A stretch of DNA of 64,000 nucleotides from the NCBI GenBank assembly GCA_025210515.1, contig JAOARM010000013.1:1-64000 (forward strand). The letters run 5' to 3'. The notes below the pieces were generated by a model. That model did no database searches, was not told where the DNA came from, and was given only the letters and a program-made list of their open reading frames with translations. This DNA is from Vallitalea sp. Lineage in GTDB: Bacteria > Bacillota > Clostridia > Lachnospirales > Vallitaleaceae. A program made the translations under genes and the position numbers. How positions within the stretch are numbered: position 1 is the stretch's first letter; every line of letters starts with the position of its first letter. Below are positions 1 through 64,000 of this stretch, one piece after another.

Positions 1-1
1 A

Positions 2-523
2 GAGCAAACAAATCTATTGGCATTAAATGCTGCAATTGAAGCGGCAAGAGCAGGTGAAGCAGGAAAAGGTTTTTCAGTAGTAGCAGAAGAAATAAGAAAG
101 CTTGCAGAACAATCTACTTATTCAACTAAAGAAATTGACTTTGTAGTTAATGAATTAGTTATGAATTCTTCAGGAGCAGTTAAGAAGATGGAAGAAGTAA
201 AAGAAGTAGTTGAAAAACAAATTCTAAGTGTAAAAGAAACAGAAGAAAAATATAATGAAATCTCAGGAGCAGTTAATTCTACAGAAGTTTCAATTGAAAG
301 AATGAGTACCTCTGTTGAAGAAATGGAAAATAGAAAATCTATTATTCTCGATATTATTCAATCACTATCTGCCATAGCAGAGGAAAATGCTGCTGGTACA
401 GAAGAAGCATCTGCATCTACGGAAGAACAATCAGTTTCTATAGAAGAAATGGCTAATTCTAGTAGCAATCTCGCAGAGTTAGCTATGGAATTACAGAAAA
501 CTATAACTAAGTTTAAGATATAA
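2..523 (+). CDS. Methyl-accepting chemotaxis protein, C-terminal part (5' end outside window)
   Basis: This is the C-terminal signalling domain of a chemoreceptor; the gene begins before the window and the frame is open from base 2. The first residues, [20 protein letters not shown] followed by [18 protein letters not shown], are the highly conserved hairpin tip of the cytoplasmic four-helix bundle that contacts CheA and CheW. The rest is heptad-patterned coiled coil rich in E, S and A, including [18 protein letters not shown], which resembles the adaptation (methylation) helices. The sensory part is not visible, so the ligand is unknown. The stop is TAA at 521-523. Confidence 0.95.
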
Positions 524-592
524 GATATTTGAAGGTTAACTTATGATTTAGATAAAAACAAACAAAAAAAAGATGTAGTGAAACGAAGAAAA

Positions 593-656
593 ACCTAAGA
601 TTTACTGCAAAATTATATATTTTCTTGATATAATAGTTGATTTAACAGTAGTAATA
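593..656 (+). promoter_or_regulatory. CRISPR-leader-like sequence upstream of the WYL/cas operon
   Basis: Two blocks here also occur in the CRISPR leader at the same spacing. Block 1 (593-613) matches 10429-10449 at 17 of 21 positions, with the last ten (ACTGCAAAAT) identical. Block 2 (642-656, TTAACAGTAGTAATA) matches 10478-10492 at 14 of 15. Both pairs are separated by exactly 28 bases, while the sequence between them is not conserved (about 11 of 28). TATAAT at 629-634 lies between the blocks and could be a -10 element. A stretch at 695-719 loosely resembles a degenerate CRISPR repeat. Common origin with the leader is inferred; the function is unknown. Confidence 0.6.
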
Positions 657-683
657 CACAACTAAATATAGTTAAATATTAAA

Positions 684-782
684 ATTATAAAATTGTTTAT
701 TAACATTATTATAGTAAAAAATAAGTATTTTGAAGAATACTTATTTTTTTTGTGCGTTATAATGTTAATATTATTTTATAAT
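684..782. repeat. Long inverted repeat enclosing a terminator hairpin
   Basis: ATTATAAAAT (684-693) and ATTAACATTA (699-708) are perfectly complementary to ATTTTATAAT (773-782) and TAATGTTAAT (760-769). Twenty base pairs can therefore form in two blocks around the inner hairpin at 719-750. The arms are almost pure A/T, so stability is modest. Together with the leader-like blocks upstream this makes the region between the chemoreceptor and the WYL gene unusually structured. Confidence 0.55.
719..750 (+). terminator. Intrinsic terminator
   Basis: AAATAAGTATT (719-729) pairs with AATACTTATTT (736-746) around a TTGAAG loop and runs into a tract of T residues. It would end either transcripts from the upstream chemoreceptor or a short RNA started at the leader-like promoter region near 640. 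Confidence 0.8.
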
Positions 783-812
783 GAATATTTACATTGTATA
801 TAATGAATAATG

Positions 813-845
813 TTGGATTATGTAGTATAAAATGTTATAATACTA
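813..845 (+). promoter_or_regulatory. Putative promoter of the WYL gene with overlapping palindrome
   Basis: TTGGAT (813-818) and TATAAT (836-841) are separated by 17 bases, a standard vegetative promoter layout, which predicts a start near 848 and an untranslated leader of about 100 bases. An inverted repeat, TAGTAT (823-828) and ATACTA (840-845), overlaps the -10 element and is a candidate operator, possibly for autoregulation by the WYL protein. The operator role is inference. Confidence 0.5.
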
Positions 846-946
846 TACATGCGCATAATATAACAAAAAAATAAAAAAATAGAAGAATTAAGTTGAATAA
901 TGCATTTATAATTATCATAAATAATTTTAAAAAGAGGAAGATAGTT

Positions 947-1888
947 ATGAGTAAGGTTGGAAATACACTAAAAATGCTTATCCTGCTAAAGAGTAGGGGA
1001 AAGATGAAAATAAGTGAATTATCAAGAGAGCTAGAAGTTGATAGAAGACAAATTATTAGGTACAAAGAAGATCTTGAACAGGCTGGAATATATATAACTT
1101 CAATATCGGGAAGGTATGGAGGATATTATATAGAAGATAAAGATTATTTATTAGGTTTGTATTTAACTGACGAAGAATATAATTCTTTACTTATGGCACA
1201 AAATCAACTTAAATATGAAGAGTTTCTTTTTTATGAAGATTTTAAGATGATTGTTGATAAGCTAAATATAGTTAAAGAAAGAGAAGGTGACTTTCAAACA
1301 GATTATTATATTAAAGGATTTAAAACTAATTTTGATTATAACAAAGAAAGAAAAATTTGGATTGATATAAATGCAGCCACAATAATGAGTAAGAAAATTA
1401 AAATTATGTACAGCTCGTTAAAAAATCAAATGACAGAAAGAATAGTTAGACCATATGGTATCTTTCAATATAAAGGCTCACTTTACTTTGTTGCATTCTG
1501 TGAATATAGAGAAGAAATAAGACAGTTTAAAATTTCACGTATTAAAGAATATGAAATTCTTGAAAATAAGTTTCAAAAAGATACAAGTTTTAATATCAAA
1601 CAATATATGAAAAACAGTATTGGTATATTCAAAGATGGACAAGTTGATCTAAAGCTGAAAATATATTATCCTTCTGCACAAATAGTAAAAGAAAAAATAT
1701 GGGTTGAAGATCAGAAGATTACAGATATCAAAGATTATATAATCTTTGAGGCAAAGATGAGTGGACTTACTGAAATTAAAAGTTGGATATTGAGCATGGG
1801 GAGTGATGTTGAGATTATAGAACCATATGAATTTAAGGAGGACATGAAAAAAGAATTGAAGGAGATGATTAAAATATATAACTTATAA
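947..1888 (+). CDS. WYL-domain transcriptional regulator beside cas operon
   Basis: This is a DNA-binding regulator of the YafY/WYL type, about 313 residues. The N-terminal winged HTH reads KMKISELSRELEVDRRQIIR and continues to the GRYGGYYI wing typical of the family. The centre and C-terminus form the WYL sensor domain (RIVRPYGIFQYKGSLYFVAF, then RQFKISRIKEYEIL) and a WCX-like extension. The ATG at 947 is preferred to a TTG 54 bases upstream because AAAGAGGAAG sits just before it. The gene lies about 130 bases before cas6 on the same strand. WYL proteins are repeatedly found beside CRISPR-Cas loci, where some act as ligand-responsive regulators, so control of this cas operon is a reasonable inference. 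The ligand is unknown. Confidence 0.88.
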   Translation: MSKVGNTLKMLILLKSRGKMKISELSRELEVDRRQIIRYKEDLEQAGIYITSISGRYGGYYIEDKDYLLGLYLTDEEYNSLLMAQNQLKYEEFLFYEDFKMIVDKLNIVKEREGDFQTDYYIKGFKTNFDYNKERKIWIDINAATIMSKKIKIMYSSLKNQMTERIVRPYGIFQYKGSLYFVAFCEYREEIRQFKISRIKEYEILENKFQKDTSFNIKQYMKNSIGIFKDGQVDLKLKIYYPSAQIVKEKIWVEDQKITDIKDYIIFEAKMSGLTEIKSWILSMGSDVEIIEPYEFKEDMKKELKEMIKIYNL

Positions 1889-2018
1889 AAAAAGTTAGAA
1901 AAATTTATTTTATTTACATTCCTTACAAAATAAGTCATGGAATAATAGTATAATTTGTACATAACATATTTAATATCAACTTGTATTGTTTGCATTTCCA
2001 TGAAAGGAGGTGATAGTT

Positions 2019-2756
2019 ATGAGAATTAGCTGTGAATATAAAACAGATAAATTTCCATTAGCATACCATATGTTTGGAGTTAGCCTTATAAAAGAAGCAT
2101 TAATGAAAGTAGATAAAGAGTACTATAATAATCTTTATAAGTATAACAATATAAAATCCAATAAGAGTACAAAAGATTTTTGCTTCTCCGTATATATGCA
2201 AGGCTATGAAAAAAAAGAAGATATATTTCTTATCAAAGATAAAGTAATTTTTAATTTCAGTTCTCCTAACTACGAATTCATGGTTAACTTATATAATGGA
2301 TTATTGGAAATAGAAGCTTTTCGCTATAAAGAGTTTAATCTCAACAAAGTTAAGATTAATTTAGTTAAGGAAAAAAGCATTAATAATGAAGTAGTAACAT
2401 TTAGAACACTATCTCCAATCCACATTAAAGATAAGAATAATATAGCTTTAGATATTAATGATGATAATTTTGTTAAAGAACTTAATTATATAGCTAATAA
2501 AACTCTTGAAAACTATAGAGGATTTGGTTTGAAAAAAGAATTAAAATTCATACCATCAATAAATATGAAAAAAAGAGTTGTCAAACAAGATATAAGAACG
2601 TTTAAAGATAAAACAAACAAGCCTTATTATTATGTTAATAGTTATGTTGGTGAATTTCAACTAGAAGGTAATATTAATGACTTAAAAGAGATATATTTGC
2701 TAGGACTTGGCTTTAAGCTAGGGCAAGGTTTTGGGATGATTGAAGTTGTTAGGTAG
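2019..2756 (+). CDS. cas6: CRISPR pre-crRNA endoribonuclease Cas6
   Basis: Cas6 cuts the precursor CRISPR transcript inside each repeat to make crRNAs. The 245-residue protein ends with the glycine-rich loop that marks the family (LGLGFKLGQGFGMIEVV), and its middle carries the usual TFRTLSPIHI strand. The ATG at 2019 has AAAGGAGG eight bases upstream; a GTG at 2010 overlaps that site and is less likely. It is the first gene of the cas operon, three bases before cas8b. The Cas6-first order with Cst-like partners fits a type I-B (Tneap) system. The catalytic histidine cannot be assigned with certainty by eye; H20 (AYHMFG) is a candidate by position. Confidence 0.93.
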   Translation: MRISCEYKTDKFPLAYHMFGVSLIKEALMKVDKEYYNNLYKYNNIKSNKSTKDFCFSVYMQGYEKKEDIFLIKDKVIFNFSSPNYEFMVNLYNGLLEIEAFRYKEFNLNKVKINLVKEKSINNEVVTFRTLSPIHIKDKNNIALDINDDNFVKELNYIANKTLENYRGFGLKKELKFIPSINMKKRVVKQDIRTFKDKTNKPYYYVNSYVGEFQLEGNINDLKEIYLLGLGFKLGQGFGMIEVVR

Positions 2757-2759
2757 GAG

Positions 2760-4443
2760 ATGATAAAAATAGGTGCTATAAAACTTGAGTTGTCAGATTG
2801 GTTGTATAATGCAGGGGTAGTTGGTCTTGCTAAAATATTAGAGACTTCAGGTGATACAATAAAAAAAGTTGGAAATGTGTTAGAATTTAATGAAGAAGCA
2901 CTTCAAGATTTTGAAGAGAAATATTTTAATTACTTTATTGATAAATACAAACCTTTTACCTCCTGGCAGAGAATTATTTCTTTTGAAGATGAAATTAATA
3001 GTTTTGAGGAAAATACTTTAAATGATGCTTTTATTAATAAATTAAACGATTATATTGAGTATACAAAAACTAAACTTAAAAGTGCAAGTTATAAGAGTGG
3101 TTATGCAATTATTGATGATAATGAAATTGATTTATTGAATGAAGAAAAGAAACTAAAGAAGATAAAAAAGAGTAAAAAACAACTTATTTCGGATTTAGTT
3201 CCTATGATAAAAGAGCAATTAAAATATATACAAGCTATAATTAGTTATCTAAAAAGAGATGATGTAAAAAAAATAATACTTGCCAAAAATATTATTTATG
3301 ATGTAATAGCAAAGTTTTGGTCAGATGTAAGTTTCTTAAATAAGAACAATAGTAAGAATAATATGTACGAGGAATATAAATCATACTTTACTTCTAATAT
3401 TATGACCTATTTAAAAGATGAAAAACACAAATATAAATATCAGTGTTTTAGCTGTGATGCTCCTATTTCAAAATTATCAAAACCAGCTTCTTATGATTTA
3501 ACGTGGGTAAATAAAATGGGAGTAGATATGTCAAGGAAGACATCCCACTTTTGGAATTTTTATGGTGATTCATTTATATGTCCTATATGTAATTTAGTAT
3601 ATTCTTGCATACCTGCAGGATTTACTGTTATTAGGAATAGAGGAATATTTATAAATGAAAATAACTCTATGGAAAATATGATAAAAGTTAATAATACGTC
3701 TATTAATAATAATACAAGTTTTGAAGAACTTGAGGAGAAAAGTTATTTTAAAATAGCAGATAGTATTAAGCAGAGTGAAATAGAAAGAGCTTCAAAAGAA
3801 ATTGATAATATTCAAATTGTTAAGCTGGATAGTCGAAATGATAGAAGACCATATACATTTAATATACTTTCAAAAAAGAAATTACATATTATAGTCAATC
3901 ATAGAAAAAGGTTAAGAGCATTGGTAAATGCCACAGTTAAAGTTAGTTCAAATGATTACATAAATCTTTATAGAGAAGTTATTGGAAGACTTTATAATAA
4001 TAAAAATCAGTTTGATATTATTAATAAACTTTTAATTTTGAATTTAGACGGAAAATTCAATAGGCTGGGATATGTTAAATCAATTATAAACATAAACAAT
4101 GATTTTATAGGAGGTATTATGGGAAAACAAAGTGTTTATTATAAAGATATAGATAAAATTCAGCAGTTAGGATATGAATTAAGAAACATATATGAAATTA
4201 AGAAAGCTGATAATAAGATTAGCGGAATATGTTATAGACTTCTAAATGCTTTAAAAACAAAAAATCAGAATAGATTTATGGATACATTAATAAATGCTTA
4301 TATGTATGGAGGAAAGCAAATTCCTGTTATACTGCTTGATGCATTAAAAGGTGATGATAAACTCCAGACTGTAGGCTATGCTTTTATACTTGGATTACAG
4401 GGAGAAAGTGGAAAATTAAACTTAGGTAAGGAGGAAAAAGGTA

Positions 4444-4451
<8 letters not shown>
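2760..4451 (+). CDS. cas8b: Type I-B Cascade large subunit Cas8b (Cst1-like)
   Basis: This 563-residue protein sits where the Cascade large subunit, which recognises the PAM and target, is expected. It has a zinc-finger-like pair of cysteine motifs, CFSC at residues 229-232 and CPIC at 274-277, separated by a segment with SHFWNFYGDSF, as in the Cas8a1/Cst1 (Tneap) family. The N-terminus (IKLELSDWLYNAGVVGLAKI) is also typical of that family. The start ATG lies three bases after the cas6 stop with a GGAG overlapping the stop. The 3' end overlaps cas7 by eight bases, suggesting translational coupling. Cas8 families diverge quickly, so the subfamily label is less sure than the role. Confidence 0.9.
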
Positions 4452-6104
<1,653 letters not shown>

Positions 6105-6173
6105 GATAGGGTGCATAACCCTATCTTTTCTAAAGAAACTCAGATAAATTATTTTGCAAGAAAGGATAATTAT

Positions 6174-8501
6174 ATGAATAAATTTCTAGCAAAAACATAT
6201 CCAAGAGAAACAATAGCAGAGCATACGCTATGTTTGATTAATAGAATGGAAACACTAAAAAAATTATATCCTAATATTCCTTATCTTGATTGGGAATTAT
6301 TAAAACTTGCTTGTATGTATCATGATCTTGGAAAAATGAATTCAAAATTTCAAAATAAACTACTTAATAAATTAGGTGAAAAAGAAATCGAAGATATAAT
6401 TAAAGATTCAAAAGAAATACCACACGGATATTTAAGCCCTGCATTTTTACCATTAAGAGAACTAAAGAAAAAATATAAGGGAAATAGAGATAAATTAAGG
6501 ATTTTATATCAAAGTATCTATTATCACCATAATAGAGAGAAAATATATGATTTTACTCTAATTGAAGATGCAATAGAAAAAGACTTAAAAAGACACTGGC
6601 AGTATTTTAATGATTTAGACATTAATAGAGAAGAAAAATTATATAAAAGTTATCTAAAATATATTGATGATAAGAATAGATTTTCAAGAAGTGATGATGA
6701 AGATAATAATAGTTATTACGAATATGTGATTACAAAAGGAATATTGAATAGATTAGACTATGCTGGCAGTGCTCATATCAATGTAGAAGAAGAAAATAAA
6801 GATTTATACAAGAGAACAATTAATTCAATAATAGAAAAAGGATATAAACTAAATGAACTTCAAGTATATATTAATAATAATTTGGAACAGAACAATATAA
6901 TTAGAGCTTCAACAGGTATTGGCAAAACAGAAGCAGCTTTAATCTGGATTGGGGATAACAAGGGATTTTTCACATTACCATTAAGAGTATCTATTAATGC
7001 AATATATGACAGAATAAGAGACGAAGAAAACATAGGCTTTCAAAATACTGCATTGCTACACTCTGATACTTTTAGAGAATATTTAAAAAGAGGTAATAAA
7101 GATAAAATAAAAAACAATCAAATTATAGATATGGATTATTATGAAAAAACTAAGCAGTTTTCTATGCCCTTAACAATATGTACACTGGATCAACTTTTAG
7201 ATTTTATTTTCAAATATGAGGGGTATGAATTGAAGTTGGCAACATTATCTTATTCAAAATTAGTCATTGATGAAATTCAAATGTATTCTCCAGATATGCT
7301 TGGATATTTAATTGTAGCACTAAAATATATAACAGAAGCAGGTGGGAGATTTACAATACTTACAGCTACTTTACCACGAATTATCGTAGATTTTATGAAA
7401 AAAGAAAATATTCCATTTAAAGAATCTATAACTTTTTGTAAGAAAAATGAAAAAGGAGAACCACAGTTAAGACACAAAGTAGAGGTATTAGAAGAGTATA
7501 TTAATATTAATCATATTAAAGAGAATTATAAAGATAAAAAAGTTCTTATCATAGTGAATACAGTAAGACAAGCTCAAAAAATATATAATGATCTTATTAA
7601 TGAAGAACTTAATACACCTATTAAAATGTTTCATAGCAGATTTATTAAGAAAGACAGAAGCTTGAAAGAAGATGAAATATTTAAGATGGGACAGAGGAAA
7701 TGTAAAGATACAGGAATATGGGTAACGACACAAGTTGTTGAAGCAAGCTTAGATATTGATTTTGATGTATTATATACAGAGCTATCGGAAATATCAGGAC
7801 TACTTCAGAGAATGGGTAGGGTGTATAGAGGAAGAGATTTAGATAGTGATAATACTAATGTATATGTATATATTGGTAAAGATAAACCTACTTCTGGTAT
7901 AAGAAACGATGAACGAAGTATAGTTGATATAGATATCTTTAATTATTCTAAAGAAGCAGTGAAGGGGATAAATGGAGAGAAAATTGATGAAGAGAAAAAA
8001 ATGCAACTTGTAGAAATGGTATATACTGAAAAAAACTTAAAGGATTCTTCCTATTATAAGAAAATGAATGATGCTATTATATGGGCTAAAAATATAAAAG
8101 AATATGAATTACATAGAAATGAAGCAAGGCTTAGAAATATTGTAACATATCCTATTTTACCTAAATGTGTATATGAATTAAATGATGATAATGATAGAAT
8201 TAATTTTGCTTTAAACAAAATAGTAAAATATAAAATCCAGATGAAAGAAGAAAAGGATAAGATAAAATTACAAAATTTATACGTTAAGATTCAGAAAGAA
8301 AAATATAAAATAAAAGATTATACAGTAGATATACCTGGATATATGTTTGAAACAGCTAAAAAAAATAATAAGATTGTTGAGGTAATAGAACTTGATAAAT
8401 TTAATAATATACCTATTGTAAATATTGATTATACCTCTGAAAATGGATTAGGGAAAATTACAAATAAAAGCGAGTTTGATGAAGATTTACAATTTATCTA
8501 G
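6174..8501 (+). CDS. cas3: CRISPR helicase-nuclease Cas3 with N-terminal HD domain
   Basis: Cas3 unwinds and degrades target DNA recruited by Cascade. The N-terminal HD nuclease shows MYHDLGKMNSKFQ, HGYLSPAF and YHHNR. The SF2 helicase follows with Walker A ASTGIGKTEAALIW, Walker B VIDEIQMY (DEIQ in place of DEAH), TATLP and motif VI QRMGRVYRGR. The 775-residue length from this ATG fits the family. The ATG at 6174 is preceded by AAAGGATAATTAT and gives the usual MNKFLAKTYPRETIAEHT opening. A GTG at 6111, seven bases after cas5, would add 21 residues and cannot be excluded. HD and helicase parts are fused and intact. Confidence 0.95.
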   Translation: MNKFLAKTYPRETIAEHTLCLINRMETLKKLYPNIPYLDWELLKLACMYHDLGKMNSKFQNKLLNKLGEKEIEDIIKDSKEIPHGYLSPAFLPLRELKKKYKGNRDKLRILYQSIYYHHNREKIYDFTLIEDAIEKDLKRHWQYFNDLDINREEKLYKSYLKYIDDKNRFSRSDDEDNNSYYEYVITKGILNRLDYAGSAHINVEEENKDLYKRTINSIIEKGYKLNELQVYINNNLEQNNIIRASTGIGKTEAALIWIGDNKGFFTLPLRVSINAIYDRIRDEENIGFQNTALLHSDTFREYLKRGNKDKIKNNQIIDMDYYEKTKQFSMPLTICTLDQLLDFIFKYEGYELKLATLSYSKLVIDEIQMYSPDMLGYLIVALKYITEAGGRFTILTATLPRIIVDFMKKENIPFKESITFCKKNEKGEPQLRHKVEVLEEYININHIKENYKDKKVLIIVNTVRQAQKIYNDLINEELNTPIKMFHSRFIKKDRSLKEDEIFKMGQRKCKDTGIWVTTQVVEASLDIDFDVLYTELSEISGLLQRMGRVYRGRDLDSDNTNVYVYIGKDKPTSGIRNDERSIVDIDIFNYSKEAVKGINGEKIDEEKKMQLVEMVYTEKNLKDSSYYKKMNDAIIWAKNIKEYELHRNEARLRNIVTYPILPKCVYELNDDNDRINFALNKIVKYKIQMKEEKDKIKLQNLYVKIQKEKYKIKDYTVDIPGYMFETAKKNNKIVEVIELDKFNNIPIVNIDYTSENGLGKITNKSEFDEDLQFI

Positions 8502-8509
8502 GTGGTGAT

Positions 8510-9031
8510 ATTATAAAATTCCAATTAGAAAAATTTAAAACACAAGGAGTAAAAGTAAACTACTATTATGTATGCAAAAGAAAGCTATGGTTATTCTCAA
8601 AAGGAATAGCAATGGAAGGAACAAGCGATAGGGTACTAAGTGGAAAATTAGTTCACGAGGATTCATATAAGAGAAAAAATAAAGAAATACTAATAGATGA
8701 TATATTGAAATTAGATATACTAGATAAAGATTATGTAAGAGAAGTTAAAATAAGTAGTAAGCTTACAGAACCCGATAAAATGCAATTATATTATTATCTG
8801 TTCTATCTAAAAAACATAGGAATTTATAAGAAAGGTTCAATAAATTATGTAAAAGAAAAAAAGGTAGAAATAATTGAACTTACACCAGAGATAGAAGATA
8901 AGATAATTAATACATTAATAGATATAAAAAGAATTACTTGTGATAATAAGCCTCCAAAATTGAATAGATTACCTTACTGTACTAAATGTGCATATTATGA
9001 ATTTTGTTTTGTGAAAGAAGATGATATATAA
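8510..9031 (+). CDS. cas4: CRISPR adaptation nuclease Cas4, probably starting at a non-canonical ATT codon
   Basis: Cas4 is a RecB-like Fe-S nuclease that trims prespacers and helps select PAM-side ends. The reading frame opens after a TGA at 8480 and has no ATG, GTG or TTG until 8612. The conserved N-terminal block, including VNYYYVCKRKLWLFS with its first Fe-S cysteine, lies upstream of that ATG. The best start is ATT at 8510 behind AGGTGGTG (ATA at 8513 is the alternative), giving 173 residues, the normal Cas4 size. Starting at 8612 would delete the first cysteine. The C-terminal cluster CTKCAYYEFC is present. The stop overlaps the cas1 start in TAATG. Confidence 0.85.
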   Translation: MIKFQLEKFKTQGVKVNYYYVCKRKLWLFSKGIAMEGTSDRVLSGKLVHEDSYKRKNKEILIDDILKLDILDKDYVREVKISSKLTEPDKMQLYYYLFYLKNIGIYKKGSINYVKEKKVEIIELTPEIEDKIINTLIDIKRITCDNKPPKLNRLPYCTKCAYYEFCFVKEDDI

Positions 9032-10011
9032 TGGATAGAGATTACTATATATTTAGTAGTGGGCGATTAAAGAGAAAAGACAATACAATATATTTTATAG
9101 ATGAACAAGGAAGTAAAAGATCATTACCTATTGAACAAACAAGTAAAATTCATATTTTTGGAGAAGTAGATTTTAATACTAAGCTTCTTAACTATTTATC
9201 TCAATATGGTCTAATGCTTAATATTTATAATTATTATGGATTTTATTCTGGAACGTATTATACAAGAAAAAAGAATGTATCTGGTTTTTTGATTGTTAAT
9301 CAAGCTATGCATTATAATTATGATGATAAAAGGCTATATTTGGCAAAACAATTTATTGATAGTGCGGTTCATCATATATTAAGAAATCTAAGAAATTATA
9401 AGGATACTGGAAACTACATAGAAAAAATACAAGTGGAAAGAGAAAAAGTATTAAATGTAAATTATATAGATGAATTAATGGGAGCCGAAGGAAGAATAAG
9501 GAAAATATATTATCAAGCATTTAATATTATTCTAAAAAATGGATTTGAGTTTAAAAAAAGAGAGAAACGTCCCCCTACAGACCCAATAAATGCTTTGATT
9601 TCTTTTGGTAATAGCCTAATGTATACAACAGTATTAGGAGAAATATATAAAACACAGCTTGACCCAACAATCAGTTTTCTACACCAGCCTTCAACAAAAA
9701 GATTTTCACTTAGCTTAGACATTGCTGAGATATTTAAACCGTTAATAATTGACCCTATAATCTTTAGCTTAATCAATAATAGAAGAATAAAATCTCAAGA
9801 TTTTGATATTGAAGAAGGTATATGCTTTCTTAATGAAGATGGAAGAAAGAAATTTATTTCTGAATATGAAAAGAAGCTAGTAGTCACTATTAAACATAGA
9901 TCATTAAAAAGAAAAGTTTCTTATAGAATGTTCATAAGACTTGAATGCTATAAGTTAATTAAACACTTTATTGATGATAAGAGATATAAACCACTTAAAG
10001 CATGGTGGTAA
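9031..10011 (+). CDS. cas1: CRISPR integrase Cas1
   Basis: Cas1, with Cas2, integrates new spacers at the leader end of the array. In this 326-residue protein the metal-binding catalytic residues are visible: E153 in GAEGRIRK, H218 in FLHQPS and D230 in SLDIAEIFKP. The N-terminal beta domain includes YIFSSGRLKRKDNTIYF, normal for type I-B Cas1. The ATG overlaps the cas4 stop by one base. Conserved active-site residues indicate that adaptation is probably functional. Confidence 0.97.
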   Translation: MDRDYYIFSSGRLKRKDNTIYFIDEQGSKRSLPIEQTSKIHIFGEVDFNTKLLNYLSQYGLMLNIYNYYGFYSGTYYTRKKNVSGFLIVNQAMHYNYDDKRLYLAKQFIDSAVHHILRNLRNYKDTGNYIEKIQVEREKVLNVNYIDELMGAEGRIRKIYYQAFNIILKNGFEFKKREKRPPTDPINALISFGNSLMYTTVLGEIYKTQLDPTISFLHQPSTKRFSLSLDIAEIFKPLIIDPIIFSLINNRRIKSQDFDIEEGICFLNEDGRKKFISEYEKKLVVTIKHRSLKRKVSYRMFIRLECYKLIKHFIDDKRYKPLKAWW

Positions 10012-10073
10012 ATATAATTTTTTATTATATAGTATCAAATAATTGAAATCAATGATATAATGGTGGTGGCATT

Positions 10074-10337
10074 TTGTTTGTGATTATAACCTATGATATA
10101 GAAGATAAGAGAATAAATAAAGTAAGAAAAACTCTTAAAAAATATTTAACATGGACTCAAAATTCAGTATTTGAGGGTGAGATAACAGAGGGAAAACTAC
10201 ATAAGTGTTTATCAGAGATTAATAAACTAATAGACAAGAAAACAGACTCTATATATGTATATAGAGTAAAAATATCCAAGAACATCAAAAAAGATGTTAT
10301 TGGTATAGAAAAGAATTTTAATGAGTTATTTTTATAA
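10074..10337 (+). CDS. cas2: CRISPR adaptation protein Cas2
   Basis: Cas2 forms the central dimer of the Cas1-Cas2 integration complex. The 87-residue length is normal. The N-terminal beta strand with the conserved aspartate, FVIITYDIEDKR, is followed by RKTLKKYLTWTQNSVFEGEI, both diagnostic. A TTG at 10074 is chosen because GGTGGTGG lies four bases upstream and it gives the usual MFVIITYD start. A GTG two codons later is possible. It is the last cas gene; the leader follows directly. Confidence 0.96.
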   Translation: MFVIITYDIEDKRINKVRKTLKKYLTWTQNSVFEGEITEGKLHKCLSEINKLIDKKTDSIYVYRVKISKNIKKDVIGIEKNFNELFL

Positions 10338-10522
10338 AAGTGCAGTAATGCAAACAAATGTTCTTGATGTGTTAAAGCCTTGAATTTACTAGCTTTTAAG
10401 GTCATTTGATATGATTTAATAAAACAACACTAAAGGTTCACTGCAAAATCAATGATTATTGTAATTTCAATAATCTCTTAACACTAGTAATATCAATGGT
10501 TTAAGGAATATGTTTTTTGGGG
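10338..10522 (+). promoter_or_regulatory. CRISPR leader
   Basis: This A/T-rich, non-coding stretch of 185 bases lies between cas2 and the first repeat and contains no repeat. It is the expected site of the pre-crRNA promoter and of new spacer integration. Two blocks, 10429-10449 and 10478-10492, recur at the same spacing upstream of the WYL gene (593-656). Its end is a TTTTTTGGGG run just before the first repeat. Orientation as leader follows from its position beside cas1-cas2 and from the only variant repeat lying near the other end of the array. Confidence 0.8.
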
Positions 10523-13069
10523 GTTTTATATTAACTACGTGAGATGTAAATTTCATTAGGGTGGTGGGATAATGTTTTACGATAAAGAGTTTTATATTAA
10601 CTACGTGAGATGTAAATGACTGGATTCCTGATTGGGCAGGAGGGGGGCAATCTTGTTTTATATTAACTACGTGAGATGTAAATTAGCAAGATGTTCAGTT
10701 GATGGTTCTAAGCTATGGTTTGTTTTATATTAACTACGTGAGATGTAAATTTGATTACATAATCATTTTTAGAGATTAACATATCGTTTTATATTAACTA
10801 CGTGAGATGTAAATAAGGCAGGTACAAAACTTTTGAACTGGCTTACTGACAGTTTTATATTAACTACGTGAGATGTAAATATAAATGATAGTAAAGAAGA
10901 TGCATATAGAAGAAGGTTTTATATTAACTACGTGAGATGTAAATCTACAACACCAAATTTAAAAGCTGGTAAACCTTATAGTTTTATATTAACTACGTGA
11001 GATGTAAATATTATTAAGTCCATCTTAGATATGCACAGCATCAATGTTTTATATTAACTACGTGAGATGTAAATTGATGATGGTGGCACATTTGGTAAAG
11101 AGAATGCTATAGTTTTATATTAACTACGTGAGATGTAAATCTGACTACCTGTTAGGAAATTCTAATAATTCCGAAACGTTTTATATTAACTACGTGAGAT
11201 GTAAATGTTAAGTCTTTAGAATTACTCATATCGCTCCAACTCCGTTTTATATTAACTACGTGAGATGTAAATTAAAAACTGTATGACCAATTTTCTTTTC
11301 CATTTCCATGTTTTATATTAACTACGTGAGATGTAAATAAACTAAGCTTTACTATTTATATAATATTTTCTATGTTTTATATTAACTACGTGAGATGTAA
11401 ATTGCTATGTACTCTCTGTAATTTTTCTTGTTGTTTTGGTTTTATATTAACTACGTGAGATGTAAATGAGACAATCTATTATTACAAAAGCTCTGCATAT
11501 GCAAGTTTTATATTAACTACGTGAGATGTAAATAGGCTTAAATTATTGAATAATAGACGTGAAATACGTGTTTTATATTAACTACGTGAGATGTAAATGG
11601 AGAACAAGAAGAACAAGAAGAAACAACTATCTCGTTTTATATTAACTACGTGAGATGTAAATATATAAGCTAGATAATAATAAGCAGGTTAAAAATACGT
11701 TTTATATTAACTACGTGAGATGTAAATTATTTTCTAACAAGATCATTTCTAGCTTCGTACTTAGTTTTATATTAACTACGTGAGATGTAAATTGAAGTAT
11801 TTGCTTACATACACAACTCCTATTCTCCCGTTTTATATTAACTACGTGAGATGTAAATCGTTAACTATAAAGTCACCGTCAAATTTACTTCCATGTTTTA
11901 TATTAACTACGTGAGATGTAAATTAGTAATAATAATATTATTATTCTTTACATTCTTGGTTTTATATTAACTACGTGAGATGTAAATAAAAACAATAAAA
12001 AAGATTTGGAAGTATGACGGAGGTTTTATATTAACTACGTGAGATGTAAATGCCAGAAGAACAGGAATAAAGTAATCTGTATCCTTAGTTTTATATTAAC
12101 TACGTGAGATGTAAATTTTTCTAACTTAGCATTATATGGTTTTGCATTATCAGTTTTATATTAACTACGTGAGATGTAAATTTGAAATTCTTTGTCATAA
12201 AAATCATCGTCTAGCTTTGTTTTATATTAACTACGTGAGATGTAAATCTAACATTGGCAATAATCTTGTTAATAATGGCATAAAGTTTTATATTAACTAC
12301 GTGAGATGTAAATTGATAAAATAGTGGGTTATAAAGATGATGGTCAACAGTTTTATATTAACTACGTGAGATGTAAATACTATCAGTTATTACGTAGCAG
12401 ATGATAAGGTAGCTGGTTTTATATTAACTACGTGAGATGTAAATTTTTGTGAGCTGTGGTTAATTGATAATAAAACACAAGTTTTATATTAACTACGTGA
12501 GATGTAAATCAAGGAGTTGGTAAGTACAATGACGGCAGACCGACAGGTTTTATATTAACTACGTGAGATGTAAATAATAATTATTTGCAAAAAAATATAT
12601 ATCAATTCACGTTTTATATTAACTACGTGAGATGTAAATATTAATTGTTATGTGCTATCTGATGCATTTGGAGAAGGTTTTATATTAACTACGTGAGATG
12701 TAAATTCAAGCAAGTGACAGATACTATTATTCGTGATCTAAAGTTTTATATTAACTACGTGAGATGTAAATTTTATTACTATCTTCTGCATTAAATCACC
12801 TCTATCGTGTTTTATATTAACTACGTGAGATGTAAATACACAATAGCCAAAATATAATATATCCCAATCTATCCGTTTTATATTAACTACGTGAGATGTA
12901 AATTTAGCGTAAGTGTAAACACCCACACCTTGCAATTTATCGTCTTCCAAGAGTCTTAATCTCTGTTTTATTCTTGTTTTATATTAACTACGTGAAATGT
13001 AAATAAAGAAAATAAAGACTATGTTGTATTTATAATTGATGTTTTATATTAACTACGTGAGATGTAAAT
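10523..13069 (+). CRISPR. CRISPR array, 39 repeats of 29 bp and 38 spacers
   Basis: The repeat is GTTTTATATTAACTACGTGA followed by GATGTAAAT, 29 bases, closely resembling known clostridial type I-B repeats. I count 39 copies by position, with start-to-start steps of 64-67 bases, so spacers are 35-38 bases long. The exception is the 37th spacer, which is 72 bases. All repeats look identical except number 38 (12976-13004), which has A for G in the GTGAGATG segment. Near-perfect repeats, an intact Cas1 and a full effector set suggest an active system. Short apparent coding frames across the array are artefacts of the repeat. Confidence 0.99.
12904..12975. other. Double-length (72 bp) CRISPR spacer
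   Basis: Between repeats 37 and 38 lies 72 bases instead of 35-38. No degraded repeat can be seen in its middle. Its reverse complement is open in one frame (ending LEDDKLQGVGVYTYA), as expected if one contiguous piece of a foreign gene was captured. Just before repeat 38 the sequence GTTTTATTCTT imitates the repeat start. Confidence 0.85.
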
Positions 13070-13158
13070 AAAACTAATTCTAAGAGCACAAGTAAAGCTA
13101 GTATAACTATAAATTCAACATTATTTGTAAAATAAATTATGATAAAACTAAATAAAAT

Positions 13159-14358
13159 CTAAGTCAATTCCTTCACAATCTCATTAACAGATAAATACAG
13201 ATTTCCAAGTTCTGGTTTTGATATAAGAGAACCTATTAACCTCATATTACTGTCTTTTTGTCTATTGAACAATTCTTCATAAAAATCTTCAGTCAGTTTT
13301 TTATTCTCTACATGAGGAAATATATCCCATTGTTTCACAGTAATTAATCGTTTAATATCAATACCTGTATGACATAAATCATTAGTAATATTATCAATGA
13401 TTTTGTTATTAGCTATTCCATAAGCATAAGCTACTAATATTGTTTTATGATTATGTCTTGAAGTATGAAAACATTGGATTTTTCCTTTTTTACCAAGATT
13501 AGTTTTATAGTATGTTGTAGTCAGTTTTTTATTAGTTACTTCAAAAGCACATGAAATAAAAGGATTAGTTATAACTTTTTCCATGAATTTATTATAAAAT
13601 TGATTTTTAATAACGCCTATTGGTAGCTTAGTAGCAATAAGAACTTTATCAAAACTCTCTGAATTATAGATAGTATCAACAATAACTTTATTGTCTTTTA
13701 TATCTATATTGGTAACTTCAAGTGATAATCTAATATCAGATACTTTTTTACTTAATTTATGAATAAGTTCCGTTGTTCCTTTTTTAATAAATAACAGTTT
13801 CTTGCCTTGGATAAACGTATATATAGTATTAATATTAAATGTTTTAAAAGCATAGTAAGCTTGTACATCTTCAATATTGCCAAAGCCAAAAGATGATAAA
13901 TATGGCTCTATAACATGATGAACTATATTAAGATTATTATTTTTTAGAAAAGTTTTGAGAGGTACTAATAAATCTTTATGAATATTACCGTAGTTAGTAC
14001 CTTGGAGAATAGGAGTATATCTATCAAGAATTACACGTAGTCTATTAAGTTCCTCTATTAACAAAGAAATTTCGTCACTTAACATATGCTCTACATTATT
14101 ATAGTTGTCATCAATATAATTTCTATATATAAAACGTTCCGTATAATCAATTTGTAGTTCGATTAATAATTCTTTAATAGATTTAGAAAAAAGCACAGTA
14201 GTTCCCAATTCTATATTTTCATTAATACTGGCAATAGTTCTGCAATGACCACCTAAATACTCCTGTTTTTCATATACAGTAACGTCAATACCTTCTTTTT
14301 CTAATAAATAAGCTGCAAGCATTCCGCTAAATCCTGCTCCTATAATTGCTACTTTCAT
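13159..14358 (-). CDS. FAD-dependent amine-oxidase/protoporphyrinogen-oxidase-like flavoprotein (module A)
   Basis: This is a predicted cytoplasmic flavoprotein of about 399 residues. It opens with the dinucleotide-binding motif VAIIGAGFSGMLAAYLLEKE, the acidic strand end VTVYEK and the GGHCRTI motif of the amine oxidase/phytoene desaturase superfamily. A C-terminal segment near MRLIGSLISKPELGN sits where the second FAD-contacting motif is expected but is weak. The ATG at 14358 has AAGGAG six bases upstream. It lies 16 bases after the integrase-like HTH gene on the same strand, so the two are probably co-transcribed. A homologous pair occurs at 45452-47756. The substrate is unknown; I would not assign a specific enzyme. 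Confidence 0.85.
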   Translation of the reverse strand: MKVAIIGAGFSGMLAAYLLEKEGIDVTVYEKQEYLGGHCRTIASINENIELGTTVLFSKSIKELLIELQIDYTERFIYRNYIDDNYNNVEHMLSDEISLLIEELNRLRVILDRYTPILQGTNYGNIHKDLLVPLKTFLKNNNLNIVHHVIEPYLSSFGFGNIEDVQAYYAFKTFNINTIYTFIQGKKLLFIKKGTTELIHKLSKKVSDIRLSLEVTNIDIKDNKVIVDTIYNSESFDKVLIATKLPIGVIKNQFYNKFMEKVITNPFISCAFEVTNKKLTTTYYKTNLGKKGKIQCFHTSRHNHKTILVAYAYGIANNKIIDNITNDLCHTGIDIKRLITVKQWDIFPHVENKKLTEDFYEELFNRQKDSNMRLIGSLISKPELGNLYLSVNEIVKELT

Positions 14359-14374
14359 CACAAGCTCCTTATAA

Positions 14375-15361
14375 TTAGTATTGTCTATCTATATATGCCC
14401 ATATAGGCAGAATAAGCTTTGAGTTAGTTAATTTGTTGTGATATTCAACAGGTGAACAGTAAACTAAATCATATAAATATTGGTTATTAATATTATGATT
14501 TTTAATATGCTGTTGCAATTTAGTTCTAAGATCTGCAAGAGGCATACCTTCATTAATTAATGGAAGTAAGACAGTTATGGAGTCCTTTGTATATTGAGAA
14601 CGAAGATTATAAAATCTGTCTATGTTATTATTATCTGATAATATATGTATATCAACGTCAAATCCACTATCATTCAAAATTACGTTTAATTTTGATGAAA
14701 AATCTTTGCCAAAATATTTTGTTAACTTGGAATAATCGAAGAAACATAGATACTTGGCATTCATACTTAATGTTAGTGCAACAGGTAAAGCTACAGCAGT
14801 CAATAAATCTTCAAAACATTCATAGCAAAAAGATGTATATAATCTAGAACAAGCTATTCTACTTTTTAAATCCAGTAGTGTATATTCATATAGATTACCA
14901 ATGTTATCAAAATAACCATAATCTGTAATCCAGAAGCTCCAGCATTCACCACTGTTAAGTTCATTAATGCTTGGAATTGTTTCTACTTGTTTTTTCTCTC
15001 TTTTTCTTGCGAAGGAAATACGACTTTCCTTATTAGTAAGATTATGTCTTTTCATTACATTAAATACAGCTGATTCACTAATATAGTAATCAATTTCTTC
15101 TAGAAGATACTTTATAGCTCTTGGACCGTAATGAGGATATGTTTTTATAAGATTAAATATTGCTTTTTCAATTATATGATTAGTTTTATTAGGAGGAACA
15201 AAATTTTTCTTAATATCTTCCAAACCTTCCATGCCAAGGGATTGATATCTTTTTAACCATTTATAATAAATTGTTCTTGATATATTGTATTTTTGGCATG
15301 TAGAACTTATTCCATTTTTTTGTCCTTCTGTAATTATTTGAAATTTTAAATCTTTTTGCAT
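14375..15361 (-). CDS. HTH protein with divergent IS481-like integrase core (module A)
   Basis: The 328-residue protein has the layout of an IS481/IS3-type transposase. It carries an HTH (residues about 10-45, GISSTCQKYNISRTIYYKWL), then YPHYGPRAIKYLLEE and VFNVMKRHNLTNK. A region resembling the DDE integrase core follows (FWITDYGYFD to LLDLKSR). By eye the first aspartate (WITD) is kept, the second lies in a changed context (FFDYSKL rather than DNGSEF), and the final glutamate appears to be aspartate (NIDRFYN). No terminal inverted repeats or target duplications flank it. It is partnered with a flavoprotein gene. I read it as a transposase-derived DNA-binding protein, not an active insertion sequence. 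The ATG at 15361 follows GGAG. Confidence 0.75.
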   Translation of the reverse strand: MQKDLKFQIITEGQKNGISSTCQKYNISRTIYYKWLKRYQSLGMEGLEDIKKNFVPPNKTNHIIEKAIFNLIKTYPHYGPRAIKYLLEEIDYYISESAVFNVMKRHNLTNKESRISFARKREKKQVETIPSINELNSGECWSFWITDYGYFDNIGNLYEYTLLDLKSRIACSRLYTSFCYECFEDLLTAVALPVALTLSMNAKYLCFFDYSKLTKYFGKDFSSKLNVILNDSGFDVDIHILSDNNNIDRFYNLRSQYTKDSITVLLPLINEGMPLADLRTKLQQHIKNHNINNQYLYDLVYCSPVEYHNKLTNSKLILPIWAYIDRQY

Positions 15362-15746
15362 AGCAATCTCCAATACTCTTATTAGCAAATAGATATTTTA
15401 ATATAATTTTATTTTAACATTGTAGAATGTTAAATTCAATATAGAAACAATAGACATAATAAATGAATTTAAAGAAAATTTACTTTGGGTTAGTGTTTAC
15501 AATTATTTAAGTAGTATTAATAAAATATTGACAAAATATTTGTTATAAACACTTAATTAGAAATCTGTAAACAGATAGGTAAAGTAGATATTAGATCAAG
15601 TTATAAAAGGTGCAATGATTGTTAAGCTTTTATCAATTTGATATAATTGACATATATTAGACGGAAAGTAAATATATTATGTGTAAAATACACAATAAAT
15701 ATTTTTATTTACTAATCTAACAATGATTACAATATGGAGGTATATT
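15362..15746. promoter_or_regulatory. Divergent intergenic region of module A with palindrome at 15413-15434
   Basis: This 385-base A/T-rich space separates the divergently transcribed HTH/flavoprotein pair and the large oxidoreductase, and must hold both promoters. A perfect nine-base inverted repeat, TTTAACATT-GTAG-AATGTTAAA (15413-15434), is a candidate operator close to the HTH gene. A wider inverted repeat joins AGTGTTTA (15492-15499) and TAAACACT (15546-15553) around a TTGACA at 15528-15533. I could not fix a convincing -35/-10 pair, so promoter positions stay open. No coding frame is evident. Confidence 0.45.
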
Positions 15747-18521
15747 ATGTCTAAGAACATGAAGAAAACAGATTTTAACATGTCCAAAATTTACGATTTT
15801 GCTTTGACGTGGGGTGATGTTGGGGATAGAGAATATAGACAAGAAGTTCTTGATCTGGCTAACAAAATCGCAAGAGTGAAAGCTGGAAGTAAAAGAGAAT
15901 GTGTTCCATTTGGCCCTGAATACTGCATACTTGAAACTGTACTTGATGAATATCAAGCAAAATTAGCTATGCATATTGAGTTTCGTGAGAAGAGAAGTGC
16001 ACAAGATATTGCAACAGCTTCAGGAGAACCTCTTGATAAGGTTACAGAGACACTAGAATATATTGCATGGACAGGGCTTGCATTTGTTAATAACATTAAC
16101 GGCGTTGATGTATACTGGCAAGATATCTATGTTCCAGGGCATATGGAGATGATAGTAAATAACAAAGAGCTTGTTGCAAAATATCCAGAAATAGGAGAGG
16201 CATTTTATTATTTCGGTAGAAAAAAAGGCCCAATGGCAGCAGGAATTATGCCAATAGGCGGTGGACCAATGCGTGTAATCCCTATTGAGAGAGCTATTGA
16301 CGGTAATACAAAAAGAGCATCTTATGAAGAAGTTTCAAAACATTTGAATGAAGCAACTGTTTTCTCTGTATCTGATTGTTCATGTAGAACATCACGTGAA
16401 GCAATGGGAGAAGGTTGTGGTCACTTAAAAGAAGATATGTGTATTCAATTAGGTCACGCAGCTGAATATTATATTAGAACTGGACGTGGAAGAGAGATTA
16501 CAAGAGAAGAAGCATTTGAAATCATTAGAAAAGCAGAGGACAATGGTTTAATGCATTCTATACCTAATTATGACGGTCCAGGACATACTCATGCAATTTG
16601 TAATTGTTGTGGATGTGGTTGTTATGCTATGAGACTTGCAAACGAGTTTGTTAATGGTGATATAGTTAGATCAAATTATAAAGCAGTTGTAGATGAAGAA
16701 AAATGTGTAGCCTGTGGTGAATGTGTAGAATCTTGTCCAACAAATGCTCTTCGTTTAGGACAAAAACTATGTTCAACTAAACCTATTGATGAGGTTATAA
16801 CAAAAGTAACTCCTAGAAATACTGAGTGGACAGAAGATAAATTAAATAGAGATTACAGAACTAATAGAAAAAATACGCTAGATTCAGGAACTGCACCTTG
16901 TATTACAAAATGCCCAGCTCATATACCAGTACAAGGATATATTAAGCTTGCAGCACAAGGTAAATATACAGAAGCACTAGAACTTATTAAAAAACATAAT
17001 CCTTTACCAGCAGTGTGTGGACGTGTCTGTCCAAGGCTTTGCGAGGAAGACTGTACTCGTGGTGAAGTGGATGAAGCTGTTGCAGTTGATGATATTAAGA
17101 AGTTTATTGCACAAAAAGATTTAGAAAGCGATAAGAGATATATTCCAAGAATTAGGCATAATTATAGCGATAAAAAAATAGCTATTATAGGAGGAGGACC
17201 TACAGGACTTACATGTGCATACGATTTAGCAATTGATGGTTATGACATTACTGTATTTGAAAAACAAGAACGACTTGGAGGTATGTTAACTCTTGGTATT
17301 CCATCATATAGACTAGAAAAAGACGTTATAGAAGCTGAAATAGACGTAATAAGACAAATGGGTGTCAAATTCAAAACAGGAGTAGAAGTTGGCAAAGATA
17401 TTACTATTGAGAAACTAAGAAATCAAGGATATAATGCGTTCTACGTTGCTATTGGTGCTGGAGCAGGTAGAAAAATCGGTATTGAAGGGGAAGATGCTAC
17501 TGAGGTAATTAGTGGTGTAGAATTTCTAAGAACTATTAACTTAGGAAATAAACCAGAAGTAAAAGGTAAAGTTGTTGTTATTGGTGGAGGGAACGTTGCT
17601 ATTGACGTTGCTAGGTCATCAGCAAGACTTGATGATGTTACTTCAACTGATATATTCTGTCTTGAATCAAGAGAAATAATGCCTGCTCACGATGAAGAAG
17701 TAAAAGAGGCATTGGAAGAAGAAGTAAATATTAACAATTCTTGGGGTCCAGTAAAAGTCGTTACAGAAAATGGTAAAGTAACAGGTATTGAATTTAAAAG
17801 ATGTTTATCTGTATTTGACGAAGATGGAAGATTCAATCCTAAGTATGACGAGAAAGATACTAAAGTAGTTGAATGTGATTACATATTATTATCAGTAGGT
17901 CAAACATATGACTATGGAAATTTATTTGCTGGTGAATCAGTGGAGCTTACAAACAGAAAAACTATTAAAGTTGACCCTATAACTCTTCAAACAACTGTAG
18001 ACGATATATTTGCAGGTGGTGATGTAGCAAGCGGACCTAGATTAGCTATTGATGCAATAGCCGCAGGGAAAGAAGCAGCTATTTCAATACATAGATTTGT
18101 TCAACACGGTCAGTCATTAGTATTTGGTAGAGATAATCATTCTTACATAATGTTAGATAAGCAAAATCTTGATTATTCTCAAGGTTATGATGTTAGTGGA
18201 AGACAGAAGATTGAACATATTGATGGTAAAGTAGCCAAAAAAACTTTCAAAGATTTAAGAGGTATACTTACGGAAGAACAGATTAAGAAAGAGACTAATA
18301 GATGTCTGGGCTGTGGTGCTACTAAAACTGACCAGTATTTATGTGTAGGATGTGGTCAATGTACACTTAAATGTAAGTTTGACGCTATTAAACTTGTAAA
18401 AGTTCATAATGTAGCAGGATTTGAATTTGAAAACTTATCAAAAGCAGTTATTAAAAAAGCTATTACTAGAAAAGCTAAAATAAAAGTTAATAAGATTAAT
18501 CCTTTTGTAAAAACAAGATAA
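15747..18521 (+). CDS. Large Fe-S/FAD/NAD(P) oxidoreductase with GltD-like core (module A paralogue)
   Basis: The 924-residue cytoplasmic redox protein has several parts. An N-terminal region of about 300 residues ends with cysteine clusters (SDCSCRTSREAMGEGCGH and CNCCGCGC). A ferredoxin motif follows, CVACGECVESCP. A GltD/NfnB-like Fe-S segment comes next (APCITKCPAHIPVQGYIKLA, then CGRVCPRLCEEDCTRG). The FAD site is IAIIGGGPTGLTCAYDLA and the NAD(P) site VVVIGGGNVAIDVARSSA. The C-terminus carries further clusters, CLGCGAT and CVGCGQCTLKCKFDAI. This suits electron transfer between NAD(P)H and ferredoxin or an unknown acceptor. ATG at 15747 follows TATGGAGG. A close paralogue lies at 48778-51474 between hypB and hypA. 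The physiological substrate is unknown. Confidence 0.85.
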   Translation: MSKNMKKTDFNMSKIYDFALTWGDVGDREYRQEVLDLANKIARVKAGSKRECVPFGPEYCILETVLDEYQAKLAMHIEFREKRSAQDIATASGEPLDKVTETLEYIAWTGLAFVNNINGVDVYWQDIYVPGHMEMIVNNKELVAKYPEIGEAFYYFGRKKGPMAAGIMPIGGGPMRVIPIERAIDGNTKRASYEEVSKHLNEATVFSVSDCSCRTSREAMGEGCGHLKEDMCIQLGHAAEYYIRTGRGREITREEAFEIIRKAEDNGLMHSIPNYDGPGHTHAICNCCGCGCYAMRLANEFVNGDIVRSNYKAVVDEEKCVACGECVESCPTNALRLGQKLCSTKPIDEVITKVTPRNTEWTEDKLNRDYRTNRKNTLDSGTAPCITKCPAHIPVQGYIKLAAQGKYTEALELIKKHNPLPAVCGRVCPRLCEEDCTRGEVDEAVAVDDIKKFIAQKDLESDKRYIPRIRHNYSDKKIAIIGGGPTGLTCAYDLAIDGYDITVFEKQERLGGMLTLGIPSYRLEKDVIEAEIDVIRQMGVKFKTGVEVGKDITIEKLRNQGYNAFYVAIGAGAGRKIGIEGEDATEVISGVEFLRTINLGNKPEVKGKVVVIGGGNVAIDVARSSARLDDVTSTDIFCLESREIMPAHDEEVKEALEEEVNINNSWGPVKVVTENGKVTGIEFKRCLSVFDEDGRFNPKYDEKDTKVVECDYILLSVGQTYDYGNLFAGESVELTNRKTIKVDPITLQTTVDDIFAGGDVASGPRLAIDAIAAGKEAAISIHRFVQHGQSLVFGRDNHSYIMLDKQNLDYSQGYDVSGRQKIEHIDGKVAKKTFKDLRGILTEEQIKKETNRCLGCGATKTDQYLCVGCGQCTLKCKFDAIKLVKVHNVAGFEFENLSKAVIKKAITRKAKIKVNKINPFVKTR

Positions 18522-18627
18522 TAATCTAAAATATGACATACTTACAAGACATTATAGTGATGAAATAGAATTAAATGTTAAGTAATTAACAAATCTAATT
18601 ATACATATAATTTAAGAGGAGGTCATT

Positions 18628-19557
18628 ATGGGACTATTATTTGAAGGTTTAACGGTATCAAGTTTTATTGTATTATTATTATTTATAGCATTTTGGGTAT
18701 TGATAAATGAAGTGACAAGAAGATCATTTAAGGCATCAATAGGGGTATATTGTGTTCTTCCAGTTATTTTGGCAATTCTGGTTATAAGTGGAGTACTTGG
18801 CTCACCAGTTGGTAAATATTGGTTTGGATGGGTAAAAGCTGTATCTGCATTAGCTGGAGTTTATGGCTTCATGCTAATTAGATTTACTGATTTAGGTAAT
18901 AAGAAATTTGCAGCTATATTCCCAGTAACCATTTTATCATTAAATATTGCAGAAGCAGTCTATCGAGAGTTTGAAGTATTTGCAACTTATAAGACTGCTG
19001 TAGTTAATTCTAATGGAAGTCTTATTCTTGGTGGAACATGGAATATTTTTAATGGAATTTCAGGAATACTGTGTATTGTTACATTAACAGGTTTTGTTGG
19101 CATTAGAGTATCAAAAGATAGATTTAAAGATATGGTTTGGCCAGATATGACTTGGATATATATTGTAGCATATACATTATGGAACTTTGCTTATGTATAT
19201 AATTGTATTTCAGTAAGAGCAATGTATGCAGGATTTTCAATACTGATTGCAGCTCTTATAGCAGAACTGTTTTTCAAACAAGGTGTATGGTTACAGCATA
19301 GAGCACAGATTTTATCTATCTACGTTGTATTTTCTCTAGCAGTAGATTACCAAAGTGTAGATGTATTTAGAATCATCCCTACATATACAGAATCAGCACT
19401 TTATACAGTTAGTATTATAGCATTTATATTCAATGTTGGTGCATTTGTATTTATGATATACACTAGTATTAAGGCTAAGAAGAATCCATTGAAACAAGAA
19501 ATATATACTGATACAAAATATTACCAAAAAAGCATTGAACAAAATAACCTTATTTAG
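18628..19557 (+). CDS. Polytopic membrane protein, possibly DUF5692 family
   Basis: The 309-residue protein is strongly hydrophobic, with about eight or nine likely membrane helices (for example ILVISGVLG, IYIVAYTLWNFAYVYNC, LSIYVVFSLAV). The N-terminal ...LINEVTRRSFKASIGVY and the polar patch between helices recall proteins annotated DUF5692, but that match is from memory. The last 30 residues are hydrophilic and probably cytoplasmic. AGAGGAGGTC precedes the ATG. It lies about 100 bases after the large oxidoreductase on the same strand and may be co-transcribed; a membrane partner for that flavoenzyme is conceivable. Function is not known. Confidence 0.7.
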   Translation: MGLLFEGLTVSSFIVLLLFIAFWVLINEVTRRSFKASIGVYCVLPVILAILVISGVLGSPVGKYWFGWVKAVSALAGVYGFMLIRFTDLGNKKFAAIFPVTILSLNIAEAVYREFEVFATYKTAVVNSNGSLILGGTWNIFNGISGILCIVTLTGFVGIRVSKDRFKDMVWPDMTWIYIVAYTLWNFAYVYNCISVRAMYAGFSILIAALIAELFFKQGVWLQHRAQILSIYVVFSLAVDYQSVDVFRIIPTYTESALYTVSIIAFIFNVGAFVFMIYTSIKAKKNPLKQEIYTDTKYYQKSIEQNNLI

Positions 19558-19641
19558 AGTAATATGCAATTTTATTAATGAAATAAATATATTGGCTTCT
19601 GATTAAGAGAATTATAATATAATATGTTTTATACAACATTA

Positions 19642-19747
19642 AGGAAGATATACTATATTCAAGGTATAAAAATCTATAAACAGCGTAGTTAATTATTTTT
19701 AACGAGACTATTAAGGATATTAATACTTATGAATAGTATATCTTCCT
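19642..19747. repeat. Perfect 15-bp inverted repeat bounding a 106-bp element
   Basis: AGGAAGATATACTAT (19642-19656) is the exact reverse complement of ATAGTATATCTTCCT (19733-19747), with 76 non-coding bases between. It sits between convergent genes. It could be a small palindromic (MITE-like) element or a structured transcript end. Confidence 0.55.
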
Positions 19748-19756
19748 GTATTATTA

Positions 19757-19788
19757 TTGAGCATAAAATGTATATATTTCATGCTCAA
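19757..19788. terminator. Bidirectional terminator hairpin
   Basis: TTGAGCAT (19757-19764) pairs with ATGCTCAA (19781-19788), with A/T pairs continuing inward. It lies immediately after the stop of the minus-strand histidine kinase and downstream of the plus-strand membrane protein, as expected between convergent genes. Confidence 0.65.
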
Positions 19789-19791
19789 TAT

Positions 19792-21579
19792 TTATTCTAT
19801 TATAGGAATTTGAAGATAAATGCTAGTTCCTTCTCCTAACTTACTATCAATATTAATACCGAACTCATCACCATAGTTTAGCTTTAGTCGATTATGAATA
19901 TTGATTATTCCAACGCTTCGTTGAGTTTCTTTTGTAATAGTACTAGTTGTATTAGAAGATAACTTTTCTTGTAGTTGAGTCAATTGTTCTAATTCCATCC
20001 CTTTTCCATTGTCTTTTACTTCTAGAGTAAGTTGTTGTGATTTCTCATCAACAGTGGCATTTATAGTTATTGTGCCTTTGCCAATTATATTTTCAAGTCC
20101 ATGATAAATAGCATTTTCTACAATGGGCTGTAATACCATTTTATTTATAGTTAGTGTATGCAATGATTCATCTATATGTAGAATTAATTCAAATTTATCC
20201 ATGAAACGGATATTCATTATTCTTAAATAATCCTCTATACATTCTATTTCATCTCGTATAGTTACTTGTTCTTGACTTTTTATAGCATATCGAAATATTT
20301 TAGCCATAGAAGTGGAAATATGTTGAATTTCATCAATGTTGTGATATATTCCGATGCTTCTAATACATTCCAAAGTGTTATATAGAAAATGAGGATTAAT
20401 CTGACTTTGAAGTGCTGATAGTTCAGCTTCTTTTTTTTCTAATTCTAATGTATATAGCTGATCTTGTGTCTTGAATATTTTCTTAGTCATTGCTTTCTGT
20501 CTTGTAAGCATATTGTTAATATCATTAACAATAATTCCTATTTCGTTATTGGAAGAAACTTTTAACTGATTTTTAAAAGTGCTATCACCAATATTCTCTA
20601 ACTGAGAAGTTATTTTAGATATAGGCCATACAATGTTGAATATCATTCTTGTCCCAAAAAATAGAATTATAAAAGTGAAAATTAAAGTTATAATAATACC
20701 TTTATGCACTATAGGTAGCATATTACTACTTATATCTGATTTGGAGATTAAAAATTCAATACGCCAATTGTTATGAAGTAGACCTATAGACTTAATATAG
20801 TAGTCATCACTATTGTATTTAACTGTTTTGCTATTATCGGACATACTTATTGATTTTATACCATAGTTAAAGTCAGATGCATGTGTACCTTTTAATTCAT
20901 GATCAGTAGATGCAATAATCGCATCATTTCCATCAACTAAAAAAATTAATGAACTAGGTGATATTTGTAGCAAGTCGATAGTTGAATTAATAAAACTAGT
21001 AGATACAATCAATATATTTTTCCCAATAGGTTTGTTATCATATTGGAACTTATTATATATTGGGGTGATATAGCCAAAGTAGTATTGTTTAGTATTTGAA
21101 TCATAATAGGCATTTGTGTAAAATGGTTTATTGTAATCAGTATAATACAAGTCATAGTCATTTATTATTTGGTTAAATACAACAGTAAGTCTAGGTGATG
21201 TGCTTGATATAATTCGCTCTTTATAGTCAATGATTTGAATAGATTCAAGAGAATCATTTAGCCAAACATTTGTATCTAAGAGAGAATAAAGCTTAGCAGA
21301 CATGTCATATCTTGCAATGGAATCATCTTCTAAGATGAATTTTTGTAAGGTGTTATCTGAAGATATAATACCTGAAATAGTAGTAATATCTTTGTCCATT
21401 GTTATAAGTTGATTTTCCACATGTTGAATCATATTAGTAAAATATTGATTAGTTTTTTTCGTACTTAGATCTATAAAATTAACATAATAAAACAGTTGAA
21501 TTAGAATCATGGCAACAGTGGCTATTATAATAAACATTAAGACTTGAGTCTTTAACTTGAACCTAGATAATGATTTCAA
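19792..21579 (-). CDS. Sensor histidine kinase, YesM type
   Basis: This membrane sensor kinase (595 residues) should control the adjacent sugar ABC transporter. An N-terminal membrane helix (LMFIIIATVAMILIQLFYYV) is followed by an extracellular region of roughly 250 residues that probably forms a double Cache sensor. A second helix (IITLIFTFIILFFG) and a HAMP-like linker come next. The His_kinase domain has the phospho-accepting motif LQSQINPHFLYNTLECIRS, and the ATPase has NAIYHG and VKDNGKGM boxes. The start is TTG at 21579 with AAGGAG upstream, overlapping the response regulator stop by four bases (TTGA), so the pair is translationally coupled. Confidence 0.93.
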   Translation of the reverse strand: MKSLSRFKLKTQVLMFIIIATVAMILIQLFYYVNFIDLSTKKTNQYFTNMIQHVENQLITMDKDITTISGIISSDNTLQKFILEDDSIARYDMSAKLYSLLDTNVWLNDSLESIQIIDYKERIISSTSPRLTVVFNQIINDYDLYYTDYNKPFYTNAYYDSNTKQYYFGYITPIYNKFQYDNKPIGKNILIVSTSFINSTIDLLQISPSSLIFLVDGNDAIIASTDHELKGTHASDFNYGIKSISMSDNSKTVKYNSDDYYIKSIGLLHNNWRIEFLISKSDISSNMLPIVHKGIIITLIFTFIILFFGTRMIFNIVWPISKITSQLENIGDSTFKNQLKVSSNNEIGIIVNDINNMLTRQKAMTKKIFKTQDQLYTLELEKKEAELSALQSQINPHFLYNTLECIRSIGIYHNIDEIQHISTSMAKIFRYAIKSQEQVTIRDEIECIEDYLRIMNIRFMDKFELILHIDESLHTLTINKMVLQPIVENAIYHGLENIIGKGTITINATVDEKSQQLTLEVKDNGKGMELEQLTQLQEKLSSNTTSTITKETQRSVGIINIHNRLKLNYGDEFGINIDSKLGEGTSIYLQIPIIE

Positions 21580-22340
21580 CGAGTATTCTCCTTTCTATAT
21601 TTCAATGGAGTTATATTATATTTCTTCTTAAACAGTGTATTGAAATAATAAGGTTTATAACCTACTTGTTCAGCTATTTCATAAACAGCTAAATTAGAGT
21701 TAGAGAGCATGGAACAAGCTTTTTTTAATCGTAATTCAGTTACATATTCGTTGAAAGTCATTGAAAGTGTTTTTTTAAATAAGTCACATATATAGGTGCT
21801 ATTAAGACAGAATTTATCTGCCATACATTGTAAATTCATATCATCATAAGAAAAATGACTGTTAATATATTCAATCATAGCGTTAAAATTCTCATTAGTT
21901 TGTTGGTTACAATGTTTATTAGTAGATTGGCTTATTTGAGATGAGTAGTATTTCAGTTTATTTTTACGATCAATATCAGTATGTACTTTTTGAAGCAGAG
22001 GTATAGTTTTTTCAATGTCTATAGGTTTTAGAATATAATTCAACACATTAAATTCCAGAGCTTTTTGTGCATATGTAAAATCAGCAAATCCACTGACAAT
22101 AATAAAGTCACAAGGTATTTTTAGTTTTCTTAATTCTTCAATTAGCGAAAGACCGTTCATACCAGGCATACGGATGTCAGTAATAATCAAATCAGGTGGA
22201 TTGTCCTTAGCAAGTTCATATATTTCCAAAGGATTACTTGATTGAGCTGCAATATGAAAACCTAGTTTTTCCCAGTCAAAACTACTTCTTAAACCTTTTA
22301 AAGCCCAAGGCTCGTCATCCAATAAATAGACAGAATACAT
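21576..22340 (-). CDS. AraC-type response regulator, YesN type
   Basis: The 254-residue response regulator has an N-terminal receiver domain with the phosphorylation site in LIITDIRMPGMNG and a conserved lysine in NYILKPIDIEK. A C-terminal AraC DNA-binding domain carries two HTH motifs (FCLNSTYICDLFKKTL and YEIAEQVGYKPYYFNTLFKK). It is coupled to the YesM-like kinase and divergently transcribed from the ABC transporter operon, its probable target. GGAGGGATTAAT precedes the ATG. Direct repeats at 22437-22470 in the shared intergenic region are a candidate binding site. Confidence 0.94.
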   Translation of the reverse strand: MYSVYLLDDEPWALKGLRSSFDWEKLGFHIAAQSSNPLEIYELAKDNPPDLIITDIRMPGMNGLSLIEELRKLKIPCDFIIVSGFADFTYAQKALEFNVLNYILKPIDIEKTIPLLQKVHTDIDRKNKLKYYSSQISQSTNKHCNQQTNENFNAMIEYINSHFSYDDMNLQCMADKFCLNSTYICDLFKKTLSMTFNEYVTELRLKKACSMLSNSNLAVYEIAEQVGYKPYYFNTLFKKKYNITPLKYRKENTR

Positions 22341-22436
22341 ATTAATCCCTCCATAAATAGTTACTAGTTGTAATGATTAAAATTATATTAGGATTCAAAA
22401 GTTTTGTAAAGTATTTGTAATCATATTAATTGCTCT

Positions 22437-22502
22437 TTCCGAAAAAAGTATATATTTATCCGAAAAAATTGCATTTTAATACTAAGGTGTATTTACTATA
22501 AT
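22437..22502 (+). promoter_or_regulatory. Candidate AraC-regulator operator and promoter of the sugar-uptake operon
   Basis: TCCGAAAAAA occurs twice, at 22438-22447 and 22459-22468, exactly 21 bases apart. That is two helical turns, the usual arrangement for a dimeric AraC-type activator. A TATAAT box follows at 22497-22502 without a good -35 at standard distance, as often seen at activator-dependent promoters. The transporter gene starts at 22553. Binding by the adjacent response regulator is inferred from position. Confidence 0.5.
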
Positions 22503-22552
22503 TATATTAATCACTTGCATAACAATATGCAGAAAAAAATAGGAGGTCTAAT

Positions 22553-23503
22553 GTGGACGATACAATCATGAATGGCATATGCCAATCCAAAAAACAAAAT
22601 CAATTTATTAAGCAGCTAAAAGAATATAAATACATTTATATGCTGCTTATACCGGGCATGGTGTTCTTTTTCTTATTTCACTATATGCCATTGTATGGGG
22701 TAACGCTGGCGTTCAAAGATTTTATTATTACTAAAGGAATAAGTGGAAGTCCGTGGGTAGGGTTCAAATACTTTGAACAAATTTTTACAGATAAGAAGTT
22801 TTGGGATGTTACATTCAACACATTACATATTTCTCTTGGACGTTTAATATTTGAATTTCCAATTCCAATTATTCTAGCTATATTAATTAATGAATTAATA
22901 TCAAAAAGATTTAAAAAAGTAGTTCAATCACTTTTATATTTTCCATTTTTTATATCATGGATAATTATGTATGCTTTACTACAAAATGTATTTTCTGTTG
23001 ATGGTGGAATCATTAATGGGATTCTTCAATATTTCGGAATGAATACTGTAAACTTTTTAACAGAAACTAGTTGGTTTAGACCTATAGTATATATGTCAAA
23101 TACATGGAAGATGGCAGGATATTCCACTATATTATATTTGGCAGCTATTACTAACATAGATCAGCAACTATATGAAGCGGCATATGTGGATGGTGCCAAC
23201 CGCTTTAGAAGAATATGGCACATTACTTTGCCAGGAATGCAAACAATTATTCTAACAGTATTAATTCTATGTGTAGGTAATATGATGAATGGTGGATTTG
23301 ACCAAATTGTTAATATTTATAATCAAGTAGTGTATAGTGTTGCAGATATACTTGATACTTATGTATACCGTCAAGCAATGGAAAGAGGTCAATTCAGTCT
23401 TGCTACAGCTATTGGATTGTTTAAGGCATTCATTAATCTAATACTGTTATTGATTGTTGACAGAATATCAAGAAAAATAAAAGGTGTTGGAATCTATGAG
23501 TAA
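22553..23503 (+). CDS. Sugar ABC transporter permease, LplB-like
   Basis: This is an inner-membrane permease of a CUT1 carbohydrate importer, 316 residues, with about six membrane helices. The EAA loop that docks the ATPase is visible as QLYEAAYVDGANRFRRIWHI. The N-terminus, KQLKEYKYIYMLLIPGMVFF followed by HYMPLYGVTLAFKDF, is typical of the LplB/YteP subfamily. GTG at 22553 follows AGGAGGTCTAAT. It is the first gene of a run with a second permease, a binding protein and two glycosidases. No ATPase is encoded here; these systems usually share an MsmK-like ATPase encoded elsewhere. Confidence 0.92.
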   Translation: MDDTIMNGICQSKKQNQFIKQLKEYKYIYMLLIPGMVFFFLFHYMPLYGVTLAFKDFIITKGISGSPWVGFKYFEQIFTDKKFWDVTFNTLHISLGRLIFEFPIPIILAILINELISKRFKKVVQSLLYFPFFISWIIMYALLQNVFSVDGGIINGILQYFGMNTVNFLTETSWFRPIVYMSNTWKMAGYSTILYLAAITNIDQQLYEAAYVDGANRFRRIWHITLPGMQTIILTVLILCVGNMMNGGFDQIVNIYNQVVYSVADILDTYVYRQAMERGQFSLATAIGLFKAFINLILLLIVDRISRKIKGVGIYE

Positions 23504-23518
23504 GGTTGGTGAAATAAG

Positions 23519-24409
23519 ATGAATGCAAATGTAGCAAATAGCAAAAAGTATGGAAAATTTGATATATTCAATGTAGTATTTTTTACAATAATAGTAATAA
23601 TTATGATTTATCCTTTTTGGAATGTATTGATGATTTCTATTGTTGACTATAAGACTTTTGCAGAAAGTGGATTTTTAGTACTTCCTAAGAAACTAGACTT
23701 TTCTGCATACAGATTTATTTTCTCATCAGATGAAATTGTTCGTTCAATTGGAATTAGTTTATTTGTAACTATCGTTGGGACAATGTATAATTTATTTTTA
23801 ACAATATCATATGCATATGCTTTATCAATTAGAAAATTACCTGGCAGAAAAATATTTTTAACATTTGCCATTATTCCATTGTTCTTTCAAGGTGGATTGA
23901 TTCCTCTCTATTTACAAGTAAAGAATCTTGGTTTAATAAATAACGTTTTTGCCATGATTTTACCAGTAGGTATCAACATATGGTATTTAATTATTATTAA
24001 AAATTATTTTATGGAAATACCAGAAAGTCTTCGTGAAGCAGCAAGAATTGATGGTGCAAATGATATCCATATACTGTGGCAGATTATTTTACCATTATCA
24101 AAGCCTATGATTGCTACGTTCCTTATGTTCTATGCAGTGGAAAGATGGAACGAGTGGTTTAACGCTATGCTGTTTATTCAAGATACTCACAAAATACCAC
24201 TACAAAAACTATTAAGAGATATTGTTTTTAACAACTTTGGTTCAGGTAACATGGCTAGGAGCTATAGAAAAGCAACAGGCTCTTATGTAACTGGAGAGGC
24301 TGTTAAAATGGCAACTGCGATTGTAACCATTGTTCCAATTGCCGTATTGTTTCCTTTCTTTCAAAAATATTTTGTTAAGGGAGTTATGGCTGGAGCAGTT
24401 AAACAATAA
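23519..24409 (+). CDS. Sugar ABC transporter permease, LplC/YtcP-like
   Basis: Second CUT1 permease (296 residues), partner of the preceding gene. Six membrane helices are apparent, starting with FDIFNVVFFTIIVIIMIYPF. The EAA motif is SLREAARIDGANDIHILWQI, and the C-terminus MAGAVKQ is characteristic of this subfamily. It begins 15 bases after the first permease behind GGTTGGTGAAATAAG. Confidence 0.93.
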   Translation: MNANVANSKKYGKFDIFNVVFFTIIVIIMIYPFWNVLMISIVDYKTFAESGFLVLPKKLDFSAYRFIFSSDEIVRSIGISLFVTIVGTMYNLFLTISYAYALSIRKLPGRKIFLTFAIIPLFFQGGLIPLYLQVKNLGLINNVFAMILPVGINIWYLIIIKNYFMEIPESLREAARIDGANDIHILWQIILPLSKPMIATFLMFYAVERWNEWFNAMLFIQDTHKIPLQKLLRDIVFNNFGSGNMARSYRKATGSYVTGEAVKMATAIVTIVPIAVLFPFFQKYFVKGVMAGAVKQ

Positions 24410-24511
24410 AAAATATATTGGAGTCAAAAGAGCGTCAAAGGAGGTGTGAAAGGCTATATAATATGATCATTTGATTATAGAATGTATTTAATTATAAGGA
24501 GGAATAGTTTC

Positions 24512-26128
24512 ATGAAAAATATTAAGGTTGTATTAAGTATCTGTTTAATAATGACTATGATTATTAGTGTAGGATGCGGTGGGAAAACAGGAGATAAGGA
24601 AGTTACATCTGATAATGGTTCTGAAACAGCTAATGTAGATAATAAAGATAGTGAGGCATCATCAGAAGATAAGCACTATGATATTAAAATTGGGTTATGG
24701 GGCAGTGCTGATTATGGTAATGATGAAATTGCTGACTACATAAATGAAAAATTCAATGTTACTGTATCATTTGAAGATTTTAGTTGGGCAGATTATTTAC
24801 AGAAGTTAAATGTAGCAGCATCTAGTGGAACATTGCCAGATATGTTTGCGCATCCAGCTTGGAGTAGCGTTGATACAAGAACAACTTTCTTTCAATGGGC
24901 AGAATACGAAGTAATCAGACCACTTCCAAAAGATTTAAGTTCTTATAAAAATATTTCAGCACTTATGGAAAATTTTGAGTTTCTAAAAACTAGAGATGGT
25001 TCTCATTACATGTTACCAAGAATCGCTTGGCAACCAGAAAATGCATTTGTAAGTCAAGCAACATGGGTAAGAAAAGACTGGATGGAAAATCTTGGTATTA
25101 CTAAAATGCCTACTAACTCAGAAGAGCTATACGAGTTATTAAGAGCATTCACATATGATGATCCAGACGGAAATGGAAAAGATGATACATATGGTATTAC
25201 TAAAGGTGGAGAAGAACTTTGGGTTCTTAATATGTTCCAAATAAACGATGCAAACTGGATTAAAGAAGATGGAAAATACATTCCTGGTATGGTTTCTAAG
25301 AGAAATATAGATGTTATTAAATACTTAAAAAGATTATATGATGATGGTATTATAGATCCTGACTATACAACTATAAAAGCTGAGCAAGGTATGGATAAAT
25401 TCATTTCTGGTAAAGTGGGAGCAATAGCAGCTACTTCAGAAGCATATCAGTTTAAAGAAAACTTAGTTGACAAAATGAAGAAAATCAACCCAGAGTGGGG
25501 TCCAGAAGTAGTAGATATTATTCCACCAGTTTCAACAGAGTATGGTGATCCTGTTATAAATGCTTTTGACAACTATTGGTCAGGAACATTATTTAATGGC
25601 TCTATGGATGATGATAAAATGAAGCGTTGTCTTGAAATATATGATTTCTTATTATCAGAAGAAGGTTTACAACTTGGACGTTTTGGACTTGAAGGTAAAC
25701 ATTTTGAAATGAATGGAGATAAGTACAAGAGCTTACTTCCTATTGATCCAGATACAAACCTTCCTAAAACATTAACACTAGAGCAACCAACAGCAGGTAT
25801 AAAATCTTTAGTAACTTGGGATGTTGATGGAAGATGGTTAGAGCCATCTATGCCTGAACGTTGTGTAGAACTTGAGAAAAAAGCACATGACTTATTAGTC
25901 CCATATGAAAGAGATATTGATGCTAGAGTAAGATATATCTCAACACCAGCAGTAGATGCAATGCAAATTGGAGATATATACAGAGAAATGTTATTCAAAG
26001 GATTTATGGCAACAAAAGATGTAGAAAAACATTTCAATGCTTATCTAAAAGACGTACTAGAAAACTACGGAGTACAAGAAGCTATTGATGAGTTCAATGC
26101 TGAAGCAGAAAAACAAGGTATAAAATAA
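24512..26128 (+). CDS. Extracellular solute-binding lipoprotein, LplA-like
   Basis: This is the substrate-capturing lipoprotein of the importer, 538 residues. The signal peptide ends in a lipobox, IISVGC, so the cysteine near residue 22 should be lipidated and the protein anchored outside the membrane. It is followed by a linker rich in D, E, S and N. The body has the family 1 solute-binding pattern (DIKIGLWGSADYGND, LPDMFAHPAW, DDPDGNGKDDTYGIT). The large size is usual for LplA-type proteins that bind oligosaccharides. ATG at 24512 is chosen for the AAGGAGGAATAG upstream. The downstream glycosidases suggest a beta-linked glucan or xylan oligomer, which is inference. Confidence 0.93.
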   Translation: MKNIKVVLSICLIMTMIISVGCGGKTGDKEVTSDNGSETANVDNKDSEASSEDKHYDIKIGLWGSADYGNDEIADYINEKFNVTVSFEDFSWADYLQKLNVAASSGTLPDMFAHPAWSSVDTRTTFFQWAEYEVIRPLPKDLSSYKNISALMENFEFLKTRDGSHYMLPRIAWQPENAFVSQATWVRKDWMENLGITKMPTNSEELYELLRAFTYDDPDGNGKDDTYGITKGGEELWVLNMFQINDANWIKEDGKYIPGMVSKRNIDVIKYLKRLYDDGIIDPDYTTIKAEQGMDKFISGKVGAIAATSEAYQFKENLVDKMKKINPEWGPEVVDIIPPVSTEYGDPVINAFDNYWSGTLFNGSMDDDKMKRCLEIYDFLLSEEGLQLGRFGLEGKHFEMNGDKYKSLLPIDPDTNLPKTLTLEQPTAGIKSLVTWDVDGRWLEPSMPERCVELEKKAHDLLVPYERDIDARVRYISTPAVDAMQIGDIYREMLFKGFMATKDVEKHFNAYLKDVLENYGVQEAIDEFNAEAEKQGIK

Positions 26129-26250
26129 ATAACTTAGTAGAAATATTTACAGATAATATGTAAATTAATTTAATTATAATGAGAGGATAATGGAATGGGG
26201 TTAGTAGGTAATACAGCCCCTTCCTTTGGCATATATAAGGAGGAGATTAT

Positions 26251-28827
26251 TTGAAAAACAATGGGAGGCAATTTAAAACATATACAGGGGAATATACTAC
26301 AGAAATTTCATTCCCACTAGGGGGGATTGGAACAGGATGTATTGGTCTAGCAGGTAATGGAAGACTTATTGATTGGGAAATTTTTAATAGACCAAATAAA
26401 AATAGCTCTACAAATGGTTATTCATTTTTTGCAGTAAAATGTGAAAAACAAGATGGAACAGTGTTTGCAAAAGTACTTAATGGAGATCTTAATAATGGTT
26501 ATAATGGAAACGGTGATGCTGACTGGACATATGGTTTTGGAGTAAAAAGAGAATATTTGTCTGGTATGCCTCATTTTAAGAATGTAGAATTCAGTGGTAC
26601 TTTTCCTTTCGCAACTCTAAATTTTATAGAAGATAATTCGCCAATTGATGTTAAAATGACAGCATTTAATCCTTTTATTCCTCTAAACAATAGAGATTCA
26701 TCTATTCCTGGTGCGATTTTTATGTTTGAGGTAACTAATAAAGGGAAAGAGGAAGTTAAGGTTAGTTTGGCAGGAAGTTTATCTAATCCTTTTAATAAAG
26801 GTGGAGTTAATACTTATACAGAATTAGATGAAGTAAAATCTATTAAATATACAACGTCTCACTATGATAAAGAAGATGTTGAATATGGTGATATGACATT
26901 AAGTACTATGGATGATGAGGTAAGCAAACAGACTTATTGGTATCGTGGTGAGTGGTTTGATAATCTAATGGTATTTTGGGATGATTTTTCTAAAACTGGA
27001 TCATTGAAAGATCGTGTATATGAAGAAGTAAAAGATAGTGACAGTTGGAATGCTACGGTAAATTTTTGTGACGTAGGAACTCTTTGTTCTGATAAAACTA
27101 TTTCACCTGGAGAGACAAAAACTTTTCGTTTCATGATTCACTGGAACTTTCCAAATTTCATTAATTACTGGAATCCCGGCAAGGTAAAAAATCCAAAATG
27201 GAAGAATTACTATGCCACTATATATAAGGATTCGCAAGAGGCTATGAGTTACACTTGGAAACATATTGATCGCTTATATGAGGAAACAATATGTTTCAGA
27301 GATACACTTTTTAGTTCTACTTATCCTGATTTTATAATTGATGCTATTGCTAGTAACTTATCTGTGCTAAAATCAGCAACTTGCACTAGGTTGACTGACG
27401 GAACATTGTACGGGTTTGAAGGATGTCACACTCATGCTGGATGTTGTGAAGGGTCATGTACTCATGTCTGGAACTATGTCCAATCAACAGCATTTTTATT
27501 TCCATCTTTGGAACGTTCCATGCGAGAAATTGATTATAAAAGTAATCAAGATGAACATGGAAAAATGTTCTTTAGAATGTTATTACCTCCGGGAAGAGGT
27601 GGTGAAGAGCAATCTAATGAGCTTGCTGGAACAGGAAAAGCAGCAGCAGACGGACAGATGGGTGGTATTTTTAAAACCTATCGTGAATGGAAGATTAGTG
27701 GAGATGATAATTGGCTTGCTAGTATTTGGCCGTCTGTTAAAAAGGCATTAGAATATGCATGGAGTGAAGATAACGATGAATGGTGGGATCTTGATGCTGA
27801 TGGAATTATGGAAGGGATACAACATCATACTCTAGATGTAGATATGTATGGACCTAACTCTTATATAGCAGGTTATTATATGCTGGCACTTAAAACAGCA
27901 TCTGAAATGGCAGAAGCTGTCAATGATGCAGATGCTAAAAAATATATGACTATGTTTGAAAACGGCAAAGAGTGGGTAAATAATAATCTATTTAATGGTG
28001 AGTATTTTCATCAAAAGATAGATTTAACAGATTCTAAATATCCAATTGATGAAGAAATTGGAGAAATGAAATATCAAATAGGAGAAGGATGCCATATTGA
28101 TCAAGTTATAGGTCAATGGTATGCTCATATATTAGGAATCGGTTATATTTTTGATAAAGAAAAAGTAGTTAAATCCTTAAAATCCATACATAAATATAAT
28201 TTTGTAGATTCTTTTAGAGAGTATCCTAATCCTTATAGAGTATATGCGTTAAATGATGAAAAGGGAACAGTTATTTGTACATGGCCTAATGGTAACAGAC
28301 CAAAAGTTCCAGTACCATATGCGGCAGAGTGTATGACAGGATTTGAATACCAGTTAGCTTCTCATATGATATATGAAGGATTGGTTGATGAAGCTTTTAA
28401 AATGGTTGAGGCTATAAGGAATCGTTATGATGGGAAGAAACGTAATCCATATAATGAAATTGAATGTGGAAGTAACTATGCAAGAAGTATGGCATCTTAT
28501 GGGTTACTTCTGGCTCTCAGCGGATTTGACTATGACATGAGAAAGAAACATATAGGATTTACACCAAAAGTTAGTGAAGATAAGTATAACACATTTTGGT
28601 GTGTAAATAGCGCATGGGGAAGCTATGAATCATATAATAATGAGAAGCTAATACAGGTAAAATATGGTTTGCTTCAATTAAAATCTATTGGTATTGAAAA
28701 TGCTTTTGGGGTAAAAAAAGTATACACTATAGATAAAGAACTACCCTTTGAAATAGGTGTTGACAGTATATTACTAGAAGATGTTACATTAAAAGCAGGT
28801 CAGTGGATAAAAATAGTTGTGCAGTAA
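26251..28827 (+). CDS. Family GH116-like glycoside hydrolase (beta-glucosidase/beta-xylosidase type)
   Basis: The 858-residue enzyme is without a signal peptide, so probably cytoplasmic. The N-terminal beta domain carries ISFPLGGIGTGCIGLAGNG and WEIFNRPNK, the signature of the GBA2-like GH116 fold. The catalytic (alpha/alpha)6 domain includes GCCEGSCTHVWNY (about residue 400), RMLLPPGRGG and TLDVDMYGPNSY (about residue 530), where acidic catalytic residues are expected; I cannot assign the nucleophile with certainty. It starts at TTG 26251 behind AAGGAGGAG. Its place after the importer suggests intracellular cleavage of imported oligosaccharides. GH116 members cleave beta-glucosides, beta-xylosides or N-acetylglucosaminides, so the substrate remains open. 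Confidence 0.87.
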   Translation: MKNNGRQFKTYTGEYTTEISFPLGGIGTGCIGLAGNGRLIDWEIFNRPNKNSSTNGYSFFAVKCEKQDGTVFAKVLNGDLNNGYNGNGDADWTYGFGVKREYLSGMPHFKNVEFSGTFPFATLNFIEDNSPIDVKMTAFNPFIPLNNRDSSIPGAIFMFEVTNKGKEEVKVSLAGSLSNPFNKGGVNTYTELDEVKSIKYTTSHYDKEDVEYGDMTLSTMDDEVSKQTYWYRGEWFDNLMVFWDDFSKTGSLKDRVYEEVKDSDSWNATVNFCDVGTLCSDKTISPGETKTFRFMIHWNFPNFINYWNPGKVKNPKWKNYYATIYKDSQEAMSYTWKHIDRLYEETICFRDTLFSSTYPDFIIDAIASNLSVLKSATCTRLTDGTLYGFEGCHTHAGCCEGSCTHVWNYVQSTAFLFPSLERSMREIDYKSNQDEHGKMFFRMLLPPGRGGEEQSNELAGTGKAAADGQMGGIFKTYREWKISGDDNWLASIWPSVKKALEYAWSEDNDEWWDLDADGIMEGIQHHTLDVDMYGPNSYIAGYYMLALKTASEMAEAVNDADAKKYMTMFENGKEWVNNNLFNGEYFHQKIDLTDSKYPIDEEIGEMKYQIGEGCHIDQVIGQWYAHILGIGYIFDKEKVVKSLKSIHKYNFVDSFREYPNPYRVYALNDEKGTVICTWPNGNRPKVPVPYAAECMTGFEYQLASHMIYEGLVDEAFKMVEAIRNRYDGKKRNPYNEIECGSNYARSMASYGLLLALSGFDYDMRKKHIGFTPKVSEDKYNTFWCVNSAWGSYESYNNEKLIQVKYGLLQLKSIGIENAFGVKKVYTIDKELPFEIGVDSILLEDVTLKAGQWIKIVVQ

Positions 28828-28881
28828 CTCTTAAAAGACTTCTATTACAATTAAAAAAATATGTTCTAAGAAAAGAGGTTA

Positions 28882-31845
28882 ATGATGAAAAAGATTAATT
28901 TAAGTATAATATTAAGTATTGTTATTTTAGTGGGGATTTTCAATGTTAATACAATATATGCTTATACAGGTAACACATTAACTTGGCCAGCAGTCTTTCC
29001 AAATGGTATGGAAAATAATAATCCACAGGTGATTGGTCGTGGAACAACGATAGCTAGTCTAAATTTCGAAGAAATGTCAACAGATTTAACTTATGAATCA
29101 ACAATTATGTTGTATAATGATACTGATGCAGCTCAAGGTGGTTTATTGTTTAGAAATACAAGCAATGACCATACAGATGGATACATTGCGTTATTACATA
29201 AAACAAGTAATTTACAACGTGTAGAGCTATATTCAACAGGAATTCCAACCAAGATTTTGGCAACTGTTGATAAAAATATTGATTTCATGGTTCCATATAA
29301 GTTAAAAGTTGTGGTAAGTGGAAGTAATATTAAAGTGTATTTTAACAATGAAGCAGCACCATGTATTGAAGTTACAAACGATGATCATACTATTGGAAAA
29401 ATGGGTCTATTCAAAGCAGGAACAGGGACGGTTACATTTGATTTCATATCTGCCAATTATGATGAAGGACAAGAATTAAAAAACTATAATCTATTGTCTT
29501 CTCAACTAGGATATGAACCAGATGCTTATAAATATGCTTATATTCGTGACGAATTAAGTACAAAGGTGGCAAGTGGAACACAGTTTCAAGTGAAAAATGC
29601 AGATACAGATGCTACAGTATTTACTGGTCCAGTAAGTTACTGGGGAGAAAAATGGGGTTCACATTGGTGGAAAATTGATTTTACAGAATTTAAGTCAACA
29701 GGAGATTTTTATGTACAAGTAGATGATAAAAAGAGTAATATAATAAAAATAGCTGAAGATGCTTTAGTTAATTATGAAATGACTGCTATTGCTCTAGATC
29801 AGCTAGATGAGCGTCATAATCATGGAGAACCTAATACATATTTACATGGAAAAATCAGATTCAAAGGTAAATGGCTCACTCCTGATGGAACATACTCTCA
29901 AGGAATTTTTAGAGATTGTATGTCTAACTTTGCTGAAATTGAATCAGTTGGTATGACTTTAGTTGGATTACTTGATCTGTATTCTTTTCAAAAATCTAAT
30001 TTCAGTTCACATGATCAGCAAAGAATGAAGGATTATATTAAGTTAAGTGCAGATTACATTGTAGCATGTCAGAGAACAACTAATGATCCTAAAACTAATG
30101 GGCGCTTTGCACATAGTATTTTAGTTAACACTAAACATGATGGTTGTGCTTGGGCTGGAAATGTCTATACATGGCACGATATGGCTTATGGTATATTTGT
30201 ATTAACTCGTGCTTATGAAGTTGTAAAAGAATATGATACTGCATTAGCTAATACATATTTAGATGCCGCGAAAAAGGCTTATGATTGTGCAACTTATAGA
30301 CCATATAAATTGCCATCAGAATTAGAATTAGCTAAAAAAGTTGATTATGATCCAAGTACTAATTATGCAGAAGCATTATGGAATCCTAATGTGACAGATT
30401 ATAGGACAAATCCAAATAAAGTACCAAGTGGATGGAATAACAGATTAGAATTTTCACGTAAGTTTTATGATAAAGATGCTAATTGGCAAGAACCTTTAAC
30501 GTTAAAGACAAGAGATAAATTATTATTTTTATATAGTTGTACTCTACTATATAATGCTACTGAAGATAATAAATATTTGGACAAAGCTATTGAATTTGCT
30601 GATTTAGTTAGTGAAAGACAATTTGTTGACTGGAAGAATCCTGTTGAAGGCGTATATGGAACTTTCTATGAGTTTGAAGGAGACAATGAAGCTTTATCTG
30701 TAGAAAGTGCACAGGCAGGAAGTTATCATATGGGTAACATTGACCCACTAGTAGTTCATGGGTTTATGAATCTATTAACACTAAGACCTGAACATGAGAA
30801 AGCAGCTAATTGGTACAATGTTATTAAAACATATTCAGATAATTATGTTAAGAAGTCAGCACAGTTGAATCCACTAGGCTTACATCCTCTTAGTGTTTAT
30901 AAAGATAATGAAAATGGTGGAGTGAAATTCTTCATGAATCTGTTACATGGAGCAACTGGACACTATGGTCAGATGGCAGGAAATCTACTTGACTTAGCAA
31001 GTTATATGAATGATACTAGCTTTTCAGAACTAGCCGCTTCTAACTTAAACTTCTACACAGGACTAAATCCTGGTATTCCTACAGCAAGCAATAAATGGAA
31101 AGCAGCCAGTATGATTAATAAAGTGGGAACTTCTTATTATAATACAGGTGGTGAAGGAATCAAAGGTGGAGTAGTAAATGGTTTCAAATCAGGACGAAAT
31201 TGGACTCTTTATAGCATTGATCAAATAGCTGATAAACCTGATATTGCAGGAGCTCAAGAGGATTGGGTAGCTCACAGTCATCCTTATGTAGGAGCTGCTG
31301 CAAAGATGGAGGCTGATTATAATCTTAATGTTAATGTTTATAACAATAATGTAGGTGTTCCTGCACAAGTAGAAGTAAGACTTGAAAACACATATAATTA
31401 TCAAACTAATGCTAATGGTAATTTATCTGTTTCAGATTTACCACTAAATGCTACAGGTACTGTTTTAGTTACATATTCAGGGAAAACTATTACTAAACAT
31501 ATTGAAACAATGGGTGGAGGTAAAATGGATTTAGATATTGATTTTGCTAAATACGTAGAACTTTCACTTGTAACACCAACAATTCTGCAAAATACAGCAG
31601 GTACAGTAACATTGAAAGTCGTTAATAAAGGTCTTGAAGATGTTGATGCTACTGTTAAATTATCAGCAGCAGGTATTTCATTAGGACAAAGTGATTTAGC
31701 AATTCAAGTACCAATAGGACAAACAAAAACTTATACGATAAATGTTACAGGAGGAAATAAAGTTATGCCTTATACAGTATATGCTTCTATAAAGTGTACT
31801 GAAAAAGGTTTATATGTTGGCGCACAACAAGGATTAGTTGAATAA
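28882..31845 (+). CDS. Secreted GH9-like cellulase-family protein with N-terminal LamG-like domain
   Basis: The 987-residue exported protein starts with a signal peptide (hydrophobic core LSIILSIVILVGIF, cleavage probably after IYA). Residues about 30-195 look like a laminin-G/concanavalin-type beta-sandwich (GGLLFRNTSN, FMVPYKLKVVV). An Ig-like CelD N-terminal module follows (LLSSQLGYEPDAYKYAYIRD to GDFYVQVDDK). Residues about 290-810 form an alpha-helical GH9-like domain with YTWHDMAYG, a GINGF-like turn (VVNGFKSGRNW) and QEDWVAHSHPYVGAA, whose acidic residue is a catalytic candidate. The usual GGWHDAGD motif is altered here. The C-terminus adds two beta domains of Ig/CARDB type. It probably depolymerises a plant polysaccharide outside the cell to feed the importer. 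Confidence 0.8.
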   Translation: MMKKINLSIILSIVILVGIFNVNTIYAYTGNTLTWPAVFPNGMENNNPQVIGRGTTIASLNFEEMSTDLTYESTIMLYNDTDAAQGGLLFRNTSNDHTDGYIALLHKTSNLQRVELYSTGIPTKILATVDKNIDFMVPYKLKVVVSGSNIKVYFNNEAAPCIEVTNDDHTIGKMGLFKAGTGTVTFDFISANYDEGQELKNYNLLSSQLGYEPDAYKYAYIRDELSTKVASGTQFQVKNADTDATVFTGPVSYWGEKWGSHWWKIDFTEFKSTGDFYVQVDDKKSNIIKIAEDALVNYEMTAIALDQLDERHNHGEPNTYLHGKIRFKGKWLTPDGTYSQGIFRDCMSNFAEIESVGMTLVGLLDLYSFQKSNFSSHDQQRMKDYIKLSADYIVACQRTTNDPKTNGRFAHSILVNTKHDGCAWAGNVYTWHDMAYGIFVLTRAYEVVKEYDTALANTYLDAAKKAYDCATYRPYKLPSELELAKKVDYDPSTNYAEALWNPNVTDYRTNPNKVPSGWNNRLEFSRKFYDKDANWQEPLTLKTRDKLLFLYSCTLLYNATEDNKYLDKAIEFADLVSERQFVDWKNPVEGVYGTFYEFEGDNEALSVESAQAGSYHMGNIDPLVVHGFMNLLTLRPEHEKAANWYNVIKTYSDNYVKKSAQLNPLGLHPLSVYKDNENGGVKFFMNLLHGATGHYGQMAGNLLDLASYMNDTSFSELAASNLNFYTGLNPGIPTASNKWKAASMINKVGTSYYNTGGEGIKGGVVNGFKSGRNWTLYSIDQIADKPDIAGAQEDWVAHSHPYVGAAAKMEADYNLNVNVYNNNVGVPAQVEVRLENTYNYQTNANGNLSVSDLPLNATGTVLVTYSGKTITKHIETMGGGKMDLDIDFAKYVELSLVTPTILQNTAGTVTLKVVNKGLEDVDATVKLSAAGISLGQSDLAIQVPIGQTKTYTINVTGGNKVMPYTVYASIKCTEKGLYVGAQQGLVE

Positions 31846-31906
31846 TATAAAATGTTTATAGAGACGTATTGTTATTGGTGGTTTTATAAATCATAGTATA
31901 ATTAAT

Positions 31907-31957
31907 AAAAAAGTATATGAGGTTGTTTATTAAAAACAGCCCTGTATACTTTTTTTA
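31907..31957 (+). terminator. Terminator of the glycan operon
   Basis: AAAAAAGTATA (from 31907) pairs with TATACTTTTTT (from 31945), with an inner GGTTGTTT/AAACAGCC stem and a T tract. It lies 60 bases after the GH9-like gene. Confidence 0.85.
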
Positions 31958-32115
31958 ATAAAAGTCTATTTTTTTATCTTTAATATATAGAAAATATGTA
32001 TAGATAGTTATGATTCCAATCATAAAAACGTTTTTGTTATTGGGATAATCTACAAATATATGGAAATATATTACCAGTTGTGGTGAATTACCTTTACTGA
32101 TTCTTTTTCATTAAA

Positions 32116-32144
32116 TTGAATATGATGACAAATAATGGTATAAT
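32116..32144 (+). promoter_or_regulatory. Vegetative promoter for the diguanylate cyclase at 32296
   Basis: TTGAAT (32116-32121), a 17-base spacer and TATAAT (32139-32144) form a good sigma-A promoter. It predicts an untranslated leader of roughly 145 bases before the GTG start. The rest of the gap from 31958 to 32115 shows nothing recognisable. Confidence 0.6.
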
Positions 32145-32263
32145 TTGTTTGTGGCATATGTATATTATGAAAAAGAAATAAGAAATATATTAAAATTAGT
32201 ATTATGTTGTCGAAAAGATAGAAAGCAAATGGATTAATATGTTGATACTTGCTGATTAAGTTA

Positions 32264-32288
32264 CTTAGAACATAGTTCTAAGAGGAGG
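32264..32288 (+). promoter_or_regulatory. Hairpin abutting the ribosome-binding site of the cyclase gene
   Basis: CTTAGAAC (32264-32271) pairs perfectly with GTTCTAAG (32275-32282) around a three-base loop. The last two bases of the stem are the first of the AGAGGAGG ribosome-binding site (32281-32288). Such a stem could modulate ribosome access or protect the mRNA; neither is shown. Confidence 0.5.
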
Positions 32289-32295
32289 TTTGAAA

Positions 32296-34116
32296 GTGAA
32301 AAAACAATCGGTGTATTTTCGTTTAGTAAATAGATTATCTCTTAGAACGATAATTGTAATTCCAGTTTTTATAATTTTGTTATTGGGTAGTACTTTAAGT
32401 TATTTTCAAATTAAAAAATTCGTTACAAAATATAGCGGGAAAGTTATAGCAACAAATCAAGGAAGAATTAAAAATCATATATATGATCATCTAGATGATT
32501 ATTTTGCCATTCCTGAGATGGTTAACAAATATAATGCTATTCTTGTAAAAAACAAACAATTAAATATGGAAGACGAGCAACTATTAGGAAAAATACTATT
32601 GAATCAAGTAAAAAGTAACACTGCTATTGACTATGCATATTTTGCTAATAGTGATGGAGGAATAGTATCATCGGGATTATATGAAGGTACTAATCGAATT
32701 TCTTATACTGAAAAATTGCAAGGTGGAGCTTTTAAAATAAATGAATTTGACGAAGAAGGGAATACTTTTAATTACATTAAATCAGTTGAGTTTGACCCAA
32801 GAAAAAAAGATTGGTATATTGAAGCAGATGAAGATGGTAGATCATATTGGACTGAAGTCTATTCGGGTGTTCAAGAACCTATTCTAGGAATGAGTACTTC
32901 CTACCCAATTATTTTATCAAGTGGTGAAAAAATAGGTGTTTTTGGAACTGATATTTTATTAGATCAATTAGCAGAATTTCTAAAAACTATTGAAATAACT
33001 AGAAATAGTGTTGTTTGTCTAGTTGATGAAAAAGGATTAATTGTGGCGTCTTCTACAGATGAAAAGCCTTTTAAAGATATTGATGGTTCACAAGTTAGAT
33101 TGGCAGCGGTAGAAAGTAAAAATGCTGTAATTAGAGAAGGATATAGTAAAATTATTGATGAAGGAAATCATTATTTTAATGAACAGATAAAAGATAGAAT
33201 TAAAGTAATGGGAGAAGATTACTATTATTGTTTTAGTAAATATTCTTATAAAGATAAAATTAAATGGAATCTTATGATATCAATTCCTAGAGAAGATTTA
33301 ATAGGTGATATAGAGTTGCTATTTGATGATTTTAGTATAATATTTTTTGCTGTTTTAATAGTAATATTGATAGCATATATACTTATTTCTAGGTGGATAA
33401 TGAGACCAATTACATCACTTAATAGTAAAGTGAATGAAATAGCCGAAGATAATTGGGGCGTGCAAATAGAAACACATAGAAGAGATGAAATAGGTCAGCT
33501 AACAAGATCATTTAATGTTATGTCTATTAAATTAAGAGATTATCTATTGATGCTTAATAATAAGCAAGAAGAGTTAGAGGAAATTAATACTACTTTAGAA
33601 GAAATGGTACATGAGAGAACAAAGGAATTAGAGTTATTAACTATTACAGATAGTTTAACTAATATTTATAATAAGAGATATCTAATGAAAAAACTTGAGG
33701 AAAATATTGACACGTCTAAGAGATACAATAAAACTTTTTCAGTAGTTATCTTTGATATTGATTATTTTAAGAAAGTAAATGATACTTATGGTCATATAGA
33801 AGGAGATTTCACATTAAAAGAAGTAACGAATTTCTTATCATCAAGCATAAGAGATGATGATGTTCTTGGGCGCTATGGTGGTGAAGAATTTATGGTTATT
33901 ATGCCAAATACTGAACTTAATGAGGCTTATATTGCTGCTGATACATATAGAGATGAATTAAGTAAATTAGTTATAGGAAGTAATAATATTAAAATTACAA
34001 TTAGTGGAGGTGTTGCAGAATATAGAGAAGATGACTCTATATTAGATATTATTAATAGGGCAGATAATAATTTATACAAAGCGAAAGAAAGTGGTAGAAA
34101 TAAAATAATTAAATAA
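32296..34116 (+). CDS. Membrane diguanylate cyclase (dCache-HAMP-GGDEF)
   Basis: The 606-residue enzyme is predicted to make c-di-GMP in response to an external signal. One membrane helix (TIIVIPVFIILLLGSTLSYF) leads to an extracellular double Cache domain (DYAYFANSDGGIVSSG, RKKDWYIEADEDGRSYWTEV). A second helix (IIFFAVLIVILIAYILI), HAMP (RPITSLNSKVNEIAEDNWG) and a coiled linker follow. The GGDEF domain carries the active-site loop RYGGEEF and FDIDYFKKVNDTYGH. The active-site residues are intact. GTG at 32296 is preferred because AGAGGAGG lies seven bases upstream; a TTG two codons earlier is too close to it. Confidence 0.93.
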   Translation: MKKQSVYFRLVNRLSLRTIIVIPVFIILLLGSTLSYFQIKKFVTKYSGKVIATNQGRIKNHIYDHLDDYFAIPEMVNKYNAILVKNKQLNMEDEQLLGKILLNQVKSNTAIDYAYFANSDGGIVSSGLYEGTNRISYTEKLQGGAFKINEFDEEGNTFNYIKSVEFDPRKKDWYIEADEDGRSYWTEVYSGVQEPILGMSTSYPIILSSGEKIGVFGTDILLDQLAEFLKTIEITRNSVVCLVDEKGLIVASSTDEKPFKDIDGSQVRLAAVESKNAVIREGYSKIIDEGNHYFNEQIKDRIKVMGEDYYYCFSKYSYKDKIKWNLMISIPREDLIGDIELLFDDFSIIFFAVLIVILIAYILISRWIMRPITSLNSKVNEIAEDNWGVQIETHRRDEIGQLTRSFNVMSIKLRDYLLMLNNKQEELEEINTTLEEMVHERTKELELLTITDSLTNIYNKRYLMKKLEENIDTSKRYNKTFSVVIFDIDYFKKVNDTYGHIEGDFTLKEVTNFLSSSIRDDDVLGRYGGEEFMVIMPNTELNEAYIAADTYRDELSKLVIGSNNIKITISGGVAEYREDDSILDIINRADNNLYKAKESGRNKIIK

Positions 34117-34192
34117 AAGTATCACTTATATAATGACATCTATCAAATAAGTTGTTTTTTCATAGCTAACTAGGTGGGAAAGGATGAAATAA

Positions 34193-36193
34193 ATGAAGAA
34201 AAAAAATATAGTATATAGTGTTATAGTCACTATAATCAGTGCAGTGTTAGTTGTAGTTCTACAATATAATTCAATATTAAACACAATGGATAGTTATAAG
34301 CAAGAAGTTGCGGTTAGTATGAAAAATGCATCTTTCTCTATAGAAAAAGTATTTTCATCTGTATTTAATGATTTATTATATCTTTCAGGAAGAGAAGAAC
34401 TATCTGGGACTAAAAGCATGAGTAATACATCCGAAAGGAAAAGGCAGTTAAATGACTTTCACGCGTTTGTTTCCAATAAGAAGGTATATGATCAACTTCG
34501 CTATATTGATGAAACAGGACAAGAAATATTACGAGTTAACTATAATAAAGGTGATGTAAAGATTGTAGAAGATAACAAGTTGCAGTCAAAAGCAGGAAGT
34601 TATTACGTGGATGATGCACTAGTATTAAAAAAAGGACAAATCTACACTTCAAAATTTGACCTAAATAAAGAAAAAGGGGAAATTGAAAAACCTATAAAGC
34701 CAATGATTCGTTTTGTTACACCTTATATGAACAAGTATGGGCAACTGGATGGTTTAATTGTGTTCAATTACCTAGGTGAAAATTTAATAGAAGATTTAAG
34801 AGAAGCTGATCAATCACATATTTCTCAAATCCAATTAGTAAATAGTAATGGTTATTACTTATACAATGAAGATTCTACGAAAGATTGGGCTTTTATGCGT
34901 AACGAAGAAGAAGGATTTTTTAAAGATTATCCAGATGCTTGGAAAAAAATTCAGGAAAATAATATTAGTGAGTTTTCATCAATAAATGGCTATTTTAAAA
35001 TAATTCCTGTTAATCCAGATATATATGCAGAGAGTATTGTTGGAACAAAAATGGCAGAAAATGACACAAATGATTATTATGTAATAGCTCATATTGATAG
35101 GGGAGTTATTACTAGTGTTTATACAGAGGCAGTAATTACAGGAATAATAATATTTCTTATAATTGCATTGACTGGCATTTTCCTTGTGAGATTGTATATT
35201 AATAATAAAGATAACCAAACTGCTCATAATAAACAATTAGAAAAGAATGTGATTTTTAATCAAAAAGTTGTAGACAAAACTCAATCAAGTGCACAAATTA
35301 TTACTAAAGTATCTTCAGAAATATACGATTCAACAGAAGATGCCAATAGAGGGTTAGAGAAAATAGTATATGAACTTAATAATGTTACATCTAGTATTAA
35401 TGATAATGCAGTTACTATTGAACAATCTAATGAACAGATTGAGGCTATAGCTAATAAGTCATCAGTAATTAAGCAACTATCAGAAGATGCATTAAATAAA
35501 AATAATGATATCGTAAATTATACAGTAGAAGGAGATAAGAGTATTTCTAACGTTACAGCTATGATTTCCAAAATGAGTGAATCTACAAAAGCTGTAAATG
35601 AAGAAATTAAAGGACTTGTTTCAAGTTCTAATGAAATAGGGGAAATAATAACTCTTATTACAGCTATTACTGAACAAACTAATCTATTAGCACTTAATGC
35701 ATCTATTGAAGCTGCTAGAGCTGGGGAACATGGAAAAGGATTTGCTGTAGTTGCAGATGAAGTAGGAAAGCTTGCAGATGAATCAGGTAAATCTGCTACA
35801 AAAATTGCACAACTAATAGTTGATGTACAGCAAAAAGCGAATACTTCAGATGCTTTTATTTCAAATAGTATAGAAATAGTAAATGAAAGTGTTAAGAAGT
35901 CTACAGTTGCAAAAGAGCAGTTTTCTGCTATTTCAGCTGAGATAAATGAAATGACTAAACTAATGAATAAAATTACAGATCAGTCTTCTGAACAAAATTA
36001 TTTAACTAAGGAAATGAAAAATTCTATGTCGGCAATTATGGAAAACTCTGAGTCTAATACCAAGACAGTAAATTATATAAATGATGTTATCCAAAATCAA
36101 GCAGCATCTTTCCAAGAGATTGGTGCAAGTATTGAAGAACTATCAAGCATGTCAGATGAATTAAATAGTATAACTCAAGTTAAAAGTATTTAA
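34193..36193 (+). CDS. Methyl-accepting chemotaxis protein without an obvious HAMP domain
   Basis: The 666-residue chemoreceptor has an N-terminal membrane helix ([19 protein letters not shown]), an extracellular Cache-like sensor of about 290 residues ([20 protein letters not shown], then [10 protein letters not shown]) and a second helix ([19 protein letters not shown]). The cytoplasmic signalling domain has the hairpin tip [21 protein letters not shown] see no clear HAMP domain after the second helix. The same sensor pattern occurs in the GGDEF protein at 57367-58935. GGTGGGAAAGGATG precedes the ATG at modest distance. It follows a diguanylate cyclase on the same strand. Confidence 0.93.
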
Positions 36194-36221
36194 TTGATTT
36201 TTTGAGCTTTGCAGTTTTTGA

Positions 36222-36321
36222 AAGATAGACTAGATTTAGCTATTTATATTCTTAAACGTCCTGTTTGAAGGGTATGCGCTACGCCGTAATGGCTTTGATT
36301 TTGCTAAACCTAGTCTATCTT
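36222..36321. repeat. Long imperfect palindrome, candidate structured RNA or MITE-like element
   Basis: Bases 36222-36240 (AAGATAGACTAGATTTAGC) pair with 36303-36321 (GCTAAACCTAGTCTATCTT), with one mismatch in 19. The 62-base interior is richer in G+C than its surroundings (GGGTATGCGCTACGCCGTAA) and can form small inner stems such as AAAC/GTTT and GCC/GGC. It lies between convergent genes, is not coding, and has no T tract of its own. Its identity is unknown. Confidence 0.6.
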
Positions 36322-36363
36322 ATTTATATTGACATTAAAGATGCATTATGAGACAGCTCCTAT

Positions 36364-36399
36364 AATAATCATCTGTGGCAATAGATACAGATGATTATT
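36364..36399. terminator. Terminator-like hairpin between convergent genes
   Basis: AATAATCATCTGT (36364-36376) and ACAGATGATTATT (36387-36399) form a perfect 13-bp stem with a ten-base loop, directly after the stop of the minus-strand cyclase. There is no long T tract, so strength is uncertain. Confidence 0.6.
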
Positions 36400-36401
36400 C
36401 A

Positions 36402-37955
36402 TTAGTCATAGATTACTCTGTTTTTACCCTGAGTTTTAGCTTGATATAAACGATCATCGGCACTTTTAATAAGGTCATGTAAATTCTCGTTATGCCATTG
36501 AGATAATCCAATACTGACTGAAATAGAATGATTCACATTATTGAAATCCCAGCAATTAATAGTTTTTCTTATACAATTTGCAATTTCAATACACTTATTA
36601 TATTCAATATCATTTATAAGAATTAAATATTCTTCGCCACCGTAACGTCCAACTATGCCTATTTTTCTTAAATTAGCCTCAATAATGTTTCCAACTTGAA
36701 TAATTACGTGATCACCAACTTGATGACCACAGTTATCATTAATTTTTTTGAAATTATCAATGTCTATTATTCCTATTGTAATATGATCATTTGGATTAGC
36801 TTTTTTAAATCGTTCTGATAAATAACTATGTAAATATCTACGATTATAGAGATTTGTTAATCCATCTCTATTAGCCATATTTTCTAGTTGCTGTGTGCGT
36901 TCAGTAACTTGGTTTTCTAATTGTATATTCATCTGAAGAAGTTGCTTTTCTTTTTCTTGACGAATGTGATTTTGGTTCACTAGTTTAAAAATTCTGTGCA
37001 GAAGTATAGAAGTTAATATCATCGTGAATACAGATAATAAAGCAAATTTTTGAACGTTAGTAAATATATCAGATTTTTCTTGTGCAATTACTATATAAAT
37101 ATCATTCTTAATATGCTCAGAATCCAAATTCACTTTTTGTCCATAATAGTATTTTTTCTTATTTAGAAAACTTCCTTTAAAAAAATTATTGCCACTTTCA
37201 ATTTGAGAAATAATTTGACTAGTAATTTCCAAATTAGGTTTTGAATCACTAAGTATAAGATCACGATTATAATGTGAAATAATAGACCCTGAGCTATCTA
37301 AAACAAACATATATCCAGTTTTTCCTAATGAAATAGAATCAACAAAAAGCTTTGTAAAGTAGTGCATTTGAGGTGAAATAATAGCAATACCCACAATTTC
37401 ATCTTCATGAACTACTGGTGAACTTATTACAAAAATAGGATTTTGTCTCCAAATACTTCTATAAATTTCACTTATGAAGTAATCTTGCCCATTTAGAATT
37501 TTTGATATATATGAATATTGTTCTCCGCCTTTTCCAATGGTATCTCCATTTACGGTATCAACTATAAATTCGCCGTTGTTTACTGTTACAAACCCATTGT
37601 TTGTTGGTATATGTAATGGAGAGGTAGTCTTAATTGCTACAGGTAGGTTTTCGTAATATGGATAAGTAGCATGATATTCCTTCAATAGATTTGTCGCCGA
37701 GTATCTTTTAACATCGTCAAGAGGATTTAGACAAAGATCAACAATCTCCTCATCTTTTGCTATTTTTTTAACTACTTGTATTTGATCTTGTAACCATAAC
37801 TCAAGTACAGAGGTTGTTTGAGTTGTAAATTGCTGACCTAATGAAATAAACTCTTGTTTTCTTATGTATCTTAAACTCATTACTGAAATGATATTTCCTA
37901 CTAGTAGTAAACTTGTTATTATTATTAGTAAAGGTGATATGATTCTTTGTTTCAC
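36402..37955 (-). CDS. Membrane diguanylate cyclase (dCache-GGDEF)
   Basis: The 517-residue protein has an N-terminal helix (SPLLIIITSLLLVGNIISVM), an extracellular double Cache sensor (ISKILNGQDYFISEIYRSI, GKTGYMFVLDSSGSIISHYN) and a second helix (FALLSVFTMILTSILL). A short coiled coil leads to a GGDEF domain with IDNFKKINDNCGHQVGD and the loop RYGGEEY, a functional variant of GGDEF. No HAMP domain is evident. The start is GTG at 37955; the upstream region lacks a strong AGGAGG, only GTGGGG. It is convergent with the chemoreceptor at 34193-36193. Confidence 0.92.
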   Translation of the reverse strand: MKQRIISPLLIIITSLLLVGNIISVMSLRYIRKQEFISLGQQFTTQTTSVLELWLQDQIQVVKKIAKDEEIVDLCLNPLDDVKRYSATNLLKEYHATYPYYENLPVAIKTTSPLHIPTNNGFVTVNNGEFIVDTVNGDTIGKGGEQYSYISKILNGQDYFISEIYRSIWRQNPIFVISSPVVHEDEIVGIAIISPQMHYFTKLFVDSISLGKTGYMFVLDSSGSIISHYNRDLILSDSKPNLEITSQIISQIESGNNFFKGSFLNKKKYYYGQKVNLDSEHIKNDIYIVIAQEKSDIFTNVQKFALLSVFTMILTSILLHRIFKLVNQNHIRQEKEKQLLQMNIQLENQVTERTQQLENMANRDGLTNLYNRRYLHSYLSERFKKANPNDHITIGIIDIDNFKKINDNCGHQVGDHVIIQVGNIIEANLRKIGIVGRYGGEEYLILINDIEYNKCIEIANCIRKTINCWDFNNVNHSISVSIGLSQWHNENLHDLIKSADDRLYQAKTQGKNRVIYD

Positions 37956-38147
37956 GTTTAGTACCCCACTTGTTTGCTTCTTTCAATAGTTACATTCATT
38001 TGATGCTTTATAATTATAACATAAGCAATGTCTTTTAGTCATGTAAACGTTGACGAAATTCAAGGAAAAAGTGAGTATTTAACTATTGGAGATACATGAT
38101 TAATGTATATTGACACAGCAAATAGTAGGAATATATAATAAACCTAA

Positions 38148-38318
38148 CGAAAGAAGAAATGTAGTAATGTTCAAAGTCACGATTTTATTGGTGTAGATGT
38201 AACAGTCTCTATTGGAGTTTGTCAAGTAAATAATGATGTTGAAGATGTTTTGAATTATGCTAATAAAGCTTTGTATAAGGCTAAAGAAAATGGTAAAAAT
38301 AGAGTTGTAATGTTATAA
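38148..38318 (+). pseudogene. Decayed GGDEF domain fragment
   Basis: The frame ending at TAA 38316-38318 encodes VTVSIGVCQVNNDVEDVLNY followed by ANKALYKAKENGKNRVVML. This is unmistakably the last 50 residues of a GGDEF domain (SIGV strand and ADxALYxAKxxGRN helix). The frame is closed by a stop at 38145 and no start or upstream GGEEF loop is seen nearby, so the rest of the gene is lost. It may be left from a former tandem copy of the adjacent cyclases. The 190 bases before it hold nothing recognisable. Confidence 0.8.
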
Positions 38319-38373
38319 TGACACTGTTGAAACAAGTTAAAAAGTGTATAATTAAAAAATAAGGAGGATAATT

Positions 38374-38853
38374 ATGTATAAGTATATTTTATTGATATTG
38401 TTACCAGTAGTATTATGTAGCTGTACTATTAATGATAAACCAATTAAGGAAGAAGTAGCAGACGATATCGTTCAGTCTGTAGAAGAGGAGGGAAAGGAAG
38501 ATATGGATAAAAACAAAGAAGTAGATGAACCAGAAGAAAATGAAAAACCAAAATATATCAAAATAACTCCAGAAGAAGCAAAAGAAATGATGGTAGAAGG
38601 AAATATAATTCTTGATGTTAGGACACAAGAAGAATATAACCAAGGACATATTGAGGGTGCTAAGTTATTACCAGTAGATTCTATTAGTGCAGGGAAATTA
38701 GAAGATTTACCTAATAAAGATCAAATAATATTAGTATATTGTAGAAGTGGAAATAGAAGTGCTACTGCCACAAAGGCTCTAGTAAATGCTGGATATACTA
38801 ATGTATATGATTTTGGTGGGATTATTGATTGGCCTTATGAAGTTGTTAAGTAA
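38374..38853 (+). CDS. Rhodanese-like lipoprotein
   Basis: The 159-residue protein is predicted to be lipid-anchored outside the membrane. The signal peptide ends with a lipobox, VVLCSC, so the mature cysteine is near residue 16. A long acidic linker rich in E, D and K follows. The single rhodanese domain has ILDVRTQEEYNQGHIEGAKL and the active-site loop VYCRSGNRSATA with Cys123. It may transfer sulfane sulfur or act in thiol chemistry at the surface; no substrate is indicated. AAGGAGGATAATT precedes the ATG. Confidence 0.93.
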   Translation: MYKYILLILLPVVLCSCTINDKPIKEEVADDIVQSVEEEGKEDMDKNKEVDEPEENEKPKYIKITPEEAKEMMVEGNIILDVRTQEEYNQGHIEGAKLLPVDSISAGKLEDLPNKDQIILVYCRSGNRSATATKALVNAGYTNVYDFGGIIDWPYEVVK

Positions 38854-38876
38854 AATTAAATAATAGTTAATATATT

Positions 38877-38924
38877 ACTGAGTTTAACATTAGTACTTAA
38901 TATTGCTAATTTAACTCAGTTTTA
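38877..38924 (+). terminator. Intrinsic terminator after the rhodanese gene
   Basis: ACTGAGTTTAA (from 38877) pairs with TTAACTCAGT (38911-38920), with one bulged base and some further pairing inside, followed by TTTT. Confidence 0.65.
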
Positions 38925-39128
38925 TTCTGTGTAATAATAATATGAATAACGAAATTGTTATGAAAAAATTCGTCTAGACTATAACATAATTCTTATTAAA
39001 ATAAATACCCATTTATTATAAGTTTGAAAAATTGTATTTTTTTACATTTTATTAAAATATCTATTGACATTTTGGGCTACGCATTATATAGTATTGTTAT
39101 GGGTTACAAAAAATAAGGAGGTGGATGT

Positions 39129-39302
39129 GTGCCTAAAAAAGTTGGTAGACCGACTGACAATCCAAAAGGTAAGCCTATTCATGTAAGATTAGATAAAAGA
39201 AATGATGAAATACTTAAAGAATATTGTGAAGAATATAAAGTAAGTAGAGCAGAAGGTATTAGGCGTGGGATTTATAAGTTGGAAAGCGATTTAAAAAAGT
39301 AA
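39129..39302 (+). CDS. Small ribbon-helix-helix-like DNA-binding protein
   Basis: This is a 57-residue basic protein starting with GTG behind AAGGAGGTGGAT. The sequence GRPTDNPKGKPIHVRLDKRN, then DEILKEYCEEYKVSRAEGIRRGI, fits a ribbon-helix-helix (CopG/Arc-like) repressor: a short beta strand IHVRLD, helix, turn, and second helix with SRAEGIRRGI. Proteins of this kind occur on plasmids, phages and integrative elements and often regulate themselves. Two hairpins lie just downstream. The partner or regulon is not evident. Confidence 0.75.
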   Translation: MPKKVGRPTDNPKGKPIHVRLDKRNDEILKEYCEEYKVSRAEGIRRGIYKLESDLKK

Positions 39303-39307
39303 ATAAA

Positions 39308-39400
39308 AAGAAGCGGTGAACGCCCGCCAGCAAAACACCACTTCTTACACAACCACTATCTAGGATAGAGGTAAATATATTATACCCTGTTCTAGATAGT
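39308..39400 (+). repeat. Two consecutive hairpins after the small RHH gene
   Basis: Hairpin 1: AAGAAGCGGTG (39308-39318) with CACCACTTCTT (39336-39346), one mismatch, with a G+C-rich loop (AACGCCCGCCAGC). Hairpin 2: ACTATCTAG (39355-39363) with CTAGATAGT (39392-39400), perfect. No long T tract follows either. They may act as a terminator, an RNA-stability element or, for hairpin 2, an operator. Hairpin 1 has a base composition unlike its surroundings. Confidence 0.55.
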
Positions 39401-39476
39401 AATTCAAGGAATTATTATACAAGCTTCAATAAGAATAATTAACATAATCTACTTATTGAAACAGAGGAGGGTAAAT

Positions 39477-39767
39477 ATGTCAACAAAATACTGGGAACAC
39501 TTGGAAGAATTATTCGTTAATATTCATGAAGATATAATAAGTAATCTACGTAAAAAAGATAAAAGATATAGTGAGTTAATTACTATACGTGAAAAACAAA
39601 GTACTAAGATTATGGAAATATTACAATCACTTAATGATGAAGATGAAGAACTAATTTCAGATAATAAAGACTGTATCAGTACAATTCAATGGGTAGAGAG
39701 ACAAGAAATATACTTTCAAGGATATAGAGATTGTATTGATTTACTTAAAAATCTTGAGATAATATAA
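39477..39767 (+). CDS. Hypothetical small helical protein
   Basis: This is a 96-residue hydrophilic protein, mostly predicted helix (YWEHLEELFVNIHEDIISNL, KQSTKIMEILQSLNDEDEEL), with two isolated cysteines. No signal peptide or membrane segment. ATG at 39477 follows GAGGAGGGTAAAT; a TTG seven codons upstream overlaps that site. I do not recognise the family. Its genomic neighbour is the small RHH protein, with which it may share an element-derived origin, but no evidence links them. Confidence 0.65.
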   Translation: MSTKYWEHLEELFVNIHEDIISNLRKKDKRYSELITIREKQSTKIMEILQSLNDEDEELISDNKDCISTIQWVERQEIYFQGYRDCIDLLKNLEII

Positions 39768-39847
39768 TTATATTATAAACAATAAATTTGTAGAATGTAA
39801 TAATAATATATAAATAATGGTTTTATTATGAAAATAATTGACGTTAT

Positions 39848-39876
39848 TTGACCTATGAAAATTTTAGTATTATAAT
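39848..39876 (+). promoter_or_regulatory. Vegetative promoter of the AraC-type gene
   Basis: TTGACC (39848-39853), 17 bases, TATAAT (39871-39876). This predicts transcription from about 39883 and a leader of about 40 bases to the preferred ATG at 39922. Confidence 0.65.
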
Positions 39877-39921
39877 ATTTTAACATATTAAGATATTATA
39901 ATGCAATCTGGTGGGAATGCT

Positions 39922-40794
39922 ATGGTAAGGGAAGAAGAAACAGAAAAAAAACAAGAACTACCTATAAGAACAATAGTAGATGTAGTTAATAAATATCCTT
40001 TTCACTATCATAATGGACTAGTGATCATGAAAGTGATAACAGGAAATATAAAAGTAAAAGTAACAACTGGTGAAAGTTATCTAGAAGAAAATGATTTTAT
40101 AATTTTTAATGTGTATGAAATACATCAAATTGAATGTATGGATGATAATAATAAAGTTTCTATAACATATATTAATGATTCTTATTGTAAATCAGTTATT
40201 AATGAATTTGATTATATGTTATTTTTTTGTAATTCTAGTAAGTATGAAAAATATCATCGTAAGAAGTATAGTATACTAAGAAATTATATTGATAAACTAA
40301 TAGATAGTTCATTGTCACATAATAAAAATATAGAAAAAAATTCAACTAAGTTTCTATTGTATTTATCAGAGAATTTTGATTTTGTAACTTGTGGTATTGG
40401 AATGAAAAAATTTAGTAGAAAAATAACTGAAAGAAATCGCCAACTATACAAATCAGTTATGTTAATAGATGGCGAGAATAATAGATATTCTTTGAAAGAA
40501 GTTGCTAGTGAAATTGGAGTTAATTATAGTTATCTTAGACAAGATGTTGTGGAAAGGTATGGTCATGGATATAAGTGGCTAAAATATCACATAATGACTG
40601 AAAGAGCAATGAAGATGTTGCTATCAACAAATGAGCCCATAACTTTTATATGCCAGCATTGCAAATTTTCTGATCCGAAATATATGATACAATACTTTAA
40701 AAAGTATTTTGGCTGTACTCCATCAGAATTTAGAAATATATATAAAGATAGTTATTGTGGAGAGTGTGAGATTGAGGAAATATATTCAGACTGA
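39922..40794 (+). CDS. AraC-family transcriptional regulator with cupin-like N-terminus
   Basis: The 290-residue regulator has an N-terminal beta-rich cupin-like sensing domain (FHYHNGLVIMKVITGNIKVK, then LEENDFIIFNVYEIHQIEC). The C-terminus holds two HTH motifs (SLKEVASEIGVNYSYLRQDV and ICQHCKFSDPKYMIQYFKKY followed by FGCTPSEFR). The histidine in FHYH suits small-molecule or metal binding. ATG at 39922 follows GGTGGGAATGCT; an ATG at 39901 would add seven residues but has no ribosome site. Targets are unknown; it is not beside a transporter. Confidence 0.87.
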   Translation: MVREEETEKKQELPIRTIVDVVNKYPFHYHNGLVIMKVITGNIKVKVTTGESYLEENDFIIFNVYEIHQIECMDDNNKVSITYINDSYCKSVINEFDYMLFFCNSSKYEKYHRKKYSILRNYIDKLIDSSLSHNKNIEKNSTKFLLYLSENFDFVTCGIGMKKFSRKITERNRQLYKSVMLIDGENNRYSLKEVASEIGVNYSYLRQDVVERYGHGYKWLKYHIMTERAMKMLLSTNEPITFICQHCKFSDPKYMIQYFKKYFGCTPSEFRNIYKDSYCGECEIEEIYSD

Positions 40795-40801
40795 TTATAA
40801 G

Positions 40802-40822
40802 AGAGCTACCTAGCTCTTTTTT
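40802..40822 (+). terminator. Intrinsic terminator
   Basis: AGAGCT (40802-40807), loop ACCT, AGCTCT (40812-40817) and a T tract, directly after the AraC-type gene. Confidence 0.8.
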
Positions 40823-41022
40823 GCTGCATATTTATATATTAATTTTAGACATAATGTTACAAGGACTACTAGGTTAAAAGAAAAATAAAAAAATATGTCG
40901 AAAACCTAGCATTTGACAAAGTAAAAATTGTGATAAGTTGTTATAATTAGTTGCAGAAAGTATAGTTATTTATAGAAAAGTATATCTATTTAATAATTAT
41001 ACATATAATGAGGAGGAGAATA

Positions 41023-43014
41023 ATGTTTAAAAGTATAAGAACAAAATTAATAACCTATTTCTCAATAATTATTATATTTATAAGTACTGTATTGGGAATG
41101 ATGGGATATACATCTTCTATGAAAACGTTAAATAAAACTATTGATGAGCAACTACTAGAGACATCAAAAGCTTATAGTAGTAACATAAATGAGTTAATTA
41201 TTGATAGAAAAAGCTTTGTAGAAAGATTATCTAATATGGATAGTATTAAAACAATGGATTGGGAAACTCAAAAACAAGTATTAAAATTCGAAGTTGAAAA
41301 TAATAAAGATTTTATAGATTTATTTATTGTTGATAAGAAAGGTAATGCTAAATTTTTAGATGGAACAACAATGAATGTAAGTGATTATAGGTATTTTAAA
41401 GAGGCAGTTGGAGGTAATGTATATTTTAGTGATCTTATTCCAGATATTAAAAATAAGACATTAAGTCTCTTTGCATCTGCGCCAATTAAAAACAGTTCTA
41501 TAGATGGAGTAATTGTTGGTATCCCAGATGGAATGGTTCTTAGAAACAAAGTACTTGAAATAAAATTAAAAGAAAGTGGAAATGCGTTTATTATAAATAA
41601 TCAAGGAACAACAATTGCTCATCCGGATATAGAGAAAGTTATTAATCAAGAAAATATAATAAATAATGCTAAAGATAATAGTGAGTTAGAGCAAGTGGCA
41701 AATGTAATCACTAAGATGACTCAAGGTATGTGGGGCGTAGATAGATATACTTATAATGGAGAAAAAATATATTGTGGATATCATCCTATAAAAGATACTG
41801 GATGGAGTTTGGCAATTAAAGTTCCACAAAAAGAAGTAAAGAAAGATATAGATGCTTTTAGAAGAAATTTAATAATATTTTTAACTATAATTAATATTGT
41901 AGCTATAATTATTATATATTTTGTAGGAAGTATATTTATTAAACCTGTTTTAATAGCTACTGATTATGCAAAAGAAATATCGAAGTTAGACTTGACTAAA
42001 GAAATACCAAGTATATATCTTAATGCAAAAGATGAAGTTGGTGATTTAGTAAGAGCTTTCCAAACAATAACAGAAAATACTAAGAAAGTTATAGTAGAGA
42101 TATATAATTCTTCTAATGAATTAGTTCATTCTTCAGAAAGTCTAGCTGATATAATTAATGAAAATGCAGTAACTAGTGAGGAAATAGCAAAAGTTATACA
42201 AGGAATTGCTATAGGAGCTAATAAGCAAGCTAGTGAATCTCAAGAGGCAGTAAAAGAATTATCTAATTTAGGAAATTTTATTAACGACTTAAATGTAATA
42301 GCCAATGGAGTTAATGATAGTACTGTTGAAGTAACGAAAATAACAACTGATGGAAATAAATTATTGGCAAAATTAAAATCTGAATTTGGTTTAAATGTTA
42401 AGATGGCTGAACAAGTTAAACATAATACTAAGGAATTAGCATTACAGTCAAAGTCTATCGCAGATATATTAAATACTATTTCTAACATTGCAAGTCAGAC
42501 TAATCTATTAGCACTAAATGCATCTATTGAGGCTGCTAGAGCAGGCGAAAGTGGACGAGGATTTGCTGTAGTTGCAGATGAGATAAGAGTTTTATCAGAA
42601 GAAACAGAAAAAGCTACTGCTAACATTTCCAGAATACTTGGTACAATGACAGATGGAATTGATGTTGCTAATGAAAATGTAGATGAAGCTTCTAAAATTG
42701 TTGAAAATGTAGATAGATATCTAGAAGATACAATAGCTGCATACCAAGTAATAGAAACATCTTCAGATGAAGTAATAGGTCAATTTAGAAAAGTTATGAG
42801 CTCATTACAACTTATTGAACAAAATAAAGTTAAAACATTTACATCTGTTGAAAATATTCTTACTGTATCACAAGAATCAGCAGCATCAACAGAAGAAGTC
42901 AATGCTTCTGTTGAGGAACAAAATGCTACAATGGAAAATATCGCAAAATCTAGTGAAGAGTTAGCTAGAATAGCTAATAGGATGGAAAATATTATAGAAA
43001 AATTTAAGTATTAA
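41023..43014 (+). CDS. Methyl-accepting chemotaxis protein (dCache-HAMP-signal)
   Basis: The 663-residue chemoreceptor has a first membrane helix ([20 protein letters not shown]), an extracellular double Cache domain ([60 protein letters not shown]) and a second helix ([20 protein letters not shown]). A HAMP segment and a signalling domain with tip [20 protein letters not shown] follow. Class I dCache receptors commonly bind amino acids or organic acids. ATG at 41023 follows GAGGAGGAGAATA. An amino-acid permease gene lies downstream but after a terminator. Confidence 0.95.
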
Positions 43015-43054
43015 TTATTTGTATAATAATTGAATAATTATAAATATAGAACTA

Positions 43055-43103
43055 ATAAAAACAGCTATAAACTAAAATTGATTAGATTATAGCTGTTTTA
43101 TTT
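43055..43103 (+). terminator. Intrinsic terminator
   Basis: AATAAAACAGCTATAA (from 43055) pairs with TTATAGCTGTTTTATTT (to about 43103). Confidence 0.8.
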
Positions 43104-43182
43104 GATATAATATAATATTATAGAGAACATATTTTTAGCATCATTATTTTATTTAATATATATATTAAGGAGAGGTATACAT

Positions 43183-44337
43183 ATGAAAATACAAAGTGAA
43201 GCTAAGTTTACTATGTTTGAGGCAATAAGTATGATTGTTGGTCATAGTATTGGTACGGGTATTATTGCAGTTCCATTTCTAGCAACTAAAAATAGTCTAA
43301 AAGATGTAGTTTTTATGATAGTGTTAGCATATCTAATAAATGTTTTATTACACTTACTAATTGCTGAATTATCTTATAACAATGGAGGATTACAACTAGT
43401 TAAAAGCTTTGAAGGGGAATTATTTAGAGGCAGAGGAAAAAAAGTTTTTAGTTGGACTATGTTTACAGTATATGGATTAGCAATAGTAATAGGGGTTAGT
43501 GGTAATATTAATGGGGGAGCAGGGATAATTGAAAGTTGGTTTAATGTACCATTTTACGTAGCTCAACTTATATACTATGTTTTAGCAGGTATAGTGGTGT
43601 TTATGGGGATGAAAGCTGTTGGAATAGCAGGAAAGTATGCAGTGATTATATTAATTGCTATTGTTGTAGTAATTAGTATAGCTACATTTACACAACCATT
43701 AAACCAATTACAATCCTCAAAAATACATATTAATAATATGCTAGCATTATATAGCATGGTTGTATTTGCTACTTCTGCAAATCAAGCTGTAATACAGTGT
43801 GTAAAAGGGTTAAATGGTGATGCAAAAAAAATTAGAATATCAATTTTTATTGGGTTTGCAATATCATCAATATTCGTATTAATTGTAACTACAACTGTTT
43901 TATTAGGGGTAAAAGGTTCAATAGATAGAGAACTTGCATATCTAAAGTTAGGCGAAAGTATTGGATATTGGTGCGCAATCCTAGCAGGTATATTCTCATT
44001 ATTTGCACTTCTTACTACATTTTGGTCTAACACATTAAGTCTTCGTGATGTTGTATATGAACAGATAAAATTGAATCACAAAGTTTGTTGGTTGTTAGCT
44101 ACAATACCTTCTCTATTATTTGCTATATTTGGAATTAATAGTTTTATTATTCTTACAAGAATAATGTCTGGAGTTGTAGTGCTTGTTGCTATAATGCTAA
44201 TATTTACTTATAACAAATCAAGAAAAAAAGCTGGAACAAGTCCAATATGCGGTAGATTAGGTACAGTGCCATTCCAGATAATTTTAATAATATCAACAAT
44301 AATATGTACAGTAGGAGCTATTATACCACTAAAATAG
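43183..44337 (+). CDS. Amino-acid permease, AAAP/aromatic amino-acid type
   Basis: The 384-residue integral membrane protein has about ten or eleven helices. The first helix contains the broken-helix substrate motif FEAISMIVGHSIGTGIIAVP typical of the amino acid/polyamine/cation superfamily. Later helices include FSWTMFTVYGLAIVIGVSG and LALYSMVVFATSANQAVIQC. Overall it resembles the aromatic amino-acid/serine permease (AAAP) family. Spore-germination permeases are a less likely alternative because gerA/gerC neighbours are missing. AAGGAGAGGTATACAT precedes the ATG. It lies 21 bases before a metallophosphoesterase gene and is probably co-transcribed with it. Confidence 0.82.
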   Translation: MKIQSEAKFTMFEAISMIVGHSIGTGIIAVPFLATKNSLKDVVFMIVLAYLINVLLHLLIAELSYNNGGLQLVKSFEGELFRGRGKKVFSWTMFTVYGLAIVIGVSGNINGGAGIIESWFNVPFYVAQLIYYVLAGIVVFMGMKAVGIAGKYAVIILIAIVVVISIATFTQPLNQLQSSKIHINNMLALYSMVVFATSANQAVIQCVKGLNGDAKKIRISIFIGFAISSIFVLIVTTTVLLGVKGSIDRELAYLKLGESIGYWCAILAGIFSLFALLTTFWSNTLSLRDVVYEQIKLNHKVCWLLATIPSLLFAIFGINSFIILTRIMSGVVVLVAIMLIFTYNKSRKKAGTSPICGRLGTVPFQIILIISTIICTVGAIIPLK

Positions 44338-44358
44338 ACTATATAAAGGAGTTAAATC

Positions 44359-45372
44359 ATGTATAATAATTCTAGATTTTACAAAGATATAGATAATAAT
44401 TTTACTTTGAAAATTGATGATAAACCATTCAAAATACTACAATTAACTGATTTACATTTTGGTTTTTCTATGATAACAAAGAAACAAGATAAATTAGCAA
44501 TGGATGCTATTAATAAAATTATAGAGAAAACTTGCCCTGATCTTATTATTCTAACAGGAGATAGTATATTTCCTTTTGTAATTAAATCTGGAACAAGAAA
44601 TAATATTAAGCAGGCTAAAAAACTCATTGAATTTATGGATTCCTTTAGAATTCCTTATGCTTATTTGTTTGGTAATCATGATGTTGAAATGGGGTCAAAA
44701 GGTAATAAAGATGATATTTCAGATATAATTATTAATGGAAAATATAGCATTTTTGACAAAGGATTAGAAGAACTTACTGGAGTGGGTAATTATATAATTA
44801 AACTTATTAATAATAATGATAAACTAATAAATACACTAGTTATATTAGACTCTAATATGTATAGAGAAGGTTGGTTCTATAGTGGTTTTGACTGTATTCA
44901 TGAAGATCAAACATCATGGTGTATGCAAGAGCTATCAGAACTTAAAAAGCAAAATAGTGATTTAACGGCTTTAGCATTTTTCCATATGCCATTACCTGAA
45001 TACAAAGAGGCATATGAAAAAATGAAACTTGGAGATAGAAGTGTACAATATAACTTTGGTAGCATCTCAGAATATAACGATTATTTTGGAATAACGAAAT
45101 ATCAATGTGATTTTTTTGAAAAGGCTTTAGATAACGATATAATTAAAGGGATGTTCTGTGGACATGATCACTTGAATACTCTTTCACTTACATATAAAGG
45201 TATTATGATGACATATGGAATGTCCATAGATTTTCTAGGTTATAAGAGAATTAAAAAAAGATATACACAAAGAGGAGGTACTTTAATTACAATTAAACAA
45301 GATGGAGTATTTGATGTAGCTCCAATACCACTTGCAACTGTTGTTTCTAGTTTTGTTAGAGGGCAGAAATAA
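44359..45372 (+). CDS. Calcineurin-like metallophosphoesterase
   Basis: The 337-residue predicted phosphoesterase shows the full metal-binding motif series: LQLTDLHFG (DxH), LTGDSIFP (GD), FGNHDVE (GNHD), a histidine in FFHMPLPEY and CGHDHLNT (GHDH). The layout resembles the Dcr2/PAP-like branch acting on phosphoproteins, nucleotides or phospholipids. No signal peptide, so cytoplasmic. AAAGGAGTTAAATC precedes the ATG. Substrate unknown; neighbours are an amino-acid permease upstream and the module B HTH gene 79 bases downstream. Confidence 0.9.
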   Translation: MYNNSRFYKDIDNNFTLKIDDKPFKILQLTDLHFGFSMITKKQDKLAMDAINKIIEKTCPDLIILTGDSIFPFVIKSGTRNNIKQAKKLIEFMDSFRIPYAYLFGNHDVEMGSKGNKDDISDIIINGKYSIFDKGLEELTGVGNYIIKLINNNDKLINTLVILDSNMYREGWFYSGFDCIHEDQTSWCMQELSELKKQNSDLTALAFFHMPLPEYKEAYEKMKLGDRSVQYNFGSISEYNDYFGITKYQCDFFEKALDNDIIKGMFCGHDHLNTLSLTYKGIMMTYGMSIDFLGYKRIKKRYTQRGGTLITIKQDGVFDVAPIPLATVVSSFVRGQK

Positions 45373-45451
45373 AAGGACATTATTTCATTGATTTTTATAT
45401 GATTTTTTAATAAAATGAGTATATAGTATTCTTACATAAAGAGAGGTAGTC

Positions 45452-46507
45452 ATGAAAGCGAAGGTCTTTAATGCACATAACAAATATATTGTCTTACAAC
45501 ACGCTTTAAAAGAAAATAACGTTTCTAGTACTTGTGAATTATTCGGAATTTCGAGAACTACATATTATAATTGGAAAAAAGCATATGAAAAAAATGGAAT
45601 GATTGGACTTGAGATAGATGAACCCAAAAAGCCAAAGATGCCTAATAAGGTTAATAAAACTATTGAGAATGAAATTTTGACATATGTCAAGAAATTTCCT
45701 ACAGACGGCCCTAATAGAATTTATTATGAATTAAAAGCAGAAGGATTTGATATTGGGGTGTCTGGTATATACAATGTATTAAAGCGTCATAATCTATCTA
45801 GAAAAAATCAGAGAATAGAATATTCACATAATAAATCAATTTATTTCAATTCTAAAAAGAGAATAAAGAAGCCAAAAACAACCTTTGAAAATATAAAAAA
45901 TTCTTATCCAGGATATTTAGTAATTCAACGAATAGATTATATAGGTACATTTGAAGGTATAGGTAAAATATATCAATACAGCATATACGATACATATTCA
46001 AAATGGGGATCAGTGAAATTATATAACAAAAAACAAGATATAGACATATGGTATTATTTTGAACTTAAACTAGGTTATCTAATGAGAACATTCAATATTA
46101 GTATAGAGAATTTAGTAACTCAGAAAACTAAAGTTTTCGTACCTTACTATGTGAAAAATAATAATTATAAAGAAATAATAAATGATTTTAATATTAAACA
46201 TGAATTTATACCTCCTAGTGGAAGTAAGGTTTTAGATGAGTTAAATGATTTTAACGAATTATTAATAAAAGAATTCTATAATAAAATCCAAATAAAAAGT
46301 AATATAAAATCATTTATCGATGTTGAAATAGAACTTCATAAATTTTTGAGATATTATAATTTTGCGAGAGAAATAACTAGTGGACATAACTTAGGAAAAG
46401 TGCCTGCTAAAGTAATGCTTGAAAGGGCTATTCATAATAACGTGGATATGGATACATTGCCATTATGGACATTAACACTTATTAATTCAATTAAAGAAGG
46501 TGATTAG
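45452..46507 (+). CDS. HTH protein with degenerate IS481-like integrase core (module B)
   Basis: The 351-residue homologue of the module A HTH protein shares the HTH (NVSSTCELFGISRTTYYNWK), FPTDGPNRIYYELK and NVLKRHNLSRK. The integrase-like core runs from PGYLVIQRIDYIGTFEGIGK through IYDTYSKW to FNIKHEFIPPSG. Compared with IS481 enzymes the first aspartate is shifted by one (RIDYIG), the DNGSEF aspartate is missing (KTKVFVPYY) and the last acidic position is ambiguous (KVLDELND). It is therefore unlikely to be an active transposase. GAGAGGTAG precedes the ATG. Its end overlaps the flavoprotein gene by eight bases, which ties the two together. No flanking terminal repeats were found. Confidence 0.78.
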   Translation: MKAKVFNAHNKYIVLQHALKENNVSSTCELFGISRTTYYNWKKAYEKNGMIGLEIDEPKKPKMPNKVNKTIENEILTYVKKFPTDGPNRIYYELKAEGFDIGVSGIYNVLKRHNLSRKNQRIEYSHNKSIYFNSKKRIKKPKTTFENIKNSYPGYLVIQRIDYIGTFEGIGKIYQYSIYDTYSKWGSVKLYNKKQDIDIWYYFELKLGYLMRTFNISIENLVTQKTKVFVPYYVKNNNYKEIINDFNIKHEFIPPSGSKVLDELNDFNELLIKEFYNKIQIKSNIKSFIDVEIELHKFLRYYNFAREITSGHNLGKVPAKVMLERAIHNNVDMDTLPLWTLTLINSIKEGD

Positions 46508-47756
46508 AATTAACACAAATACTAGAATTGCTATTATAGGTGGGGGAATTTCTGGATTAGTAATAGCCCATAGATTACAAAAAAAAGGTTATAAAAATGT
46601 AACTGTTTTTGAAAAAAGTAATATATTAGGAGGAAAATTACATACTATTTTTTATAGAAATAAGTCTTATGAAATGGGCGCTCTTTTTGGTATGCCTTGT
46701 CAAAAACACTTAAAAACACTTATGAAAGAGTTTAATATTAAAGCAGATGGCCCTAAGTTATCTCGTGTTAATTATGATATAAAAGGCAATGAGATTATGC
46801 GTATACCAAAAGAACTTTTAGGGGATTTTGTAAGAGAGTTAAATAGACTGCCAGATGTTTTAGTAAAATATAAATCACTAGAAAAAATTAATATCCATAA
46901 TATTGAAGAGGAGTTAATGCTTCCTTTTTCAAGGTGGTGTGAAATTAATAAGTTTAATGTATTAAAAACTGTTTATGCTCATTATATTACTAGTTATGGA
47001 TTAGGACATATAGAAATTATTCCTGCAGTATATGTTCTTAGAATATTGAATTATGATAATTTGATGTCTTTTATGGAATTACCAGATTTCTGCACATGGA
47101 AAGACGGTGTCTTTACGTTAATAGAATGCCTTTCCAATAAAATAGATGATGTTAGGTTAACTCAGAATGTAAATAGTATTCATATTACAGAAAATAAAAC
47201 TATATTAGTTCAAACAGATTTTGGACTAGATGAATTTGATAAAGTAATTATTACTTCTTCTTATAATCATTTTAAGGGTCTTTTTAACGATAAAAAAATG
47301 CTGTTTTTTATGGATAATATTAAATATCAAAATTACACCGTATATGCTTTTATAACTGAAAAAGTTCCTAATAAATGTGGTTTTGTTCTTGAAAATATTC
47401 CCATGATAAGGAAAGGTCACATTCTAATATGGAACTCAAGATGGGGCGTGTCATCTGATAAAGAATTAGTTATGGTGTATGCATATAACAATCCAAAAAA
47501 CTCAATGGAAACGGCTCTAAACATTATTAAAGATGATTTAACTGAATTAGGATTTCATAATTCTATATTATATCAATATAGAAATTGGCATCAATGTCCT
47601 TATGTAGATTCAAGTATATTAAGAGAAGGTTTTTACGATAAGATGGAAACTATTCAAGGGAAAAATAATGTCTACATTGCAGGAGAAATAATGAGTACTA
47701 TTACTATGGATAACTGTATAAGATATTCAAATTACCTTGTAGATAGTTATTTTTGA
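46500..47756 (+). CDS. FAD-dependent amine-oxidase-like flavoprotein (module B)
   Basis: The 418-residue flavoprotein is homologous to that at 13159-14358. Motifs: IAIIGGGISGLVIAHRLQKK for ADP binding, VTVFEK, and GGKLHTI, then a C-terminal NVYIAGEIMSTITMDNCIRY that matches the second FAD motif of amine oxidases. It probably begins at GTG 46500 within the end of the HTH gene, with AAAGAAG immediately before. Because that spacing is short, translation likely depends on coupling, and a nearby ATT (46503 or 46509) is an alternative start. It is followed 100 bases later by a terminator and then hypB. Reaction and substrate unknown. Confidence 0.85.
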   Translation: MIRINTNTRIAIIGGGISGLVIAHRLQKKGYKNVTVFEKSNILGGKLHTIFYRNKSYEMGALFGMPCQKHLKTLMKEFNIKADGPKLSRVNYDIKGNEIMRIPKELLGDFVRELNRLPDVLVKYKSLEKINIHNIEEELMLPFSRWCEINKFNVLKTVYAHYITSYGLGHIEIIPAVYVLRILNYDNLMSFMELPDFCTWKDGVFTLIECLSNKIDDVRLTQNVNSIHITENKTILVQTDFGLDEFDKVIITSSYNHFKGLFNDKKMLFFMDNIKYQNYTVYAFITEKVPNKCGFVLENIPMIRKGHILIWNSRWGVSSDKELVMVYAYNNPKNSMETALNIIKDDLTELGFHNSILYQYRNWHQCPYVDSSILREGFYDKMETIQGKNNVYIAGEIMSTITMDNCIRYSNYLVDSYF

Positions 47757-47857
47757 GAAATTTTTATTTTGGAGTATAGTTAACACCAATTAGTCGGTAT
47801 ATATTGTATATGAGTGTGGATTTTCTATTATATGTGTAAAACATACTTGAAATAGAA

Positions 47858-47897
47858 AGTTGCAAAGCCTTGAATATTCAAGGCTTTAACTTTTTTT
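47858..47897 (+). terminator. Intrinsic terminator after module B flavoprotein
   Basis: AAAGCCTTGAATATTCAAGGCTTT (self-complementary, 47864-47887), extended by AGTT/AACT pairs and ending in seven T residues. This separates the HTH/flavoprotein pair from hypB. The rest of 47757-48054 shows nothing else definite. Confidence 0.9.
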
Positions 47898-48054
47898 GAC
47901 AAAATGATGACTTTTAAATATACTGAAATTGATAAAATAATAACAATCTGTTTGAGTGGCATAATACATAGATTTATTTTTGTATCTTATATTAGTTGGG
48001 CGAAAATAGATATTATATATAAAGGGTTAATAAATGAATGGAGGTATATATATT

Positions 48055-48726
48055 ATGAGTAAATACAAAGTTTTAGAAATTAAGCAAAGTGTGTTTGAGG
48101 ATAATAACAAACAAGCCAATTTGCTAAGAAAAGAATTGAAAGATGAGAAGACTTTTTTACTTAACTTAATGTCATCACCAGGATCAGGAAAAACAACAAC
48201 TCTTACAAAAACAATTAATGCATTAAAAGATGAGATGAGAATTGGAGTTATGGAAGCTGATATTGATTCTGACGTTGATGCTCATACTATTTCACAAACA
48301 GGTGCAAAAGTAATTCAATTACATACAGGTGGAATGTGTCATCTTGATGCAGATATGACTAAACAAGGATTAGAAGGACTTGGAACTGAAGAAATTGATC
48401 TTGCTATATTAGAGAATGTTGGTAACTTAGTATGTCCAGCAGAATTTGATACAGGATCTTCTAAAAATGCAATGATTTTAAGTGTTCCAGAAGGAGACGA
48501 TAAACCATTAAAATATCCTCTAATGTTTAGTATAGTAGATGTATTGTTAATTAACAAAATAGATGTTATAGAACATTTTGATTTCGATTTAGACAATGTT
48601 AAAAAATATGCAAAGAAATTAAATCCTAATATTAAAATAATACCAATATCAGCAAGAACTGGAGAAGGTATTGATCAGTGGGCTGATTGGATACGAGAAG
48701 AAGTAGCACAGTGGAACGCAAAGTAA
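48055..48726 (+). CDS. hypB: Nickel-insertion GTPase HypB
   Basis: HypB is a SIMIBI GTPase that, with HypA, delivers nickel to [NiFe]-hydrogenase or another nickel enzyme. The 223-residue protein carries the P-loop SSPGSGKTTTL, EADIDSDVDA, the HTGGMCHLDADM metal/dimer motif, NLVCPAEFD and the guanine motif NKID. No histidine-rich N-terminal nickel store is present. ATG at 48055 follows GGAGG at 48040-48044, a slightly long distance. It is followed by the large oxidoreductase and hypA, but no hydrogenase subunit or other hyp gene lies in the window. Confidence 0.95.
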   Translation: MSKYKVLEIKQSVFEDNNKQANLLRKELKDEKTFLLNLMSSPGSGKTTTLTKTINALKDEMRIGVMEADIDSDVDAHTISQTGAKVIQLHTGGMCHLDADMTKQGLEGLGTEEIDLAILENVGNLVCPAEFDTGSSKNAMILSVPEGDDKPLKYPLMFSIVDVLLINKIDVIEHFDFDLDNVKKYAKKLNPNIKIIPISARTGEGIDQWADWIREEVAQWNAK

Positions 48727-48777
48727 ATTAATTAAGAAATATAAATTATATAAACTAGAAATTTGGAGGAAGTACAT

Positions 48778-51474
48778 ATGGTCAATCAAAAAGTCCTTGA
48801 CTTAGCAAATAAGTACGCAAGACGTAAGCGTGGTTCAAAAAATGAAATTAAACCAGAACACCCAGAATATAAGATTCTAGAGCCTATCTTAACTGATGAA
48901 ATGGTAGATGTGGCACTTTGTCTAGAACTTCGTAAACCAATGAGTGCAGAAGAAATTGCTCCTTTATGTGGAAAATCTGTAGAAAAAACAGCTGAGATAT
49001 TATGGGATTTAGCAATGGTCGGTGCTGCATGTTTTGAAGAAAAAGATGGTGTTGACAAATATTATCATGATATTTTTATTCCAGGACATATGGAATTAAT
49101 AGTAAATAGTAAAGCCAACATGTTAACTCATCCAGAAGTTGGAGCAGCATTTGATTTATATGGAAAAGTAAGAGGTCCTTTAGGTACAGGTAATGTGCCA
49201 GTTGGTTCTGGTTTAATGCGTGTTATACCAATTGAGCAAGCTATTCAAGGAGAAACAAGAAGAGCATCATATGAAGAAGTTTCTAAGTATCTTAATGAAA
49301 GTACAGTATTTTCTGTGTCAGATTGTTCTTGTAGAACAGCTAGAGAATCTCTAGGAGAAGGATGCGGTCATCTAAAAGAAGATATGTGTATTCAGCTTGA
49401 CAAAGGAGCAGAATTCTATATACGTACAGGTAGAGGTAGAGAGATAACAAGAGAAGAAGCTTTTGAAATAATTAGAAAAGCAGAGAAAAATGGATTAATG
49501 CATCAAGTTCCTAATACTGACGGACCAGGAAAAACTCATGCTATTTGTAACTGTTGTGGTTGTGGTTGTTTCTCGTTAAGAAATGCTAATATGTTTATGA
49601 ACAATGATATGATTCGTTCAAACTATGTATCTCAAGTTGACAAAGATAAATGTGTTGCATGTGGAGAATGTGTGGAAACATGTCCTACTAATGCGTTAAA
49701 ACTTGGTAAGAAACTATGTTCTAAAACACCGGAACCTAAAAAGAAAAAAAGAGAACTTCCATATGATACAGAGTGGACTGAAGATAAGTGGAACATTGAT
49801 GATCGTACTAATAGAAAAGTTGTGGAAGATACTGGCTCAAGTCCATGTAAAGCAGAATGCCCTGCTCATATTGGTATTCAAGGTTATATTAAGTTAGCTT
49901 CACAAGGAAAGTATAGAGAAGCACTTGAACTTATTAAACATGAAAATCCATTCCCAGCAGTATGTGGTCGTGTCTGTCCAAGATATTGTGAGTCAGCATG
50001 TACTAGAGGAGATATTGACGATCCTATTGCTATAGATGATATTAAGAAGTTTATCGCAGAACAAGATCTTAATGATGAACATCGTTATATTCCAGAATTA
50101 AGACATGAATATGGAAACAAAATCGCTGTTATAGGTGCAGGACCAGCCGGATTATCTTGTGCATATTATCTTGCTCTTGATGGATATAAAGTAACTGTTT
50201 TTGAAAAACAAAAAGTATTAGGTGGTATGTTAACACTTGGAATACCAGCATTTAGACTTGAAAAAGATGTTATTAATGCGGAAATTGATGTACTAAGGGA
50301 ATTAGGCGTTGAATTTAAAACAGGTGTTGAAGTTGGAAAAGACGTAAGCCTTAATGATCTTAGAAATAAAGGATATGAAGCATTTTATTTAGCAATTGGA
50401 GCAGCGTCAGGAAGAAACATTGGCCTAGAAGGTGAAGATGCAGAAGGAGTATGTACAGGAGTAGATTTCCTTCGTAAAGTAAATCTTGGTGAAGAATGTA
50501 AGATGGAAGGCGAAGTTGTAGTAATTGGTGGGGGTAACGTAGCTATTGATGTTGCAAGAACTGCTACTAGAATAGGAAGTTCTAATGTTAATATGTATTG
50601 TTTAGAAAATAGACAAGAAATGCCTGCACTAGAAGAAGAAATTGACGAAGCATTAGCAGAAGATATTGTAGTTAATAACTCTTGGGGACCAAAACGTATA
50701 ATAGTAGAAAATGGCCACGTTACAGGAGTAGAATTTAAGAAATGTTTATCTGTTTTTGATGAAAATGGAAGATTTAGCCCTAAATATGATGAAAATAATA
50801 CAAAAATAGTTAAAGCGGATAATGTATTAATATCTGTAGGTCAAGGTATGGATTGGGGTAACTTAATTGAAGGAAGTAAAATAGAATTAAATCCTAATAA
50901 AACAATAAAAGCAGATTCTCTTACATATCAAACTGGTGAGCCAGACGTATTCGCTGGTGGAGATGCTTTTACTGGTCCGAGATTTGCTATAGATGCTATT
51001 GCAATGGGAAAAGAAGGTGCAATTTCTATTCATCGTTATGTTCATAAAGGTACTAGCTTAACAATTGGACGTCTTAAGAGAGAGTACAGTTCATTTGATA
51101 AGAATAACCTTAACCTTGATGGATATGATAGATTGCCAAGACAAAAAACTAGTCATCCAGACCCAATTAAGTCAAAAAATAGCTTCAAAGATCTAAGAGG
51201 TACTTTTACTGAGGAAGAACTTAAAAGAGAAACAGAACGTTGCTTAGGATGTGGAGCTACAGTATTGGATGAATTTATGTGTGTAGGATGTGGTTCTTGT
51301 ACTACAAAATGTAAATTTGATGCAATTAAATTAGTTAGAAAATATGATCGCCCAACACCACAATTTGAAGATCTAAAGCCTAACATCATCAAACATGCAT
51401 TAAAACGTAAAGTTAGAATAGCAGTTAAGAAACCAGTTAAGAAATTACAATCAATCATGTCAAAAGACATGTAA
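48778..51474 (+). CDS. Large Fe-S/FAD/NAD(P) oxidoreductase with GltD-like core (module B paralogue)
   Basis: The 898-residue paralogue of the protein at 15747-18521 has the same order of parts. It has an N-terminal domain with SDCSCRTARESLGEGCGH and CNCCGCGC, the ferredoxin motif CVACGECVETCP, and the GltD-like Fe-S segment (CKAECPAHIGIQGYIKLA, CGRVCPRYCESACTRG). The FAD site is IAVIGAGPAGLSCAYYLA and the NAD(P) site VVVIGGGNVAIDVARTAT; C-terminal clusters are CLGCGAT and CVGCGSCTTKCKFDAI. It lacks the 24-residue N-terminal extension of copy A. ATG at 48778 follows TTTGGAGG. Its position between hypB and hypA suggests a link to a nickel-dependent or hydrogen/electron-transfer process, which is inference. 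Confidence 0.87.
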   Translation: MVNQKVLDLANKYARRKRGSKNEIKPEHPEYKILEPILTDEMVDVALCLELRKPMSAEEIAPLCGKSVEKTAEILWDLAMVGAACFEEKDGVDKYYHDIFIPGHMELIVNSKANMLTHPEVGAAFDLYGKVRGPLGTGNVPVGSGLMRVIPIEQAIQGETRRASYEEVSKYLNESTVFSVSDCSCRTARESLGEGCGHLKEDMCIQLDKGAEFYIRTGRGREITREEAFEIIRKAEKNGLMHQVPNTDGPGKTHAICNCCGCGCFSLRNANMFMNNDMIRSNYVSQVDKDKCVACGECVETCPTNALKLGKKLCSKTPEPKKKKRELPYDTEWTEDKWNIDDRTNRKVVEDTGSSPCKAECPAHIGIQGYIKLASQGKYREALELIKHENPFPAVCGRVCPRYCESACTRGDIDDPIAIDDIKKFIAEQDLNDEHRYIPELRHEYGNKIAVIGAGPAGLSCAYYLALDGYKVTVFEKQKVLGGMLTLGIPAFRLEKDVINAEIDVLRELGVEFKTGVEVGKDVSLNDLRNKGYEAFYLAIGAASGRNIGLEGEDAEGVCTGVDFLRKVNLGEECKMEGEVVVIGGGNVAIDVARTATRIGSSNVNMYCLENRQEMPALEEEIDEALAEDIVVNNSWGPKRIIVENGHVTGVEFKKCLSVFDENGRFSPKYDENNTKIVKADNVLISVGQGMDWGNLIEGSKIELNPNKTIKADSLTYQTGEPDVFAGGDAFTGPRFAIDAIAMGKEGAISIHRYVHKGTSLTIGRLKREYSSFDKNNLNLDGYDRLPRQKTSHPDPIKSKNSFKDLRGTFTEEELKRETERCLGCGATVLDEFMCVGCGSCTTKCKFDAIKLVRKYDRPTPQFEDLKPNIIKHALKRKVRIAVKKPVKKLQSIMSKDM

Positions 51475-51485
51475 GTTAACATATA

Positions 51486-51518
51486 GGGGGCTGTCTCAAA
51501 AATTAACAGGCAGCCCCC
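51486..51518 (+). terminator. G+C-rich hairpin between the oxidoreductase and hypA
   Basis: GGGGGCTGT (51486-51494) pairs with GCAGCCCCC (51510-51518). No T tract follows, so it may be a partial terminator or an mRNA-processing stem within the operon. Related GGGGCTGTCTCA-type stems occur at 52863-52886 and, as fragments, elsewhere in the window. Confidence 0.6.
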
Positions 51519-51545
51519 TTAATTTTGAATTAGAGGTGAATTGAT

Positions 51546-51887
51546 TTGCACGAACTAGGAGTTGTATTAGAAGTAATAAAAACAGTAGAGAATTTTGCCA
51601 AAGAAAATAAATTAACTGAGGTAGATACAATAGTATTACAAATAGGTGAACTATCTTCAATGATTCCAAAATATGTAGAAGCATGTTATCCTGCTGCTGT
51701 TGATGGCACTATGATGGAAGAAACTAAATTACAAATAGAGATATTACCAGGTAACGCTATTTGTAAAGAGTGTGATAATATATTTAATCTTATTAAAAAC
51801 AATGGGGAATGTCCTAATTGTTGTAATAAAAATTATGATTTATTAGGTGGTAAAGAGTTCATGATTAAAGAAATAATCGCTTATTAG
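51546..51887 (+). CDS. hypA: Nickel metallochaperone HypA
   Basis: The 113-residue HypA starts at TTG 51546, giving the obligatory MHE N-terminus whose His2 is a nickel ligand. The structural zinc site is CKEC and CPNC near residues 78-97. It works with HypB to load nickel. GAGGTGAATTGAT precedes the start. It lies 71 bases after the oxidoreductase, separated by a G+C-rich hairpin, but probably still in the same unit as hypB. Confidence 0.93.
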   Translation: MHELGVVLEVIKTVENFAKENKLTEVDTIVLQIGELSSMIPKYVEACYPAAVDGTMMEETKLQIEILPGNAICKECDNIFNLIKNNGECPNCCNKNYDLLGGKEFMIKEIIAY

Positions 51888-52014
51888 ATAAAGTGAAATT
51901 ATAAATCTTGTACCAATTGACTAATTATTTGCACACTTTATAAGCTTGTCTCATAGTATAAATTGAGGGACAGTTAATATCCTAAAAAATAAAATTGAAA
52001 GGAGGTTGAATGTC

Positions 52015-52242
52015 TTGAGAAAATATTATGAAGATGATTATTATGATGACTGTAAATGTAAAAAAGATTGGTACGAAGATGATTGCAAGAGAGAAAAAGA
52101 CTGGTGTGAAGACGATTGGGAAAAAGAAAAAGATTGTTATAAAAAACATAAAAAACCTTATAAAGTATGTTACGAATACGTTAAGAAATGTAAATGTTAT
52201 TACTATAAACATGATAAAAAAAGATGTGACTACGACTACTAG
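52015..52242 (+). CDS. Small Cys/Tyr/Asp/Lys-rich protein
   Basis: The 75-residue, highly charged, low-complexity protein is built from variations on KKDWYEDDCKREKDW and ends in CYYYKHDKKRCDYDY. It has eight cysteines and many tyrosines but no signal peptide. The start is TTG at 52015, nine bases after AAAGGAGG; a TTG at 52006 touches that site. Composition recalls clostridial spore-coat-like or metal-binding small proteins, but I do not recognise a family. The plus-two frame is also open as a lysine-rich shadow; the strong ribosome site favours this frame. Confidence 0.6.
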   Translation: MRKYYEDDYYDDCKCKKDWYEDDCKREKDWCEDDWEKEKDCYKKHKKPYKVCYEYVKKCKCYYYKHDKKRCDYDY

Positions 52243-52296
52243 ATTTATATAAGTATAATCTTATAGCCATAGTTTTACTTTCAAATATAATATAAG

Positions 52297-52319
52297 AGTT
52301 AACTGTTCCTCAGTTAACT
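52297..52319. terminator. Bidirectional terminator
   Basis: AGTTAACTG (52297-52305) and CAGTTAACT (52311-52319) form a perfect stem with a five-base loop between two convergent genes; it overlaps the last codons of the flavodoxin gene. Confidence 0.75.
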
Positions 52320-52777
52320 TTATTATTTTCCAAAAATCTGTTTAGATCTGTTAGGTAGTTATTATTTTGTACATTTTTTTTAGTGAATTCAATATAATTT
52401 GCTTCATTGAAGTATTCTTTGAAATCAATAAATGCTTTTTCATTATTGCCAGCGGCTGATGTGAAAATAATATCAGCATTGTTTATATCAGCTTTGTATT
52501 GTGTTATAAAGCTTCTTACTGTAGGAGTCATATATCCTGCCCAAATAGGGGAAATAATTAAGATATTATCGTACTCAGAAAGATTGACCGAAATAGGTTT
52601 TATACTCACTAATTTTTTTTTGATAGAATAATGTCCACTTTTCATAAAACCAATAATACCTTTGAAGTTCATATTATCCTGTAGCTCAATAGTATTACAA
52701 GAAAGTATTGATGAAACATTTTCTGCTACGGTTTTACATACACCTGTTTTTGAATAGTATACTACTAATGAATTCAT
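52310..52777 (-). CDS. Flavodoxin-family protein
   Basis: The 155-residue FMN-binding protein has the N-terminal phosphate-binding loop YYSKTGVCKTVAE after the first strand (NSLVVYYSKTG), then ISPIWAGYMTPTVRSFI, the aromatic FMN-contact region, and a later IIFTSAAGNNEKAF strand-loop. It is a small electron carrier or NAD(P)H-dependent reductase-like protein. GGAGGTAATTAA precedes the ATG. The partner enzyme is unknown; the nearby Fe-S flavoenzyme is a possibility only by proximity. Confidence 0.9.
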   Translation of the reverse strand: MNSLVVYYSKTGVCKTVAENVSSILSCNTIELQDNMNFKGIIGFMKSGHYSIKKKLVSIKPISVNLSEYDNILIISPIWAGYMTPTVRSFITQYKADINNADIIFTSAAGNNEKAFIDFKEYFNEANYIEFTKKNVQNNNYLTDLNRFLENNKVN

Positions 52778-52850
52778 TTAATTACCTCCAAATTAATATT
52801 ATTTTAGTTATAATATGATGCTTTCACATATAAATTATACTATAGTTGTT

Positions 52851-52886
52851 ATAAAAAAAACAAGGGACTATCGTGAGACAGCCCCT
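52851..52886 (-). terminator. Terminator of the minus-strand chemoreceptor
   Basis: On the minus strand AGGGGCTGTC and GATAGTCCCT (complement of 52863-52886) pair with G-U wobbles and are followed by a run of T residues. Confidence 0.8.
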
Positions 52887-52907
52887 AATATATAAAACTT
52901 ATATTAA

Positions 52908-55010
52908 TTATTCTACTTTAAAGTTATTAATTATTTCAACTAGGTTGTTAGAACTTTCAGTAGTGCTACTTGATAAAGCCATTACTTCGCTTGACTGTAG
53001 AGCAATATTTGAAGATTTTTCTGCAATATTTTGAGTTCCTATAGCTGATTCATTATTTGCCATAGTAATTTCATTTATTGCTTTTATCATATCATCTATT
53101 GATTCACTCAAGTTACTAGTAGTTTGATTTAAGTCAGTAATCATTTCATTAATAAATTCAGAGTCTTTATAATACTGTTCACCAGTACTAGCTAATTTTT
53201 CATAATCTTTAATTACACGTGTGTCAATAAATGTAATAACTTTTTCTGAATTAGTTGCCAAGTCTTCAACTGATTCAATAACTTGATTTGTGATGTTTTG
53301 AATTTTGTTTACTGTGTTACTAGAGTCTTCAGCAAGTTTTCTAATTTCATCTGCAACAACGGCAAATCCTTTTCCTGCTTCACCAGCTCTTGCGGCTTCA
53401 ATAGCTGCATTAAGAGCAAGTAAGTTAGTTTGTTCAGTAATTTGTAAAATAGAGTCCGACAAAACGCTAATTTTTTCGATAGCTTTTGATTTTTCAATAG
53501 AATTTTTAAGTTCTTTGCTTAATACATTAGTAACTTCACTAGCTTCCCTTTGAGAAACTAATGCATTATCTTTAAGTTCCTGTGCTCTAGAAGAAATGTT
53601 ACTTGCTTCACTAGCTCCTTGTTTAGCTTTTTCTGATAGATTATTGATAACACCTTCTATTTCAACAGCAGTAGCATTCATTTCTTGTGTTGATGCAGAA
53701 GTTTCTTCCATACCAGCAGACATTTCCTCTGTAGTGGCTGATACATCTTCTATCTCTGCCATTAGAGAAGACATATGATCAGCAGTATTTTCATTAGCTT
53801 CTTCTACTGACACAGCTACTGACTTAACTTGTATTAGTATATTACTTATAGATTCTTTCATAATATTAATTGAGTTAGCTAACTTACCAATTTCATCATT
53901 AGATTTAAGATATTTTTGTGGAACTTCATTAGTGAAGTCTGCATCAGCCATCTTGCTTAGTACTTCTGAAGTACTTACAATAGGCTTAGTAATTCTAGAA
54001 ATCAATAAATAAATTAATCCAATAGTTATAACAATAGAGATGATACTTATTATAATCATAAGTCTAAATATATGATTAAAGTCTGCTAATATACTTTTCA
54101 TTGGAATTATACTTATATAGGTCCAGTTTTGATCTGTATTTTTCACATGAATATTTCTATATACTTTTAGAACGTCTTTTCCTGCATCGTTAGTACTATA
54201 TTCATCAAACTCTTTTCCAGAGGAGGTTTCTTTAATAGTAGCAGCTAAATTATTATTTGCTGATACATTTGTCATAATTTTATCTTTGTCATAACTACTA
54301 GTGACATAAACACCATTAGAAGATATGATTTCAGTATGTCCATTCATTATATGTATATCTTCACTCATTTTCTGAAGAGCATCTAATACAATATCAACAG
54401 TAACAACCCCTATAAAAGTACCTTGATTATTAATAATTGGGACTGAAATAGTTGTCATAACTACTTTGGAACCATTTGTCTCATATTCATAGGGTTCAGT
54501 TAATACAGGTTTCATAGCTTTCTTAACACCTGCATACCACTCAACATCATTACCTTCATAGTCTATGAGAGGTTCTACTTTAATATCGTTGTCGCTCTTA
54601 TATACATATGATAAAAATCTACCTGTATAATCAGAAGGAAATACATTTATATTTTCTTCATCTTTTCCATCATATGCATTAGGTTCATAAGCGATACCCA
54701 TTGCAACAGCATTAGAATGATTTTTTAGAACCTTTTTTAAGTTATTAGTAATCATATCTCTAGATATGAAACCATTTTCTTTTAATGTTTCTGTTTCAAT
54801 TGCAAAATCCTCAATAGTAAAGAGTAAGTTATTGAGATTATTTGAAATTTCCTTAGAATAATAATTTGAATTAACAATAGCAATTTCTTTGGCTTCATTT
54901 CTGCTAGTATAATAGATTTGAACTAATACAACAGTCATAAGTACCAAAAAACCAACTAAAGCGACAATTCCTGTGTATAAGCTTAGCTTATACTTCAATT
55001 TCTTTATCAT
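52908..55010 (-). CDS. Methyl-accepting chemotaxis protein (dCache-HAMP-signal)
   Basis: The 700-residue chemoreceptor has a first membrane helix ([20 protein letters not shown]). A large extracellular dCache sensor follows ([54 protein letters not shown]). Then come a second helix ([20 protein letters not shown]), HAMP ([20 protein letters not shown]) and a signalling domain with tip [20 protein letters not shown]. The stretch [19 protein letters not shown] precedes it. AGGAGGCGCTT lies before the ATG. It is divergent from uppP. Confidence 0.96.
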
Positions 55011-55410
55011 AAGCGCCTCCTAATGATGATTATTAATGCATAATCTTACAATTTCGTTATAATAAAACAATAATATCATGAATGTAAATAAATGTAAAAG
55101 ATATTATACTTATTTTATAAGGTATATATTACCAACACTATAATACTATATTTGCATATTAAAATAAAGAGATTAATGACGAAATCTAGAAAAAAAATTA
55201 TTAAAAATCAATATATATGACAAAAATGTAATAATAGAGTAGATAATGTAATATAATTATATGGATAATTGTTTCTAGATAAGTTAAAATATAATGACAG
55301 TTGATTTGACTAAGACCATAGACAAAAGTAAGTATAATCTATTATAATTATTATCACATATACATAGATATAGTTATTATGATTAATAGAAAATGGAGGA
55401 AAATATAAAA
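55011..55410. other. Divergent intergenic region, nothing definite
   Basis: About 400 bases of A/T-rich sequence between the chemoreceptor and uppP. Several TATAAT-like strings occur (for example 55333-55338) but none has a -35 at standard spacing. No hairpin, repeat or coding frame stands out. Confidence 0.4.
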
Positions 55411-56241
55411 ATGGATTTTATAGAAATTATTAAAGTAATTATTATTGGAATTGTTGAAGGCATTACAGAGTGGCTACCAATAAGTAGTACAGGACATATG
55501 ATACTGGTAGATGAATTTATGAAGTTGAATATGAGTGATGCTTTTATGGAAATGTTTTTTGTAGTTATACAGTTAGGTGCAATTTTGGCAGTTGTAGTTT
55601 TATTTTTTAATAAGCTTCTTCCTTTTTCAATTACAAGCAATAGAAAAATAGTTTTAAAGAATGATATTATAATATTATGGACTAAGATTATTGTAGCTTG
55701 TATTCCAGCAGGAATAATTGGTGTGTTGTATAATGATAAACTTGATGACTTATTTTATAATTACCAAACTGTTTCAGTAACATTAATAGTATATGGAATT
55801 TTATTTATTATTATTGAGTACTTTAATGAAAATAAGAAACCTACAATTAATAGTTTGCAAGATGTTAGCTATAAGATAGCTTTTATGATTGGTATATTTC
55901 AAGTACTTTCCCTTATACCAGGAACATCAAGATCAGGTGCTACTATACTAGGTGCCATTTTAATAGGAACATCCAGAACTGTTGCTGCTGAATTTACATT
56001 TTTCTTAGCTATTCCTGTAATGTTTGGAGCAAGTTTAATAAAAATATTAAAATTTGGTTTAGTATTTACTTCTTTTGAAATAGTTATATTGTTAACTGGA
56101 ATGCTTGTTGCATATGTTACATCAATATTAGCTATTAAATTTTTAATGGGTTACATTAAAAAACACGATTTTAGAGTCTTTGGATGGTATAGAATTGCAT
56201 TGGGGATAATTGTAATTATATATTTTAGTGTGTTTCGATAA
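55411..56241 (+). CDS. uppP: Undecaprenyl-diphosphatase UppP (BacA)
   Basis: UppP recycles the lipid carrier for peptidoglycan synthesis by removing a phosphate from undecaprenyl diphosphate. The 276-residue polytopic protein has both signature motifs, [18 protein letters not shown] and [12 protein letters not shown], and several membrane helices to the C-terminus. The ATG at 55411 follows TGGAGGAAAATATAAAA; an in-frame ATG at 55393 would place that site inside the gene. Overexpression of this family gives bacitracin resistance. It appears monocistronic. Confidence 0.96.
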
Positions 56242-56321
56242 GTTTTCAATTAGTGATGATAATTATAATGTTTATTGAAACTTAATAAGTTATTATATAA
56301 TAATACATTAGGGTAATAATG

Positions 56322-56365
56322 TTAAGCTTGATTTATTCATAGAAATATTGGATAAATTAAGCTTT
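56322..56365 (+). terminator. Intrinsic terminator after uppP
   Basis: TTAAGCTTGATTTATTC pairs with GGATAAATTAAGCTT, with mismatches, followed by TTTATTTT. Confidence 0.7.
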
Positions 56366-56493
56366 TATTTTAATATGAAAACAAGAAATATTCATAGTTT
56401 TTAAAATGTTAACATATTATTTAGGTTTAAGTATTTACAAAAATATTTGAATGTAGTAATATAATAACATAATACGAAAAAGGGGGAGACTTT

Positions 56494-57282
56494 ATGTCAA
56501 AGAAAAAATTATCAAACGTATTTAGCGTATTGATCTGCTTAATGTTAATTACTAATATACTTACTATCAAAGTTAATGCTCAAACAGAAAATGTACAATT
56601 ATATTGTGCTCAAATGGATACTGTTTATGGTGATTACGGACGTATTAAGGCATATTCTACATCAGGATATATACATATTAATAATATGTCTTCCGCAAAA
56701 AATGTTTATGTACATTATACATATAATGGTACTGATTGGTTAGATGCTCCTGCATCATATTTGAAGACGCTTGAAGATGGGTCAGAAGTTTGGAGTTATA
56801 ATACACCAAAAATGACTTACGAACCTGCTCATCAGTATAATTATTATTGCCAATTTGCAATAAGATATGAAGTTGGTGGCAATACTTACTGGGATAACAA
56901 TGGAGGAAATGATTATTATCTTAGACGTAGTTCAGTATATCCAGAATATCCATATGTTTTATCTAAGAGTTATGTTAAAGTAACTGATTCTATGAGAACT
57001 GAAGATGGATTATATGTATATGCGAAATTGCAAGATTTAGCTTATAATAAAACTGTAAAACTTAGATTTACTACTGATAATTGGCAATCATATCATGAGG
57101 TAGATGGAACGTATACAAGCTCATATGGTAATGGTCGTGAGTCATGGTTCTTCGATACAAAAAAATGCGGAGTTACTTTAAGTCCTTTAGATACTGGAGA
57201 ATATGTAGTAAGTTATACTGTTAATGGTGTTACATATTGGGACAATAATTTTGGTTCTAATTATACTTTTGAAAGCAAATAA
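56494..57282 (+). CDS. Secreted protein of two tandem CBM21-like carbohydrate-binding modules
   Basis: The 262-residue exported protein has a signal peptide (hydrophobic LSNVFSVLICLMLITNIL, cleavage probably after VNA). Two related beta-sandwich modules follow, about residues 35-145 and 160-260. Each ends with the same signature, FAIRYEVGGNTYWDNNGGND in the first and VVSYTVNGVTYWDNNFGSNY in the second, and contains VYVHYTYNGTDW or VKLRFTTDNWQSYHE. This pattern matches family 21 carbohydrate-binding modules known for starch or glycogen binding. No catalytic domain, membrane anchor or dockerin is visible. AAGGGGGAGAC precedes the ATG. It may coat the cell or substrate as a free glycan-binding protein. 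Confidence 0.82.
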   Translation: MSKKKLSNVFSVLICLMLITNILTIKVNAQTENVQLYCAQMDTVYGDYGRIKAYSTSGYIHINNMSSAKNVYVHYTYNGTDWLDAPASYLKTLEDGSEVWSYNTPKMTYEPAHQYNYYCQFAIRYEVGGNTYWDNNGGNDYYLRRSSVYPEYPYVLSKSYVKVTDSMRTEDGLYVYAKLQDLAYNKTVKLRFTTDNWQSYHEVDGTYTSSYGNGRESWFFDTKKCGVTLSPLDTGEYVVSYTVNGVTYWDNNFGSNYTFESK

Positions 57283-57306
57283 TAGTAAATAAAGAACTAT
57301 ATTATT

Positions 57307-57350
57307 ATCGCCATATGCTTGTGATGTATAACAAGCATATGGCGATTTTT
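57307..57350. terminator. Strong bidirectional terminator
   Basis: ATCGCCATATGCTTGT (57307-57322) pairs perfectly with ACAAGCATATGGCGAT (57331-57346), followed by TTTT, between convergent genes. Confidence 0.92.
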
Positions 57351-57366
57351 ATTGTTATATAGTGAG

Positions 57367-58935
57367 TTATCTAATAACATGAAGAGATTGCTTAATGATA
57401 TGTTTTTCTTTATACATTTTTTCATCTGCTATTTTTATAAAATCATCAATCTGGAGTTTTTTTAGAGTATTAACACTAGCAATACCGTGGCTTACACTAA
57501 TTATATATGGTTTTTTGCTTTTCTCATTAAACTCATTGTAACAATCTACTATATAAGACCATTTATTTTCTGCTTGTTTAGTAGTCATATTGTTAAAAAC
57601 TATAATAAATTCATCACCACCAAAACGTATAATAAAGTCGTCTTTTCTTATATTACTTTTAATTATATTAATTGCATTGATAATAAGGTCGTCTCCTGAT
57701 TTGTGTCCCAAAGTATCATTAACTTGTTTTAATCCATTAATATCAATGAAACAAATGCAAGTATTTTCTTGTGAAACATGACATAACTTGGAAATACCTG
57801 CTCTTCTGTTATATACTTTAGTTAGAGAGTCATATTCAGAGTAAAATTTAATCTTAGAATATGTCTTTTTATTTATATGAATTAACGATGAAATAATTGT
57901 TGAAATAATTATTAAAAAAATGAAGTATATTATATTCTTTTTTAGTACATAAAAAACTAAGTTCAACATATTATCAGTAAAAAACGAATCATTAATACCT
58001 TCTCTTGCAATAATAGAAACTATGTACCAATTATCATCACCTAGAGTGTAAGCGTCATTGTGATATTCATCAGAAAAATTACATTTTAATTGTACTGGTT
58101 CAAAAGTAAATAATCCTTTTGAAGATATTATTTGTCCACTTCCTTTATTAATAGATGACCATTCGTTTTTATATTGTGTTTTAAATGTTATATGTTTACG
58201 GTGATCAAACATGAAATTCCACTCTAAATCTTTGTTAGAACTAGAAAGCCAATAACCCTCTGAATTAAGAAGCATAACATCTCCATGACTATTTTTTGAT
58301 AGTTGTCTAAAATTATCTATAAAACTTTTAGCTAAATAGTTTAATACTATAACCCCTTTTAATTCGTTAGTTTTATCATATATAGGTGTTGAAAATCTTA
58401 TCATTGGCTTATAAGGCACTTCAATTTCTCCATGTTCTATATTTAAGTCAAGAGGGGATATATATACATTTCCCTTATCTAATTCTGTAGTTTTATAGAA
58501 ATAATATCTGTTTTTTTTGTTTTGTAAAGAGGAAGTAGGTACAATATAGCTATCTTTTTTATTAACATTAATACGCACTTGCTCATCACCATTATAATTA
58601 ATGAAGCGTATTTGGTCATATATATGACGATTAGTAGAAAAGATAAGCCAATGGTTAGCAACTTCTGTATAATTTTCTTTTATAAGTTCATCTGTGAAAG
58701 CATATTGTAAATAGTGCAAATCATCTTGAATTCCACTTAATTCTTTTGATATTAAATCTTTCTGTAGAGAAACTAAATGTTTTTCGCTTGATTTTAGTTC
58801 TTCAATGTGAATTTCTCTCACTTTTTTTTCATATACGAAAATAACACAAAAAGAAATTAAAAAAAGTATTGAAAAAGATACAATAAAATATTTAATTGAT
58901 TGATTAGTACTTTTAATAAAATTTGTGTATTTCAT
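57367..58935 (-). CDS. Membrane GGDEF diguanylate cyclase sharing the sensor of a chemoreceptor
   Basis: The 522-residue protein has a first helix (YFIVSFSILFLISFCVIFVY) and an extracellular Cache-like sensor (HIYDQIRFINYNGDEQVRIN, YKPMIRFSTPI, GDVMLLNSEGYWL). A second helix (IIYFIFLIIISTIISSLIHI) and a GGDEF domain follow, with FIDINGLKQVNDTLGHKSGD and the loop RFGGDEF, a canonical active site. The sensor strongly resembles that of the chemoreceptor at 34193-36193 ([26 protein letters not shown]). ATG at 58935 follows GAAAGGTG. It is monocistronic and ends at the strong terminator next to the CBM21 gene. Confidence 0.92.
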   Translation of the reverse strand: MKYTNFIKSTNQSIKYFIVSFSILFLISFCVIFVYEKKVREIHIEELKSSEKHLVSLQKDLISKELSGIQDDLHYLQYAFTDELIKENYTEVANHWLIFSTNRHIYDQIRFINYNGDEQVRINVNKKDSYIVPTSSLQNKKNRYYFYKTTELDKGNVYISPLDLNIEHGEIEVPYKPMIRFSTPIYDKTNELKGVIVLNYLAKSFIDNFRQLSKNSHGDVMLLNSEGYWLSSSNKDLEWNFMFDHRKHITFKTQYKNEWSSINKGSGQIISSKGLFTFEPVQLKCNFSDEYHNDAYTLGDDNWYIVSIIAREGINDSFFTDNMLNLVFYVLKKNIIYFIFLIIISTIISSLIHINKKTYSKIKFYSEYDSLTKVYNRRAGISKLCHVSQENTCICFIDINGLKQVNDTLGHKSGDDLIINAINIIKSNIRKDDFIIRFGGDEFIIVFNNMTTKQAENKWSYIVDCYNEFNEKSKKPYIISVSHGIASVNTLKKLQIDDFIKIADEKMYKEKHIIKQSLHVIR

Positions 58936-59325
58936 ATTCAACACCTTTCTGTACTGGGGATGGATTTTATTTATATATATGTATATTTACATACATTGAT
59001 TACTATTTTATAATGTTGCTAACTACTGAGTAAAATATATGTTTTGTATAATATATTCATATAATAATTATACTATATATCTAGCAAAATTAAAAACAAG
59101 TTTCTTCATTTTTTGATATTATTATATTTATTTAGACACACAATTTATATAGTAGGAATAAATAATATATTATTATTAATATATAGAATTAAAATGACTA
59201 TGATTAAAATATGATGAATTGGTTTGGTGAATATACGCTACTTAATACAGTAAAGGTACAATGATATAAATATATGGTGAAAAAATTAACAAAAAATATA
59301 GGATAAATTATTAATAATTGTTAAA

Positions 59326-59343
59326 TTGTTATTAATTTAACAA
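59326..59343 (+). promoter_or_regulatory. Putative Rex operator upstream of adhE
   Basis: TTGTTATTAATTTAACAA is very close to the TTGTTAANNNNTTAACAA consensus of the redox repressor Rex in Clostridia. It sits immediately upstream of the promoter at 59350-59378, where NADH-released Rex would control adhE. A half-site-like TTGTTAAATTG overlaps just before it. Rex control of adhE is well established in related bacteria; here it is inferred from the site. Confidence 0.8.
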
Positions 59344-59349
59344 TAGGGC

Positions 59350-59378
59350 TTGCTATTCTAATGAAGCTGTGCTATTAT
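59350..59378 (+). promoter_or_regulatory. Promoter of adhE
   Basis: TTGCTA (59350-59355), 17 bases, TATTAT (59373-59378), giving a leader of about 180 bases before the ATG at 59564. Upstream, 58936-59325 is A/T-rich with nothing else recognised. Confidence 0.6.
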
Positions 59379-59563
59379 ATCTTTGTAATCAAAAAGCAAC
59401 ACGATACAAATATTAAAAACAACAATAAGATAAGTAAGGCTGTTATTTTTTTGAATGAAATAGTTAAAAAAATAACAAAGTAAAGTATAAAAATCAACTA
59501 CTAATTAATGATGATTTTATGGTTATAATAAAATTATCACAATTATTGAAAGAGGTGTCAGTT

Positions 59564-62188
59564 ATGAAGGTAACTAATAAAGAAGAATTATTACTTAAAA
59601 TCGAACAAGTGAGAAATGCACAAAAGAAATTTTCAACATATACACAAGAACAAGTTGACGAGATTTTTAGACAGGCAGCTATGGCAGCTAACAATGCTAG
59701 AATTGAACTTGCTAAACATGCAGTAGCAGAAACTGGTATGGGTATAGTTGAAGACAAAGTAATAAAAAATCATTTTGCATCAGAATATATTTATAATAAG
59801 TACAAAGACGAAAAAACTTGCGGTGTAATAGAAAAAGACAATGCATTTGGTATTACAAAAGTAGCAGATCCTATTGGTGTAATTGCTGCTATTGTACCTA
59901 CAACAAATCCAACATCAACAGCAATATTCAAAGCACTTATAGCACTAAAAACTAGAAATGGTATTATGTTCTCACCTCATCCAAGAGCAAAAGAATGTAC
60001 TATTAGAGCAGCTAAACTTGTACTAGATGCAGCAGTTAAAGCTGGTGCACCAAAAGACATTATCGGTTGGATTGATGAACCATCAGTAGAATTATCAAAT
60101 GAAATAATGCATAATGCAGATTTAATTCTTGCTACAGGTGGTCCAGGAATGGTTCGTGCAGCATATTCATCAGGTCGTCCAGCAATTGGTGTAGGTGCAG
60201 GAAATACTCCAGCAATAATAGATGAAACAGCACATATAAAAATGGCAGTTAGTTCAATATTATTATCTAAAAGCTTTGATAATGGTGTAATTTGTGCTTC
60301 AGAACAATCAGTATTAGTTATTGATGAAGTATATGAGCAAGTTAAAAAAGAATTTAACGATCGTGGAGCATATATTCTTTCAGCAAAAGAAGTAGATAAA
60401 GTAAGAAAAATTATTATTGTTGATGGTAGATTGAATGCTAATATTGTAGGTCAACCTGCATCTAAGATTGCTGAAATGGCTGGATTAAAAGTACCAGAAG
60501 AAACAAAAGTACTTATAGGTGAAGTGGAATCAGTTGAACTTGAAGAGCCATTTTCACATGAAAAATTATCACCAGTATTAGCTATGTATAGAGTGAAAAC
60601 TTTTGATGAAGCATTAGATAAAGCAGCTCGTTTAGTTGAACTTGGAGGACTTGGACACACTTCAGTATTCTATACAAATCAAGTAAAATCACAAGATCGT
60701 ATTGCAAGATTTAGTGCAAGAATGAAAACAGGTAGAACTATTATTAACATGCCATCATCACAAGGTGCAATTGGTGATTTATATAACTTCAAGTTAGCTC
60801 CATCATTAACACTTGGTTGTGGTTCTTGGGGTGGTAACTCTGTTTCAGAAAATGTTGGAGTTAAACACCTTATTAATGTAAAAAGTGTTGCTGAGAGGAG
60901 AGAAAATATGCTTTGGTTTAGAGTTCCAGAACGTGTTTACTTCAAATATGGTTGCCTAGGTGTAGCTCTTGAAGAATTAAAAGATTTAGATAAGAAAAAA
61001 GCGTTTGTTGTTACAGATAAAGTTTTATATGACTTAGGATTTGCTGAGCAAATTACTAATAAATTAGAAGATTTAGGCATTGATTTTAAAGTATTTACAG
61101 ATGTACAGCCAGATCCTACACTTGCAACAGCAAGAAAAGGTGCAGAAGAAATGAGAGCTTTTGAACCAGATACAATTATTGCGTTAGGTGGAGGCTCACC
61201 AATGGATGCTGCCAAAATTATGTGGGTAATGTATGAACATCCAGAAGTACGTTTCGAAGATTTAGCAATGCGTTTCATGGATATAAGAAAAAGAGTATTC
61301 AAATTCCCAACACTAGGTGAAAAAGCTATGATGGTTGCAGTTCCTACATCAGCAGGTACTGGATCAGAAGTAACACCTTTCGCAGTTATTACAGATGAGC
61401 AAACAGGAGTTAAATATCCTCTTGCAGATTATGAATTAACACCAGATATGGCAATCATTGATGCTGAACTTATGATGAATATGCCAAAAGGATTAACAGC
61501 AGCTTCTGGTATAGATGCTTTAACACATGCTCTTGAAGCATATGTTTCAATACTTGCATCTGAATATACTAACGGTCACGCACTTGAAGCTATTAGATTA
61601 ATATTTAAGTATTTACCAGATGCATTTAGCGAAGGTAATACTAATATTAAAGCTAGAGAAAAAATGGCACATGCATCAACTATAGCTGGTATGGCATTTG
61701 CTAATGCATTCTTAGGTGTTTGCCACTCAATGGCACATAAACTTGGTGCAATGCATCATATACCACATGGTGTAGCTAATGGATTGTTAATTAATGAAGT
61801 AATTAGATTTAATGCTGTTGATAATCCAAGAAAACAAGCAGCATTCCCACAATATAAATATCCTAATGCAAAGTGGAGATATGCAAAAGTTGCAGACTAC
61901 TTACAATTAGGTGGTAACACTGAAGAAGAGAAAGTTGAGTTATTAATTAAAGCTATTGATGAACTTAAACAAAAAGTAGGAATTCCAAAAACAATAAAAG
62001 AAGCTGGAGTATCAAGTAAGAAATTCTATGAATCACTTGATGAAATGAGTGAACAAGCATTTGATGATCAGTGTACAGGTGCTAATCCAAGATACCCACT
62101 TATTAGCGAAATTAAAAATATGTATATAAATGTATTTGAAGGTGAAGCTAAGAAAGAAGTAAAAGAAAAAGATAATAATAAAAAATAA
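59564..62188 (+). CDS. adhE: Bifunctional aldehyde-alcohol dehydrogenase AdhE
   Basis: AdhE converts acetyl-CoA to acetaldehyde and then ethanol, using two NADH, to dispose of reductant in fermentation. The 874-residue fusion has an N-terminal acetylating aldehyde dehydrogenase (to about residue 440) with catalytic Cys244 in GVICASEQS. A linker leads to a C-terminal iron-dependent alcohol dehydrogenase with GGGSPMDAAK for NAD, TSAGTGSEVTPFAV and the iron ligands in GIDALTHALEAY and CHSMAHKLGAMHHIPHG. AAGAGGTGTCAGTT precedes the ATG at 59564. It is expected to assemble into spirosome filaments. A Rex-type operator upstream suggests NADH/NAD control. Confidence 0.98.
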   Translation: MKVTNKEELLLKIEQVRNAQKKFSTYTQEQVDEIFRQAAMAANNARIELAKHAVAETGMGIVEDKVIKNHFASEYIYNKYKDEKTCGVIEKDNAFGITKVADPIGVIAAIVPTTNPTSTAIFKALIALKTRNGIMFSPHPRAKECTIRAAKLVLDAAVKAGAPKDIIGWIDEPSVELSNEIMHNADLILATGGPGMVRAAYSSGRPAIGVGAGNTPAIIDETAHIKMAVSSILLSKSFDNGVICASEQSVLVIDEVYEQVKKEFNDRGAYILSAKEVDKVRKIIIVDGRLNANIVGQPASKIAEMAGLKVPEETKVLIGEVESVELEEPFSHEKLSPVLAMYRVKTFDEALDKAARLVELGGLGHTSVFYTNQVKSQDRIARFSARMKTGRTIINMPSSQGAIGDLYNFKLAPSLTLGCGSWGGNSVSENVGVKHLINVKSVAERRENMLWFRVPERVYFKYGCLGVALEELKDLDKKKAFVVTDKVLYDLGFAEQITNKLEDLGIDFKVFTDVQPDPTLATARKGAEEMRAFEPDTIIALGGGSPMDAAKIMWVMYEHPEVRFEDLAMRFMDIRKRVFKFPTLGEKAMMVAVPTSAGTGSEVTPFAVITDEQTGVKYPLADYELTPDMAIIDAELMMNMPKGLTAASGIDALTHALEAYVSILASEYTNGHALEAIRLIFKYLPDAFSEGNTNIKAREKMAHASTIAGMAFANAFLGVCHSMAHKLGAMHHIPHGVANGLLINEVIRFNAVDNPRKQAAFPQYKYPNAKWRYAKVADYLQLGGNTEEEKVELLIKAIDELKQKVGIPKTIKEAGVSSKKFYESLDEMSEQAFDDQCTGANPRYPLISEIKNMYINVFEGEAKKEVKEKDNNKK

Positions 62189-62212
62189 AAATTCTTATTA
62201 AATATTAAGCAG

Positions 62213-62249
62213 AACAGCTCCTGAATTTTATCATTAGGAGCTGTTTTTT
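62213..62249 (+). terminator. Terminator of adhE
   Basis: AACAGCTCCT (62213-62222) pairs with AGGAGCTGTT (62236-62245), followed by T residues. Confidence 0.92.
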
Positions 62250-62336
62250 GTATAAGGAAAAGTAATATAAATGAAATATTTATGTAAATTGATTATAATG
62301 TTCATAGTGTATAATGAACATAAGGAGGTTGATATA

Positions 62337-62474
62337 ATGAAACAATTATCACAGGTTCTTATTAAAATAGTATTTCCTCTAAAAAATAAAAGCAAAAATG
62401 AGATACTAAAAACAAACAAGTATTTAACAATTGAAGAAGTTATAAAACGCTACGAAGAATTGTCTGCTCTATAA
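62337..62474 (+). CDS. Hypothetical 45-residue protein
   Basis: The small ORF has a strong TAAGGAGGTTGATATA site before the ATG, so it is probably translated. The sequence MKQLSQVLIKIVFPLKNKSK, then NEILKTNKYLTIEEVIKRYE, suggests a basic N-terminal amphipathic helix and a second helix; no membrane span is certain. It lies after the adhE terminator, with TATAAT at 62310-62315 upstream, and is followed by a terminator-like hairpin. Function unknown. Confidence 0.55.
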   Translation: MKQLSQVLIKIVFPLKNKSKNEILKTNKYLTIEEVIKRYEELSAL

Positions 62475-62968
62475 TGCGTTTTATAGCTTTTTTTTATGCT
62501 TATATTATTATATTAACTTACTACAAGATTTTGCAATATATGAATTATATACGAACAAATTATTCATGGAAAAGTAAATAGATTAAGTGAAAGCAAACAT
62601 CTTCCTTCGCGATTAGGTGTTTTTTTATTGTGTTATTCTAAAAAATATATAGTTGTAATTATATTTGTATAGATTTAATGTTAAGAACAAAGCAATAATA
62701 ATGTTAAAATGTTACAAAAAAATAGCTTGCAATATAGAAGAATTTAACAAAAAAATATATGGATAGTATAGAGAAAGTGATATTTATTAGTTGGGTATTA
62801 ATAAAACTGATAAAATAACCAGTAATATTTATGTGGTTTTTTTGAGTATAAGTTTAATGTTATAAAGTGCCAAAGAAAATATCTTGCAATTGAAGGAGAT
62901 AGAATGTATAATTGCATATAAGCATATAAAAAAACATATATATAAGTAAATAAAGGGAGGAACATAAA
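62475..62968 (+). other. Intergenic region with terminator-like hairpins
   Basis: AAACATC (62595-62601) pairs with GGTGTTT (62616-62622) and runs into T residues, ending the small gene. A second weak stem, AACCA/TGGTT near 62816-62836, precedes a T run just upstream of the lipoprotein gene and could be an attenuator. A clear promoter was not identified. No other gene is seen. Confidence 0.5.
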
Positions 62969-64000
62969 ATGAAAAAAAGATTATTAATGATAGTTAGTAT
63001 TTTAATCTGTTTAGTATTTGTTATTAGTGGTTGTGGTAATAAATCAACTGATGCTGATACAAATGGGGATGAGAATACAAATGCAGAAAGCAGTAATGAA
63101 GAAGTAGTTAAAATTGGATTGATCACTGCTGAAACGGGTGATATTGCTCAATATGGTATGGCAGTTGAGAATGCTGTAAAGCTTGCGGCAGATGAAATTA
63201 ATACAGCAGGCGGAATTGATGGTAAGAAAATTAAATTAGTGATTTATGACAATAAAGGTGATGCACAGGAGAGTGTTACATTATTTAGAAGACTTGTTAA
63301 TAATGATAAAATCGATGCTCTAATAGGACCAGTAATTAGTGGAACAACTTTGGCAGTAGCTCCTTTAGCAGAGGAAAGTGAAATTCCTATGATTACTCCT
63401 ACAGCAACAGCATTAAATGTAACACCTGAATATGAATATGTTTTTCGTGCATGTTACACAGATCCATATCAAGGAACAATTCTTGCAAAATACGCTTTAA
63501 AAGAACTAGATGCTAAGAATATCGCTATTCTATATAACACAGGTAGTGACTATTCAGCAGGTCTTGCAGAAGTGTTTAAAGGAGTTGCAGAAGATGGTGG
63601 AGCCAAAATAGTTAATTACGTAGGATATACTAATGATGATGTTGACTTTAATTCAGTCTTAACTAATGTTAAAGCTAATGAACCAGATTTAATATTTATT
63701 CCAGATTATTATAACAAAGTTGGAGTTATTGCAACAACAATAAAAGAATTAGGTATAGATGCAACATTATTAGGTCCTGATGGTTGGGATGGTGTTCAAG
63801 AAGAATATATTGATGTTGTAGAAGGTGGATACTTTGGTAACCATTATTATGCAGGAGACGAGAGTAAAATAGTTAAAGACTTTGTTAAGACTTACACTGA
63901 TAAATACTCTGAAACTCCAAATGCATTAGCCGCTCTTGGATATGATGCAATGAAGATAATGGCAAATGCTATCGATAAAGCAGATTCAACTAATAATAAA
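62969..64000 (+). CDS. Branched-chain amino-acid ABC transporter binding lipoprotein (LivK-like), 3' end outside window
   Basis: The first 344 codons of a type 1 periplasmic-binding-fold lipoprotein are present and the frame is open at the window end. The signal peptide ends in lipobox FVISGC. A D/N/E/S-rich linker follows. The body opens with VVKIGLITAETGDIAQYGMA, then INTAGGIDGKKIKLVIYDNK, LIGPVISGTTLAVAP and LGPDGWDGVQE, matching the LivK/BraC family that feeds branched-chain or other amino acids to LivHMGF. AAGGGAGGAACATAAA precedes the ATG. The permeases and ATPases would be expected beyond the window. Confidence 0.93.
   Translation, partial: MKKRLLMIVSILICLVFVISGCGNKSTDADTNGDENTNAESSNEEVVKIGLITAETGDIAQYGMAVENAVKLAADEINTAGGIDGKKIKLVIYDNKGDAQESVTLFRRLVNNDKIDALIGPVISGTTLAVAPLAEESEIPMITPTATALNVTPEYEYVFRACYTDPYQGTILAKYALKELDAKNIAILYNTGSDYSAGLAEVFKGVAEDGGAKIVNYVGYTNDDVDFNSVLTNVKANEPDLIFIPDYYNKVGVIATTIKELGIDATLLGPDGWDGVQEEYIDVVEGGYFGNHYYAGDESKIVKDFVKTYTDKYSETPNALAALGYDAMKIMANAIDKADSTNNK

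Follow-up and report, generated by a model that had tools for sequence, protein, structure and literature searches.

Upstream of the cas operon of a Vallitalea type I-B CRISPR locus, two short blocks match the leader of the locus' own array with exactly the native spacing. We consider it reasonably probable that this stretch (588-656) is a truncated and decayed copy of a type I-B leader, left behind by a lost array upstream of the WYL-cas operon and followed by an unrelated terminator hairpin. Two of the four landmarks of a leader are kept at native spacing (motifs A and B), while the inverted partner of motif A and the first repeat are missing, and the loss of an upstream array would explain this combination.

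The window, that is the complete 64 kb stretch of DNA analysed here, contains a complete type I-B CRISPR locus, consisting of a WYL regulator gene, eight cas genes and an array, all on the plus strand. The first gene of the cas operon encodes a WYL-domain transcriptional regulator (947-1888; HTH_11, WYL and WCX domains according to Pfam) and is followed by cas6, cas8b1/cst1, cas7, cas5b, cas3, cas4, cas1 and cas2 (2019-10337; NCBIfam and Pfam) and by 39 copies of the repeat GTTTTATATTAACTACGTGAGATGTAAAT (10523-13069). One spacer of this array (12904-12975) is roughly double the usual length, with 72 bases, and perhaps represents two spacers that have lost the repeat between them. A chemotaxis gene ends at 523, and the gap of 423 bases from there to the WYL gene contains the element. 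A search of positions 1-15000 against Rfam at gathering thresholds gave no match, and a blastn search of the element's own genome for related sequences returned none, except for the self-match of the hairpin and weak A+T-rich matches. For comparison, WYL-cas relatives were gathered from named genomes and from further genomes, and these loci are labelled with L-numbers. The nearest relative of the WYL protein found in the genomes searched has 61% identity, and this Cas8b is present in no other genome of the same genus among those examined. Relatives of the WYL protein were also sought on viral contigs and plasmids, where none was found.

Leader-like motifs upstream of the WYL gene

The true leaders of the related loci share a fixed plan, in which motif A´ is followed by motif A, motif B and the first repeat. 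A´ (such as TGCAGTAAACC) is located 92-94 bases before its partner A (GGTTTACTGCA) in all 17 leaders measured, B follows 43-45 bases after A and is weak or absent in some leaders, and the distance to the first repeat is 79-83 bases for A and 36-38 bases for B. In related clostridial type I-B leaders the consensus of motif A is GGTTYACTGCA / GGTTYACTGCAAAA and that of motif B is AGTAATATCAATG. The leader of the window array (10341-10522, plus strand) follows this plan, with A´ at 10341 (TGCAGTAATGC), A at 10435 (GGTTCACTGCA), B at 10486 and the repeats starting at 10523. A´ and A form an inverted pair, TGCAGTRARC / GYTYACTGCA, which is present at 10341-10445 in the window and in 16 other leaders with the fixed spacing of 92-94 bases, and whose halves carry matching changes, for example in the leader of L059. 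Two conserved inverted-repeat motifs have been reported for all leaders of C. difficile 630 in PMC8406132, and the A´/A motifs are presumably the same.

In the gap upstream of the WYL gene, the ten-base core ACTGCAAAAT at 604-613 is found again at 10440-10449 in the true leader, and TTAACAGTAGTAATA at 642-656 is identical to TTAACACTAGTAATA at 10478-10492 in 14 of 15 positions. Both blocks have one constant offset to the true leader, so that no gap is needed, and the sequence between them has diverged. This arrangement had been pointed out in the preliminary description and is confirmed. In a composition-aware local alignment of the leader to the gap, the score is 27.2, whereas shuffles average 16.2 (P ~7e-4), and the gap piece ranks first when 570 window pieces of its size are compared. 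The distance from TGCA (606) to AGTAATA (650) is 44, exactly as from 10442 to 10486 in the true leader, and the score of the motif pair was reached by none of 2000 shuffles.

Weight matrices for leader motifs, built without the window, recognise a copy of motif A on the plus strand at 588-613 (GAAAAACCTAAGATTTACTGCAAAAT). It is present but degenerate, with scores of 16.2 and 12.8 compared to about 30 for the true leader; in the matrix giving 12.8, a single site in the 64 kb besides the leader scores higher (15.0, minus strand). The motif B copy on the same strand (642-656) matches the leader of the window closely, yet its score in the cross-species motif B matrix is low. A TATAAT between the two blocks, seen in the preliminary description as well, is indeed located at 629-634 on the plus strand and could be a -10 box; it has no canonical -35 at 16-18 bases, and the consensus promoter scan reported no promoter there. 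The inverted partner A´ is absent at 92-94 bases before motif A, a position that falls within the chemotaxis gene. The best candidate is TGTAGTGAAAC at 574, an imperfect inverted half-site 25 bases upstream.

Such a match might also arise by chance. The gap would then be an A+T-rich intergenic region of the usual kind, ending in a terminator hairpin, and two of its short words would coincide by accident with leader words that are spaced alike. From the shuffle P value, about 0.4 matches of this score are expected per 64 kb. In addition, blastn with the leader as query lists 39 other places in the whole genome and not the element, the motif B copy fits motif B of other species poorly, and motifs A and B occur together upstream of the WYL gene in no other WYL-cas locus examined. 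The short match, the blastn result and the missing conservation also count against a leader remnant. However, the complete ten-base core is present, the spacing is exactly the native one, and the best of all 570 pieces is the single most relevant intergenic region. The match is modest, and it is the place before the cas operon that makes it notable, rather than its strength. By virtue of this place the similarity to the leader is probably real, and we regard a chance resemblance as rather unlikely.

If the blocks are a leader remnant, an array with its own leader would once have been located upstream of the WYL-cas operon. The array would then have been lost and part of the leader would have stayed, with A and B kept and A´ and a usable repeat gone. 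A whole array with its own leader is found upstream of the WYL gene in L061. The preliminary description had named the relic of a second array as one of three options, and of these it fits best, given motifs A and B at native spacing and the array in L061. The match between the blocks is poor, and this suggests that the element descends from a different leader and was not copied recently from the present one. A point against the remnant is that kept blocks with a diverged middle are better explained by constraint, or by descent from another leader, than by simple neutral decay of a duplicate of the leader now in place.

The same pattern is what would be expected of binding sites. A regulator, perhaps the WYL protein itself, might bind motif A or B both at the leader and before the WYL-cas operon and thus coordinate the expression of array and cas genes. 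That motif A in leaders is one half of an inverted pair with fixed spacing is consistent with such an operator or shared promoter, as is the imperfect inverted half-site at 574. Nevertheless, motif A half-sites upstream of WYL genes are rare, with four loci including the window, and when overlapping matches are counted as one, their occurrence in relatives does not clearly exceed chance. Furthermore, the constant distances of 94, 44 and 37 bases leading up to the repeat speak for a role in the leader or in integration. A shared operator is therefore improbable. Little probability likewise goes to an extended version, in which A and B would be a candidate protein-binding module, copied or evolved before the cas operon and co-regulating array and cas genes, with the 119-base hairpin downstream as attenuator of the WYL-cas transcript.

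The terminator hairpin and the supposed repeat

Downstream of the motif copies, the plus strand contains a long A+T-rich imperfect inverted repeat of about 119 bases (673-791), which is 73-76% self-complementary in blastn; positions 670-800 fold as one hairpin with -32.5 kcal/mol and a z-score of -6.1. The tip of this hairpin is a perfect 14-base stem of 716-729 with 736-749, AAAAAATAAGTATT / AATACTTATTTTTT, that is followed by T's. Inverted repeat and folding (716-749, plus strand) thus show that the intrinsic terminator proposed previously is real in form. The terminator scan lists none, because the stem is too A+T-rich for its G+C criterion. For the WYL-cas operon, the consensus scan gives TTTATA-18-TATAAT at 775-804 on the plus strand as the best promoter-like site (10 of 12 matches). 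Its -35 falls within the 3´ arm of the hairpin, and the count of promoter-like sites in this region is not above expectation. On the reading as a leader remnant, the hairpin would be unrelated to the leader, and its terminator might insulate the operon by stopping, ahead of the WYL-cas promoter, any transcription that comes from the chemotaxis gene upstream or from a leader promoter that has survived.

A stretch at 695-719 had been thought to resemble the repeat. This resemblance is not confirmed; the stretch is one arm of the hairpin at 673-791, and its score is at chance level. The best repeat candidate starts at 692, 86 bases after TGCA and thus near the usual 79-83, and its alignment to the repeat is no better than chance (P 0.33); positions 692-720 on the plus strand are the 5´ arm of the hairpin and contain no recognisable repeat. 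The scan for degenerate repeats upstream of the WYL gene also found the window no better than shuffles.

CreR-like elements in related loci

The element could also encode a functional RNA of the CreR type, in which a leader-driven transcript with a degenerate repeat at 692-720 would carry a guide in the terminator stem and repress the cas promoter via Cascade. The position upstream of a WYL-cas operon together with a terminator fits such an RNA, and the CreR-like elements of five relatives are found at the same place. For a direct test, any guide start was combined with any PAM-flanked site, and handle, guide and target were scored, with sixth positions left unscored; the PAM used was YCN, taken from PMC8406132. 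The best score in the window was 14, while shuffles average 14.6 and the five relatives score 20-25. The partial complementarity next to a PAM in the cas or WYL promoter, for which the preliminary description had proposed to look, is thus not seen above chance. A single 8-base seed with CCA was seen (guide start 703, target at TGG near 814), but it has the wrong register. The element also lacks a repeat-derived handle similar to ATGTAAAT, and a guide would be locked inside the terminator stem. None of the spacers of the window array targets the WYL promoter or the gap, and matches to a guide acting in trans on the CCA site near 814 are no commoner than those to a reversed control pattern. A minus-strand reading of the window with a psi-repeat (ATGTAAAT at about 790, recognised by eye) was dropped after scans of both strands had given no guide-target pair. 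Judged from sequence, the window element is not a recognisable CreR, and we consider a functional CreR-type RNA here very unlikely. The CreA/CreR proposal thus suits the type of locus and not the window, which has no handle, guide or PAM-flanked target.

In the relatives the picture is different. Clear degenerate repeats upstream of the WYL gene were found by the repeat scan in L061, L079, L082, L094 and L095, with L056 near the shuffle limit, and the separate guide/PAM scan ranks the same five loci first (scores 20-25); five of the six control loci pass the guide-target test. The five elements look like CreR-like mini-arrays in which two psi-repeats enclose a guide, and the WYL-cas promoter region holds the PAM-flanked target; in L061 the psi-repeat starts at 3780 and the target lies at about 3993. 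All five guides start directly after a repeat-like handle, which agrees with the repeat in 7-8 of 8 bases. The guides are TGATTAGTGAAaGTT (L061), TGATTtATATGaATAA (L079), AGTGGTGAAATtTATA (L082), AGTTTtAATACTAAGAT (L094) and GTAAAaAAAGTtATTTACTA (L095), where lower case marks a mismatch and the target adjoins CCA or CCT. In guide positions 1-16, mismatches occur at 7 of 10 sixth positions and at 1 of 70 others, a contrast that is partly built in because the scan left sixth positions unscored. Pairing by Cascade, as in type I effectors, would allow mismatches at sixth positions.

Motif A is absent from the CreR-like elements of the relatives, and a good motif B is present in L056 alone. Leader motifs in the window therefore point to an array leader and not to a CreR. 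As far as the sequences can tell, leader motifs occur in the window in the absence of a CreR, and most of the candidate CreRs of the relatives lack leader motifs. The comparison with the same position in related type I-B loci, suggested earlier, thus yielded CreR-like elements in five relatives and in no locus examined a second pair of A and B.

Several other loci of the set deserve mention. In L056/L130, the region upstream of the WYL gene carries a terminator, degenerate repeats and an almost exact motif B, but no promoter target, and an upstream HTH-like reading frame is interrupted by a stop; this element is perhaps a decayed CreR. A stretch after the preceding gene in C. difficile (L063-L071) had been taken for a psi-repeat by eye and was discarded, as the scan gave L063 no more than a chance score. 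The main array of L116 has GTAAAAAAAGTTATTTACTATCTAAAAATAAAG as its last spacer, followed by a degenerate repeat and a terminator. All three are found again upstream of the WYL gene as the CreR, with two bases of the guide changed (about 1745 and 15837-15960 of the reverse complement). The terminal spacer of L116 also matches the WYL promoter next to CCA. These sequences suggest that the CreR of L116 arose by copying of the array end, or the reverse. In L120, which is on the same contig as L048 of C. rectalis, the last of 27 spacers begins with TTAAATAAA and matches 9 bases next to CCC upstream of the WYL gene; it could be a self-regulating terminal spacer or a chance match.

Comparison with known systems

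With C. difficile-like clostridial type I-B leaders (PMC8406132), the element shares motif A with its core ACTGCAAAA and has a candidate motif B at the 44-base spacing. In contrast to these leaders, it lacks the inverted partner at 94 bases before motif A, is not followed by a recognisable repeat at the distance usual for leaders, and has no array. CreRs are cas-regulating crRNA-like RNAs according to two reviews (PMC12737573, PMC13131331), and the element resembles them in its location upstream of a cas operon and in its terminator. It differs from them in lacking degenerate repeats above chance, a handle, a guide and a PAM-flanked promoter target, all of which are present in the five relatives. 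With the CreA of type I-B CreTA modules, as reviewed in PMC12737573, it shares only a candidate short transcript beside cas genes, and unlike CreA it has no psi-repeats and no target.

If the element is a relic, its own interest is limited, and it points to a second array that formerly belonged to this cas locus. In loci such as that of the window, in which no CreR is recognised, cas expression may be controlled mainly by the WYL regulator. The comparison matters more, since it reveals CreR-like elements before the WYL-cas type I-B operons of at least five clostridial genomes, and with the guide, second psi-repeat and terminator of the CreR present at the array end of L116, an origin of CreRs from array ends becomes testable.
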